From Sesamum alatum (taxonomy: Eukaryota > Streptophyta > Magnoliopsida > Lamiales > Pedaliaceae), in contig JACGWO010000003.1 of assembly GCA_034509735.1 (NCBI GenBank), positions 8,556,001 through 8,620,000 of the forward strand: DNA of 64,000 nt, in the 5' to 3' direction. This document shows positions 1 through 64,000 of the stretch, in pieces (the stretch's first letter is position 1; each line of letters opens with the position of its first letter). The notes under the pieces are model-generated. The model saw only the letters and a program-made list of their open reading frames with translations, was not told where the DNA came from and made no database searches. Position numbers and translations under genes: made by a program.

Positions 1-330
1 GACGAAGTCATCATCTAGTCCAAATTTTTTTCGAATGGGTTCCAATAATATCTCTCTAAGTGCTGCCTTTTGCGCCAACACGTCTTCATTTTCTTTTTTC
101 TGGTTGTTCGTATGCTCTCTCATAGCTCTTGAAATTGCCACCGGACATTTTTCACACTTCTCAACATTTGAAAAACCACCAGCAATATGTTGTTTCAACC
201 GTGATACACCCGAGCCTTTCATTTCCTTCCCACAGTACTTACATTTCGTCAACATACGATTATTATCAATCATTTCAACATGCTCCCATCCTATATCTCG
301 CTTTGATTTTGTGGATATATTTGGAGCCAT
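1..330 (-). CDS. BED-type zinc finger protein, N-terminal part (probable hAT-family transposase), cut by window edge
   Basis: Reading the minus strand from the ATG at 330 gives an uninterrupted 110-codon frame that leaves the window at position 1. It starts MAPNISTKSK, has a Trp at residue 15 (IGWEHVEMID) and a metal-binding pattern C30-x2-C33 (CKYCGKEMKGSGVSRL) with His48 (LKQHIAGG) and Cys59 or Cys62. This is the BED zinc finger layout (Trp, CxxC, His, His/Cys) found at the N-terminus of plant hAT transposases and domesticated relatives, where it binds element DNA. The GSG.SRLKQHIAGG core is characteristic. The following Lys/Glu-rich stretch is the usual linker. The catalytic RNase H-like and dimerisation domains would lie outside the window, so an intact transposase, a remnant or a domesticated gene cannot be told apart. 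The start is chosen because the BED domain begins right after it. Confidence 0.85.
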   Translation of the reverse strand, partial: MAPNISTKSKRDIGWEHVEMIDNNRMLTKCKYCGKEMKGSGVSRLKQHIAGGFSNVEKCEKCPVAISRAMREHTNNQKKENEDVLAQKAALREILLEPIRKKFGLDDDFV

Positions 331-464
331 ATCTACAAATAATCAATAAATGAATTCCATATATAATTAGGAGAAGACAATCCCTTCAATACTTTAAATT
401 TCAGCAATTTGAAAATTTTAATTATATTAAACTATAAATAAATAGAATACAAAAAAAATATAAT

Positions 465-1160
465 CTAAAAGGCCTATAAGTCTACTTTCCAACAAAACAA
501 AAACGAAACATCAATCAGATATTTCTATGAAAAGTTATACACATTTTACTCAAGTTGTGCATGTTGTCATATAAAAGCGAAACCAACATAAGCTCCGCAC
601 ATTCGATGACTTAACTGCATTAATATATAGAAGATAATAATCTCAATCATATATATTTTGAAAGCCTTATGAGTCTTCTTTTCAACAAAAGAAAAAAAGG
701 GATTATTAATTCGTTGTTACTATGTAGAGTTATGATTTTTTCACTGAAAGTGTGCATGCTGTCACAACAAGCCTTTCAAGTCTATAAACTGTATGTATTT
801 GACAAATAAACTGTATTAAAAGAAATATAACTAGAATATAGATCATATATCATTTGAAAGCCTTGTGAATCTAGTTTCCAATAAACAAAACAGATCATCA
901 ATTCAATACTTCTACGTAAAGCTACACTTATTTTACTAAAAATGTGCATACTGTCACAACAATCCTTTCATATCTATAAACTGTATGTATTTGACAAATA
1001 AACTGTATTAAACGAAAAATAACTAGAATATGGATCATATATCATTTGAAAGCCTTGTGAATCTAGTTTCCAATAAACAAAACAAATCATCAATTTAATA
1101 TTTCTACGTAAAGCTAAACGTATTTTACTAGAAGTGTGCATGTTGTCTTGAAAGCGAACT
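465..1160. repeat. Degenerate tandem repeat, about 192-bp unit, about four copies
   Basis: Aligning on TTTGAAAGCCTTRTGARTC, copies start near 465, at 657, 853 and 1045, so the spacing is 192-196 bp. Each copy then has TTTCCAACAAAAC-like sequence, ATCAAT...TTTCTAYG, and TTTTACT..AAGTGTGCATGYTGTC. Copies 3 and 4 are nearly identical over about 100 bp; copy 1 is the most diverged and copy 4 is partial. The array lies 130-830 bp upstream of the BED gene on that gene's strand. Confidence 0.7.
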
Positions 1161-1169
1161 TTTTCAATG

Positions 1170-1640
1170 GAAAAACTTAAAAACATAACAGATTTTTGCA
1201 CTTGCTCTAAATCAAAATAATTGGTCACTAGTGTAGAATCATACCTTTTTTCGCTGCTTTTCTTCTTTCAAATTCAACCTTGTTCTTGAGAATATTTTTG
1301 TGCACTTCAATTGTTTGAATTTATTTAGTAAACTCCACTTCTCTACAACTTTAATAAGAATATAGTTGAAGTTATTTGACTAAAAAAGAAATTAGTGTAA
1401 TATTTTAATTTGATATAATTTGATTATTTGGAAAATTATATACATAATTTTGGAATCAATCTCTTTTTTCCTTATTTTTAGCAATTTTGTTATATTTAAT
1501 GAAAATGTGCTAAAAGATTAAAATTTAAATTAAGGGTTTTAATTGGAAACATATGGAAAAATTGTTCTTTTCCTTTGTTTGTTGGGAACAAAGGAAACAA
1601 CAATTGTTTCCTTGAAAATAAAGGACTTTCAAAAATTCCT
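1170..1640. other. AT-rich spacer, no gene seen
   Basis: Low-complexity AT-rich DNA with A/T runs and short inverted repeats around GGAAAC and GTTTCC. No open frame with recognisable protein similarity was found on either strand. The left end of copia element A is lost somewhere near 1640. Confidence 0.5.
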
Positions 1641-1647
1641 ATGAAAT

Positions 1648-3581
1648 TCACTTCGTTCCACCAATGCTGAAACTTTTCGGCAATTTCGGTGGAAATGAAA
1701 CAAAATTCAAACCATGTTTCCAGTCCAAAATTTGAGTAGACAATCTATTTATAATATAAGTGGCAGTCAGCAGAGGTTCAAACCAAAACATGCTGGGCTT
1801 GTTGGACTGAAACATCAAAGCCCTTGCCACTTGTAATAAATGCTTGTGTTTTCGTTCTACTACTTCATTTTGTTGTAGTGTATACACACAGGTTCTTTGG
1901 TGTAATATCCCTTCCTTTTCCATGAAATTTTGCCCATCTTGATTTATAAATTCTATGCCATTATCACTATGCAATGTTTTTATTCTTTTCCCAAACTGAG
2001 TCAGGACCATTTTATGAAATTGTTTCAGCAAAGGCAGTGCTTGTGACTTATGCTTCATTAAAAAAGTCCAGGTGGCCTTACTGTGATCATCAATAAGTGT
2101 TAACATGTATGTGCAACAGGTTAAGGAATGCTGATTATAGGAGCCCCAAACGCCCATGTGAACAAGATCAAATATGCTATCTATTTTAGACTTACTGATA
2201 GGAAAACTGAACCTTTGTTGTTTGGCTAGTGGGCATACTTCACACAGTTCTAAAGAAGTTTTATTTCGGCTAAAATGCATAAAACCCAAATATGTAGAGG
2301 AGAATCGCCAAGAAAAAAAAAAAAACACCCCAAACAACCTTAGCAACATATATAGACCACATGAGGGTATTTTTGTAAAAAAAAAAACACAAAAAATAAG
2401 CTTAAAAATAGCAAAAATACACACCCAGACGCATAGCACGCGCGTCCATTACACCTTCCGTTAATTCATAACGGAAGGGGGGGGGGGGTTCGCCCATTTT
2501 TAAAATAGAAGGGGGTTTTTAGCCGATTTTTTCAAAACATTAGAGGGGTTTTATGCATTTTAGCCTTTTATTTCCTTTTAAGAAGGCCAAGTGGCCGATT
2601 ACAAGAGAAGAGGGGTAGCCTAGTCTTCTATGCCACAGATTTACATTAGTACAACCAGCCACTAAACATACTTCATTAATAGTTTGCATCATGCGTTTAA
2701 TAATGCGCACATCAAAAGAGTGCTCATCAAGTATGTAAAGTTTTCCCACAAGCTTCCCTATTGCCAGAACTTTGTCAGTCTTGCGGTCCTGCAGCAGACA
2801 GAGTGTTGGAGAAACTTGAATTTTACACAGTTATTCTGACAAAGCTTTCCAACAGATAAAAGATTATATCTCAACGAAGGCACACACAAAACATCCTTAA
2901 GATCTATGTTATTGGGAAGCTTAATGTTTCCTATCAATTTTATGCATTATTTAGAACTATCTGCCAAGCGTATGCAAGCCTCCATTTTGTTCTTTTTGTC
3001 AAATAATGCAGCAATGTTACACATATGAGATGTTGCACCGCTATCAATAACCCAAGATTTCAAAGGTAAAAACAAGATATTAATCGAAATGTTACCTGCA
3101 TAATCATCAAACTATGAGAATGTATCATCCTCACTCGATGTCCCTGCATCCATCCAGTAGTCTTCTTACCTCTGCCCTCATGTATTCTGAGATTGCCTCA
3201 CCATCCAGGGCATTCTGCACTAATTCTTGATCAGTGTATTGACAGCTTGTCGTGCTCAATCCCTTGCTAGTAGCCCCAGACCCTTTCTTCCTCTGGTCCA
3301 CGAGGGCCTTGTACCAGTCTGGGTATCCTAGGATCTCAAAGCAATCTTCCTTCAGATGCCCCGTTTTCTTGCAATGGGTACAATACTGCCCTCTCTTGTC
3401 CTGTGCCCCCTTCTTTTTCCACTGATTGTTTTCCACTTCCTCTTGGAGGCCCCTTCGTCTGCATCGCCATATTTTGGGAGAAATTTCCATAGGCTGCACT
3501 GATGTCTCTCTGTCTTTCAGCTTACAGGACTAGGGCATAGGCTTTGGAAACATCTGGTAATGGCTCTGTCATCAGTACTTG
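1648..3581 (-). pseudogene. Element A gag C-terminus, GAG-pre-integrase and integrase fragments
   Basis: From 3581 downward the minus strand carries gag residues (LMTEPLPDVSKAYALVL with an in-frame stop) and a CX2CX4HX4C zinc knuckle CTHCKKTGHLKEDC inside the 3131-3499 frame. Protease-like sequence is broken by stops. The GAG-pre-integrase motif LWHRRLGYPS lies in 2540-2749. After the MITE (2268-2565) the same domain resumes at LELCEVCPLAKQQ and runs into the integrase core: first Asp in TLIDDHSKATWTF, second in TLHSDNGIEF, Glu in VVERKHKHLLQVARAL. Known copia order is gag-protease-integrase-RT-RNase H, and the sequence stops at about 1648 before RT. It is non-functional because of stops, two insertions and truncation. 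Confidence 0.85.
2268..2565. mobile_element. MULE-type MITE inserted in element A
   Basis: 298-bp element with perfect 20-bp terminal inverted repeats, GGCTAAAATGCATAAAACCC at 2268-2287 and its reverse complement at 2546-2565. It is flanked by a perfect 9-bp direct repeat TTTTATTTC (2259-2267 and 2566-2574). A 9-bp TSD is the hallmark of Mutator-like transposition. No coding capacity; it contains a 12-base G run (2477-2488) and poly-A tracts. The host reading frame (GAG-pre-integrase domain) is continuous on either side when the element and one TSD copy are disregarded. Confidence 0.93.
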
Positions 3582-3586
3582 ATTTC
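3582..3586. repeat. Target-site duplication of element B (ATTTC), left copy
   Basis: ATTTC immediately precedes the TGATTG start of B's left LTR. The same ATTTC follows the CAATCA end of the right LTR at 25937-25941. A 5-bp TSD is standard for Ty3/gypsy integration. Confidence 0.9.
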
Positions 3587-5933
3587 TGATTGCAAAAATG
3601 CGTACTAGCAAGTGTACTGGTTATCAAGTAGTATAAAGAATGTTGAACCCACAAGGACTTAATGAAACAATTACCACAACTATGACTAATCTCTAATTAT
3701 TTGGACAATCGAGAATTTGACTGATTTATGGAACTACTAAAAGCAATAGAATCTACTATAGCAAGCAATTACGTCGAAGGAAAAACGCAGATTTAGGAAG
3801 AAGTGCTACGACTATAGGGCCACCTGATCAATATAATGTTTTCAATATTAACGGATCAATCAAATAGACAAGTATTTCCGCATACTGAGGTTTTTCCTAT
3901 TTTAATCCAATATACTCTCTCGAGCTATACCCAACCTATTACTATCAAGGAATTAGGGGATCTCTCCTCTCCAAAACTCGTGACAATAATGCATGCAGAT
4001 TTATGAAAAACCTATGGAACCAGATAGATCCGCCCGAGAGCACGAGCGGAAGCGAGAAAACGAGTAATGTGCGTAAATTTAAATCCAATTTAAATAAACA
4101 TATCCCAAGGGGTGTGCCCTTGGGTGCTCAACCGGGCATTCGATGTAGGATGTGTAATGTCAAATGCCTACATAAATCACATAGGGCATAGATAGATAGT
4201 AAATCAACCAAAGCGTAATGAAATCGTTACCTTTGATGATCTACGTATATTCGGCTACTTGCGTTGTTCCTTCTCTAGAGTGCTCACGAAATCCAAACGT
4301 ATGGATTCTCCAAAGGTGATCCACACCACACCGGAAGAAACACACGTTCTCCTTGCTAGAAGAAAACGGGTTTAATGAAGGAATCAGTTTAAGAGAACAA
4401 CACTATGAATTAGTGTTCTCTTAAACCTACTTTGTTCTTGCTCTTGATTCAAAACCAAGTGAAGAACACAACTAGAAAATGGGAGAGAAAACTGAGAGTT
4501 GAGAGAGAGGAGAGGGCCGAATTTTTCTTCTTCTTTTTCCTAGAAAAAGATGAATAATGATTCACTAATGCTAGGTGTTGTATATACTCATATATATACA
4601 TAATTAATGTGACTATTGGAATGTGTCTAGGTTCATCCAAGGATGTCTAGATACATTCCAATCAATCACCATCAATTCTTCAATCAAGCCTACCAAAATA
4701 TATGGTATGATCAAATCATACCAAAAGGGAAGGGCTTGATTGGAGTTGATTTGTCTCTTTCCAAAAGAGACATGTCAACATACCACCTTGCATGAGACAT
4801 GGCCGATTTTGCTTCCTCCATGGGAGCATTTCGGCCATGTCCAATTATGGGAAGAAGTCCAACTTCTTCCTATTTCAAAATAGGAATTATTTTTCCTCTC
4901 GGGTCAAATTTAACGGACCGGGTTTCATCGTAATCCAATTACGAAGACCCTAACATTAAAATCCAATGTAATGTCCACTTAAATTATTTCTGTTGATCTT
5001 TTTATCCAATTAAAAGATCCAACGTCTCAACGTCTCAACTTTTCATATTTAATCGAAAATTCAATTTACTGATTAAATGAAGGCCCGATACAATATTGGC
5101 CCGTCCATCCAATGGACTTTCCCTCAAGTAATCCAATTACTTATTTATCCTTCGAGATTGACTCCAAGTCAATCTCTTAACCTCCTCGGTGATTTGTGTG
5201 TGACCCTTTAGGTTCACCCTCAGCTAGACTTGGGCCCGTGTCCCACAAGGGCCCGCCACTATGGGTGGCCGTCTAGCAACGGTCCATGACACTAGAGACT
5301 AGGTGAATTGACGTGAACATTTAGGCGCCGATTCCGTACGGGTACGGTCCTTCCGTCTACCGTCTCCCAGCCTTAGTCTAGGGTATGGAATTGGGCGTCG
5401 GTTCCCATCCTTGACTAGGAATCTATGCTTAATACTCGAGACTACGTATGCTTCATTGTGTTGACACAGGAAACCATTCCCTGTTCGACCAACCACTGTG
5501 GCCACAGCTTTAAATAGCACGAACGTGTCTCCGAGTGCAACAAACACAATAACTCATGGATATGTGAAAATAATAATAGATTAATCCAGAAAATATTTAA
5601 CGCATAGTATCAATTAGGCTTTCCATAAGCCTTAGCACAAAAAGAAAATTAGTTCGTCCTAATTCTAACAAAAACACAAGAGAAAAGATACAGAAAATTG
5701 CTGGAAAAAACTGATCTGAAACCAAATTTCTGATAGCCCGTGGGTCACGGGCTAACTTGTAGTCATTTCTGCAGAATTTTGGCTTTTCTCTCTATGTCTG
5801 AATTCTTTTCTTGCGCTTGCCCTTTTGTCCACCAAAGTTCCTAAAAACCACAAATGTACCAAAGAACAAGCATTATATCGAGATAAAATGAGGGTGAAAA
5901 CATAGAAATAAGTTATATAATTTCCCCCAATCA
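3587..5933 (-). repeat. Element B 3' LTR, carrying a foreign LTR fragment
   Basis: It matches the 5' LTR at 24730-25936 from the GCAAAAATGCGTACTAGC end to the AATTTCCCCCAATCA end, with two differences. About 127 bp present in the 5' LTR is replaced by 4029-5539, which is C-type LTR sequence. A second stretch of roughly 240 bp present in the 5' LTR (including its TATA box) is absent near 5712. Confidence 0.9.
4029..5539 (-). repeat. C-type copia LTR fragment embedded in B's 3' LTR
   Basis: This block is homologous to 11190-12706 of element C's left LTR: GCCC..GAGCACGAG at the start, the AAGGGGTGTGCCCTTGGGTGCTCAACC segment, a TATA region near 4585, and CGTGTCTCCGAGTGCA at the end. It lacks both LTR termini (TGAAGG... 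and ...TTCTAACA), has no target-site duplication and no coding region. Confidence 0.85.
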
Positions 5934-5948
5934 AATACCCCCACACTT
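5934..5948 (-). promoter_or_regulatory. Element B polypurine tract
   Basis: Minus-strand AAGTGTGGGGGTATT lies directly against the TGATTGGGGG start of the 3' LTR, the position expected for the purine-rich primer of plus-strand DNA synthesis. Confidence 0.8.
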
Positions 5949-7425
5949 AGATCATGCTTGTGCTCAAGCATATAGCAATGTAATGCAATCACTCTTAAAA
6001 GAACATCCTCTTCTACATCTCACCCTATTTCAACTTATGCCAAAATTTCAAAATGAATTCACCGTCAAGGTGCAACAGAAAAATAATAGACTACACAGTA
6101 CCAATTCACACAAGCCGCATAATATAACAACTGTCTCAACAATCCATTCGGAATAAAAAATGCAAAGTGAGTGAACACCCTCGCTTTGGATACACTCAAT
6201 ACGCTCAAAGTGTTTAAGGGTGGACAACAACTCTCAAGTCATGCTTTCAATGAGATTTTTCCATATGCTTGCTCTTATATCACATCTCCACCGCTTGAAG
6301 TGAGTTCAGAGTGAGAATCAAAGGGTCTTTACCGGGTTGTAACGGGGCTTTAGGTGAGGGTAGGAAACAAATAAGAATGAAAGAAGGGGTTTTAGGGTTA
6401 AAGAAATTAGATGACATTACTTGGATAGGCTTCCATTGTACGAATTTTCTAGTTCAAGTGCAACTTATTCCTTCTTTGTCCTCCATCTTTTTCTTCTTTC
6501 TCTACTTTTCTTTTTGAGACTTGCTATTTTCTACTGATTTTTCCTTTTTTTTCTTTTTTTTTTTCGGGTGACATTTGGTTTCTCTCTCTTTTCTTTCTTT
6601 TTTTTTTTTCTCAATTTCTTTCCTTTAGACACATCTTCACGGGATGGTTGAGACTTGCACTTGAACTCTACACTAATGAGGGAAGAGTATCACAAGTAGT
6701 CATTTCAATCCTTTAACGGTGGGGTTCAAAGGTTTAGGACAAAGAAACGATTGTTCATGGCTTGTATTGTGCTTAATATGACAACAAAATCAGGCTCAGG
6801 CTCAATTAGGCTACTAGGGTGGATATTTATGCAGGCTTAGCTACGAGAGACTTCGGTTCAATCCTAATGCCCTTATCATTTTCACACACCCAACTCGATA
6901 TGCAGTCTCGACATGTATAAACCGAGCAAGTTGTAGAAAATCAAGCTAAAGATGACAATCACATAGCCAACAAAATAAAGGAGCAATAAGATGTGTGCTC
7001 ATAGGCTCAAAAGCTCACCAAAAGGGCTTATATGTGTTACTCACAAGCATTTTTACATTAAAACGATTGTTAAGATATTCATCACACATGTAGCAAGTTG
7101 AGTTTTCCTATGTGTGTCAAGTATTCTATTGCAATTCCAACAATGCATTTATAAATCATATTGGCATGAGTGAAATGGGAATACAATGTATCAAGGTTCA
7201 TCATCATTTTGTTCAACAAATCACCAATTTTCAGAAAAAAATTTCAGAATCATAGCAAATGCATATCATCATACCTCAGCCACACTCATCAACATGCATA
7301 GAATCAGAGGACATCAACCACCCCCACACATAAATCCGACATTGTCCTCAATGTCGGTGCCTCAAACGAATTAAAGAAGATAAAGGATAAGAGATACATC
7401 CCTGAGGGTGTGGGGTGCGGAGCGG
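5949..7425 (-). other. Element B 3' untranslated region, no gene seen
   Basis: About 1.5 kb between the env-like ORF and the polypurine tract. It contains T-rich tracts (6541-6612, purine-rich on the element strand) and no frame with recognisable similarity. Short ORFs here look fortuitous. Confidence 0.6.
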
Positions 7426-8542
7426 CTAATGCGGCGGAGGGTGTGGCGGCTGGAAGAGCATGAAGTCAAAATAGGCGTGTAAGTTCAGCTCCATGCGGCA
7501 CAACCGCTCATCAATGACGTCCATCTGATCATGAAGGGTCTCGGTGGGAAAGGGTGTAGGATCTTCATCCGACCAAGGGCTGGCCGCGTAGCGACGGCCA
7601 AGGCGTGGTCCTGTGGAACCTGCAGGTGCAAAACGAATAATGCCACCTTGGTAGACGATTAGACCAATATGATCCAAAGCCTCAATATCAAGGGGTTGGG
7701 GAATGCATGCAATGTGAAGAGTGGTGTGGGCGAGATCAAACAAGTCGGCATTCACAGCAATATGTGTAACCAAAGACCCAAGAAGTAACGGTCGCTGTTT
7801 AGAGATGATAGTTTGGAACTGGGAAGCGACCCAAAAAACCACATTAATCCTAGTATGAGTAAGCATGCTCCATAAGAAAAACAGTTCAGTTTTGTTCAAC
7901 ACAACAGTTGAATGCTTGCGTCCGGAGAAGGTGAAAGCAAGGAAACGGTGCAGGTACCGAAGGGCAGGATCATGGAGGTAGGTACCTTTAGTCTTGCTAG
8001 AATCATAAAAACGGTTGTCCGGTGCCAAGTTACCGACTAGTTCCAAATAAACACACTGGGGGACAAATGAATCAGGAAAATCGCATGCACTGGACAAATA
8101 AGCATCACTTGTGGCCAAAAGGGGATCAATAAAACCAAGGGCCAAGTTAAAGTCAGTAACAGATAGATTGAAGGCACGACCACACAAGTGAAACTTTACG
8201 GCATCCGGCGTGCTTAAGTGTGCAGGTGGTACAAATTCAGAAGTAGCATAGAACTCACGCATTAACTCAATGTAAACAGGATGTTGAACAGAGCAAAAAA
8301 CAGTCCTAACATGAGTTTCGAATCATTCCATCAATAGTATCCATGAGTTGTAATTCAATAAGCATGGATTGATGGATAGATTTACCTGGGAGACTACGTA
8401 GTGAAGCAATCATAGCATACCTCTCCCGATGACACTGAGAGCGGAAAGTAAGGTGACAACCAAGATCGTTGTCAGTCGGTTGTAGGGTGACACTGGAGCG
8501 GCTGAGGCGGCAACGAGAACGGGATGAGCCAGGAGTGTCCAT
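7426..8542 (-). pseudogene. Athila-type ORF downstream of integrase (env-like position)
   Basis: A 278-codon minus-strand frame (8262-7426) starts MREFYATSEFVPP and runs through VKFHLCGRAFNLSVTDFNLALGF to a proline-rich end QPPHPPPH. The VREFY... and ...GRAFNLSVTDFN segments resemble the plant Athila ORF-1/putative plant transposon protein family. It sits after integrase, where retroviral elements carry env. An upstream frame from an ATG at 8542 (MDTPGSSRSRCRLSRSS) reads into the same protein after one or two frame breaks near 8265-8330, so the native start was probably 8542. No signal peptide or convincing transmembrane helix is visible, so calling it an envelope protein would be unsupported. 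Its function is unknown. Confidence 0.65.
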
Positions 8543-8552
8543 GGGAACCTGC

Positions 8553-8568
8553 TGCAAAAGACGGAAGT
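8553..8568 (-). promoter_or_regulatory. Possible splice acceptor before the Athila-type ORF
   Basis: On the minus strand a pyrimidine stretch followed by TTTTGCAG and CAGGTTCCC lies about 10 nt upstream of the ATG at 8542. Env-like ORFs are usually expressed from spliced subgenomic RNA, so this fits, but it is only a motif match. Confidence 0.35.
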
Positions 8569-8621
8569 CAGAGACAATGACCAGAAGGGGGGAACCCAAA
8601 ACTGGAATGACACAGTAGGAG

Positions 8622-9600
8622 TCAGAGAAAAAAGAAAAAACGTAATAGAGAAACAACGGAAAACAAAAATGTATTTTTTTTTTGTTGTCTTCTGGTTTGT
8701 AGGGGGAGGAGAAAAATAGAAAGAAAACTTAAGAGAGAGAGAAAGAACAAAGAAGAAGGAAAAAGGAAAAAAGAAAAAAAAAACAAAAGGAGTGGCGGGA
8801 AGACGGCGCCGGCGGCGGTGGTAGCGGGCTTCTCGCTGGTGTATAGAGAGGAAGCGACAACAGAGGTGGGAGGTGGATATGGAGCAAGGCGACGGTGGTT
8901 GCTGAGTCTGACGTGGTGCGGCGATGCGGCGGTCGGCGGTGAGCGCGGCTGGGTCGCGGGGCTGAGATGGTGGACGAGACGCAACCGGCGATGAGGAGTG
9001 ACGGTGGTGAGTGCCAGCGGCGGGGTCTGGGCTTGCGACGGCAAATAATGCTGGTGGCTGGAACACGGCGGCAGACGAAGGCGAGGGAGGCTGTTGTTGC
9101 TGAAAAGGGAAGAATGTGGTGAGTGCTTGGTGTGTTGATGAAGATGTTAGCCTAGGTATTTTAGTGCCCTAATTCCGAAGGTTTGGGGATTTCTATTTTC
9201 TGCTGAAATTTTGATTTTTTTTATTATTTGTTTTTTTTTATTATTATTATTGACGAAAATAGAGATAAAACATTTGAGAAAAAAAAAAAAAGAAAAGAAA
9301 AAAAAGGAGAAAATCGAGAAGGATTTTAGCCGTGGTCAGAAGCGCATTCTAAATAGCCGTGGGTCATGGACTATCAGAAATTCGCTTGACAGAAACGTAC
9401 CAGGTATAGTCCGTGGGTCACGGGTTATCAGGAACCCGTTACCTGTGCTGGAATTGAAAAATGGAAATACACACGCATGGGTTGCCTCCTATATAGCGCT
9501 TGTTTAACGTCCTTAGCTTGACCATAGAGTCTCATGGTGTGAAAAGTCGGAGAGGTGGGTCGATGTGAGTCGGTGGCAAGCCCTCGAAGTAGTGTTTGAG
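8622..9600 (-). other. Element B spacer between integrase and Athila-type ORF
   Basis: 8780-9080 is GC-rich, with GGCGGCGG-like repeats that open long overlapping frames on the minus strand (for example 9066-8410). These frames are Pro/Arg/Ser-rich then Phe-rich and look compositional rather than genuine. 9200-9310 is A/T-rich. Two hairpin motifs CCGTGGGTCA.GG lie at 9355-9372 and 9408-9426. Confidence 0.5.
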
Positions 9601-11175
9601 TCATTGGTTGTTAACCTTAAAGGGCTCCTTCTCTCCGTTGAGCTCGACGGCTCCGTGAGGGAAAACATTCGTCACCACAAATGGCCCACTCCACTTGGAT
9701 CGTAGTTTACCCGAAAACAACCTCAACCTAGAATTGTAGAGTAGCACAATGTCGCGTTTTGTGAACTCCTTTGGCCTAATGCAGGCGTCATGCCAAGCTT
9801 TTGTGAGTTCTTTGAATAGGCGAGCATTCTCATAGGGGTGGTGCCTAAGTTCATCCAACTCATTGAGTTGAAGTTTGCGATGTTCCCCTGCACATTGAAG
9901 ATCAAAGTTTAGGAATTTAATGGCCTAATAAACCTTATGCTCTAATTGTACCGGGAGATGACAATGTTTACCAAAAAGTAGGCAAAAGGGTGACATACCG
10001 ATCGGGGTTTTGAATGCAGTGCGATATGTCCATAGTGCATCATCTAATTTCCAAAATCAATCCCTCCTAGAGGTATTCACCGTTTTCTCCAAAAATTGTT
10101 CAAGCTCCCTATTAGAAACTTCGACCTGGCCACTAGTTTGGGGGTGGTAAGGGGTAGCTATGCGGTGGGTAACACCAAAATTTTTAAACAAGGCTTCAAA
10201 CTGTTTGTTGCAAAAATGTTTCCCACCATCACTAATAATGGCCCGAGGGGTACCAAAATGAGTGAAAATATGCTTTTTAAGGAACTTGAGGACCACTCAG
10301 GAATCATTAGTAGGTGTACCAATAGCTTCAACCCACTTACTCACATAGTCAACCGCGACAAGGATATAGGTGTGATTACACGATTTAGAAAAAGGCCCCA
10401 TAAAGTCAATCCCCCACACATAAAAAATTTCACACACTAAGATGTTAGAGAGAGGCATCTCATGACGACGCGAGATATTACCTGTGCGTTGGCATTGATC
10501 ACAAGCAATTACATATGTGTGGGCATCTTTGAACAATGATGGCCAAAAGAATCCACTTTGGAGGACTTTGGCCGCCGTTTTGGATGCGCCATGGTGTCCC
10601 CCACTTTCTCGATCGTGGCAAAAATTGAGGATACTGTGCATCTCCTCCTCGGGCACTCAACGCCGTATCATCCCATCCCCACATTTCTTGTAAACATAGG
10701 GTTCATCCCATAGGTAGTACTTGATATCCGAAAAGAACCTCTTCTTTTGTTGGTACAACATGTGGGATGGGACCAAATTACCTGCAAGAAAATTTGCAAA
10801 GTCAGCAGACCATGGTTCTCCCTTTGTGTTGATAGCATGCAATTGTTCATCAGGGAACTCATCACGAAGGGATAAATCTTGCATGGTCTCAACATAATCC
10901 CTATCGAGTCTAGATAAATGATCGTCAACTGTGTTGTCCGAGCCCTTGCGGTCTTTTATCTCCACAACAAATTCCTGCAATAATAGGATCCACCCCAATA
11001 ATCGAGGTTTAGCATCACGTTTAGACAAAAGATATTGAAGAGCTGCATGATCAGTAAAGATAATGACTTTGGATAGAAACATGTAGAGTCGAAATTTTTC
11101 AATAGGAAAGATCACTACAAGTAATTCTTTCTCTTTGGTAGCATAATTACACTGAGCTTCATTCATCGTTCTACT
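9601..11175 (-). pseudogene. Element B RNase H C-terminus and integrase
   Basis: Reading down from 11175 the frame enters RNase H at RTMNEAQCNYATKEKELL and continues through FTDHAALQYLLSKRDAKPRL, then the connection to integrase. The HHCC zinc domain includes [13 protein letters not shown] and CDQCQRTG (10656-10297). The catalytic core shows WGIDFMGPF, then SDGGKHFCNKQF (10296-10057), then YHPQTSGQVEVSNRELE, giving the DD(35)E set. The C-terminal part (9858-9601) has [25 protein letters not shown], the GPF/Y-type module, and no chromodomain is visible. In-frame stops at about 10657, 10297 and 10057 break it. Element C lies between this part and the RT. Confidence 0.9.
11171..11175. repeat. 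Target-site duplication of element C (CTACT), left copy
   Basis: CTACT at 11171-11175 is repeated at 20915-20919, right after the TTCTAACA end of the other LTR. The B reading frame (YASRTMNEAQ region) is restored when C and one copy are disregarded. Confidence 0.9.
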
Positions 11176-11655
11176 TGAAGGACAAGCGGATCTGCCCGGG
11201 AGCACGAGTGGAAGCGAGAAAGCGAGAAAATGCATAAATTTAAATCAAATTTAAATTAACCGTGATCCCAAGGGGTGTACCCTTGGGTGCTCAACCAGGC
11301 GTTCGATGTAGGATGTATTAATATAAAAACATATATATAACACATAGAGCATAAATGAAAAGTTAAATCTATCAAAGCGTAATAAAATCGTTACCTTTGA
11401 TGATTTTACGTATGCGCGGCTACTTGCGTTGTTCCTTCCCTGGAATGCTCACGAAATTCAAACATATGGATTCTCCAAACGTAATCCACACCACACCGGA
11501 AGAAACACACGTTTTTCTTGCTAGAAGAAAATCGGTTTAGAAAGGAATCGGTTCAAGAGAAAAACACTATGAATTAGTGTTCTCTTAAACCTACTTTGTT
11601 CTTCCTTTTGATCCAAGATCAAATGAAGAACACAAGTGGGAGAGGGAGAGAGAGG

Positions 11656-11693
<38 letters not shown>

Positions 11694-13407
11694 GCCGAAT
11701 TGTCTTCTCTTTTTCCTTGAAAAAGATGAATTATGATTCTATTACTCAAGGTGCTGTATATACTCCTATATATACATAATTAATGTGATTATTGGAATGT
11801 GTCTAGGTTCATCCAAGGATATCTAGATACATCCCAATCAATCACCATTAATTCTTCAATCGAGCGTACCAACTTTTAAGGTATGATCAAATCATACCAA
11901 AAGGAAAGAGCTTGATTGGAGTTGATTTATCTCTTTCCAAAAGAGATAAGTCAACTACCACCTTGCATGAAGCATGACTGATTTTAGCTTCCTCCAAGGG
12001 AGCATTTCGGCCATGCTCAATATGGGAAGAATCCAACTTCTTCCTATTCCAAAATAGGAATTATTTCTCCTCTCGGGTCAAAATTTAACGAACTGGATTT
12101 TATCGTAATACAATTACGACGAACCCAAAATTAAATCCAATTTAATGTCCATTTAAATTATTCCCGTTGGTGTTTTAATCTAATCAAAAGATCCAACATC
12201 TCGATTTTCCATATTTGATCGACAAATCTAATTTACCGATTAAACGAGGGCCCGATACAATATCGGTCCGTCCATCCAATGGACTATCCTTAAGTAATCA
12301 AATTACTTATTTACCCTTTGAGATTGACTCCAAGTCAATCTCTCAACCTTCTCGGTGATTTGTGTGTGACCCTTTAGGTTCACCCTCAGTTAGACTTGGG
12401 CCCGTGTCCCACAAGGCCCGTTACCATGGGTGGCCGTCTAGCAACGGTCCATGGCACTAGAGACTAGGTGAATGTTGGCGTGAACATTTAGGCGCCGATT
12501 CCATACGGGTACGATCTTTTCGTCTACCGTCTCCCGGCCATAGTCTAGGGTATGGAATTGGGCATTAGTTCCCATCCTTGACTAGACATCTATGATTAAT
12601 ACTCGAGACTACGTATACTTCATTGCGTCGACATAGGAAACCATTTCCTGTTCGACCAACCACTGTGGCCACAACTTTAAACAGCATGAACGTGTCTCCG
12701 AGTGCATAGGAGATACCTCTGTCACATACTGACGGGGGACGGATCCTCTTCTCGGAATCCACCGTCCTTGCTACACATTCTGACTGCACTGGACAAGGCT
12801 ATAATGATCATTTTACAGAATGATCACTTCTCGCCAGATCCAAGATAAAGCCGTCCTGTGCATGTGACTGCCATGATTCCTCAAGTCTGAGGACTACTCC
12901 CGTACTATCAGAACAGGGGAAATCCAATCATATTGACCAAGCCTCCAAGGCTTCCATATGATGATCCCCGTGAGTCAATCCAATCGGCTTGACCCCAGTC
13001 GACCAACCCATCAAAATCGTGTAGGCATCCCAAGCATGTCGTCGATGAAACACGACACTCATCCAATGAGCACAACTCTTGATGCAAGTCTCAATAGGAC
13101 TCTCGATGCCCTATCTCGAGGTCCTCGACTTGGAACGTTTCAGACCCAACTCCTAATCAGTTGGTTTCATGACCACCATCCAATGCGTGGCCCGACTGTA
13201 TGAGTTGTTAACCGTGGTATGTGGGCTTTGTTGCGATATATGTAAAAATGCCGTTTTAACATATGTGAAATGAGCGCAACAAAGTAGACACCATTAGTGA
13301 CGGACACTCATTTTATTCATCACATAATAATATTATATTTACATCAAGTTGTCGAATAGGTTTACAAATTGCAAAACCTATTGGCTTTCTGGTCATCTAT
13401 TCTAACA
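11176..13407 (-). repeat. Element C 3' LTR (2232 bp)
   Basis: Runs TGAAGGACAAGC to CTATTCTAACA. It contains a GA microsatellite (about 11659-11689), a TATA-like CTATATATAC on the plus strand near 11763 (TATA box when read on the minus strand) and two conserved blocks also found in D's LTR (GGTTCACC.TCAGYTAGACTTGG and GTGGCCGTCTAGCAACGGTCCATGGCACTAGAGAC, cited here in pieces). Direct-repeat partner is 18968-20914. Confidence 0.9.
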
Positions 13408-13418
13408 ATCTCCACTTG
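13408..13418 (-). promoter_or_regulatory. Element C polypurine tract
   Basis: Minus-strand AAGTGGAGAT abuts the TGTTAGAATAG start of the 3' LTR. Element D has the equivalent AAGTGGGAGATT at the same place. Confidence 0.8.
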
Positions 13419-13426
13419 ACCTAAAG

Positions 13427-16400
13427 TCAATTACCCATTGACCTCAAACCCATCTTATCCAGATGTTGAGTATGGGCAACTTGCGACATAGGCTTAGTAA
13501 GTGGATCTGCTATGTTTTTTGTGGAGCTGAGTCGGTCTATCCGAACGTCACCCCTGCTAACCATCTCTCTGAGCAGATGGTAGCTTCTAAGAATATGCTT
13601 AGATTGGTGATGAGATCTTGGTTCCTTTGCTTGCGGTATAGCCCCGTTGTTATCACAGAAGATAACTACTGGCTCAATGATGCTAGGTACTACACCTAAC
13701 TCTTGGATGTAGCTCTTCATCTAAACCGCCTCCTTAGCAGCTTCCGAACCTGCTATGTAATCAGACTCTGTGGTGGAGTCCGCCGTGGTAGCCTGCTTGG
13801 AACTCTTCCAAGCAACCACGCCACCATTAAGTCTGAACACATAACCAGACTGAGACTTGGCATCATCGTTATTCAACTGGAAGCTAGCGTCGCTATAGTC
13901 TTCCAGTATCAACTCTCCACCACCGTACATCAAGAACATGTCCTTAGTCCTTTTCAGGTACTTGAGGATAGTCTTGACCACAATCCAGTGTGCCTCCCCG
14001 ACACACGACTGATATCGACTAGTTACGCTCAAAGCGAAAGCCACATCAGGTCTAGTGCACTAAACAACATACTGTATGTTGCCTACGGCTGAAGCATAGG
14101 GAATGTCCAACATCCGTTTAAGCTCCTCATCAGTCTTAGGAGACTGCTTCTTGGATAACTTAATTCCATGCCTCATAGGAAGGAATCCTCGTTTCCATCT
14201 TGAATCTCTTCAAGGCTTTCTCAATATACGAGGACTGGGCCATTCCTAACATCCTTATAGATCTATCCCTGTGGATCTTGATGGCAAGGATGTTGGATGC
14301 CTTGCCCATATCCTTCATGGAGAATTGAGTTGAAAACCAAGCTTTAGTGGTACCCAACATCTTAGCATCATTCCCAATGAGCAAGATGTCATCCACGTAA
14401 AGCACTAGAAACGCAACCGAGCTCCCACTGATCTTCTTGTATACGCAAGGATAGGACTTATTCTTGATGAAATCATATCCCCGTATGACTTCATCAAAAC
14501 GTATGTTCCAGCTTCGGGAAGCTTGTTTGAGGCCATATATGGACCTTTGGAGACGGCAGACCTTCTGCTCTTCTCCAAAAGTTGTGAAGCCTTCCGGCTG
14601 ATCCATATAGATCTCTTCCTCTACGAAACCGTTGACGAAGGCCGTTTTCACGTCCATCTGCCATATTTTATAGTCATACCATGGCAAGCAGTATCCGAAT
14701 GGACCTAGCCATTGCTACAGGCGAGTAGGTTTCCCCAAAGTCGACCCTAGGTCGCTGACTGTAACCCTTCGCCACAAGCCTGGCTTTGAAGGTTGTAACC
14801 TCCCCGTCAACTCCAAGCTTACGTTTATAGACCCATTTACACCCTACGGGTTTTACCCCTTTGGGTGGGTCCACTAGGGTCCAAACCTGGTTTGTACCCA
14901 TCGAGTCCATCTCGGATTTCATGGCCTCACGCCACTTATCCAAATCGATGTCCGACATCGCTTCTCCGTACGTCTTTGGATCACTATCCAACTGACCCGT
15001 CAGGCCTAAAAATCCATACCTATCAGGTGCATGGGATACTCTGGCCGACCTATGGAGGACTGGAACATTATCAGTGGGAACTACCGGCTCAGATGTCACT
15101 GCTGCCTCATGGGGTACCTCTCTTGATTCCTCAAGGAGTACCTCATTGCGCCGACTATCCGATGGAAAATCCTTTTCCAAGAACGCTGTGTTTCGCGAGA
15201 CAAAAGCCTTTTGCTCGGAGGGATCATAGAAATAATACCCCACAGTTTCTTTCGGATAGCTAATGAACCTGCATAAACTAGACCACGAGTCCAGTTTATC
15301 TCCCACTAATCTCTTGACATATGCGGGGCAACCCCACACTTTCAAGTATTTGTAGGAGGCAGGCTTGCCACGCCATATCTCATATGGCGTCTGGGATATC
15401 TTCTTAGATGGCGTTAAGTTCAAAACTTTGGCCGCCGTCTCAAGAGCGTATTCCCAAAAGGAAAGGAGGAGTTCGGTAAAACTTATCATGGATCGGACCA
15501 TGTCCAACAAGGTCCGATTTCTCCTTTCAGACACACCATTAAGTTTGTGGTGTTCCAGGAGGGGTCCATTGAGAGAAATCCCATTCTCTTTTAGATAATC
15601 AATAAACTCACCACTCAAATACTCTCCACCTCGGTCTGACCGAAGCGACCGGTTTGGTTCTCTACTTCAAGTCTGTATTCTTAAACCTTCCAAAGGCTTC
15701 AGACTTGTACCTCATCAGGTAAACATAACCATACCATGAGTGATCATCGGTAAAGGTTATGAAGTACGAGTACCCACCTCCTGAGTATTTAGTGGGCCAC
15801 AGACATTCGTATGGATCAAATCCAATAGACCATTGGCTAGCATGCTTTGTCCAACAAAGGGTTTCTTGGTCATCTTTCCCTTCAGACAGGACTCGCAGGT
15901 CGGTAGGTTGTCCAAATCGTCTATTTCTAGACTCTGAGTCCACCAACCTTCTTATCCTATCTTTAGAAATATGACCTAACCTCGCATGCCATATCTGTGC
16001 GTTATTGTGATCATCACGTTTTCATTTGTGTTCCGCAGTCATAATCTAATTAGACTGTTGAAGTATGTACAGACCATTTACCTATGTACCAAGAAGATGC
16101 GAAATACCATCTTCAATAATAAAAAAACCGTTTTTATTGATGGTAAATGAAAATCCCTCCTTGTCAAGGACCGGGATAGAAACAATGTTTTTAATCATGC
16201 TAGGCACATAGAAACAATCGTTTAGTACAATGCTAACATGACTACTAATGGCTAACCCCATTGATCCTACGGCTTCCGCAGCAATGGCCTTGCCATCGCC
16301 TAGCCTCAGGATCATCTCATCCTTGGTTAGTATTCTGCTTCTTTGCAGTACTTGCAAATCATTGCAGATGTGAGCACCACACCCGGTATCCAATACCCAT

Positions 16401-17304
16401 GAAGCAGAATTAGTTATCATGTTTACTTCAACCATAACCATACCTGAGTTGGAGAGGAGTTGTGGGTACTCCCTCTTCCAATGCCCTTTCCTTTGGCAAT
16501 GCATGCAGACATCATTTGCCTTGCACCGCTGAGAACCACGGGCCTTCCCTTTCCCTTTGTCTGGTCCCATCGGGGCAACAGGGGCGCCTGGAGGCGAGCA
16601 GGGGCCGCAACCGTCTTCCCTTTTTCCTTCTTCCTCTTCCAGCGTCCAGCCCTCTTGCCATTTTCCTTGGAGGTCGAAGCCTCTCCTATCAATACCGCCG
16701 GCGCCGACTTGTGGGTCGTTGCCTCGTATTGAACCAACTTGTTGATCAACTCATGAAGAGACTTCTCAAGTCCGTTTATGTTGTAGTTTACAACAAACGG
16801 GTCATAGGACGGAGGAAGCGACCGGAGGATCACGTCAATGTACGTGTCATTGTTAAGCCCAGCTTTAAGGTTATCGAGTTTCTCCACTAGGGAGAGCATC
16901 TTAACCCCATGACTTTGTACAGACGATCCTTCAGCAAGCTTGGTGCCAAAGATTGCTTTTGTGGCAGCATATCTAATATGCCTATCCAGGACCGCATAAA
17001 CCTCCTTCATGCGGAGCATTATGGCGGAGACGTTATCCAACCTCTCATATTGCTTCTGGATGTCGTTATACATTGAAGCCAGTATGATACTGCGTACTTT
17101 CCGATTGTCCTCATGCCATTTCTCGAACGTCAAACGTTTTTCTGGCGTGGACCCCTCCGGTAAGTTGCTCGGTGGTGGCTCGTCCAATACGTAGCCTTAG
17201 TTCTTGAAATCGAGGACAATCCTCAGGTTTCTCAGCCAGTCCGAGTAGTTCGTTCCGTTAAATTTATTAGTCTCAAGTACCATTATTAATGGATTCTTAG
17301 ACAT
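13427..17304 (-). pseudogene. Element C copia gag-pol polyprotein
   Basis: From the ATG at 17304 (MSKNPL, conserved in D) the frame meets a stop at about 17200, then continues as UBN2-type gag (17187-16423). The zinc knuckle CMHCQRKGHWKREY has lost its last Cys (Tyr). Protease shows WVLDTGCGAHICND (16570-16082). Integrase begins in the 15946-15662 frame (ITFTDDHSWYGYVY) and continues at GVSERRNRTLLDMVRSM (15618-14674). RT carries WVYKRKL, WQMDVKTAFVNGFVEEEIYM and the catalytic LYVDDILLIG (14687-14160). RNase H includes YSDASFQ and ADSTTESDYIAGSEAAKEA (14044-13721), ending ADPLTKPMSQ...GLRSMGN at 13427. Frameshifts or stops separate nearly every domain, so no full polyprotein can be made. Confidence 0.92.
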
Positions 17305-18967
17305 ATCTACATTAATAAAAATGTAAAGCAGAAATCAGCAGATGATGGTAATATTATTGTTCAAGTTGAAGACTTGGCCTTTTAGTCTTTAACCCTCCCA
17401 CTATTTATATGAAAGTCCGCCACTCTCAAGCAGAGTTTCGGAAAACTATTTCCTAGTGGGCTTGGGATCCACAAGCGTAATCACCATGCCCCGCTTTTAC
17501 GATTGACATGAAGAAATTTTGCCTCACCTATTCGCATAGTTCCCAGGACTGCAAGCGAACCATGTTACTCAGTGTTGAGCCCGACCCATCAAGCAAATCA
17601 TGCCTCAGACTATCGCCCCCCACGACTCGTGAGACAGGGAAACAATGAGTGCAGTCTCTTTGTTCACAATAATTGTGCAGCTTTCCCTTAGTCCAAATGT
17701 GCCACGACTCGTGAGACCACACATGGGTAGTGGTAGCTCCTCACCACATTGCTGTGGATGGAAGGCTCGGACAGATCAAAATACCATTTTGATCCAAGTC
17801 CATTCTGGGCCTAATATTTAATTTGGTCCAACCAAATGAGAGTTTAATGTACGACCGAGACCTCATCATATTATGATGTTTTAGCATGCATAAATATTCA
17901 ATATTCGAAGTGATAAATAAATACGCCGCATGCAGAAAACATAGCATACCCCATTAGGATGATCACAAGCCCAACCTATGCGACCCACTGAGCCCGTAGT
18001 GAGTCTATGGTCTGTCTAGGGTGGTCCTAAATTATTACAAAATAATATACCCATTGTCATTCCAATGGGCCTTGTAATGCTTTCGTTTCACACCTTGATG
18101 CTCCACTTTGGGGTCTCTGACTCCATGTGCTTGTTAAAATTAAAACCTCACCAATCCTATCTACTCTCATTACAAATGAAAGTAATACATTGGAAATGAT
18201 AACAAGCCTTAACATCATGAGGCTGAAACACGGGAGATGATAGTCCCAAAACAAGAGTCACGCAGTCCCCACCCAACAGTAATGTAAATGATCATACATA
18301 CATCTATACACAAGGTCTAGGCTTTTGTGATCATCCCATGTTGATACCATCAATGCACATAACAAAATTATTCCAAATAATCATGTATAAACCATGGATA
18401 TTCCAAATATCCATGTGATGTCAAACACCACAAAACATAAATACATAAATAATATGCAAAGATTCAAATTTCAAATTTAATGGACATTACAAACAATACA
18501 TCCAATGCATGTATTAATCCCAAATTAATTAAGCAAATTTGATATAAGGAACAATCCAATTATTCTAAAATCAAATGTGCAAAATTAATACATTTTCAGA
18601 ATAATGTGCAGAAAAAATAGAAAATCAAAAATTTCCAAAAAAACGTCAAAAAACGGCCCAGCCGTTGTGCCTGCCGGCCATCTGCGCGCACAGGGCAGCG
18701 CGCGCAGGCAACAAGCCTGCGCGCCCCATGCCGCGCAGGCAACAAGCAGGCGCCCCCCTGCGCGCGGCCGTGATATGTGCGGCCGCCCCTGCCAGCATCC
18801 ACGCTGGCAGGCACGCCGGCCAGGCCTGCACACAGGCGTGAGCCTGCGCGCGCCTGCCAGCCAGTGACCGGCCGGTAGGGGCGGCAGCCAACCTCTGTCG
18901 TTGCTGTCCATTTTTCAATATTCTTCAACATTATTTTTCAACACAAAACATTAATAATAAACTGAAT
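17305..18967 (-). other. Element C 5' leader, with GC-rich block and deletion junction
   Basis: About 1.65 kb between gag and the truncated LTR, with no recognisable ORF. Two copies of the palindromic CACGACTCGTG lie at 17621-17631 and 17703-17713. 18650-18895 is strongly GC-rich (runs of GCGCGC, GCAGGC/GCCTGC). Blocks near 17400-17520 (CACTATTTATA, CCTAGTGGGCTTGGGATCCACA) match D's leader. At about 18967 the sequence passes straight into the middle of the LTR; the expected LTR end and tRNA-Met site are absent. Confidence 0.75.
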
Positions 18968-20914
18968 CCAAACGTAATCCAAACGTATGGATTCTCCAAA
19001 GGTGATCCATACCACACTAGAAGAAACGCACGTTTTCATTGCTAGAAGAAAATGGGTTAGGAAGGAATCGGTTCAAGAGAAAAATACTATGAATTAGTGT
19101 TCTCTTAAACCTACTTTGTTATTCCTTTTGATTCAAGATCAAATGAAGAACACAAGTGGGAGAGGGAGAGAGAGGCCGAGAGTGAGAGAGAGAGAGGAGA
19201 GGCCGAATTGTCTTCTCTTTTTCCTTGAAAAAGATGAATTATGATTCTATTACTCAAGGTATTGTATATACTCCTATATATACATAATTAATGTGATTAT
19301 TGGAATGTGTCTAGGTTCATCCAAGGATGTCTAGATACATCCCAATCAATCACCATTAATTCTTCATCAAGCGTACCAACTTTTAAGGTATGATCAAATC
19401 ATACCAAAAGGGAAGGGCTTGATTGGAGTTGATTTGTCTCTTTCCAAAAGAGATAAGTCAACTACCACCTTGCATGAAGCATGGCTGATTTTAGCTTCCT
19501 CCAAGGGAGCATTTCGGCCATGCTGAATATGGGAAGAAGTCCAACTTCTTCCTATTCCAAAATAGGAATTATTTCTCCTCTCGGGTCAAAATTTAACGAA
19601 CCGGATTTTATCGTAATCTAATTATGACGAACCCAAAATTAAATCCAATTTAATGTTCATTGAAATTATTCCCGTTGGTCTTTTAATCTAATCAAAAGAT
19701 CCAACATCTCGACTTTCCATATTTAATCAACAAATCCAATTTACCGATTAAACGAGGGCCCGATACAATATCGGTCCGTCCATCCAATGGACTATCCCTT
19801 AAGTAATCCAATTACTTATTTATCCTTCGAGATTGACTCCAAGTCAATCTCTCAACCTTCTCGGTGATTTGTTATGACCCTTTAGATTCACCCTTAGCTA
19901 GACTTGGGCCCGTGTCCCACAAGGGCCCGTTACCATAGGTGGCCGTCTAGCAACGGTCCATAACACTAGAGACTAGATGAATGTTGGCGTGAACATTTAG
20001 GCGCCGATTCCGTACTGGTACGGTCCTTCCGTCTACCGTCTCCCGGCCATAGTCTAGGGTATGGAATTGGGCGTCGGTTCCCATTCTTGACTAGACATCT
20101 ATGCTTAATACTCGAGACTACGTATGCTTCATTGCGTCGACACAGGAAACCATTCCCTGTTCGACCAACCACTGTGGCCACAACTTTAAACAGCATGAAC
20201 GTGTCTCCGAGTGCATAGGAGATACCTCTGTCACATACTGACAGGGGACGGATCCACTTCGTGGAATCCACCGTCCTCGGTACACATTCTGACTGCAGTG
20301 GACAAGGCTTATAATGATCATCTTACAGAATGATCACTTCTCGCTAGATCCAAGATACAACCGTCCTGTGCATGTGACTGCCATGGTTCCTCAAGTCTCA
20401 GGACTACTCCCGTACTATCAGAACAGGGGAAATCCAATCATACCGACCAAGCCTCCAAGGGTTCCATATAATGATCCCCGCAAGTTAGTCCAGTCGGCTC
20501 GACCCCAGTCAACCAACCCATCTGAATCATGTAGGGATCCGCGCCTGTCGCCGATAAAACATGACACTTATCAAATGAACACGACTCTTGATGCAAGTCT
20601 TAATAGGACTCTCGATGCCCTGTCTCGAGGTCCTCGACTTGGAACATTTCAGACCCAACTCTTAATCAGTTGGTTTCATGACCACCATCCAATGCGTGGT
20701 CCAACTGTATGAGTTGTTAACCATAGTCTGTGGGCTTTGTTGCGATATAAGTAAAAATGTCGTTTTAACATATGTGAAATGAGCGCAACAAAGTAGACAC
20801 CATTAGTGACGAACACTATTTTATTCATCACATAATAATATTACATTTAAATTAAGTTGTCGAATAGGTTACAAATTGCCAAACCTATTGCCTTTTTGGT
20901 CACCTATTCTAACA
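18968..20914 (-). repeat. Element C 5' LTR, truncated at its inner end
   Basis: Homologous to 11450-13407 from TATGGATTCTCCAAA to CTATTCTAACA. About 270 bp corresponding to 11176-11445 is missing, together with the adjacent primer-binding site. The TATA-like segment is at about 19272-19284 (minus-strand promoter). Confidence 0.88.
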
Positions 20915-20919
20915 CTACT

Positions 20920-23328
20920 TGCATAATTAATAGTATGCATTTCTTCTCTACTCGTTGCCCTAAAACAACCCCTAGAATATCATTACTAGCATCACACATG
21001 ATTTCAAAAGGTAAATCCCGAAGAGGTGCAGACACAATAGATGCAGTGGTGAGTCTTTCTTTGAGCAAATGAAATGCATGCACACACTCATCATTGAATT
21101 CAAAAGGTATATCCTTACCTCGAGAGATGAGTCAGAGGTCTAGCAATTTTTGAAAAATCCTTAATGAACCGCCTATAGAAACCGGCATGACCTAGGAAGC
21201 CTCTAACATCCTTTACAGACTGAGGGGTCGGAAGTTTTTCAATTAGTTCCACTTTTGCTCTATCGACCTCTATCCCACGAGAAGATACTTTATGTCCTAG
21301 AACTATCCCCTCACTCACCATAAAAATGACATTTTTTCCGAATTTAAAACAAGATTTGTTTCCTCACACCTTTGCAAGACTTTGTCCAAGTTAATCAAAC
21401 ATGTGTCAAAGGATTGTGCATCAACAGAGAAATCATCCATAAAGACCTCCATAAAATGATCAATGAAATCTCCAAACATAGAAATCATGCAGCGTTGAAA
21501 GGTAGCCGGTGCATTGCACAACCCAAATGGCATCCTCCTAATGCAAATGTACCAAAAGGACATGTAAAGGTGGTTTTCTCTTGGTCCTCAGGGGCGATGG
21601 CCACCTGATGTTATCCGGAGTAACCATCTAAAAAACAATAAAATGCATGCCCTGCAAGTTTTTCAACCATTTGATCGATGAAGCGGAGAGGGAAATGATC
21701 TTTCCTAGTAGCCTCATTAAGCGCCCTATAATCAATACACACCCTCCATCCCGTGACCGTTCTAGTATGGATGAGTTCATTGTTATCATTGGCTACTACC
21801 GTCACCCCACCTTTCTTGGGAACACATTGAACAGGACTTCCCCATGTAGAATCAAAAATGGGATAGATAATACCTACTGCGAGCCACTTTAGGATTTCCT
21901 TTTTCACTACCTCTTGCATGTTCGGATTCAGTCGACGTTGTGGTTGCGTCTTTGGCTTGTAACCATCCTCCATCAATATTTTGTGCGTACATATCACTGG
22001 GCTAATTCCTTTGATATCAGCGATGCTCCAACCGATAGCTGCCAAATTTTCCTTCAGCACTCGTTGCAACTTTTCCTCTTGTAAATCTGTCAAGTTAGAG
22101 GAAACAATGACCGGTAAGGATGATTCTTTTCCAAGAAAAACATACTTAAGATGAGAAGGTAGAGGCTTGAGTTCAAGGGTAGGGGGTGTTTCGGTGGATG
22201 GTTTCAATACTGGAGTCGGAGGACCATTTAAGGGGCGAAATCGATGGGGTCGTGGTGTGATCTCGTCCCGGTTGGCCTCCAAATGACATAGTGCTTTGAC
22301 GTGCTCACCAAAACCTGCCTGCAAAGGATAATTTTTAGAGTTAAGAATACACGCATCTAAAGGATCATTTTCTTTACTCAACATGGTACAATCGTCTGTT
22401 AATGCCTCTATGCAATCAATTGAAAAAACCTCATGCTCCACATGTTTTGGGTGGTTGATAGCTTTGGACACGTTAAAAATGACCTCATCATTGATTCTAA
22501 GTGTAAGTTGCCCTTTTTGTACGTCAATCAAAGCTTTTCCCGTAGCAAGGAAAGGTCTACCCAAAATCAATGGAGTATTCACATCCTCCTCCATGTCAAG
22601 CACAACAAAATCAACGGGGATGACAAACTTTCCTACCTTGACCAATACATCCTCAACTATCCCTCTAGGGTATTTAATACTCCTATCGGCTAGTTGCCAT
22701 GTGACTATAGTCGGTGTGAGCTCATGCATTCCTAATCTAGCAAATATAGAGTATGGCATTAAATTAATGTTAGCACCTAGATCGCATAGAGCTTTATCAA
22801 AATTTGCGTCCCCTATAGTGCATGGTATTGAAAAACTCCCTGGGTCTTTGAGCTTTAGTGGAAGTTTGTTTTGTAGGATCGCTGAACATTCCTCATTGAG
22901 TTTCACCGTTTCTCCATTTGCCGACTTTCTTCTTGTTGATATCACCTCTTTCAAGAACTTGGCATAGCTAGGCATCTGTGAGAGTGCATCAATGAGAGGG
23001 ATGTTAACATGAATTTTCTTGAATATCTCTAGAAATTTACCAAACTGTTTATCCAAATTTGCCTTCAAGACTCTTTTGGGATATGGGATATATGGAGGAA
23101 CCTCATCTAGATTAAGTTTGAGTTTAGAAGTACTCCCCTTTTCTTCCGCTTGAGGCTCCACATCCTCCTTTGGTTGTGGTTCGTCCACACGCTCGTGGGG
23201 CGGTACTTCTCCAAGAATTTTGCCGTTCTTGAGTGTGATTGCATTGACTTGCTCCTTAGGATTTTTCTTGGTGTCACTCGGAAGCTGCCATTCCTTTTGC
23301 TGGTTAACATGCTCGTGAGTTGCCCCAT
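20920..23328 (-). pseudogene. Element B protease, reverse transcriptase and RNase H N-terminus
   Basis: The largest frame (23188-21611, 525 codons) begins with a Pro/Glu-rich linker, then a conserved Athila segment (VPPYIPYPKRVLKANLDKQF, residues 31-50), then protease with the active-site Asp136 in ALCDLGANINLMPYS and the LGRPFLATGKALIDV end. RT starts near residue 400 with LNPNMQEVVKKEI, and has WRVCIDYRALNEATRKDHFPL. After a stop at 21611 RT continues in 21563-21315 (MPFGLCNAPATFQRCM and FMDDFSV, equivalent to YxDD) and, past another stop, in 21321-21115 (LPTPQSVKDVRGFLGHAGFYRRF). The RNase H start (PFEIMCDASND) reaches 20920, where element C interrupts it. Stops and frame breaks exclude function. 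Confidence 0.92.
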
Positions 23329-23339
23329 TTGGACCTCGA

Positions 23340-24580
23340 GATTTCAGATTGATGCATCTTGGTTCTGAAAACGAGTATTGCGCGCGGAGATGAAATTTGA
23401 GAGCATGTCTTCAAGGTTGCTCTTCTTCTCTTGCGGCGGTTGTGGCTGGCGTGGTTGTTGTTGGTATCCGGGTGGTCCTTCCTGTTTGTTGTTACTCCAC
23501 GAAAAATTGCGGTGGCTACGCCATCCCGGATTGTAGGTGTTAGAGTATGGATTGAAATTCGACCTGCCACGATGAGAAACAAAATTAGCATTTTCAGAAA
23601 CAGTATTTGTGTTTCCTACCTGGCAGTCCTGACTTAACTGGCCCATCTAACCACAGGCGCCACAAGGTCCTACAGGTGGAGCATTCCATATTGCGGCTCC
23701 AAGGTTATTCACTTGCTGAGTAAGTGTAGCCAACTAGGCAGACACCGTAGTCATGGCATCAACTTGGTGGACACCAGCTACTCGTCGGTCTTGGCCATAA
23801 GGATAGAAGCTCGATGCTATCTCATCAATGAGGACGAACGCTTCAGAGGGTAGTTTCTTCATGATGGTTCTGCCGACACCTGCATCGATGGTCGCTCGGT
23901 TGGCCAAAGTGACACCATTGTAGAATGTTTGCACCTGCCGCCATACTGGGAGCTCATGATGAGAGCACTTTCTAAGCATATCCTGAAACGTTCCCATGCA
24001 TCATATAATGATTCCCTATCCGACTGCATAAAAGAAGTTATGTCATTGAGCAATTTAGCAGTTTTAGATGGGGGGAAAGTATTTAGCAAGGAATTTTTGT
24101 GTCAAGTCTTGCCAAGTCGTAATACTACCGGCATGCAATGACAGCAGCCAATCTTTGGCCTTATCACACAAGGAAAACGGAAATAATCTAAGCCTAACAG
24201 CATCTTTACTAACACCATTTATCTTAAAAGTATCACAGATTTCAAGAAAGTTAGAAAGATATTGATTAGGATTTTCATCAAGCAAACCGAAAAACTGAAC
24301 ACGTGTTTGGATCATCTGAATGATGGACGGCTTGATCTCAAAATCATTGGCTTGGATCGAAGGTTTGGTAATGCTAGATGTCACCCCATCTGCTGTCGGG
24401 AATGCATACTCCATCATTGGCCTCTCCACGACCCCTAAAGCATTCGCCGTGGCCGGTTCTATGAGAACAAATGGATCCTCTGTGTTGGAAGTTCCACTCC
24501 CTTCACCCCTCTCGATGGTGTTTCTTTGTTGGCGAAAAGTTCTCTCAATTTTTGGGATCGAATTGTGCTAACTCTCCACC
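23340..24580 (-). pseudogene. Element B gag
   Basis: A retrotransposon gag domain is read from 24429: FEIKPSIIQMIQTRVQF, DENPNQYLSNFLEICDTF, RLRLFPFSLCDKAKDWLLSL, TWQDLTQKFLAKYFPP. It then shifts frame (24089-23859: SKTAKLLNDITSF, ESLYDAWERFR) and again (23997-23734: LRKCSHHELPVWRQVQTFYN, TIMKKLPSEAFVLIDEIA). A degenerate zinc knuckle CGACG-stop-MGQLSQDC lies near 23645-23670, with a stop and Gln where Gln/Asn/Glu and His would be expected. The tail (23646-23344) is Asn/Gln/Pro-rich with NLEDMLSNFISARNTRFQNQ. Gag normally forms the virus-like particle. At least three breaks make this copy dead. Confidence 0.88.
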
Positions 24581-24704
24581 ACTACTTCGTGTCATTAAAC
24601 TGTGAACCAAAGAAGGAAAAGAAGTGAGGGAGAACTTAAAAAGAAAGAAAAGAAGAATCCAAATTGATTAAGTCTAGCGTGTTATGATATTATTTTGAAT
24701 TAAA

Positions 24705-24723
24705 TCCCCCGGCAACGGCGCCA
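24705..24723 (-). promoter_or_regulatory. Element B primer-binding site (tRNA-Asp type)
   Basis: Minus-strand TGGCGCCGTTGCCGGGGGA begins 6 nt after the LTR end. It is complementary to the 3' end of plant tRNA-Asp with one extra G in the G run. This is the primer choice known for Athila. Confidence 0.9.
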
Positions 24724-24729
24724 AAAACT

Positions 24730-25936
24730 TGATCCAAAAATGCGTACTAGCAAGTGTACTAGTAATCAAGTAGTATAAAGAATGTCGAACCCACAAGGAT
24801 TTAATGAAACAATTACCACAACTATGACTAATTTCTAATTATTTAGACAATCGAGAATTTGACTAATTTATGGACCTACTAAAAGCAATAGAATCTACTA
24901 TAGCAAGCAATTACGTTGAAGGAAAAATGCAGATTTAGGAAGAAGTGCTACGACTATAGGTCCACCTAATCAATACAACGTATTCAATATTAACGGATCA
25001 ATCAAATAGACAAGTATTTCTGCATACTGACGTTTTTCCTATTTTAATCCAATATACTCTCTCGAGCTATATCGAACCTATTATTATCAAGGAATTAGGG
25101 GATCTCCCTCCAAAACTCATGACAATAACGCATGCAGATTTATGAAAAACCTATGGAACTAGATAGATCATGCTTGTGTATGTCTACACATCATTCAATC
25201 CACACCATGAATAACTTTATCTACTATGTTAAATTCCCTCTCGGTTCATCAACATAATTAAGAAAATCAAAGAGGTGATCAAACTCTTAAATAATAGCAA
25301 CAAACACAATAACTCATGGATATGCAAAAATAACAATAGATTAATCCAGAAAATATTTAACACATAGTATCAATTAGGCTTTCCATAAGCCTCAGCACAA
25401 AAAGAAAATTAGTTCATCCGAATTCTAACAAAAAACACAAGAGAAAAGATGCAGAAACTTGCTGGAAAAAAAGTGATCTCTTTTTCTCCTCTTTCCTTCT
25501 TTATATAGAGAGAGAGTCCTAATTGAGGTAGGAGAGGAATAGGTTTCTATTTAGCATAAAACTCTTGTCCTTCTCTAGTCCTATTCTTACCAAAACTCTA
25601 AGATAGATTACAAAGGAAATAGGATCTTTTCTAAACTCAGAATTTTCATTTTTATCAAATCAGCTCGTCTGCAAATTCTGCTTGGCGAATGTCTGACAAC
25701 CCGTGGGTCACAGGTTATGCTTCCTGCATTTCTGATTAGCCCGTGGGTCACGGGCTAACTTGTAGTCATTTCTGCAGAATTTTGGCTCTTCTCTCTATGT
25801 CTGAATTTTTTTCTTGCACTTGCCCTTTTGTCCACCAAAGTTCCTAAAAAACACAAATATACCCAAGAGCAAGCATTATATCGAGATAAAATGAGGGTGA
25901 AAGCATAGAAATAAGTTGTATAATTTCCCCCAATCA
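24730..25936 (-). repeat. Element B 5' LTR (1207 bp)
   Basis: Minus strand reads TGATTGGGGGAAATT to ...TTTTTGGATCA. A TATA box, TCTATATAAAG on the minus strand, lies at 25498-25509. Hairpin motifs CCGTGGGTCACGGG or close variants lie at 25698-25716 and 25738-25756, upstream of the TATA box in the element's direction. The TSD ATTTC follows at 25937-25941. Confidence 0.92.
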
Positions 25937-25941
25937 ATTTC

Positions 25942-26481
25942 TTATATATGCTCGCTATCTCTTTTGAGGCCCACAACTGCAGGAAGGGGTTGCCACCAAG
26001 CAGCCAGTTTGTCCTATAGTTTCTTGAGTTTATTGATATAAGCAGAAACTGAAAGGGTACCTTGCGATGCAGAGGCGATTTCTCTTTGAAGTCTGTAGAT
26101 CAAGGGGCCGCTACTAACGCAATACCTAGTTTCCAGTTCGAGCCAGAGATCCCTCGCCGTATCAATATAGAGGAATGACTCCACGATTTCTTTGGAAATC
26201 GAATTCAATATCCAGGAAATTACCATTCCATCGGCCCTTTCCCACTATTCATATCCTTCGTCAGATTCGTTAGGTTTGGGACATTTTCCATTGACAAACC
26301 CTAATTTCATTTTCGCTCTCAAAGCGAATTTGATGGAACGACTCCATGCCAGAAAATTTGTATCGTCCAGTTGGTTCGACACCAGGACGGTGCCTGGATT
26401 ATTTGAGGCCTGGATTCTCAATTGATCTGGGTCTGTCTCGATCTTCTTTCCTTTGTCCTCCTTCTTGGCGGGACTCGTCAT
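25942..26481 (-). pseudogene. Element A gag N-terminal part
   Basis: Minus-strand frame from the ATG at 26481 (MTSPAKKEDKGKK) contains LVSNQLDDTNFLAWSRSIKFA, quoted only in part as LDDTNFLAWSRSI, and FALRAKMKLGFVNGK, the signature N-terminus of copia gag. A TAG at about 26244 interrupts it; it continues at WERADGMVISWILNSISKEI, then ARDLWLELETRY and YRLQREIASASQG, the UBN2 part. Further stops occur at about 26012 and 25950. At 25942 it reaches element B's TSD and resumes beyond B at 3581 (RNQVLMTEPLPD). Confidence 0.88.
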
Positions 26482-26574
26482 TCTTGGATCTGCGCTTGCT
26501 AGGCTAATTCGAGAAAAGAAAAACTAGGGTTCTAAGTAAAGAAAGAGCTGAAGTACGAGAGACCATCAAAACAT

Positions 26575-26587
26575 GGCTCTGATACCA
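26575..26587 (-). promoter_or_regulatory. Element A primer-binding site (tRNA-Met)
   Basis: Minus-strand TGGTATCAGAGCC, complementary to the 3' end of initiator tRNA-Met, is 2 nt from the LTR end. Standard for Ty1/copia. Confidence 0.92.
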
Positions 26588-26589
26588 GG

Positions 26590-26826
26590 TGAGAAAGCCC
26601 AGGAGTAGCACAAAGAAGAAGCCATAGATGGTCTAAAGAGGAAAAGTAAAGAACCCCCTTGTATTTCTTGAAGATGTGTTTCTGTGTATTACAAAGGTGG
26701 GTTAAAACCCCTATTTAATAACAGTGCACTCTGCAGTTTTCCAGTCAACAAATAAATTGTGAAGTCTCAACTAAACAACAGTTAACTAACAACTCACCAA
26801 CAACTCACTGACCACTTAAGCTAACA
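26590..26826 (-). repeat. Element A 5' LTR (about 237 bp)
   Basis: Minus-strand TGTTAGCTTAAGTGG to GGGCTTTCTCA, with TG...CA ends and the primer site just beyond. The outer end is inferred from the typical TGTTAG start because no second LTR survives to confirm it. Confidence 0.7.
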
Positions 26827-27187
26827 ACCTATTTACAAAAGCATGTTTACCCAATCCGTCATGTCTGCACACGATTTTCCACTAGCATACTTTACAAATT
26901 TTGAATTATTATATTCTATTACTCTTAGATCTAAATTTATTAAAATTAAGTTTTTAATGCATTTCAGTTTATCACAACTAAAATATATGGCATTGCAATT
27001 AAAGAAATTAAATAATTTGGCTAATTATTTGGTAAGTAAATACTAAAGAAAAATGTACAAAGAAGTTTTCCACAAACATTGAAAACATAAAAATAAAACT
27101 TAATATCAATTTGATCACCTCAAAATTAAAGCTTGCCTTGCCATATACCCCATGATCATTAATCAATATGATATATATATATATGTG

Positions 27188-27540
27188 TGTGACGCCCCTT
27201 TTCAATTATATTGAATATTACGTATCATTTCTAATAATTTATTATCATCAATATGATCTATTCTTTTTTATGTATTTCTTGTTTGAGTATTATTTAATAA
27301 AATTTTATTTGATTTAATTTTGGACGAAGAAGAAACTATATGAAACTTGATTATTTAATTTGTAAGAGTTAAAAAAGTCACTAATTAACTAGAAAATAAA
27401 TGATAGAGTATGACTCAAATATATTAAAATTTTAAGGGACTAAATTAGAAATTTATAAGATTTTAGAGTTAAATGCATATAAATTTAGAAATTAAGGTAG
27501 TATATGCTCTTTTCGGACATAAGGTGGTAATCATGTTATT
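27188..27540 (+). repeat. Tekay-like LTR fragment (5' part)
   Basis: Starts TGTGACGCCCC and includes CTCAAATATATTAAAATTTTAAGGGACTAAATTAGAAA, a segment matching 59140-59180 of the solo LTR (shared core ATATATTAAAATTTTAA). It loses similarity near 27540. The ends of typical chromovirus LTRs carry TGTRACRCCCC. Confidence 0.55.
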
Positions 27541-28689
27541 CGGTTATTGCCAGATATGGTCATCACAGGCTTGACTGAATTGTTTCTAGTCAATATGATA
27601 TGTTTTAAGTATTTTGATCGATTTCTCTATTATCAGTATTTTGTTTCACATGCACCCATTCATGGCCTCACTAAGCTTTTGCTTATGAATTTCGTATTTC
27701 TTTTCTCCAAATACAGGTGACTAAGTAAACAAGTCATAGTTTAGCTAGCCTAGAAAAGAGTTCGAAGTGATTGGGAAAAAAATCGAATGATTAGGACTTG
27801 TAATTGTTCTGGTTGTCAGATTGTTATTAGGGTGACCATATTGACGTTATAATTTTTTTAGGCCGCGTCCTGGTAATAGGGCCTAAAGAAGGGACCTACT
27901 TTTAGGGCATGCCGATATATATATATATATATGTAAATATATATTAATTGTGAAACAATTGTATAGAAAATATCCTACATGATATTGCACAAATGTTAGT
28001 TTATGTAATAATCAACAAAATTAATTGAAATAACTTTATTCAATGAAAGATTTGGGTTACAATCTCCAATACATTACAATTAGTCCTTAGAATTTGGATC
28101 TTGTAAGAGGAAATATTTCTTGGAACAAGAAGTTCCTAGCCAATTATTCACTTGACCTCCCAAATATGAGGAGATAGGCTTATATTTATACTAATGACTT
28201 AAATAAGGTAAGTGATGGCTCTTTACCATTTTGGTCATTTTCTCTTTGGAAGCGGATATAAACGAAAACCTCTTAAGGGGCGAAGTAGTATTTTCTTGGA
28301 TTTCTCTTTAATGCTCTTGTTCCTTGAATGAAGCTCCAATCCAATGGATTACTCCTCAATTCCACGGATTACTCTTTGACTAGCCAAAAAGGGGGAATTT
28401 GTGTCCAGAATTGCTTTAAATGACTTTTCACCAATTGCACCTTCCATATCAAATGTTCCACGGATTACTCCTGTAAGTTCCAAATATTTAGGAAGAAAAT
28501 AATTGGAACTTGGTAGGTGGTATCTTCATTGTTTTGGAAGGTTTTCTTCCATGTTGTATATATATAAGAGTTCCCCAAATAGTTGGGACCTTTTAGCTTA
28601 TTCTCCATCAAATTCCTTCCTCCTTGCGCGTCTTCCTTGATTTAGTGAAATTTGTTCTTCGATAATCCTTCAAATGTCTAACAGGAAAG
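27541..28689. other. AT-rich spacer, no gene seen
   Basis: Contains an AT microsatellite (27917-27935) and, at about 28555-28568, TATATATATAAGAG, which could serve as a TATA box for the plus-strand pseudogene that follows. The repeated phrase CACGGATTACTC/CAATGGATTACTC occurs three times around 28335-28470. No protein similarity seen. Confidence 0.5.
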
Positions 28690-29806
28690 TTACTTTTTAA
28701 TTTTTCTTGAAGGTGTGCTCTTAATTCTGTTTTTTCTGTTCTTTTGTGCTCCACTCGTTCTTCCTTTTAGTTCTTTGCTTCTCATAATTTCTATAGTAGT
28801 GTCAACGTCTACTAATAATCATTCAGATTTAGTAGGATCACCTTCTAGGTCTAGTGAAGTCCACTACGGCCGGAGGAGGGGGGGGGGGGGAAGCGGCCTT
28901 GACATGAATGGCCAAGATGGTCTAGATCAGCAGGCTGGTCGAGGCTTAGTCGGGGCGCTGGCCTCGACCAGTGTGCTGGTCAAGGCGACTTCGACCGCGG
29001 GGGCTGAGGTGACATGCCTCGACTCGGCGATCAAACGTCTTCCTCTCGCCCTATTTTTTCTTCGGACGAGGGCTCATCACATTGTCCTCCTTCTAACAAC
29101 CCTCGTTCTTCTGATCTAATAGTCTTAGATGGGGACGACAGTCTTGTTTTAGAGGTCATTGAGGCTAAATGTAAGCTTCCTGATTGCCCTATTGATTCCT
29201 TAGATGGTTCTGTTAAGTCTGCTTTTTTACCCTAAAGGGGTAGGGTCAAAGGTTCTTCCTTCTGCTTCTGATAATGTTGGGGGTGAGTGTTCCTCGGCCC
29301 CTAGGTTTTGGTGTAGACTCATGGATGTTGACGTATGCGATAGTGTCTTAAGTTTTGATGCACTTCGCTATTTGGAGGAGAACTACAATTCTTCTCGGTA
29401 GAGTTTCTTATTCCTTTTTCCGAGGATAGAGTTAAATACCCTCCATCTGGTTTCTTCACAGTCTACTTAGTATATTTTTTCTCGGGCTTCACTTTTCCTC
29501 CTCATTCCTTGTTAGTCGAAATTATCAGGAGCGTTGGTTTTAGCGTGAGTCAACTTACGCCTAACGCTTTTATGTTCTTTATCAGATTTCTTCACCATTT
29601 TGGCATACTAGATCTATCTCTTCTGTGGAAACCTTCCATACTCTCTTTATGGTCAAGAAAGTTGTGAATGATTCATTTTTCTTCTTCTATCCTCGTAATG
29701 GTTGTAAATTTTTTGAGGGTTGCACTTCATCTTGGGGTCCATCGAAAGAACGACTCCTTTATGTCCGGGATTTTGGTTGGGGTTTGTGTGCTCCGTGGGT
29801 TAATTC
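28690..29806 (+). pseudogene. Putative gypsy-type transposon protein, N-terminal part, split by element D
   Basis: Several plus-strand frames stitch into one protein type. 28810-28870 is Ser-rich (STNNHSDLVGSPSRSSEVHY); 29014-29235 has SSDEGSSHCPPSNN; 29290-29400 contains CDSVLSFDALRYLEENY. 29400-29660 reads YPPSGFFTVYLVYFFSGFTFPP..LLVEIIRSVGFSVSQLTPNAFMFF and RFLHHFGILDLSLL, the pattern of the plant 'putative gypsy type transposon' domain (fPl..f...l...gi...qL.PNa). 29625-29806 continues HTLFMVKKV...DSFFFFYPRNGCKF. A 13-base G run (28878-28890) and at least three frame changes show decay. It stops at D's TSD and resumes at 39951. Its biochemical role is not established. Confidence 0.65.
29802..29806. 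repeat. Target-site duplication of element D (AATTC), left copy
   Basis: AATTC at 29802-29806 is repeated at 39951-39955 directly after the other LTR's TTCTAACA end. Confidence 0.92.
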
Positions 29807-31777
29807 TGAAAGATTGTGGATCGTCCCAGGAAAATAGCGCGAATGCGGAAGCGCGGTATAAAATTAAAATACGAAATTTAAACATGCTTTAACGAAAATT
29901 AAAGAACACGTTCAATGGGTGTGCCCTTGAACTTTCCCGGGTGTTCGGTGTATCTCATAAATTAAACACATACAAACAATCATGGAGGCCATAGGGATTA
30001 AAATTAAAAGGGGCGAAAACATAAACCGAGACCTACCCGTTGTCGTTTCTGTCTTCAACGGCTACTCGCGTTGTTTCCCATTTTGCACCAAGACCTCATT
30101 CTTGAGATCCTCCAAATCATGACACACGATCCACCCACGTATCTTGCACGTCGTGCTAGCAACGAACAAGTATAACTTTTGGAGAGAATGAATTAATAAC
30201 ACGTTATTGATTAATGGTATTAATTCTCCTAAGTTCTAATGTTCCAAGAACAAGAGAACAAGGAAAATTATTTTCTTGGGAGAGTGGGAGGGGGCGGACG
30301 AGAGGGAGAGGAGAGAGCTCGAGTAGTGTGTGTGTGTGTTGGAATTTCAAGATTCATCAATCATTGAATTGTAGGAGGCTAGGGGTTTATATAGAGGAGG
30401 AGTTTAATCCTCTTTAAACTCCAACTCTAAGAGGTCTATTTTGACTTGAATTTTGATCTAGTCAAAGTCCTAGTCAAAGTAGTATTTGACCTAGTCAAAT
30501 CAATCCTAGCCATCCATCTCTCCTTTCCATCTCAACCGTTAATTTAATTTAATGGAATATTTAAAACCTATTTAAATATTTCAAAAGGCAAAATAAATAT
30601 AAATATTCATTCTAAGCCCAATAAATTAATTCCCTTAATAAATCTAATTTATTAATTTAATTTCTTATATCAAATAGAAGGAATTGATACTCTAAGAAAA
30701 TACAGGACCCGATTAAATCAAATTTAATCATTCCTTTTCTCCAATATTTAATTCTAAATTAAATACTAAATTTGTGTGTGGATAGTGTGTGACTCTTTAG
30801 GTTCACCTTTCAGCTAGACTTGGTCGGATTCCTAGAATCCGTCCATTACCATGGGCGGCCATCTAGCAACGGTCTATGGAACTAGAGACTAGGTAAAATA
30901 TTCGGGGATGAACTTTTAGGCTCTAACAGTACACTTGTCCTTCTGTCTACGGTCTTACCACTTAGGGTCTAGGGCACGGAAAATGCAGGTACCCATTCTG
31001 GACCTAAGTGTCGGTCTGTCCTTACTAAACGCCGCAAGGGAAACCTTCCCTTCTGTTCAGTTACTGTGGTCACAGATTTTACAGACAAGACACAGAGCAT
31101 ACGTGAGACTCAACTGTCAATGCCTTTTGACAGGAGACAAATCCTTTCTTGGAAACTACTGTCACTTTGTACACCAGAGCTGCACTAGACATGGCTTATG
31201 ACTACTCAAGTGCTTCTTGGCAATCTCTCACCATATCTAAGATACAGACCTGATATACAGGTAAACTCAGCAGTTCCTCAAGTCAAAGGACTTGCCTTTG
31301 GAACCGGGAATACACGTCATACCTTGTTGACCCTACTCAAGGTCCTCCGTAAGACGGTTCTCGCGAGTCACCTAAGTCAGCTGCTCCCCAGCAGGCTAAC
31401 CCACTAACACTGCTTAGACGACCTTCGTCACCCGTCGATGAAATACGACAGCAGATGCTTAGTGCAAGTCTCAAAGGGAATCCCGGTACCCATTTTCGAG
31501 ATTCCTTGACTTGGAGTTTTCCGGACTGATTCAGCGGGACTGATTTCATGGACCTACCTCCATGCGTAGTCCCAGTCCCCAAAATGGGCTTTCAATCCGT
31601 GGGATTTTTTTGCATAGTGAACATGTAGATAAAGCAGTAAAGTGAACGCAAACAAAGTAATGCCAGAATGAATTTCACTTCTTTATTCATTAATAGTTTT
31701 ATCAAAACACTAAAATTGTCTAGACATAGGTTACATTTTGCCTGCCAAGATTTGTTACATGGTCACCTATTCTAACA
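29807..31777 (-). repeat. Element D 3' LTR (1971 bp)
   Basis: Direct-repeat partner of 37961-39950. Minus-strand TATA-like CCTCTATATAAAC at 30385-30397. Short GT tract (about 30328-30339) where the other LTR has a much longer one. Confidence 0.95.
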
Positions 31778-31790
31778 ATCTCCCACTTGA
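31778..31790 (-). promoter_or_regulatory. Element D polypurine tract
   Basis: Minus-strand CAAGTGGGAGATT abuts the TGTTAGAATAGG start of the 3' LTR. Confidence 0.85.
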
Positions 31791-31799
31791 CCTTTAAAG

Positions 31800-34700
31800 C
31801 CAATCACCCATATGTCTAATCCCCATCTTCTCAAGATGTTGCGTATGAGTGCTCTGCGACATAGGCTTTATCAGCGGATCTGCTGTGTTGTCTGCTGAGT
31901 TTACTCAGTCAATCCGAACGTCACCTCTTCCTACCATTTCTCTTAGAAGATGGTACCGTCTAAGAATGTGTTTGGAACGGTGATCAGGTCTCGGTTCCCT
32001 TGCTTGCGCTATTGCACCGTTGTTATCACAGAAGATGACAACGGGCTCGGCGATGCTAGGCACCACACCCAACTCTTGGATGTTGTTTCTCATCCAAACT
32101 GCTTTCTTGGCAGCTTCTGAAGCTGCTATGTATCCAGCCTCTGTAGTGGAGTCAGCAGTGGTTGTTTGCTTGGAACTTTTCCAGGCCACTACTCCTCCAT
32201 TGAGTTTGAATATGTAACCCGATTGACACTTGGCATCATCGTCATCAGACTGGAAAGCTAGTGTTGCTAAAGCCTTCTAGAATTAGTTCTCCATTGCCAT
32301 AGACTAAGAACATTTCCTTAGTCCTCCTTAGGTACTTAAGGATGCCCTTAACAGCATTCCAATGTGCCTCTCCTACGCAAGACTGATATCTGCTTGTTAT
32401 GCTCAAAGCGTAAGCAATGTCAGGCCTGGTGCAGTGGACCGCATATTGGATGCTTCCTACGGCAGAAGCATAGGGGATGACTTTCATCCTTTCAAGTTCC
32501 TCATCAGTCTGCGGGGACTGTTTCTTGGACAACTTGATCCCATGCCTCATGGGAAGGAATCCTCGTTTGGAGTTGTCCATTCGATATCTTTTTAGGACTT
32601 TCTCCATATACGAGTTTTGGGTGAGCCCTAACATCCTTTTAGATCTGTCCCTGACGATCTGGATGCCTAGGATGTAGGAGGCTTCACCCAAGTCCTTCAT
32701 GGAAAACTAGGTTGACAACCATGCTTTTGTGTCTCCCAACATTCTAACGTCATTACCAATGAGTAGAATGTCATCCACATAAAGCACTAGGAACACTATA
32801 GAGCTCCCACTGACTTTCTTGTATACACAAGGGTTGGATTCGTTTTTTATGAAGTCATAGCCCAGTACTACTGCATCAAAGCGAATGTTCCAACTTCGGG
32901 ATGCTTGTTTGAGGCTGTAGATGGACTTTTGGAGACGACAGACCTTCTGTTCCTCTCCAGTGACTGTGAAACCCTCCGGCTGATCCATATAGATCTCTTC
33001 CTCAACGAAACCGTTAAGGAAGGCCGTTTTCACGTCCATCTGCCATATCTCATAGTCATACCATGCTGCTATGGCGAGCAGGACCCGAATGGACTTAGCC
33101 ATGGCTACAGGCGAGTAGGTATCCTCAAAATCGACCGCGGGTCGTTGAGTGTATCCCTTAGCTACAAGCCTAGCCTTGAAGGTTGTGACTTCTCCATCAA
33201 CGTCAAGTTTGCGCTTGTAGACCCACTTACAGCCCACTGGCTTAAAACCTTTTGGTGGATCTACAAGTCTCCAGACTTTGTTCTCATTCATGGAGTCCAT
33301 TTCGGTTTTCATGTCCTCAAGCCATTTCCCGGAGTCGATGTCAGACATCACTTCTCCATATGTCTTAGGATCGTTATCCAAAAGACCGGTCGCATTTAGA
33401 AAGCCATATCTCACTGGAGGTCTGGACTCTCTAGCAGACCTACGGAGGACGGGAACGTCAGTGGTGACTATGGGCGCTGACTGTATCGGAGCAGGCGGTT
33501 CAGGGACCGGGGCTGGCTGTTCCTGAGGCTGTCCTTCATGCCTAGCATGTTGGGCTTCTCGAGGTTGGTCAGCCCTTTGGTTTGTCAATCCTGAATCCTC
33601 TGAGTGATGGTTCCGCGGCTATCTCTGATGGCTGAATTCCATCACTTGATTCCTCAAGGATCAGCTCATCAGGTTGGACATCCTCTGGGAAGCCTTGCTC
33701 CAAGAATACTGCATTCCTTGAAACAAACACCTTTTGTTCCAAGGGGTCATAAAAGTAATAACCCGCAGTTTCTTTAGGGTATCCAACGAACCTGGATAAG
33801 CTAGACCTGGATTCTAGCTTATCTCCCACTAACCTCTTGACGTATGCGGGGCTACCCCACACTTTCAAGTAGTTGTAGGATGCAGGCTTGCCGTGCCATA
33901 TCTCATATGGCGTTTGGGTCAATAAATTGGTAGGCGCCAAATTCAGCAACTTGGCCGCCGTTTCTAGTGCATAGCCCCAAAAGGATAAGGGCAATTTGGT
34001 AAAACTCATCATGGACCGAACCATGTCCAACAGGGTTCGATTCCTCCTTTCAGAAACACCATTTAATTGTGGTATTCCGGGAGGTGTCCATTCTGATATT
34101 ATACCATGTTCTTTTAGATAATCTAGGAACTCGGTACTAAGGTATTCACCACCTCGGTCTGACCGTAGGACTTTAATTTTGCAGTTGGTCTGGTTCTCCA
34201 CTTCAAGTCTGAATTCTTTAAACATCTCAAGAGCTTCAGACTTGTACCTCATTAGGTAAACATAACCATACCGTGAATGATCATCGGTAAAGGTTATGAA
34301 GTAGGAGAACCCACCTCGGGCCTGCGTCCTTAGTGGTCCACATACATCTGTAAGGACCAAGTCCAACAGACCTGTGGCAAGCCTGCTTTGTCCTACAAAG
34401 GGCTTCTTGGTCATTTTCCCTCTTAGACAAGATTCACAAGTTGGTAGCTCACTCAAGTCCCCTACTTCTAGGTTCTTTGAGTCTATCAACCTTTTCATCC
34501 TATCTTAGGAAATATGACCTAGCCTAGCGTGCCACAGTCGTGCGTTCCCGTTATTATCTAATTTACGTTTGTGTTGAGTGTTAAGAACGTAGTTCGTTTG
34601 TTGCAAGATATAGAGCCTGTTTTTTAATGTACCAAGTAGATGAGCAATTCCACACCTCATCAAATAAAAGCAATTTTTATTGATTCTAAACTCATAACCA

Positions 34701-35849
34701 CTATTGTCCAACAGTGGAATGGAAATGATGTTTTTAATCATACTAGGTACAAAATAAACTTGCTCTAATTCTATGCTAATACTATCACTAATCACTAAAG
34801 TGGCGGATCCTATTGCTTCTGCCGAGATGGCCTTGCCATTCCCAAGCTTCAGGATCATGTCCCCGCTGCCCAGTTTTCTGCTTCTTTTTAGCACCTGCAA
34901 GTCATTGCAAATGTGAGCTCCACAGCCGGTATCTAATACCCAAGAGGCAGAATTAGTGACCATATTAACCTCAATCACAAAAAATACCGTGGTTCGAGAA
35001 GAGTTTGGGGCACTCTCTCTTCCAATGCCCTTTCTCACGGCAGTTGATACATATGTCATATGCCTTTGACTGTTGCTTGGAGACAACCTTTCCCTTTCCT
35101 TTGCCTTTCCCCTCTTTGGCAATGGGAACACTCTTACTGTTCGTAGCTGCTTTGACGGCCTTTCCCTTTCCTTTCTTCTTTTTCCAACGTCCGGCACCTC
35201 TGCCTTTCGTCTTAGAAGTAGAAGCACCTCCAAACAATACCGAAGGCGTGGACTTCTTAGTCGTTGCCTCGTATTGCACCAACATATTGATCAACTCATG
35301 AATGCCCTTCTCAAGTGCGTTCATGTTATAGTTAACGATAAATTGGTCGAAGGAGGATGGGAGTGACTGAAGGATCACATCTATGTACGTTTTATTATCG
35401 AGACCTGCCTTTAGGTCCTCGAGCGTTTCCACCAGGGTAAGCATTTTAACCCCATGCTCTTGTACAGAGGATCCTTCTGTCATTTTGGTTCCAAAGAACG
35501 CCTTGGTCGCGACATACCTAGTATGCCAGTCTGGGACTGCATAGCAATCCTTAAGGCGAGCCATAATGGAAGGGACATCGTCTAGCCTTTCATATTGCTT
35601 CTGAATCTCATTCGTCATCGAAGCAAGTATGACACTACGCACCTTCTGGTTATCCTTATGCCAAGTCTCGAACGTCTCACGTTCTTCCGGCGTGGATCCT
35701 TCCGATAAGGTCCTAGGGAGAGGCTCGTCCATGACGTAGCCTTGGTTCTCATAATCCAGGACTATCTTGAGATTATGCAACCAGTCGTTGTAATTGGTTC
35801 CACTGAATTTGTTTGTCTCAAGAATGGTTGAAAGTGGGTTCTTAGACAT
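31800..35849 (-). pseudogene. Element D copia gag-pol polyprotein, lightly damaged
   Basis: Gag (35849-34971, 292 codons, start MSKNPLSTILETNKFSG) is UBN2-type and ends with an intact knuckle CINCREKGHWKREC. A frameshift near 34985 leads to protease WVLDTGCGAHICND (35233-34505 frame) and the pre-integrase LWHARLGHIS, followed by a TAG at about 34503. Integrase (34498-33569) has LTDVCGPL, LRSDRGGEYLS and VSERRNRTLLDMVRSMM. After a frameshift near 33580, RT (33588-32707) has WQMDVKTAFLNGFVEEEIYM and LYVDDILLIG. A TAG follows at about 32706, then RT continues (32700-32245). RNase H (32240-31800) is frameshifted; its first catalytic-type residue appears as Asn (FSNTSF, against YSDASF in C). Every domain is present, so few changes separate it from an open frame, but as written it is a pseudogene. 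Confidence 0.93.
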
Positions 35850-35869
35850 TTTAAATCTACATTTAAAAC

Positions 35870-37945
35870 AGAGTTCGCGATCACCAGAATATAAAAGACG
35901 GTGGTTTGATAAAAATTAAATGCATGGTCTTTAGTCATTTAATGCTCCCACTATTTATACGAAAACACGGTACTCCCAAACGTGATTTTCGGAAACCCTT
36001 TCCTAGTGGGCTTGGGATCCACAGCGATCCTTTCCATACCCCGCTTTTACGATTCGCATGGAAAAGATCTTGTGGGAGGTGTACCATACCATTCTCGTTC
36101 CACGAGATTCCCAAGATTATTGCCTCACCTTTTCACATGATCCCGAGGACTCCAAGCGAATCATGTTAATCGGGCGTTAGACCCAACCCAATCGACCGAG
36201 CCACAGACCCACTGCTACCCAACGACTCGTGAGATAGGTAACAGCGGTCTGTTTTTCGTTCATGACATAGTGCAGCTTCTTTTAAGTACAATAACGTGCC
36301 ACGACTCGTGAGACCACGCTATTGACCTAAATCAGCTTCCTCACTATGCCATGGATTGGAAGGCATGGACAAACTCCTAGAGTTCATGTCCATTTTGACT
36401 AGGGTCTAATATTTAAACATTGGTCCAACCAATGTGAGAGTAGTAAATGACCGAGATCTCAAAATATAAAACATCTATACATTCATCCATAATGCGTAAA
36501 ACAAATGCATCCACAGCAGTTATATGATAAATAAAAACGCAACTCATCCATCATATTAACCACATGCAAAATTAAAGCCTAGCACGCCCCTGTTGGATGA
36601 TCACGAGCCCGAATCCTATGCGATTCACTGAGCCCGCAGTGGATCTATGGTCAATCTAGGGTTGGCCCTATACTATTACATTAATAGTAACCCAATCATC
36701 ATTCTGATGGGCCTTGGTCTCTTTTCTCTTTCTTCACTTCATGGAAAAGCCTTGGAACCTCCGGTCTGGGTTCTCCATCTGGACCTTCCTTCTTCTCCAT
36801 CAATTACATAAAAATTAAAACCTCATTCCTATTCTACTCTCATTACATATTAAAAATAGAAACCCCAGCGAAAACCCGGGGGGAGTACACAAGGAGGATG
36901 ATAGAATGCCTTATTATTCCAAGGCAACTAGAAAGAGAGTAGGAGAAAGCAGTAAAAGAGGCACACAGGCCCAACAGGAAATTAAACCATACATTCGGTC
37001 TAGGGCTCATGATCATCCTTTTTTCCATCCAACACACATAATCATATGATACAATCACACAATTACAATATACCAACATTCAAGATAACAAATCATAATT
37101 ATTCAAAATAAATAAGTAAGTGCGTAGCGTGTGTAAATATACCATAATCAATGGTAATAATATTTTCTCGTTTTAGGAAAACCAATCCTCATTAAAACCT
37201 ATTTAAATATCCCCGGGGTTCCAAATCCAATATATTTTACCTCCCAAAATAATGTCTTAGAATATTAGGCAAAATTGAAAAAAAAAATGAAAATTCAGAA
37301 TTAATTAAAAACTAAAACTGAAAAATAAATAAAAATAATAAAGAAACAATAATAGGGTTAAAACCCTAGCAGCACCGGCAGCCGGCCACCGCCACCGCAG
37401 CAGCCTGCCGGCGTGCGCGCAGGGCAGCAGGCCCAGCCTGCTGCGCGCGCAGGCTCCCATGCCTCGCGCGCGCGCTGGCCTGCTGGTCGCCAGCCGCGCA
37501 TCTACCCTGCGCAGTGTGCGCGCGCGCAGTGGCCGGCCGCTGCCGATGCGCGCGCGCCTAGCGGCGCCGCCCAGTGACCGCGCGAGCGTGGACTCTCCAA
37601 CGCGCATCCGCACGCGCGCATGAGCGCGCCTGGACACCCTCGTCTGCGTGCGCGCGCGCCGCCATCCTGGTCGCGCGTCCGCCTGGCTGGCTGGGCGCAG
37701 TCTTGCGCGTCTGGCTGGGCGGCCGCGCGCAGGCTTCCCCTGCTGCGTTTCTCCGTTCTTCGTTCAATTTTTACCCCGTTTCCAAGAAAAACAGAAAATT
37801 CCCAACGACATAATATTCACACGAATCAAAAAGCAAGGAAACGACATGCTTTAATAATCAAGAAAACCAAGAATTAATTAAAACATGCCAAGAACACGTT
37901 TCATGCTTAAAACGCACATGAAACCCTAGGCCTATACACCGAACC
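35870..37945 (-). other. Element D 5' leader with GC-rich block
   Basis: About 2 kb without a recognisable ORF. It has the palindromic motif AACGACTCGTG/CACGACTCGTG at 36221-36231 and 36300-36310, the CCTAGTGGGCTTGGGATCCACA block (36003-36024) shared with C, and an extremely GC-rich block at 37365-37745 (GCGCGCGC runs, repeated CGCGCGCAGGC). Long ORFs on both strands inside the block reflect composition. Confidence 0.75.
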
Positions 37946-37959
37946 GGGCTCTGATACCA
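37946..37959 (-). promoter_or_regulatory. Element D primer-binding site (tRNA-Met)
   Basis: Minus-strand TGGTATCAGAGCCC, one nucleotide from the end of the 5' LTR, complementary to the 3' end of initiator tRNA-Met. Confidence 0.95.
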
Positions 37960-37960
37960 C

Positions 37961-38470
37961 TGAAAGATTGTGGATCGTCTCGGGAAAATAGCGCGAATGC
38001 GGAAGGGCGGTATAAAATTAAAATACGAAATTTAAACATGCTTTAACGAAAATTAATGAACAAGTTCAAGGGGTGTGCCCTTGAGCTTTCCCGGGTGTTC
38101 GGTGTATCTCATGAATTAATACAAACAATCATGGAGGTCATAGGGATTAAAATTAAAAGGGGCGAAAACGTAAACCGAGACATACCCGTTGTCGTTTCCG
38201 TCTTCAACGGCTACTCACGTTGTTTCCCGTTTTGCACCAAGACCTCGTTCTTGAGATCCTCCAAATCGTGACACACGATCCACCCACGTACTTGCACGTC
38301 GTGCTAGCAACGAACAAGCATAATTTTTGAGAGGATGAATTAATAACACGTTATTGATTAACGATATTAATTCTCCTAAGTTCTAATGTTCCAAGAACAA
38401 GAGAACAAGAAAAATTATTTTCTTGGGAGAGTGGGAGGGGGCGGACGAGAGGGAGAGGAGAGAGCTCGAG

Positions 38471-38503
<33 letters not shown>

Positions 38504-39950
38504 GGAATTTCAAGATTCATCAATCATTGAATTGTAGGAGGCTAGGGGTTTATATAGAGGAGGAGTTTAATCCTCTTTAAACTCCAACTCTAAGAGGTCT
38601 ATTTTGACTAGGATTTTGACCTAGTCAAATCAATCCTAGTCAAAGTAGTATTTGACCTAGTCAAATCAATCCTAGCCATCCATCTCTCCTTTCCATCTCA
38701 ACCGTTAATTTTATTTAATGGAATATTTAAAACCTATTTAAATATTCCAAAAGGCAAAATAAATATAAATATTTATTCTAAGCCCATTAATTAATTCCCT
38801 TAATAAATCTAATTTATTAATTTTAATTCCTTATATCAAATAGAAGGAATTGATACTCCAAGAAAATAGAGGACCCGATTAAATCAAATTTAATCATCCC
38901 TTTTCTCCAATATTTAATTCTAAATTAAATACTAAATTTGTGTGTGGATAGTGTGTGACTCTTTAGGTTCACCTTTCAGCTAGACTTGGTCGGATTCCTA
39001 GAATCCGTCCGTTACCATGGGTGGCCATCTAGCAACGGTCCATGGCACTAGAGACTAGGTGAAGTATTCGGGGATGAACTTTTAGGCTCTAACAGTACAC
39101 TTGTCCTTCTGTCTACGGTCTTATCACTTAGGGTCTAGGGCACAAAAAATGCAGGTACCCATTCTGGACCTAAGTGTCGGTCTGTCCTTACTAAACGCCG
39201 CAAGGGAAACCTTCCCTTCTGTTCAGTTACTGTGGCCACAGATTTTACGGACAAGACACAGAGCATACGTGAGACTCAACTGTCAATGCCTTTTGACAGG
39301 AGACAGATCCTTTCTTGGAAACTACTGTCACTTTGTACACCAGAGCCGCATTAGACATGGCTTATGAGTACTCAAGTGCTTCTTGGCAATCTCTCACCAT
39401 ATCTAAGATACAGACCTGATATACAGGTAAGCTCAGCATTTCCTCAAGTCAAAGGACTTGGCCTGTACCGTTGGAACGGGAATACACGTCATACCTTGCT
39501 GACCCTACTCAAGGTCCTCCGTAAGACGGTTCCCGCGAGTCACCTTAGTTAGCTGCTCCCCAGCAGGCTAACCCACTAACACTGCTTAGACGACCTTCGT
39601 CACCAGTCGATGAAATACGACAGCAGATGCTTAGTGCAAGTCTCAAAGGGAATCCCGGTACCCATTTTTCGAGATTCCTTGACTTGGAGTTTTCCGGACT
39701 GATTCGGCGAGACTGATTTCATGGACCTACCTCCAAGCGTAGTCCCAGTCCCCGAAATGGGCTTTCAGTCCGTGGGATTTGTTTGCGTAGTGAACAGATA
39801 GATAAAGCAGTAAAGTGAACGCAAACAAAGTAATGCCAGAATGAATTTCACTTCTTTATTCATTAATAGTTTTATCAAAACACTGAAATTGTCTAGACAT
39901 AGGTTACAGTTTGCCCGCCAAGATTGGCTACATGGTCACCTATTCTAACA
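37961..39950 (-). repeat. Element D 5' LTR (1990 bp)
   Basis: TGAAAGATTG to TTCTAACA. TATA-like CCTCTATATAAAC on the minus strand at 38548-38560. GT/AC microsatellite of about 15 repeats at about 38474-38502. Confidence 0.95.
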
Positions 39951-40080
39951 AATTCTCCTCTTAATTCTCCCCCGAGCCACGACATCAAGATGTCTTTTAT
40001 TAGGGCCGGGTTGTTTGAGCAAGTATTCAACGTGACTAGTTTACACTCTAATGGTATTCCTCAATTGCCTTGTTTATGTT
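39951..40080 (+). pseudogene. Continuation of the putative gypsy-type transposon protein after element D
   Basis: The reading continues from the TSD as SPLNSPPSHDIKMSFIRAG then LFEQVFNVTSLHSNG. It is a short open stretch, consistent with the split pseudogene resuming, but similarity fades quickly. Confidence 0.4.
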
Positions 40081-40109
40081 TTTTTATATATTCCTATCTT
40101 GTGGTTACT

Positions 40110-40287
40110 TATGCACAAATTTACCCCTATGATCTTAAAATAAAGCAAACTATCCCCTTGTGTTTTCCCTTGATAGGGGGGTAATTTACTTCATTTCTCA
40201 AAATACAGGGAGGTAATTTGCTAATTATTTTTTCACATGGGGGCTTTTGCTCATTTCTTATATCACACGGGGGTAAATTGCATTGAT
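40110..40287. mobile_element. Candidate MITE with imperfect inverted ends
   Basis: Left end ATGCACAAATTTACCCCTATG and right end CACGGGGGTAAATTGCATTGATCCC are imperfect inverted repeats. The interior repeats GGGGGTAATTTGC/ACTTCATTTCTC-like phrases. No clear TSD. The layout resembles small MULE-like elements with repeated 'open bracket' phrases. Confidence 0.45.
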
Positions 40288-40290
40288 CCC

Positions 40291-40937
40291 TTTTCTCTTG
40301 CTATCATGTGTAGTGGATGTGCTAGAAGTGTGTGTATGTGGAAGTTGCCTTGGAGGTTAATTGTGTAGGTGGTTTTTTTAACTCTACATTCTACATACAC
40401 AAAACAACTTTGCTAGACAATTATTCACACCAACTTGCTTCATTTTACTGGAGGTTTTTAGGCCAAAACATTCTGAATATTTTCTCTTGGTGTTCATACT
40501 TCTTAGAGAAGAATTGAACAATAACATCCCAAGGATCACTAATTGGAATGTCTCTTTGGAAGTGTTTTCTTCTTCATTTTCTATCTTCTATCTAGCAATA
40601 GAATAGAGATTTATCCTTAGTGCGGTGTTGACAATACTTAGAGGAGTTCTATGTTGAGCTCTCAAGTGGACATACGAAGGAAGAAAAGAAGAAACAATGC
40701 TAGAAGCAGTTCTACGTAAAAATGAACAAAGCTTGGTTTTCTTTACTTTCATGTACCTTTGTTCTTGTCCTTTTAGCCACATGTCCAACATTCTTCTCCT
40801 CTTTAATTTATGCTTTGAAATACACCAAACGCTCGGGAACTTCAAAAGGAAGACCCCTTTGAATCCGTTTAAATTATGCCTTATATATATGTTTTCTATG
40901 CTTTTGTTGCGTTCCCGGGCTGTACTCGATTCTTTCA
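40291..40937. other. Spacer, nothing recognised
   Basis: Moderately AT-rich sequence with short frames on both strands (for example 40938-40588 minus, 116 codons) showing no motif I can name. Confidence 0.4.
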
Positions 40938-42704
40938 CTTTTTGCCACCGCCTCCCTCACATGTAATATAAATTTTACCAAATTAAGTTATGACTAAGTT
41001 TTTATGCATTCCTTTCTTTCCTCCTGAGACCTTGCGCGGAAACAGGTTATTAATATTAATTCTTTTCATTAATTGATTTATATAATTATTTTATTTGATT
41101 AGTGCAATTATTAAATAAAATTTATACTATTCGATTTATGTTTTATCATGAAATTTTATGAATTTGACTATTTATAAGTTAGTGCTTGGTTAAATATTTC
41201 ATTTGAATTAGGGATGCTATAGTTAATGAATTAAATTAATTAATTTATTAGATTTAATCATTTTTTCTAATTGATTTATTCAATTTAATTGGATTGATAA
41301 ACCATATGTTTAATTACATGATTGTGTATTTAATTAGTTGTTACAATAATGAGGAACTGCTAAAAAGGAATAGAGACATTGAAAAAAAAAACTATATTTG
41401 AGAAACTTAGAAAGTTATATGTGAGACTATTATATTTATTCAAAAGGAATATAAAATATTTGAGATAATCCCATTTAGGGATGTTAACAAGAAAAAATAT
41501 AATAATATGAGGGTTTAATAAAATGAATCCTTATGAGTTAATTAATAAATTAGATGTATATTTGAAAAGCCTAGAATGTTTAGTTACTTAAAAAAAACAG
41601 ATAAAAGATTTGAATTTTGATATAAATGAAATATTAAAAGAGTGTGGAAAATATACGAATATTATTTAATATTTTATTCATAATTTACAATATTATCAAT
41701 ATATTGATTATACATATTATAAGCTATTATAGGACACGAGGATAAAGTAAAGGGTTGACCAACTCCTTTTACTAATGTAATCGTTTTATGATTTAAAGTA
41801 AGTATGGTTAATTGAATTTATATATGTATATATGAATTTATATGTATTCTTGTGTTCTATACTTGATCGTGTATTGTTAGTTATTTGTTTGGATTACATT
41901 GTTTTTCTGTGAAGTTGCCGTTTTGTCTTTATTTGCGATTATGTGTGTATAACAAAGATTAATGGATTATCGTGTTATGTTATATTTTGTTATTGAATGA
42001 TGAGCTTACTGGTGGGTAATCAATTGTCGAATGAAATTGAAAGATGAAGTTAATGATGTTGTTGCTGTAGATTGAAATATAGAGATGACTAACCTAACTA
42101 GGGGACATACTGCAATGACTTGTGATGATAGGATTAATAACGAGTTGTGTGCTATCGTTGGTTAATGGAGATGACGTGATATCATACAAGCTATGTGCTG
42201 TGTGATATTATTGGTGATGTAACATATTATACGAGTTGTGTGCTGTGTGATATGATTGATTATTGGGTATCATACGAGTTGTGTGCTTTGTGATACTGTG
42301 GAAAAAAATGAGGTGATATTGCGATGGAGATGATGATAGCCAGTGAATACCATTGAGTGATGCACTCCAACTTGGGTAAGCAGGGCCCTAAAAAAATAAA
42401 TAATAACATTGTTTTATGTTGTGTATGCATATGTGTGTGTGTATATATATATATATATGCTGACAGCTCATTCATTGTCACATATTTTTCAGGATATAAG
42501 CCGATCATCAGTATTAATAGGTAGGTCAACAGTATCATCTTGAGCTGGTAGTTCTAGCTACATAACTACAGAGATAATTGATTTTGATTGAATATGTATT
42601 TCATGATTTATTGAGTTTAATATAAATTTCTTATAAAACAGGTTAAATTAAGGAAGGTGTATATAATTAGTGGTATTAAAGCTTTGTGCTGTAGGGGCTG
42701 CTAC
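40938..42704 (+). repeat. Element E 5' LTR, lacking its 5' end
   Basis: Matches 52560-54486 from CACCGCC.CCCTCACATG to GGGCTGCTACG. It contains the CATACGAGTTGTGTGCTGTGTGATA sub-repeats (three copies, about 42140-42295), ATGCACTCCAACTTGG-TAAGCAGGGCCCTAA and the AATAGGTAGGTCAACAGTATC block. Confidence 0.75.
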
Positions 42705-42710
42705 GTTGGG

Positions 42711-42723
42711 TGGTATTAGAGCA
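42711..42723 (+). promoter_or_regulatory. Element E primer-binding site (tRNA-Met-like)
   Basis: TGGTATTAGAGCA, one mismatch from the standard TGGTATCAGAGCA, six nucleotides after the LTR end. Confidence 0.75.
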
Positions 42724-42839
42724 GGGATTAGATTCTCTGAGATACTTAATGAGAGTAGTACTATTGAATCTACAAAACCTATATTATGAATCTAAGTGCA
42801 CATGCTGGTTTCATATTAAACAAAAAATCAGGTGAACAT

Positions 42840-43602
42840 GTTGCTGACCTACAAGAGTGATTAAAATCTGTATAGTAGTATAGAACCATCAAGGTATGAT
42901 ATAAATGTAATTATGTTTGTTGGTGGGGTTATGCTAGTAAATATAGTAGTAAGATCTTGTCTAGTGATAGTGGTGGTAATATACAATATGTGAATTTGGT
43001 TGTGATAAATCTTAGAGAGTTTGACATTATTCTATGAACAAATTGGTTATCTCGTAATCACATTATAATTTACTGTAAAAAAAAAAAAAGGAACGATAGA
43101 AGTTATTAGGCAAATGAAGCTGGTAATTGTGGGAGAAAGGAACGTCATATCCAATTATTTAATTTCTCTTGTGATTGCCTTTAATTTAATTAAAGAAGGG
43201 TGACATGCATGATACCACAATGGTTAGTTTTGGTATATTAAATGTTCCGATAGTTAAGAGAATTCTCTAATGCTATCTTGAAGACTTATCTAGGTCACAA
43301 ACTCATTAGGATGTAGATTTTGAAAGAGAAATTATTCCTAGGACATAACCTATTTTGATTGTGCAATATAGGATAGCTCCAATAGGAACTATTAGAGAAC
43401 TAATTCATTAGATTGAGTACTTCCTTGTGGGGATCACTAGTATTGTTTGTGAAAAATAAATGGCAGTATGAGATAGTGTACTGATTATAGCCAATTGAAT
43501 TAGGTGACAATGAAAAATAAATATCCATTACTAAGAATCGATGGTTTATTAAACCAGTTGAAGGGAACTATAATCTTTTCAAAGATCGATTTGAGGTCTA
43601 GT
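42840..43602 (+). pseudogene. Element E protease and RT N-terminal remnants
   Basis: Around 42990-43130 the plus strand reads LVVINLREFDIIL, NWLSRNHIIIYCKKK and then VGERN, the chromoviral aspartic protease C-terminal pattern (FDVILGMDWL...). Around 43470-43600 it reads [22 protein letters not shown] and [12 protein letters not shown], the start of the RT palm (catalytic Asp in KID). Many stops. The frame is cut at 43602 by the inverted-repeat element's TSD CTAGT. Confidence 0.75.
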
Positions 43603-43922
43603 TGTAACACCCCCTACTGTACTACACCTCGTTCCCACTAATTAATATTCCTTTTTTCTAATTCCAACTCATTCCATAACGTAATATAGATTATGTTTTA
43701 CCAAATAACAAATATATATATATATATACAACATTAAATCATAAACATAGCCAAAAACCTTATATTTACTTCCCACCACTTTACATAACTTAAGAAAAAG
43801 ATAACCAACATCCAACTGTCCAAAATTTTAAAACCAACTCTACAACACTAGGATGTTTAAGTTACATAGCCCAAAACTTCCAACCTCCGATATCACGGCT
43901 GACCCACCTATTCAGTGTCACG
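43603..43922 (-). repeat. Left terminal inverted repeat
   Basis: Reverse complement of 47750-48078, ending at CTATTCAGTGTCACGGC, where it is fused directly to the start of tandem unit 1. Confidence 0.9.
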
Positions 43923-46900
43923 GCTTACCTAACTAGGGAGCATACTCAATGGCTTAGAATGATACGATCAATGACGAGCTGTGTGCTGTTATTGATCAAT
44001 GAAGATGATGGAATACACACGAGCTGTGTGCTGTGTGATAACAGTGAGGATGGGATACACACGAGCTATGTGTTGTGTAATATTAGTGAGGATGAGATAC
44101 ACACGAGGTGTGTGCTATGTAATATCCGAAAAGAAAAGCGAGTGGAGGAAGGAGTATTGTGATTGAGATGAGGATGATGGTGATAGCCGGCTAAGCTAAT
44201 TGAGTGATGCACTCCATGTTGGATAAGCAGGGCCATAAGAAAATAACTACAATGCCTCTATTATGTCTTGAGTTAATATCTTATTGCAGCTATGTGATTT
44301 CTTATCTGCTGTAATGTATGTCACATGTTGGATTGTGTCGGTATACTTGCTTTATACTTGATTTGTTGCTCGTATACTTATATATAAACCGAAAGACTAT
44401 ACTTATTAAGTAAGCAGCTCATTCCTTGCCACACACGTTTCAGGAGATAGGTCGCACGGATTAATACCATTAGATCTTGAGCCGTGCCGTGACACTGAAT
44501 AGGTGGGTCAGCCGTGACATCGGAGGTTGGAAGTTTTGGGCTATGTAACTTAAACATCCTAGTGTTGTAGAGTTGGTTTTAAAATTTTGGACAGTTGGAC
44601 GTTAGTTATCTTTTTCTTAAGTTATGTACAGTGGTGGGAAGTAAATATAAGGTGTTTGCCTATGTTTAAGATCTAAGTATTTATATATATATATATATAT
44701 ATTTATTTTATTATAAATATTATTTCTTGCATTTAATAAATACTTATATGCTTATGTGAGTATTTATATTGAATGTTGGATGTATATAGATATATTTATA
44801 TGGATATAAATATGGATTGTTTATATACTCGATCATGGATGTCGATTGTGATTAAGATTATCTTTATATCTGTGGAATTGCTATAATGTGCTAAAGTGTG
44901 ATTGTGCTGCACGGATGTTGGCTGAATGATTGCAGGTTTTATAATTGATTGTGATATGAAATCAAATAGGAATGGTATTGACGAGTGAATGATTATTAAA
45001 TGAAACGATGGCTTACCTAACTAGGGAGCATACTCAATGGCTTAGAATGATACGATGAATGACGAACTGTGTGCTATCATTGATCAATGAAGATGATGGG
45101 ATACCCACGAGCTGTGTGCTGTGTGATATAAGTAAGGATGCGATACACACGAAGTGTCTACTGTGTGGTATCAGTGAGGATGAGATACACACAATGTGTG
45201 TGCTGTGTGATATCCGAAAAGAAAAGAGAGTGGAAGAAGGAGTATTGTGGTTGAGATGATGATGATGATGATGGTGATCGCCGGCCAAGCTCATTAAGTG
45301 ATGCACTCCATGTTAGATAAGCAGGGCCCTAAGGAAATAACTACAAGGCCTCTATTATATCTTTAGTTAATATCTTATTGTAGCTATGTGATTTCTTATC
45401 TGTTGTAATGTATGTAGCATGTTGGATTGTGTCGGTATACTTGCTTTATACTTGATTTGTTGCTCGTATACTTATATATAAACGAAAGGCTATACTTATT
45501 GAGTAGGCAGCTCATTCCTTGCCACACACGTTTCAGGAGATAGGTCGCACGAATTAATACCATTAGATCTTGAGCCGTGCCGTGACACTGAATAGGTGGA
45601 TCAGCCGTGATATCGGAGATTGGAAGTTTTGGGCTATGTAAATTAAACATCCTATTGTTGTAGAGTTAGTTTTAAAATTTTGGACAGTTGGACGTTAGTT
45701 ATCGTTTTCTTAAGTTATGTACAGTATTGGGAAGTAAATATAAGATTTTTGGCTATGTTTAAGATCTAAGTATTTATATATATATTTATATGAATATAAA
45801 TATTATTTGTTGGATTTATATATATAAATAGTTATATGCTTATGTGAGTATTTATGTTGAATGTTAGATGTATATAGATATATTTATATGGATATAAATA
45901 TGGATTGTTTATATACTCGATCATGGATGTCAATTGTGATTAAGATTATCTTTATATCTGTGGAATTGCTATAATGTGCTAAAGTGTGATTGTGCTGCAT
46001 GGATGTTGGCTGAATGATTGCGGGGTTTGATAATTGATTGTGATATGAAATCAAATAGGAATGGTATTGACGAGTGAATGATTATTAAATGAAATGATGG
46101 CTTACCTAACTAGGGAACATACTCAATAGCTTAGAATGATACGATCAATGACGAGCTGTGTGTTGTCATTGATCAATGAAGATGATGGGATACCCACGAG
46201 TTGTGTGTTGTGTGATATCAGTAAGGTTGGGATACGCACAAGGTGTGTGCTGTGTGGTATCAATGAGGTTGAGATACACACACTGTGTTTGCTGTGTGAT
46301 ATCCGAGAAGAAAAGAGAGTGGAAGAAGGAGTATTCTAATTGAGATGATGATGATGGTGATAGCCGGCTAAGCTCATTGAGTGATGCACTCCATGTTGCA
46401 TAAGCAGGGCCCTAAGGAAATAACTATAATACCTCTATTATGTTTTGAGTTAATATCTTATTGCAGCTATGTGATTTCTTATCTGCTGTAATGTATGTCG
46501 CATGTTGGATTGTGTCAGTATACTAGTTTATACTTGATTGGTTGCTCGTATACTTATATATAGACAGAAAGGCTATACATATTTAGTAGGCAGCCATTCC
46601 TTGCCACACACATTTTAGGAGATAGGTCACACGGATTAATACCATTGGATCTTGAGCCGTGCCGTGACACTGAATAGGTGGGTCAGCCGTGACATCAGAG
46701 GTTGGAAGTTTTAGGCTATGTAACTTAAACATCCTAGTGTTGTAGAGTTGGTTTTATAATTTTTGACAGTTGGACGTTGGTTATCTTTTTCTTAAGTTAT
46801 GTACAGGGGGGAAGTAAATATAAGGTTTTTGGCTATGTTTAAGATCTAAGTATTTATATATATATATATATATTTTATATGATTATAATATTATTTGTTG

Positions 46901-47749
46901 GATTTATATATATAAATACTTATATGCTTATGTGAGTATTTATGTTGAATGTTGGATCTATATAGATATATTTATGTGGATATAAATATGGATTATTTAT
47001 ATACTCGATCATGGATGTCGATTGTGATTAAGATTATCTTTATAAATGTGGAATTGCTATAATGTGCTAAAGTGTGATTGTACTGCATGGATGTTGGCTA
47101 AATGATTGCGGCGTTTTATAATTAACTGTGATATGAAATCAAATAGGAAAGGTATTGACGAGTGAATGATTATTAAATGAAACGATGGCTTACCTAACTA
47201 GGGAGCATACTCAATGGCTTAGAATGATACGTTCAATGACGAGCTGTGTGTTGTCATTGATCAATGGAGATGATGGGATACACACGAGCTGTGTGCTGTG
47301 TGATATCAGTGAGGATGGGATACACACGAGTTGTGTGCTGTGTGGTATCAGTGAGGATGAGATACACACGAGGTGTGTGCTGTGTGATATCCGAAAATAA
47401 AAGAGATTGGAAGAAGGAGTAATGTGATTGAGATGATGATGACAGTGATAGCCGGCTAAGCGCATTGAGTGATGCACTCCATATTGGATAAGCAGGGTCC
47501 TAAGGAAATAACTACAATGCCTCTATTATGTATTAAGTTAATATCTTATTGTAGCTATGTGATTTCTTATATGTTGAAATGTATGTCGCATGTTGGATTG
47601 TGTCGGTATACTTGCTTTATACTTGATTGGTTGCTCGTATACTTATATATAGATCGAAAGGCTATATTTATTGAGTAGGCAGCCCATTCCTTACCACACA
47701 CGTTTCAGGAGATAGGTCGCACGGATTAATACCATTTGATCTTGAGTCG
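43923..47749 (+). repeat. Tandem array, unit about 1088 bp
   Basis: Unit starts at 43923, 45011, 46100 and 47188. Each unit carries three tandem copies of a ~42-bp sub-repeat (ATACACACGAGCTGTGTGCTGTG.TATCAGTGAGGATG, quoted in part), an AT-rich interior and the ATGATTATTAAATGAAA..GATG end. Confidence 0.92.
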
Positions 47750-48078
47750 TGCCGTGACACTAAATAGGTGGGTCAGCCGTGACATCGGAGGTTGGAAGTT
47801 TTGGGCTATGTAACTTAAACATCCTAGTGTTGTAGAGTTGGTTTAAAATTTTTGATAGTTGGACGTTGGTTATCTTTTTCTTAAGTTATGTACAGTGGTG
47901 GGAAGTAAATATAAGGTTTTTGGCTATGTTTATGATCTAATGTCGTATATATATATATACATATATATTTGTTATATTTGTAAAACATAATCTATATTAC
48001 GTTATGGAATGAGTTGGAATCAGGAAAAATGAATATTAATTAGTGGTAACGAGGTGTAGTACAGTAGCGGGTGTTACA
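47750..48078 (+). repeat. Right terminal inverted repeat
   Basis: Runs GCCGTGACACTAAATAGGTG to AGCGGGTGTTACA. Inner ~180 bp is also present inside tandem units 1-3; the last ~150 bp occurs only at the two ends of the element. Confidence 0.9.
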
Positions 48079-48083
48079 CTAGT

Positions 48084-49040
48084 TATGGCAATTGAGGATA
48101 ACAAATAAGGATATACCTAAAAGAACTTTTCGCACTCATTATGGTCATAGCGTATTTTTAGTAATATCATCGGGGTTAAAAGATGCACAAGAAACATTTA
48201 TGAAAACATTTCAAGAGTACTTGGATCAATTTGTGATAGTTTTTATAGTAGCATTTTTTAGGGATAGAAATGAGCATGACAACATTCAAAAAAATAATAT
48301 TGCAGATCTTGAAAGAGAAAGATTGTACACTAAGTTATAGCAAGTGTGAGTTTTGGGTGAATGGGGTAGTTTTTCTAGTACATGTGATATCTGAAGATGA
48401 GGTCAAATCTGACCCAACAAAGGTGACAACTATTACGTAATGGAGAATACAGAAATATGAAACTCAAGTATGATGTTTCTTAGGACTAGTTGGGTATTAT
48501 AGGCGATATATTGAAGGTTTCTCCATGATTGTTGGTCCTTTGAAGAAGGTATTAAGGAAAAGGGGCGCCTTTTCACTAGATTGAGTAGTATCAACTAAGT
48601 TCTATGAGTTAAAGAAAATATTAATATTAACGCCGATTTTAGTTCTACTGTTCAGTAGTGGTGGATACATGATGTATATAGATACTTTGAAACAAAGTTT
48701 AGGATATGAACTAATTCAAAATAAGAAGATGATTTCGTATGCATCTCGTCAACTAAGAAACCACTAGTTATATTACCAACGCATGTTTGGAGCTAGCAAC
48801 AAATATACATTCATTGAAGATTCAGAGACACTTTTTTTTTGCAAAAAGATTTTATATTTCCAATAATCATAAGAGTTTGAAATATGTTTTGACGCATTAA
48901 GGAGGAATTTAAGATAAAGGAGATGGATAGGATTGTTAAAGAATTATGATTGTACTACCACTTATCATCTTTGCAAGCTGAATGTAGTAGTGGATGCCTT
49001 GAGTAGGAAAGTTCAATTGCTTTGTAGCTGATTTGGTAAG
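48084..49040 (+). pseudogene. Element E RT and RNase H remnant, after the inverted-repeat insertion
   Basis: The RT resumes in 48092-48340: MRITNKDIPKRTFRTHYGHS, TFMKTFQEYLDQFVIVFIV (the YxDD motif has become FIVAFF, so catalytic Asp residues are lost). It continues LVGYYRRYIEGFSMIVGPLK (about 48490-48545), YELKKILILTPILVL (48608-48650), then RNase H traces ISYASRQL near 48740, and NVVVDALSRK at 48985-49015. Stops are frequent. After 49040 the integrase is not recognisable. Confidence 0.8.
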
Positions 49041-49699
49041 TCTCAATGTGATATTATTATTAGAAATAATGCCAATGAATGTAAAGTTAGAGGTTGATCA
49101 TATGGCGAATTTGTTAGCAACTTTGCAATTTCAGCCAACTACCATCTTAGCGGTATTAGGGTAAGATATTTGCACCTAATGTGTAAGTTAACAACTGAAT
49201 CAGAGTAGAGGTTTAAAAAACTTCAGTTATTTTAGGATTTTTGGATATGTTCTATGCTAAAATGTGATGAACCATTATTGGGTGATCGATCAATATATGA
49301 TTTATTATAATTGGAGTGCTAATCCAAGAAATTATGTCACTGATCTTGTTGTGGCAGTTTTTTTTAGGTTGCGATAGTATTAAAAGTCTGGTTCACAATT
49401 TGATAAGAAATGTTGGAGACATACGATATTTGATATTTGGAAAGGAACTTATGTAACAAGCGTGGTATTTGGAAAATACAAGTTCGAGCACATCCCAAAG
49501 CCCAGAAATGAAAAAAGAGGTTGAATCAAATGTAAGAGGACTATAAGAAAGGTTTATCGATCTACTATCTATATGCAAAGAAATGACTGCTAAATGAAGC
49601 ATTTGGAGGCAAATCAAGGAATGTTAAAGGCATTAATTGTGGCTATTTTTTATTTTAATTTTTGTTGTAATTCTGAAGTGAATTTGAATGTTTGTGTAT
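49041..49699. other. Decayed post-RNase H sequence of element E, no clear domain
   Basis: The plus strand shows traces such as MANLLATLQFQPT, the linker region that normally follows RNase H, then nothing assignable. Small minus-strand frames look fortuitous. Confidence 0.4.
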
Positions 49700-50199
49700 G
49701 TGTTCCTCATATGAAATAAATGTTGAAATAATAGAAGATTAACATGTTTGACAAAAGCAAAAAACTTTGGTTAAACCTTGACCAAGTGAAGTATTATCCA
49801 ATCCAACATCCAAAATGAGTTAAACCATGACAAAAGGCAACACATATCCAACAATCAGACCACCAATTCTGTTAGTTCATGTACATTGCAGCCAACAAAA
49901 CAAAAAAAGTAAAGTCTCAACACTAGCCATTACTTGCACCCCCCATTTCTATTTGCTGAAGACCCTTACTTGGCTAGTTTTGGCTTATATGAGTTGAAGA
50001 GATTTTTCATATTTAAAGATACGCTAATTTTGCGAACAACATTTTCTCTTAAACCCCTCTGCTGCTAGTTTTGATGGCATCTGTTGTTTTCTCTTATCTA
50101 GTTTACTGTATAAAGAGGTTGGATTCATTCACTTCCTTTGAGCCTTAGGTAGCTACAAGTTTACAAAATATGGTAAATCCATGAATGCATGTATATGTT

Positions 50200-51870
50200 T
50201 TAGGAAAGTTTAGAGAAAATATAAAAGTACATTAAGAAAATTACTTGAACTGGAGGAACTAGAACTATTGGAGCTGGGACTGGAACTGTTGGAACTGGAA
50301 CTCTTGGAGCTAGGGCTGGAAATGTTGGAACTGGAACTTTTGGAGCTGGAGTTGGTTTCTTGAAGGGTCTTCTCTGTGAAGGCTGTTGAGAAGGCTGGGG
50401 CTGTGAAGGTTGTGGTGACACCTATCCAATAGTACATAAGAAAATTATCTAATGCATCAAAAGAAACATAACAAAAACTAAAATAACTCAATAAATATTA
50501 CTGTTACAGTCACAAAAGCAGTGGAATCTTCATGCATTGTCTTTGTTGTATTCCCCTTCTTGGTCCATGTGCATTCCTAACATTGTGTCTTCTATGTTGG
50601 GATTCTCCAAATATTACAAGTATACATAAGTACAATAATATAATATATTATAAACAGTTTCAAAGTAGTCAATGAAAGTAGCAATACCTCTGTGAACTTG
50701 GAATTGGGATGAGGTGGTTCCTTACAACTCCTTTTGTTATGTCCTTGGCCAAAGCAGATAGCACATGGATTCTTACACTAGGAGGATCCACGTTTCCCAT
50801 ATTTGAATCCTCAAAATCATGCATCCAGTAACAAATGGTTGTACACTTCTAAATAGACATCTTTTCTCAGACTATCATCTACATTCCTTCTATGGTAGTC
50901 AATTGCTGCAACTGCATGGCAGTAGGGATAGCCTCCAAGCTGAAACATTCCACAACTGGAGTGTTTGTTCTTCAAGTACACAATATGGTTTTGCATAAAA
51001 TGCATAACCTTAAACTTGTCCTCACTAGCCCAAGATGGAAAGCAATTTCTACGTTCATGTCTTTGTACATCAATATTTTTAGTTATATTAGGATAAACAA
51101 CTGCTTCAAATTTCTCCATTCATTCTCTTTTTAGTTGAATTCTTGTCATGAACTTTCTACTTATCCAATCAAACATGTCTATAATAGGCATCAGTCCCCT
51201 CAACCCCTGCATCATCCCCCTCATCTTCACCCTCACCCTCAACCCCCTGTGCTCCGGCAGCAACCCATGAATCCCCCAAAAACTCAAAATCAGCACCCTC
51301 AAATGTAATTTGAGGGAACATTTTCGTAAGTTTCTATCACATTACCATGTAGGTCAAGTGTTAAAATGGGCCATGAAAGCTCTTGAATGTATATGGAAAT
51401 TACATTCAAGCCCTTGTACTCCCTCAACGACTCCCTAATGCCACTATTCCCATCTAATACCTTCAGTCCTTCATCTAATGTTTAACCAGGTAATGTATAG
51501 TATATTATTAAATTGCTACCCTTAACCCCAACTTTTGTGTACATGTCTATAAGATTATCATAAAAAACCTGTCCTTATCTATTGTAGGGAACCACAATTT
51601 GGAACCCCCAACATACCTAATAGTGGGGACCCATTCAATAACCCCCCTAACCACACATAAAAGTCTGCATACTCCCCCATAGCCATTATCTGCACATTTA
51701 AAAATAAAAAACTTACTTATAACATAGAAATGAACATAAAATAATGAAGGGTGGGACCATTTATCAATGCATAAAATACTATGCTTTAAAGCAGTGGGGA
51801 ACACATTTAGGGCATGGGACCAAGCCATGTTGTTTTTGTCCACAAATGCATAAATCATCATCATAATACT
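50200..51870 (-). pseudogene. MULE transposase with internal deletion (N-terminal, SWIM and CCHC parts)
   Basis: From about 51864 the minus strand reads an N-terminal module (HPSLFYVHFY, YVGGSKLWFPTIDKDRF) typical of plant MULE proteins, then VKGSNLIIYYTLPG, YKGLNVISIYIQELSWP and an acidic linker (GEGEDEGDDAGVEGTDAYY). It then jumps to the C-terminal part (51200-50817): FDWISRKFMTRIQLKRE, FEAVVYPNITKNID, and a SWIM-like zinc finger SSCGMFQLGGYPYCHAVAAI in which Cys positions are partly changed (Ser/Tyr). A knuckle CAICFGQGHNKRSC follows at about 50735-50780, then a Pro-rich tail with VPVPT repeats (50421-50200). The DDE catalytic domain expected between linker and SWIM is absent, and there are stops near 51120, 50810 and 51480. 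Non-autonomous. Confidence 0.78.
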
Positions 51871-52460
51871 ATAAAAATCTAATCCCTAACAAGAAGCAGT
51901 ATAAATCCACCAAAAAATCCATTTCTACACAAAACCCTATATTCATCATTCAACATCACAACCCAACAAACGAAACAAAATTTACAGTCAAAAACATATA
52001 AAACAAAACCATTTGCAGAAATAGAAGCACACAATTTATTTGAGAAAAATTTTCATTAGGGATAACTTACCCGTCCTTTGTATGCCCTTGTCTTTCCCGA
52101 AATCGCGCAATGTCGTCCTCCAAATCACAAAAAGCTGTTTTGCTTACCTCCTAAATGCCTATAATCTATAATTTTCCTATCAATTCCTGCCCTAAATCGA
52201 ATTCAAGCTAACCCTAATCGCTTTCCCCTCCCCCCTTTTCTCTCATTAGGTTTATTTTTTCTCTCTCTTTGATTGAGAGATAGTGAGTGAACAGAGTGTT
52301 AAAGGTTAGAGGGGCAAAACGGGTATTTCAGTTTATTTTTTGATGCCGTTAGTCTCTCTTAACAGAAAGGGCAAGTGAGCTTGATTTATTAAAACACGGT
52401 GTTTCTTTTACATATTTTTAAAACACGAGGGGATTTTACGCTGAATTTCGAAAACAAAGA
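51871..52460 (-). other. MULE 5' flank and sub-terminal region
   Basis: Between the transposase start and the terminal repeat. Contains short A/C-rich leader-like sequence (51890-52000) and T-rich stretches. No gene seen. Confidence 0.45.
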
Positions 52461-52559
52461 TGGGTTTTATGCAATTTATACAAAATAATATAATAACATA
52501 AATTAAAATGGGGATGACTTAGTGGTAGGGCAAGTGTGCCACCAGCAATTGCAAAGTGT

Positions 52560-54486
52560 GAAAATTCTTTTTACCACCGCCTTCCTCACATGTAATATAA
52601 ATTTTACCAAATTAAGTTACGGCTAAGTTTTTAGGCATCTCTTTCTTTCCTCCTGAGACCTTGCACGGAAATAGGTACCTAATGTTTCATTCTTTTAATT
52701 AATTGATTTATATAATTATATTATTCGATTAATGCATTTATTAAATGTAATTTATACTATTTGATTTAGTATTTAATCAGAAAATTTTATGAATATGACT
52801 ATTTATAAATTAGTGCTTGGATATTTCATTTTAATTAGGGATGCTATAGTAGTTAATGAATTAAATTACTTTATTTATTAGATTTAATTATTTTTTATAA
52901 TTGATTGCTCAATTTAATCGAATTGATAAACAAGATATTTAATTATATGGGTGTGTATTTAATTAGTTGTTATAATAGTTAGAGATACTAAACAAAAATT
53001 ATATTTGAGAAATTTAGAAAGTTATATTTGAGAATATTATATGTATTCAAAAGGAATATAAAATATTTGAGATAATTCAATTCAGGTATATTATCAAGAA
53101 GGATAGTATAGTAATATATATATATATATATATGGAAAGCCTAGAATGTTTAGTTATTTAAAAAAAAAAACTGACAAAGAGTGATGAAAAATGTATGAAT
53201 ATTATTTAATATAAATATAGTATTCTTAAATATAAACGAACTATTAAAAGAGTGATGAAAAATGTACGAATATTATTTAAGATTTTATTCATAAGTTACG
53301 ATATTCTCAATATATTGATTATACATATTATAACCTATTATAGACATGAGGATAAAGGCAAGGGTTGACCAGCTCCTTTTACTAATGTAATCGTTTTAAG
53401 ATATGAGGTAAGTAAAGTTAATTGGATTTATATATGTAAATATAGATATATATATATATATGTTCTTGTGTTGTATACTTGATCGTGGATTGTGGTTATT
53501 TATTTGGACTACATTGTTCTTCTATGAAGTTATTGTTATGTGTTTATTTTTGATTATAATAAAGATTAATGGATTATTGTGTTATGTTATATTTGATTAT
53601 TGAATGAAATTGAATGATGAGCTTAGTGGTGGGGAATCGATTATCGAGTGAAATTGAACGATGAAGTTAATGATATTGACGCTTTAAATTGAAATATAGA
53701 GATGGCTTACACAATTGGGGGGATATATACTGCAATGGCTTGTGATGATAGGATTAATGACGAGTTGTGTGTTGTTATTGATCAATGGAGATGATGTGAT
53801 ATCATACGAGCTGTGTGTTGTGTGATATTATTGATGATGTGACATATCATACGAGCTGTGTGCTGTGTGATATGATTGATTATGGGATATCATACGAGTT
53901 GCGTGTTGTGGTACCCGGGAAAAAAAGATGAGGAGATATTGCGATTGAGATGATGATAGCCGGAAAAGACCATTGGTTGATGCACTCCAACTTGGTTAAG
54001 CAGGGCCCTAAAAGAATTAAATAATAACCTTGTATTATGTTGTGGATTGATATCATGATTGTTGGCTTTCGTTATTGCATGATTATGGGGTGATTGCGTG
54101 ATGAAGAATTATTAGCTGGTGCCATTGCTTGAAACGGGTCATACTGTGTATGCGTATGTGCGTGTATATATATATTATATATATATGATAAATAACTATA
54201 CTTATTGAGTTGAGAACTCATTCCTTCCCACATATTTTTGAGGATATAAGTCGTAGTGACTAGTTGAATATGATCATAAGCCGATCATCAGTATTAATAG
54301 GTGGGTCAACAGTATCATTTTGAGCCGGGAGTTCTGGCTACATAACTACGGATATAATTATTTTGATTAAATTTGTATTTCACGATTTATTAGTTTTAAT
54401 ATAAATTTCTTATAAAATAGGTTGTAATTAAGGAAGGAGTATATAACTAGTGGTATTAAAGGGTTGTGTCATAGTGGGTGCTATAG
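52560..54486 (+). repeat. Element E 3' LTR, lacking its 5' end
   Basis: Homologous to 40938-42704 throughout (ATGTAATATAAATTTTACCAAATTAAG, GACCTTGCACGGAAATAGGT, CATACGAGCTGTGTG sub-repeats near 53800-53900, TTGGTTAAGCAGGGCCCTAA, AATAGGTGGGTCAACAGTATC) and ends near GTGGGTGCTATA. Confidence 0.75.
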
Positions 54487-55008
54487 CCTAGCTACAACCT
54501 CGTATATGTACGAGGTAATTCATATCTTTAGGGTAAGGTGAGGCGGGGAGGTCAGGATTTGTTCGTAAATTTATATGATTGGCTCGTAGATTTTTCTTTA
54601 TGAATGTTTTATTTGAGGGCCTCATGACTTTTGGCCTCGTTCTAGTTTAGAGACTTCGTAGGAAATATGAGCGCCTCACACTACTTCACAGTCCCTTCCT
54701 CGTATGTATCAACTAACGCCTTTACTTAATGCTAGCGATGGATCCCTCGTGTCCAATAGAAAGTAATACGAGGGGTTCCTGTATGAGTCATTTATATTTT
54801 TATTCTCCCCACATCATGTAGATATTTATAGTAGTTTTTATATTCAGTCTTTTTAATATTTCTTCCCTCATCAAATTGTTATATATATATATATATAATA
54901 GTGTAGATTAGTAACGGAATTTTGCTTGCTGATTAGCTCGACACGAATTTTAGTAGCGGAATTTTGCTTACTAATTAGCTCGACACTAAGTTTAGTATCC
55001 AACTGCTT
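54487..55008. other. Spacer with short hairpin and a 42-bp tandem duplication
   Basis: ACCTCGTATATGTACGAGGT at 54497-54516 is a hairpin with 8-bp arms. CCTCGT/ACGAGG recurs several times between 54500 and 54780. 54909-54950 and 54951-54993 are two copies of TAGTARCGGAATTTTGCTT..TTAGCTCGACAC. An AT microsatellite lies at 54880-54898. No gene seen. Confidence 0.6.
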
Positions 55009-55367
55009 GGCTTAAATGCATTTTTGGTCCCGTAACTTATGCCATTTGATGTTTTCGTCCTTTAACTTTCTACGGTAGTATTTTGGTCCTGTATCTTTTT
55101 AATTTTTCTGATTTTAGTCCTTTTTTCACCGGAGTTCATCATTCTCGCCAGGAAACTGCATGTGCCTCTCATGTGATATTTTAAAATTGGGGCTTTTGCT
55201 CCTATTGGTGCATTTCTGTCAGCATTTTTGTTCTTTAACTTTCTAGAGTAGCATTTTGGTCCTGCATCTTTTTAATTTTCGCTGCAGGACTAAAATGCTA
55301 CCTTAAAAAGTTAGAGGATGAAAACGCCAAATGACCTAGTTTACGGGACCAAAAATACATTTAATCC
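55009..55367. mobile_element. MITE with ~30-bp inverted ends (359 bp)
   Basis: Left end GGCTTAAATGCATTTTTGGTCCCGTAACTT (30 bp) and right end, read in reverse complement, GGATTAAATGTATTTTTGGTCCCGTAAACT are near-perfect inverted repeats, and sub-terminal TTTGGTCCTG.ATCTTTTTAATTTT phrases are repeated inside. No target-site duplication is evident. The AAATGCATTTTTGGTCC end is of a type seen in MULE-like MITEs. Confidence 0.75.
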
Positions 55368-56277
55368 AAAAAAATTGTAACTATTGAATCATTTTATCGG
55401 ATTGAGTATTAGAGAAAAAATAATTTATAATTGCAACCAAAATGAATTTCTCCAATTAGAATTCTGTGATATTAGATATATTTATGTACAGGTTGAATTA
55501 ATTTAGTTTCTCAATCCTTCTTCGGAATAAGCTGTTCTTCTTTTTTTTTTTTTTTTTCAAAATGGGAGGAAGGAGATTAGGCTTCAGGGGATGTTAACCT
55601 TCTAGATATGTATTCTTTTAACTATTACTATTACGCATTATCTAATGATTGGGCTAAATAAGCTCAAAGGAATGGTACTTTTTAAACTCGAATACTGGAG
55701 CTTAAATGTATTGATGAGTAATTACATAAAAACAAATTTCTGTTATTTGATTCATATAATGATGGATGTTGAATTTATAAAAATATTATTTCTATTCAAA
55801 ACATGTAAACAACAACGAATAAGGTCTAATCCACATGATTTTATTTTAGATTAATTTCTTCAAGGAAAAGAGGGGTTGGTTAAAGTTAAATCCAACAAAA
55901 TAAATTCTAACAAAAAAATAGAAAATAAGAATAAAATATATGAACTAGGCTCCCGAACGAGGGTATTGTCTCTTACATGAGGGTTGAGCGTTCAGTTTAC
56001 AGTTTCAAGTATTCTCATTCAGTCCTAGCATCTATTGGCTCAAACAAGCAATAGGGAGTTGCAATCTTCCGGTGCCTTTCATGTCTGTTCTATTCTTTAT
56101 AATTTATAGTCTACTTTATTCTGTTTTCACATTATGGTCAATTCTATTCAGGATAGTAATCGCACAACTTCTTAACTTCGGTACAGGTGACTGGTTAATA
56201 AGTGGCACATTAGCTCCAAGGTATTTGCGGTGTACGGTGTTCATTGCCTCAACCACGTTGCCTCTAATGGGGCTTGC
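55368..56277. other. Spacer, nothing recognised
   Basis: AT-rich with a T run at 55542-55558. The frame at 56072-56368 is open for 98 codons with hydrophobic stretches but shows no motif I can name. Confidence 0.4.
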
Positions 56278-57009
56278 CATGGAAAAGTTGGGGAAATCTT
56301 TGGTTTCAAACAGAAGAAGAGAAAGAGGATCTCGTCATTTTGCACGAGTCATGGGATGGGGAAATTGAGAATGATGGTCATTTCCAGTGGGAAGGCTACT
56401 TATGACAAAAGCATACAAAGCTGAATTCCTCCATACTACTCTCATCATAGTGATGAATCCAGTAAAGGGTTTAGAACTCAAAGATATAGGAGCACTACGC
56501 TTTATACTCAAATTCAACCATGTTCCCAACAAGAGTAGAGCCATGGAAAGATGCTCCTGAACATTTGATAACATCCTAGTCCTAAATACAGTGGAAGCCG
56601 ATGAGAACCCAAAGATTGTGGATCTCAACTAGTGTGCTTTTCATGTGCATATCGACGGTCCCGCATTGGGCAAGTTGACAAAAGGTATCGCACAGCTAAT
56701 GGGGAATATATTGGGTAAGTTTTTAGAATTTGGGTACAACTCCACGACTCGTTCCTGGGGAGCGACAATAGGTCTTAGGGTACCACTTCATGTCCGACGA
56801 CCACTAAAGCGGTCAATATACGAACATCGACTAGTGACGAGTGCTTATGTCATTTTCGTACAAGCGCTTACAAAACTTTTGTTTCTCTATTGGATGTTAG
56901 GCCATATAGCTCATTACTATGAGAAGCAATACGAGGAGGGATTCGTCAATCCGAGAGACAATACAGAGTATCGATCATAGATGAGGGGTTTAGACAGATG
57001 GGACGGATA
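56278..57009 (+). pseudogene. DUF4283/zinc-knuckle protein remnant, split by a solo LTR
   Basis: Plus-strand frames give, in order, TEEEKEDLVILHESWDGEIE, VGRLLMTKAYKAEFLHTTL, NPVKGLELKDIGALRFILKF, NHVPNKSRAMERCS, DENPKIVDLN and then the 56645-56980 frame: HIDGPALGKLTKGIAQLMG, KFLEFGYNSTTRSWGA, IGLRVPLHVRRPLKRS, YWMLGHIAHYYEKQYEEG. This is the layout of plant DUF4283 proteins followed by a CCHC-type knuckle (normally CxxCGxxGH....C; here both outer Cys positions are changed). Such proteins occur alone or as the gag-like ORF of LINEs; no RT is seen nearby. Two stops (about 56565 and 56630) and frame changes mark a pseudogene. Confidence 0.75.
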
Positions 57010-58868
57010 TATTAGTATACGTGACCAAAAAGCCTATTAGTTGGTTGCTTGTAATATGCTGTTAACGATCTTGTTTGATGTAATTTAAAATTTTGTAAAT
57101 ATTATTTATTTCTCTGACTATCTTTGCCGTGTTATGTTTATTAATTATTACTGTACTTTACAGACAAAGCCAACAAGCTGAATAGACCAATGATGTCGGG
57201 TCGCGCATTTTATGGCAATGAAACCAACTTTCGAGGTCGGTGTGAAACATTCTAAGTCGACCCTCAAGAATGGGCATTGAGGATTTCGATAGATACTTGC
57301 ACTAAGTGAAGCATTCATGTGACGAGTATCGCGTTTAACCGAAGAGAAATGTATGACGTCTATGCACTTTGTGGGTGCTTGACAAGTGGATTGTAAGTTC
57401 ACTGAATTTACTTGTAGGAGTTGTCATATGGAAGCTCGTATGGAATTTACTTATTGGTATGATTGAAACTCCTTAACTACGATAGTACGGAACTTAGTCC
57501 TCTGGCTTGAGGAGCCACAATAGTCTTGTGTATGGGAGTATTGTATCTTGATCCTAGCTGATATGACTGCGGTATTACGTGATCGCCAAAAGCCTTGCAC
57601 CCGTGCAGTAAGAACATGCATGGAGGTCGGTATGTTTGAAGAAGGGATCCATCACTCATCATTAGGTGGGGGCAATCTCCTATGCACTCTAGACTGTTCC
57701 GATCTCTAAAAGTCTGTGGTCACAATTGTCGATCAAATAAAATAGTGGTTTCCTATGTTGATCAATGAGAAACACAGTTTCCTAGTTATCAAAGTCAATT
57801 ATGAGTGATTGATTGGCATGATTTAATTCATCTAGATCAAGTTAGTTGTCGGATTAAATTATACATGTGATACAAGCCTATGTCTAGCTGAAGGTGGACT
57901 TATAAGGGTCACACACAAAACACTAATTGTATTGTGGAAATAATTGGAGAGTTAATTTTGGATGGAAAAATTATTGAATTATTTCCAAAAAAAGTGAGAT
58001 GATTAATGTAAAGGATTTTAAATTAATGACTTAAACAATTAGATTGTTTATTGAGATCCTATTAGATGGAAAACCTAAAGTGTTAATTAAGACCAATTAA
58101 ATATTTAAGTTTGAAATTAATTAATTGAATTAATTAATTATGTCCAATAATTAAATAAGAATTTGATGTGGACTTGAAATTAATTGATTGGATCAATTAA
58201 AGTTTAATCCTAAATCAAATTATATTTAATTCAAAATATTGGTCAAAGCCATCAAAGCCAAGGGACCTCAAGGGGCTACAAGAACCTACCAAGCAATGAG
58301 GAGTTTTAGCTAGGATTTAGCGAAGGCATGATGGCTACTTAGATGAGCCCTTGACTTGAAGCAGGCCACTCTCTCTATGAATAGAACCAGTGGTTGGTCA
58401 TATGAGGCTTGCTGGCCTTGGTGTATGTCTTCATTTGTGTGCTTCTCCACTTGCTTTTCTCACTTCATATAAGAGTTTTATCTCTTCCATTCTTGTCTTG
58501 AGCACTTGAAATAGATTCAAGGTTATCTGAAGATACCTAGAACACAATCTACTTAATAGAAGTGTTGTTCTAGTTCCAATCTTTTGAGTTTCTAGTAAGT
58601 CTCAGAGACACAAGTTGGTATTTTTTATGGACTTGCTAGAGAGTTCTTTGCTCTTGTGTGAACAAGCAAGAAAAAATTTTTGGAGGTGAGATTTTGAAGT
58701 TATGACACTCCACTCTTTCAAAGAGGTACATTCTCTTTGACTAGACATCAACTAGTTGCTGTGCCAGTGCATGAATAATTCAGTTCATGTGGGAAATAAT
58801 CTCTTCTAATATTTTTATTTATCACTCCCATTGCTTAGTTACGTCCCGAGCTTGTACCGGTTCCTTCA
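57010..58868 (+). mobile_element. Solo LTR of a C/D-type copia element (1859 bp)
   Basis: Starts TATTAGTATACGTGACCAAAAAG, matching the C-type LTR start TGTTAGAATAGGTGACCAAAAAG, and ends GAGCTTGTACCGGTTCCTTCA, matching C's ...CTTGTCCTTCA. Flanks are GGATA (57005-57009) and GGATG (58869-58873), a near-perfect 5-bp TSD. No internal coding region, so it is a product of LTR-LTR recombination. Middle blocks (CACACACAAAACAC, TCTAGCTGAAGGTGGAC) match the other copies on the opposite strand. Confidence 0.8.
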
Positions 58869-59048
58869 GGATGATGGAGAAATGGGCGGGAAGCCAATTC
58901 GCAAAAATCTCAGGAACTTGATGAGACGTGGAGCATACATTTTTGACCCACAAAGTGAGCCCAACATGCAACCCTTGACGTGTAATTTAGGGGGTGAATA
59001 ATTATTCCTGAGATCCATTCAGCCACACTAACTAGGTACCTGGGCTCA
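58869..59048 (+). pseudogene. Likely continuation of the DUF4283 pseudogene
   Basis: After the solo LTR one frame reads DDGEMGGKPIRKNLRNLMRR, GAYIFDPQSEPNMQPL and stops near 59000. The flank continues in the same orientation, but the family match here is weak. Confidence 0.4.
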
Positions 59049-61301
59049 TGTAACACCCATAGATTTTTATACATAATTGACAGACTAATTAGTAATTATT
59101 AAAAAAAATTAAATTTATTAGTAAATAAATTATAGGTCAAAATTTGAATATATTAAAATTTTAAAGGAGTAAATTGAATCCGTATAAATTATTTGGGAGC
59201 AAATTATATAAATTAAGAAAATTAGAGGGCGTAATTAGAATTTAAAAAAATTAAAAAAATTAAAAAATATTAAATTAAGTTGAATTAGGGTGGAGCAGCA
59301 GCACGTACTGCCACCCCTCAAGCCACTAGATTTTTACCCTCCACCACCCTCAATCCTACAAATATATATTATGCCTTAACTAATTAAAGTAATTATCACA
59401 CACACATACACACACAAACCGTTCGCAAATTCTCCTTTGTTTCAAATAGGTAAGAAAATAATGTCTAAAAATTATAATTAATTAATTTATATAATTTTAT
59501 TATGTGGTTAGTAAATTTATTAGATGTAATTTTTATTATCCGATTTAATATTTAATCGAGAAATTTTATTGGTTTAATTATTTATAAGTTAGTTTGTTAA
59601 ATATTCAATTTGTCTCGAAGGTTTTGTAGCCAAGTGATTAAATTACTTAATTTATTAGATTTAATCATTGCTATAATTAATATATTCCATTTAACTAAAT
59701 TTTTTGATCAAATTATATGTGCAGGTATTGAATTAATTTTTATAGTAGTGAAAATTTGTTAGAAATATTAAAAAATATATTTAAGAATTATTAAAAGATT
59801 ATATTGGAGAAATATTATGTTTATTAGGAAGGATATGAGAACTTTGTAATAATTTAATTCAGGGATGTTATTTAAGAACAACAACTATAAAAATAGGAAG
59901 GGGTTGATAAAATAAATTCTTTTAAATTAGTGGGTAAATTAGATGTATATCTGTTAGCTCAGAGTATTTAGTTATTTAGAGGAAAACAGAATGGAGATTT
60001 GAATTTTGATATAAAGAAGATATTAAAAGATTGATGGAAAATGTATGAACATTATTTAATATTTTATTCAGAATTTACGATATTCTTTATATATTGATTA
60101 TACATATTATAACATATTATATGACATGAGGATAAAGTATAGGGTTGAGCAGCTCCTTCTACTAACGTAATCTGTTGAAATTGAGGTAAGTATAGTTAAC
60201 TGGATTATATATATATAGATAGATAGATAGATATATATACTTGTTGTTGGAATTGTTGATTGTTAATTATTGGTTATTTATCTGGATTACGTTATTGATA
60301 TGTGAATTTGTTACTGTGTTCTTATCTCTGGTTCTGAGTACAGAAGTCAGATGAATGATTGTGTGATACTATATTTGATTGTTGAATGAAATTGAATGAT
60401 AAACTTATTGATGGGGAATCGATTGTCGAATGAAATTGAATGATGAAGTTATTGATGGAAATATTGTGAATTGAGATAAAGATATGACTTAACTAACTTG
60501 AGCACATTACAATGGCTTATGATGATATGATTAATGACGAACCGTGTGTTGTCATTGATCAACAAAAATGGCGTGATATCATACGAGTTGTGTGTTGTAT
60601 GATATTATTAATGATGTGACATACCATATGAGTTGTGTGTTGTGTGGTATGATTGATGGTGGAATATCATACTAGTTGTGTGTTGTATGATATTGAAAAA
60701 ATGAAGAAGATGAGATATTACGATTGAGATGATGATAGCTGACAAAGACCATTGAATGATGCACTCCACCTTGGGTAAGCAGTCCTCAGAAAATAAACGA
60801 TAACATCGGGCATTATGCTATTGATTGATAAATGATTGTTGGTATATGTTACTTCTTGAATTTGTTGTGATTGCATGGCGAGTATTAGTTGGTTATACAT
60901 AAGCTAATTGGGTATATTTATTGAGAGGCAACTCATTCCTTGCCACATATTTTTCTTTCAAGAGATAGACCGCAACGACTTGCCTAAATAGATCATAAAC
61001 CCGATCATCAGTCTTATCAGGCGGGTCAACAATGATATCTTGAGTTGGGAGCTCTAACTACATAATTACATAGATATTAGACTTTTAGTGAGTTTGTATT
61101 TTAAGTTTCGTATATCTAAAACTACATTTTTCTCCTTTTCATTGTTCATAAATGCTACACTGGAATATTATATACCAAATTTTAATAAAGCATTTAAATT
61201 CATAATGTTTATGTAATATATTGATGAAAATAAAAATTATCTTATTGGGCTTAAATGTGAGTTTTTTATGAGATGGAATGTATTTATGGAGGGGTGCTAC
61301 A
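59049..61301 (+). mobile_element. Solo LTR of a Tekay-like chromovirus (2253 bp)
   Basis: TGTAACACCC start and GGGGTGCTACA end. Flanks GCTCA (59044-59048) and ACTCA (61302-61306) form a 4-of-5 TSD. The interior has the family's sub-repeats (CATACGAGTTGTGTGTTGTATGATATT, about 60570-60700), CACTCCACCTTGGGTAAGCAG and the CAGGCGGGTCAACAATGATATC block, so it is the most complete copy of the LTR in E. Orientation plus is set by these blocks. No coding region. Confidence 0.82.
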
Positions 61302-61564
61302 ACTCACCTCCTGACTATCATACAGACGTAGTCTATTATCTCTAAGTCCACCTACTCATTTCCCATACACAGCATTAAAAGAGCCTAGCCAGAGAAGATA
61401 ACCCACGTCCCATACCCTTATAACAACCTCTCCACATTCGAGCTGGACAAAGTCCATGAACCAACAACCCAGGACCATATAGCTCATAAGATATCAACCC
61501 ATGCTCATTATTAGCCTACAATGTATCCCACGGCCCCAAATACGCATCAGCTAATCCATCATAA
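61302..61564. other. Spacer between LTRs, nothing recognised
   Basis: Pro/Thr/Ser-coding-looking plus-strand frame with several stops; could be host pseudogene sequence continuing from 59048 but cannot be assigned. Confidence 0.35.
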
Positions 61565-63195
61565 TATTAGAATAGGTGACCAAAAACAATTATATTGACA
61601 TTTTCTGTAATCTATTTTTTTGTATGTAAAATTAAATGAATAAAGTGAGAATTAATCGACATTATTTTATTGTGACTTTATATGCTTACTGGTTTAATAT
61701 CACAACCAAGCCCACAGACCAATTGAAAAAACAATGTAGTTGGGTTGTGCATTGGATGACAACCATGAAACCAATTTCTGAGGGCTGGGTTTGAAATATT
61801 CCAAATCAAGGACCTCGAGACTGGGTAACAGTAATCCTATTGAGATTTGCACTAAGTATTGCATTCATTAGATAAGTGTCGCATTTCATCAACGACAGTC
61901 GTGGGGCATCTATGCAACTTTATTGCGTGGTTGACAAAGGTTGTCAAGCCGACTGAACTGGCTCATAAGGAGTCGTCACATGGAAGCCTTTGAGTCTTGG
62001 TCAGTATCACTGCCACTCCTCGACTCCATTAGTATGAGATTTAGTCTTAGACTCGAGGAACCACGACAATCACATACATGTGACGGTTGTATCTTGTGTC
62101 TCGCAAAAGATGACTTTGACAATGATATCTCCTATGCGCTCTGAAATGCATTTAAACTACTTGAGTATGTGGCCACAGAGATTGGTTGAATAGGGAATAG
62201 TTTTCTATGTCGATCAATGAAGTAAACACGTTTAATAGTGATGAGCATAGTTGTCTAGTCTAGGATGAGAACCAACACCCAATTCCATGCCCTAGACTTA
62301 GACCAAGAGACAAGTAATGAAAGGACCGTACTTGCATAGTGCTCTGGAGCCTAAATATTCACACCATATTTACCTAGCCTCGACAGTCACCCGTTGTGAC
62401 GGGCGCTTCTGGATTAATGGTTAATCAGAAGTAATTAATTAAACTAGATTTAATTAATTAATTAATTATATTGGACACAAGTCCAAGTCTAGTTGACGGT
62501 GAATTTAAAGAGTCACACACAAAAACACTACGGAAGTAGTAGAATTAATTCTAGAAGAAATGAATTAATTTAAACAGTTTAAATTGATTCTAACAAATAT
62601 AAATGATTAGATCATTTAATGGAAAAATCCATTTGATAGATGACCCAAGATTTAATTAATTGAATTAATCCAATTTGGGACTAGAACAATTAAGTTGATT
62701 TGATTAGTTTAATTGGGATCGATTCAATTAGTTAATTGGATTCATTAATTGAAGGATTTGGGCTTTAGTTTGTTTAATTGGATTATATAAGTTGTTGGAC
62801 TTCTGATGGGCGTTAAAATGAATTAGATTAATTTAAATGCCTAATGTACCTTTGTTAGGCTTGAATTAATTTAATAGTTAAATTAAATCAAATCGGGTCC
62901 AGCTTAAAAGAGCCTTAGCTGGTTTTTGACTAAGTCTAGGTCAAGAAGAGTTGAGACTCCTCCTCTTAGAGGAGTTAGAGGCCGAGTGGGGCTCTCAATG
63001 ATCAAGTTATACGCACTAGGTGTGTATTACTTTTCACAACAAGATTTATCTTTAAGACAACCAAAAAAGATTTTGAAAATAGTTTTCAAATACTCTCTCT
63101 CTCACACTCCTCCAAAAACCGTCCCTTTCTCCCCCTCTCCTTCTCCATCGAAGTTCTTCTTGAAATAGTTTCAAGAAAGAGCTGAAAAAGAATCC
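61565..63195 (+). repeat. C/D-type copia LTR, 3' end lost
   Basis: Starts TATTAGAATAGGTGACCAAAAAC, then AAGCCCACAGACCAATTG, GTTGTGCATTGGATGACAACCATGAAACCAA (in part) and CAAGGACCTCGAGACTGGG, matching C's LTR in the opposite orientation. Contains a homologous CTAGCC..CGACAGTCACCC...and GTCACACACAAAAACAC. Similarity fades after about 62900, and the expected CTTTCA/CCTTCA end is not seen before the pararetrovirus sequence begins. Confidence 0.7.
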
Positions 63196-63755
63196 GATTC
63201 ATTAATATGATAGTGAGATCCAAATTTGTTTCTTCCAACAGAAATATTTTTTGTTGCAAGATCTCCATCCACCTAGCATCCCAATCAAAGATTTTTTCCA
63301 ATCTAAATTCCTTGCATCTCTAAGAGCAGCTAAAAAACTTTCAGGTAAACCTTCTAATGTTAAGGGTTTAAAAGCAATTTGTACTAATCCTATATGTAAA
63401 AATTTATATTCATCCTGATAATGCCCTATATCCATAGCATCTAAAAGTTTTATTACTCTTTCTTCATTATCAAGGGCTATTGATTCCTCACTTGTCTTTA
63501 CAATCTGTTTTGTCTTCCAAAATCAAATCGGCCGAAATTATAAATTAGTCTAGGATTTACCTTAGGAATTGTCCATTTATTTAATTGACTTAAATTCTTA
63601 GGAATTTCATATTCTTCCTTTTTGGAATTTTTAACAGTATTTATATCTGAAACAGATAAATATTGCATATTAAGCAATATATAAATCGGTGGACTAAATA
63701 AAGAAATCATAGCAAAATCATCAATCCAACCGCCTCCTGAAATTGAAGATTTCCA
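63196..63755 (-). pseudogene. Endogenous pararetrovirus fragment: movement-protein-like region
   Basis: Minus-strand frames at 63710-63498 and 63435-63202 form one interrupted coding stretch whose LPESFLAALRDARNL and GLVQIAFKPLTL segments resemble the movement-protein domain of plant Caulimoviridae. In the virus this protein mediates cell-to-cell passage. There are stops or frame changes near 63497 and 63440, and the sequence becomes unassignable at about 63200. It is an old copy in a plant genome. Lineage (petuvirus-like, florendovirus-like or other) cannot be fixed from this fragment. Confidence 0.6.
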
Positions 63756-64000
63756 TTTAAAACCCTTAGGAGAATTAGAAAAATTTTAAGTCAAATTTTG
63801 AAAAAATTATTGCCTTATGCAATCTATCTAAAAGATCTTTTTTATTGGGGATTGGATACCTTATCCATTTTAAAACTTTATTGAGGGGCTTATAATTAAT
63901 AACAAGCCTAGGTCTCCCTCTTTCCTGTTCTGCATGTTTATTAACATAAAAAGCAGTACATGACCAAGGTGATTTAGAGGATCTAATTAGTTTTTTATCT
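63756..64000 (-). pseudogene. Endogenous pararetrovirus fragment: reverse transcriptase N-terminal region, cut by window edge
   Basis: From 64000 downward the minus strand enters an RT domain with SSKSPWSCTAFYVNKHAE, RPRLVINYKPLN, and IFSKFDLK, the last containing the first catalytic Asp. Similarity breaks at about 63785, followed by stops and then the movement-like region. The KSPWSC.AFYVN and LVINYKPLN motifs are typical of Caulimoviridae RT and differ from the Ty3/gypsy RT in elements B and E. The element continues outside the window. Order RT then movement-like region on one strand is not the viral order, so the copy is rearranged. Confidence 0.75.

Follow-up and report, generated by a model that had tools for sequence, protein, structure and literature searches.

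The window, the whole stretch of 64,000 nucleotides of Sesamum alatum DNA that was analysed, contains a 4.5-kb object (43603–48078) that combines inverted arms, four direct units of ~1.09 kb and a perfect CTAGT duplication directly outside both tips (Table 1). All three features had been described in the initial annotation and were recovered here, with the unit starts one base off the numbers given there. The two arms, 320–326 bp long, are reverse complements at 93% with gaps. They differ by 14 substitutions over 321 aligned bases (a plainer alignment gives 14/221 in the inner part and 6/102 in the outer part), and 9 of the 14 differences are private to one arm. Differences so few, and mostly private, are expected if the arms began nearly identical. 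The direct units are spaced at 1088, 1089 and 1088 bp and differ pairwise by 6.7–8.9%.

The object is composed of LTR pieces (T, A and END), with no direct LTRs, primer site or internal region. A primer site follows neither tip, and the U3 signature is absent from the object on both strands. Compared with four of five complete LTRs, the first ~1.1 kb is missing (~1.5 kb against the LTR of L011), and the inverted U5 end stands in that place. A solo LTR, that is, one complete LTR between duplications, is ruled out by this replacement of the 5′ part. The longest stop-to-stop frame is 122 aa, and frames of at least 80 aa fall in repeat sequence, as judged by eye. The left tip motif TGTAACACCC is uninformative by itself, since the window holds 4 matches with one mismatch against 3.5 expected. 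A TATA-like motif occurs at the same place of the LTR in 16 of 20 relative loci, and we take the box in unit 1 to be a putative LTR promoter element.

Table 1. Features of the object and of the element that hosts it (window coordinates).
Feature	Position	Strand	Remark
Target-site duplication, left copy CTAGT	43598..43602		Exact; matches of the object's own flanks overlap at query 89–94, the duplication and one chance T
Left arm, inverted U5-side end of the family LTR, tip TGTAACACCC	43603..43922	-	From alignment to the right arm
Inversion joint, 3-bp microhomology GGC	43922..43924		Spanned only here among the best 40 of 952 candidates
Unit 1 (LTR pieces A + END-inner + T)	43922..45009	+	
TATA-like box of the LTR in unit 1	44377..44389	+	~97 nt upstream of the start of the left arm's copy
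Unit 2	45010..46098	+	
Unit 3	46099..47186	+	
Unit 4, running into the normal LTR end	47187..47976	+	
Right arm, U5-side LTR end in normal order, tip GGGTGTTACA	47753..48078	+	
Target-site duplication, right copy CTAGT	48079..48083		
Older decayed retrotransposon hosting the object	40938..54483	+	LTR homology ~40938–42703 and 52567–54483; outer limits inexact

Tips of the object and its source family

Twenty genome stretches holding close relatives of the arm were taken for comparison. LTRs of this family have TGTGACGTTCGTAG at their start and, ahead of the primer site, GGGGGTGTTACA at their end. The start or a close variant of it occurs in 15 of the 20 stretches, and in 5′ LTRs the primer site, reading TTAGGTGGTATCAGAGC or TTGAGTGGTATCAGAGC with minor variation, comes after END. 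END is the LTR 3′ end in the relatives, and the order T–A–END is found in 17/20 (a T match is missing in L014, L022 and L023). Opposite-strand END pieces and arrays of the object's type are absent from all 20. L017 carries one extra 28-base END match, and in L021 whole LTR ends lie head to tail.

Seven of the 20 fetched stretches hold ordinary copies readable at both ends (L013, L018, L019, L020, L022, L024 and L025), and all seven have a U3-type tip on the left, a U5 tip on the right and a 5-bp duplication outside them; the first bases of the left tip are mutated in L013 and L025. L016 was left out of this count because its left and right flanks disagree and the latter resembles the primer site at its start.

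Given these starts and ends of the family LTRs, the left TGTAACACCC of the object is an inverted U5 tip. The earlier reading of the left arm as the family's LTR end turned around therefore stands, and the tips of the relatives identify that end as the 3′ (U5) one. Judged by its tips, the window object is a U5/U5 insertion in which the U3 tip is lacking. Ordinary chromovirus copies have the U5 tip, the order of LTR pieces and the 5-bp duplication in common with it, but they carry one U3 (TGTGACG) and one U5 (TGTTACA) tip, whereas the object has two U5 tips. A normal U3 tip was rejected as an identity for TGTAACACCC here, the U3 tip of the family being TGTGACG; among Del elements of sorghum and maize, TGTAACACCC is the commonest U3 tip (PMC4029996). 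The first three bases, TGT, are common to U3 and inverted U5 tips.

Units of the object had been assigned to the surrounding LTR family. Their LTR homology is clear, but neighbouring LTRs in the window are only ~68–75% like the units over stretches of at least 300 bases, and other parts of the genome hold much closer LTRs (mostly 82–95% in pieces A and END). By these similarities, the nearest parent of the object is a closer subfamily elsewhere and not one of the neighbouring LTRs. The relative L024 has gag, reverse transcriptase, integrase and chromodomain matches (Pfam H2C2 and Chromo; rve below its cut-off). Going by such relatives, the object derives from the LTR of a chromovirus family with integrase and chromodomain, presumably of the Del/Tekay type in view of its end motif.

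Empty sites and further U5/U5 pairs

The element that hosts the object is older and decayed, and the main stretch of its two LTRs shows 81% similarity. The reverse transcriptase of this element reads across the joined flanks, as KIDLRSSYG.. and then, just rightward and in another frame, as QLRITNKDIPKRTFRTHYGH. In L024, the stretch matching the host flanks (SKIDLRSGYWKLRIAENDIPKTAFRTRYGHY) falls in a reading frame that has an RVT_1 match; the window's own short right-hand frame has no Pfam match. An empty-site query, made of both flanks of the object and one CTAGT copy, was compared with the genome. The joined flanks run uninterrupted in 38 of 40 scored places (best 40 of 318 candidates), and the remaining two are the object's own flanks in the window, whose overlap consists of the five duplicated bases and one chance base. 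The window object is, on the evidence of these empty sites, a clean single insertion that arrived as one unit, in agreement with the initial annotation, which had proposed insertion as a unit with a 5-bp duplication.

Recurrence of such tip pairs was surveyed across the genome with 160 U5 tips, of which 150 came from two zero-mismatch patterns (64 + 86) and 10 were picked by eye, the window's own right tip among these 10. Within 30 kb, they form 26 same-strand neighbours, 4 opposite outward-facing pairs and 0 inward-facing pairs. Spacing is 4.8–7.7 kb in 17 of the 26 same-strand neighbours, as in ordinary LTR pairs. Three outward pairs lie within 5 kb, against 0.12 expected under random placement with nesting ignored, and these three include the window object, which prompted the survey. 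For U3 starts, 100 of 273 formed 21 same-strand neighbours and no opposite pair within 30 kb, a sample too small to establish an asymmetry. A looser U5 pattern gives 216 tips, 100 of them listed, and more U5/U5 cases may exist. The four outward pairs are the window object, L029 (on C84), L030 (on C86) and L031/L032 (on C83). The last was rejected as a U5/U5 case; these two are ordinary neighbours, since a primer-site complement directly adjoins the left tip and the flanks show no match to each other.

L029 (401–2310 of its stretch) is 1910 bp long, with two U5 tips and TTAAA on both sides. Its arms are 444 bp, have 10 differences and are sisters in the tree (92/83). The inverted arm joins the LTR at ~853 of L020's LTR, a breakpoint that differs from that of the window object; it extends past the TATA-like box. 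There is no array, and the subfamily differs from that of the window object. No second copy of the joint was found among the best 40 of 323 candidates. The joined flanks are uninterrupted in 39 of 40 scored places (best 40 of 2976), the remaining one being L029's own left side, and the fetched empty sites read straight through in 5/5. By tips, duplication and empty sites, L029 is an independent U5/U5 insertion of the same kind as the window object. L029 also lacks 13 bases ~35 bp to the right of the insertion site, away from the joint.

In L030 (301–2322 of its stretch), an inverted U5 arm of 133 bp is attached to the LTR of a different subfamily, the two differing at 23/125 bases. The flanks of L030, AATGA and AATGT, match at four of five positions, which has a chance probability of ~2%. 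L030 may represent a U5/U5 insertion of chimeric make-up, or else two insertions that have fused.

A mobile non-autonomous family had been proposed for the object, and this claim is not supported. The inverted joint is spanned nowhere but in the window (200-base query, best 40 of 952 candidates), and for the array joint the only spanning matches are the three joints within the object itself (301-base query, best 40 of 392 candidates). A mobile array family was rejected on these two results, and the term foldback element accordingly remains apt for the shape but not as the name of a family. An inverted U5 end recurs in L029, with a different breakpoint and no array; the array is therefore incidental, and the recurring thing is the pair of U5 tips.

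The four units group together in one clade (98/89), and L011 is their sister (95/97). Two trees of the arm region do not place the left arm clearly as sister to unit 4, and support is weak for the clade that unites the arms of the window object with L011 (87/76). Since the units differ more (6.7–8.9%) than the arms do (14/321), the array may have arisen before the inverted tip. No donor of the array was found among the best 40 of 392 candidates for its joint. The joint lies in TA runs, and the array is most likely a separate one-off duplication at such runs.

Origin of the second U5 tip

The object is very probably a single insertion with a 5-bp duplication and two chromovirus U5 tips in opposite orientation, and the family's integrase is likely to have inserted it whole from an aberrant reverse transcript. 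Use of two inverted copies of the LTR 3′ end by the integrase had already been suggested, and it appears to be the best reading of the relatives' tips and of the insertion as a unit.

Template switching is the route that we infer to such U5/U5 DNA. Minus-strand DNA would start at the tRNA primer and so carry the U5 end at its 5′ tip. During synthesis across the LTR, the nascent strand may switch at 2–3 bp of microhomology onto minus-strand DNA, the template being either its own folded-back strand or a sister strand. Copying back out to the primer end would then create a second U5 tip in the opposite orientation. Once this strand had been made double, the integrase could pair the two U5 tips as it does U3 and U5, and staggered joining would leave the 5-bp duplication. 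In the window copy only, TA runs would have been the site at which a 1088-bp LTR segment was repeated 3–4 times, either earlier or in the course of this event. Joint microhomology amounts to three bases, GGC, in the window object, and also to two bases, TA. For L029, the template was not just strong-stop DNA, because its arm passes the TATA-like box; the arm as a simple copy of strong-stop DNA was rejected for this reason.

The second tip might instead come from two truncated cDNAs, each with one intact U5 tip, that were end-joined head to head by the host and then integrated. Joints with 2–3 bp of microhomology or in TA runs suit such joining, and L030, if real, unites arms of two subfamilies (23/125), as two molecules would allow. 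However, the arms of L029 are sisters (92/83), those of the window object fall in one small, weak clade with L011 (87/76), and an origin from a single template requires no second molecule. This route is possible but rather unlikely. Its probability is counted within that of the preferred reading, whose main claim head-to-head joining would satisfy too.

Rearrangement of an ordinary LTR in place, its left part being swapped for an inverted copy of the right end, draws on the finding of each joint only once among the best 40 candidates (window object and L029) and on the shared TGT with which U3 and inverted U5 tips begin. The swap would nevertheless have to end ~3 bases from the outer tip with the duplication left intact, and to do so again independently in L029, which makes this explanation improbable. 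Fusion by deletion of two insertions in opposite orientation is still less probable. An ordinary pair of outward-facing neighbours does occur (L031/L032), and L030 could be a fusion, but with this base composition a perfect 5-bp match has a probability of ~0.0013 per locus, and the flanks form an uninterrupted site in 38/40 places for the window object and in 39/40 for L029, where the other places are the loci themselves. Acceptance of the empty sites means that fusion is refuted for both. A mobile foldback or TIR transposon family with internal repeats, moving as a unit, would account for the shape (inverted tips, internal repeats and target duplication); the joints of the window object and that of L029 are nevertheless single among the best 40 candidates for each, and such a family is very unlikely. 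An assembly artefact is equally hard to credit: the structure is known from the assembly alone and its repeats are ~91% alike, but the contigs listed are 22–53 Mb long, the duplication is exact, and the same design recurs with other sequence at a second locus, L029.

Relation to known elements

What is new, as far as tips and flanks can tell, is the insertion of an LTR retrotransposon with the wrong pair of tips, in two independent cases with empty sites. No precedent for inherited U5/U5 insertions was found among open-licence papers. Retroviral integrases can integrate two U5 ends in vitro, whereas the present cases are two natural insertions inherited in a genome. The U5/U5 geometry would resemble an early step from retrotransposon to DNA transposon. 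Two questions can now be put to the test. One is the frequency with which reverse transcription produces DNA bearing two U5 tips; the other is whether errors of this type could be the starting point of integrase-bounded inverted-repeat transposons such as Ginger. This U5/U5 class is likely missed by LTR finders, which seek direct repeats, and would be useful to genome annotators.

Ginger transposons and TDD-4/TDD-5 offer a close comparison. These elements have TIRs with TGTNR tips and a Gypsy-like integrase as transposase; TDD-4/5 make 5-bp duplications, and Ginger otherwise makes 4-bp ones (PMC2836005). The same account suggests that the TIRs may stem from two LTRs in opposite orientation, by a route of two insertions, and terms the chain of events unclear (PMC2836005). 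Against the elements so described, the object's 5-bp duplication fits TDD-4/5 only. Ginger encodes a transposase and forms families, while the object has no recognised coding sequence and no sister copy among the best 40 candidates. The route proposed by the Ginger authors takes two insertions, and that proposed here one cDNA. We tentatively suggest that U5/U5 integration may be a recurrent natural by-product of chromovirus replication, in which the integrase inserts a miscopied cDNA with two inverted U5 tips whole and the insertion is inherited. Each such event would convert an LTR retrotransposon in a single step into a TIR element with both ends recognisable to an integrase, and it could be the missing step towards integrase-driven DNA transposons such as Ginger.

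Plant foldbacks have long inverted arms and internal tandem repeats. The foldback element Tetris of Drosophila (PMC4079207) likewise has long inverted arms and internal tandem repeats, as the object does. Relative to foldback elements so characterised, the object differs in its tips and duplication, which are of the LTR integrase type, and in having no family of copies. TRIM and LARD elements are non-coding and LTR-derived, with two direct LTRs, a primer site and a polypurine tract. The object resembles them in its derivation from an LTR and in its want of coding capacity, but its tips are inverted, and it has neither primer site nor polypurine tract.

Relatives in the same genome and their LTRs

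In the tree, the closest relative of the four array units is L011, a stretch of the same genome (C89:8439000-8448900) whose LTR has lost its end to a small deletion that also took the beginning of the primer site. L021 (C80:29908415-29918300) carries three LTR copies, all pointing the same way; two of these follow each other head to tail at a spacing of ~1.27 kb. The copy in L022 (C81:11670100-11680002) looks full-length; its LTRs measure only ~710 bp, whereas those of solo relatives reach ~2.3-2.4 kb.

Repeated tips and nearly emptied LTRs

U5-like tips recur closely spaced on one strand at several places. At three places on C79, the contig that also holds the window, 79 bp or less contains both the U3 start and the U5 tip; these stretches are LTRs almost emptied, perhaps copied to the three places by segmental duplication.

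Positions of repeated U5-like tips and nearly emptied LTRs (C77-C80, contigs of the same genome)
Feature	Position	Distance
U5-like tip repeated, same strand	C79:29595845/29595894	49 bp apart
U5-like tip repeated, same strand	C80:3174530/3174579	49 bp apart
U5-like tip repeated, same strand	C78:36148020/36148111	91 bp apart
U5-like tip repeated, same strand	C77:58260659/58260760	101 bp apart
U3 start and U5 tip	C79:51563059-51563137	within 79 bp
U3 start and U5 tip	C79:51632314-51632392	within 79 bp
U3 start and U5 tip	C79:51705490-51705568	within 79 bp

Other elements in the window

A second element may be nested in the host retrotransposon at 50210-51885, because the frames there do not look chromoviral and one resembles the SWIM-type zinc finger of Mutator-like transposases; a Pfam search with this frame gave no match. 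A related family is represented by a solo LTR at 59049-61301, with ends TGTAACACCC...GGGTGCTACA and flanks GCTCA/ACTCA, which agree at 4/5 bases.
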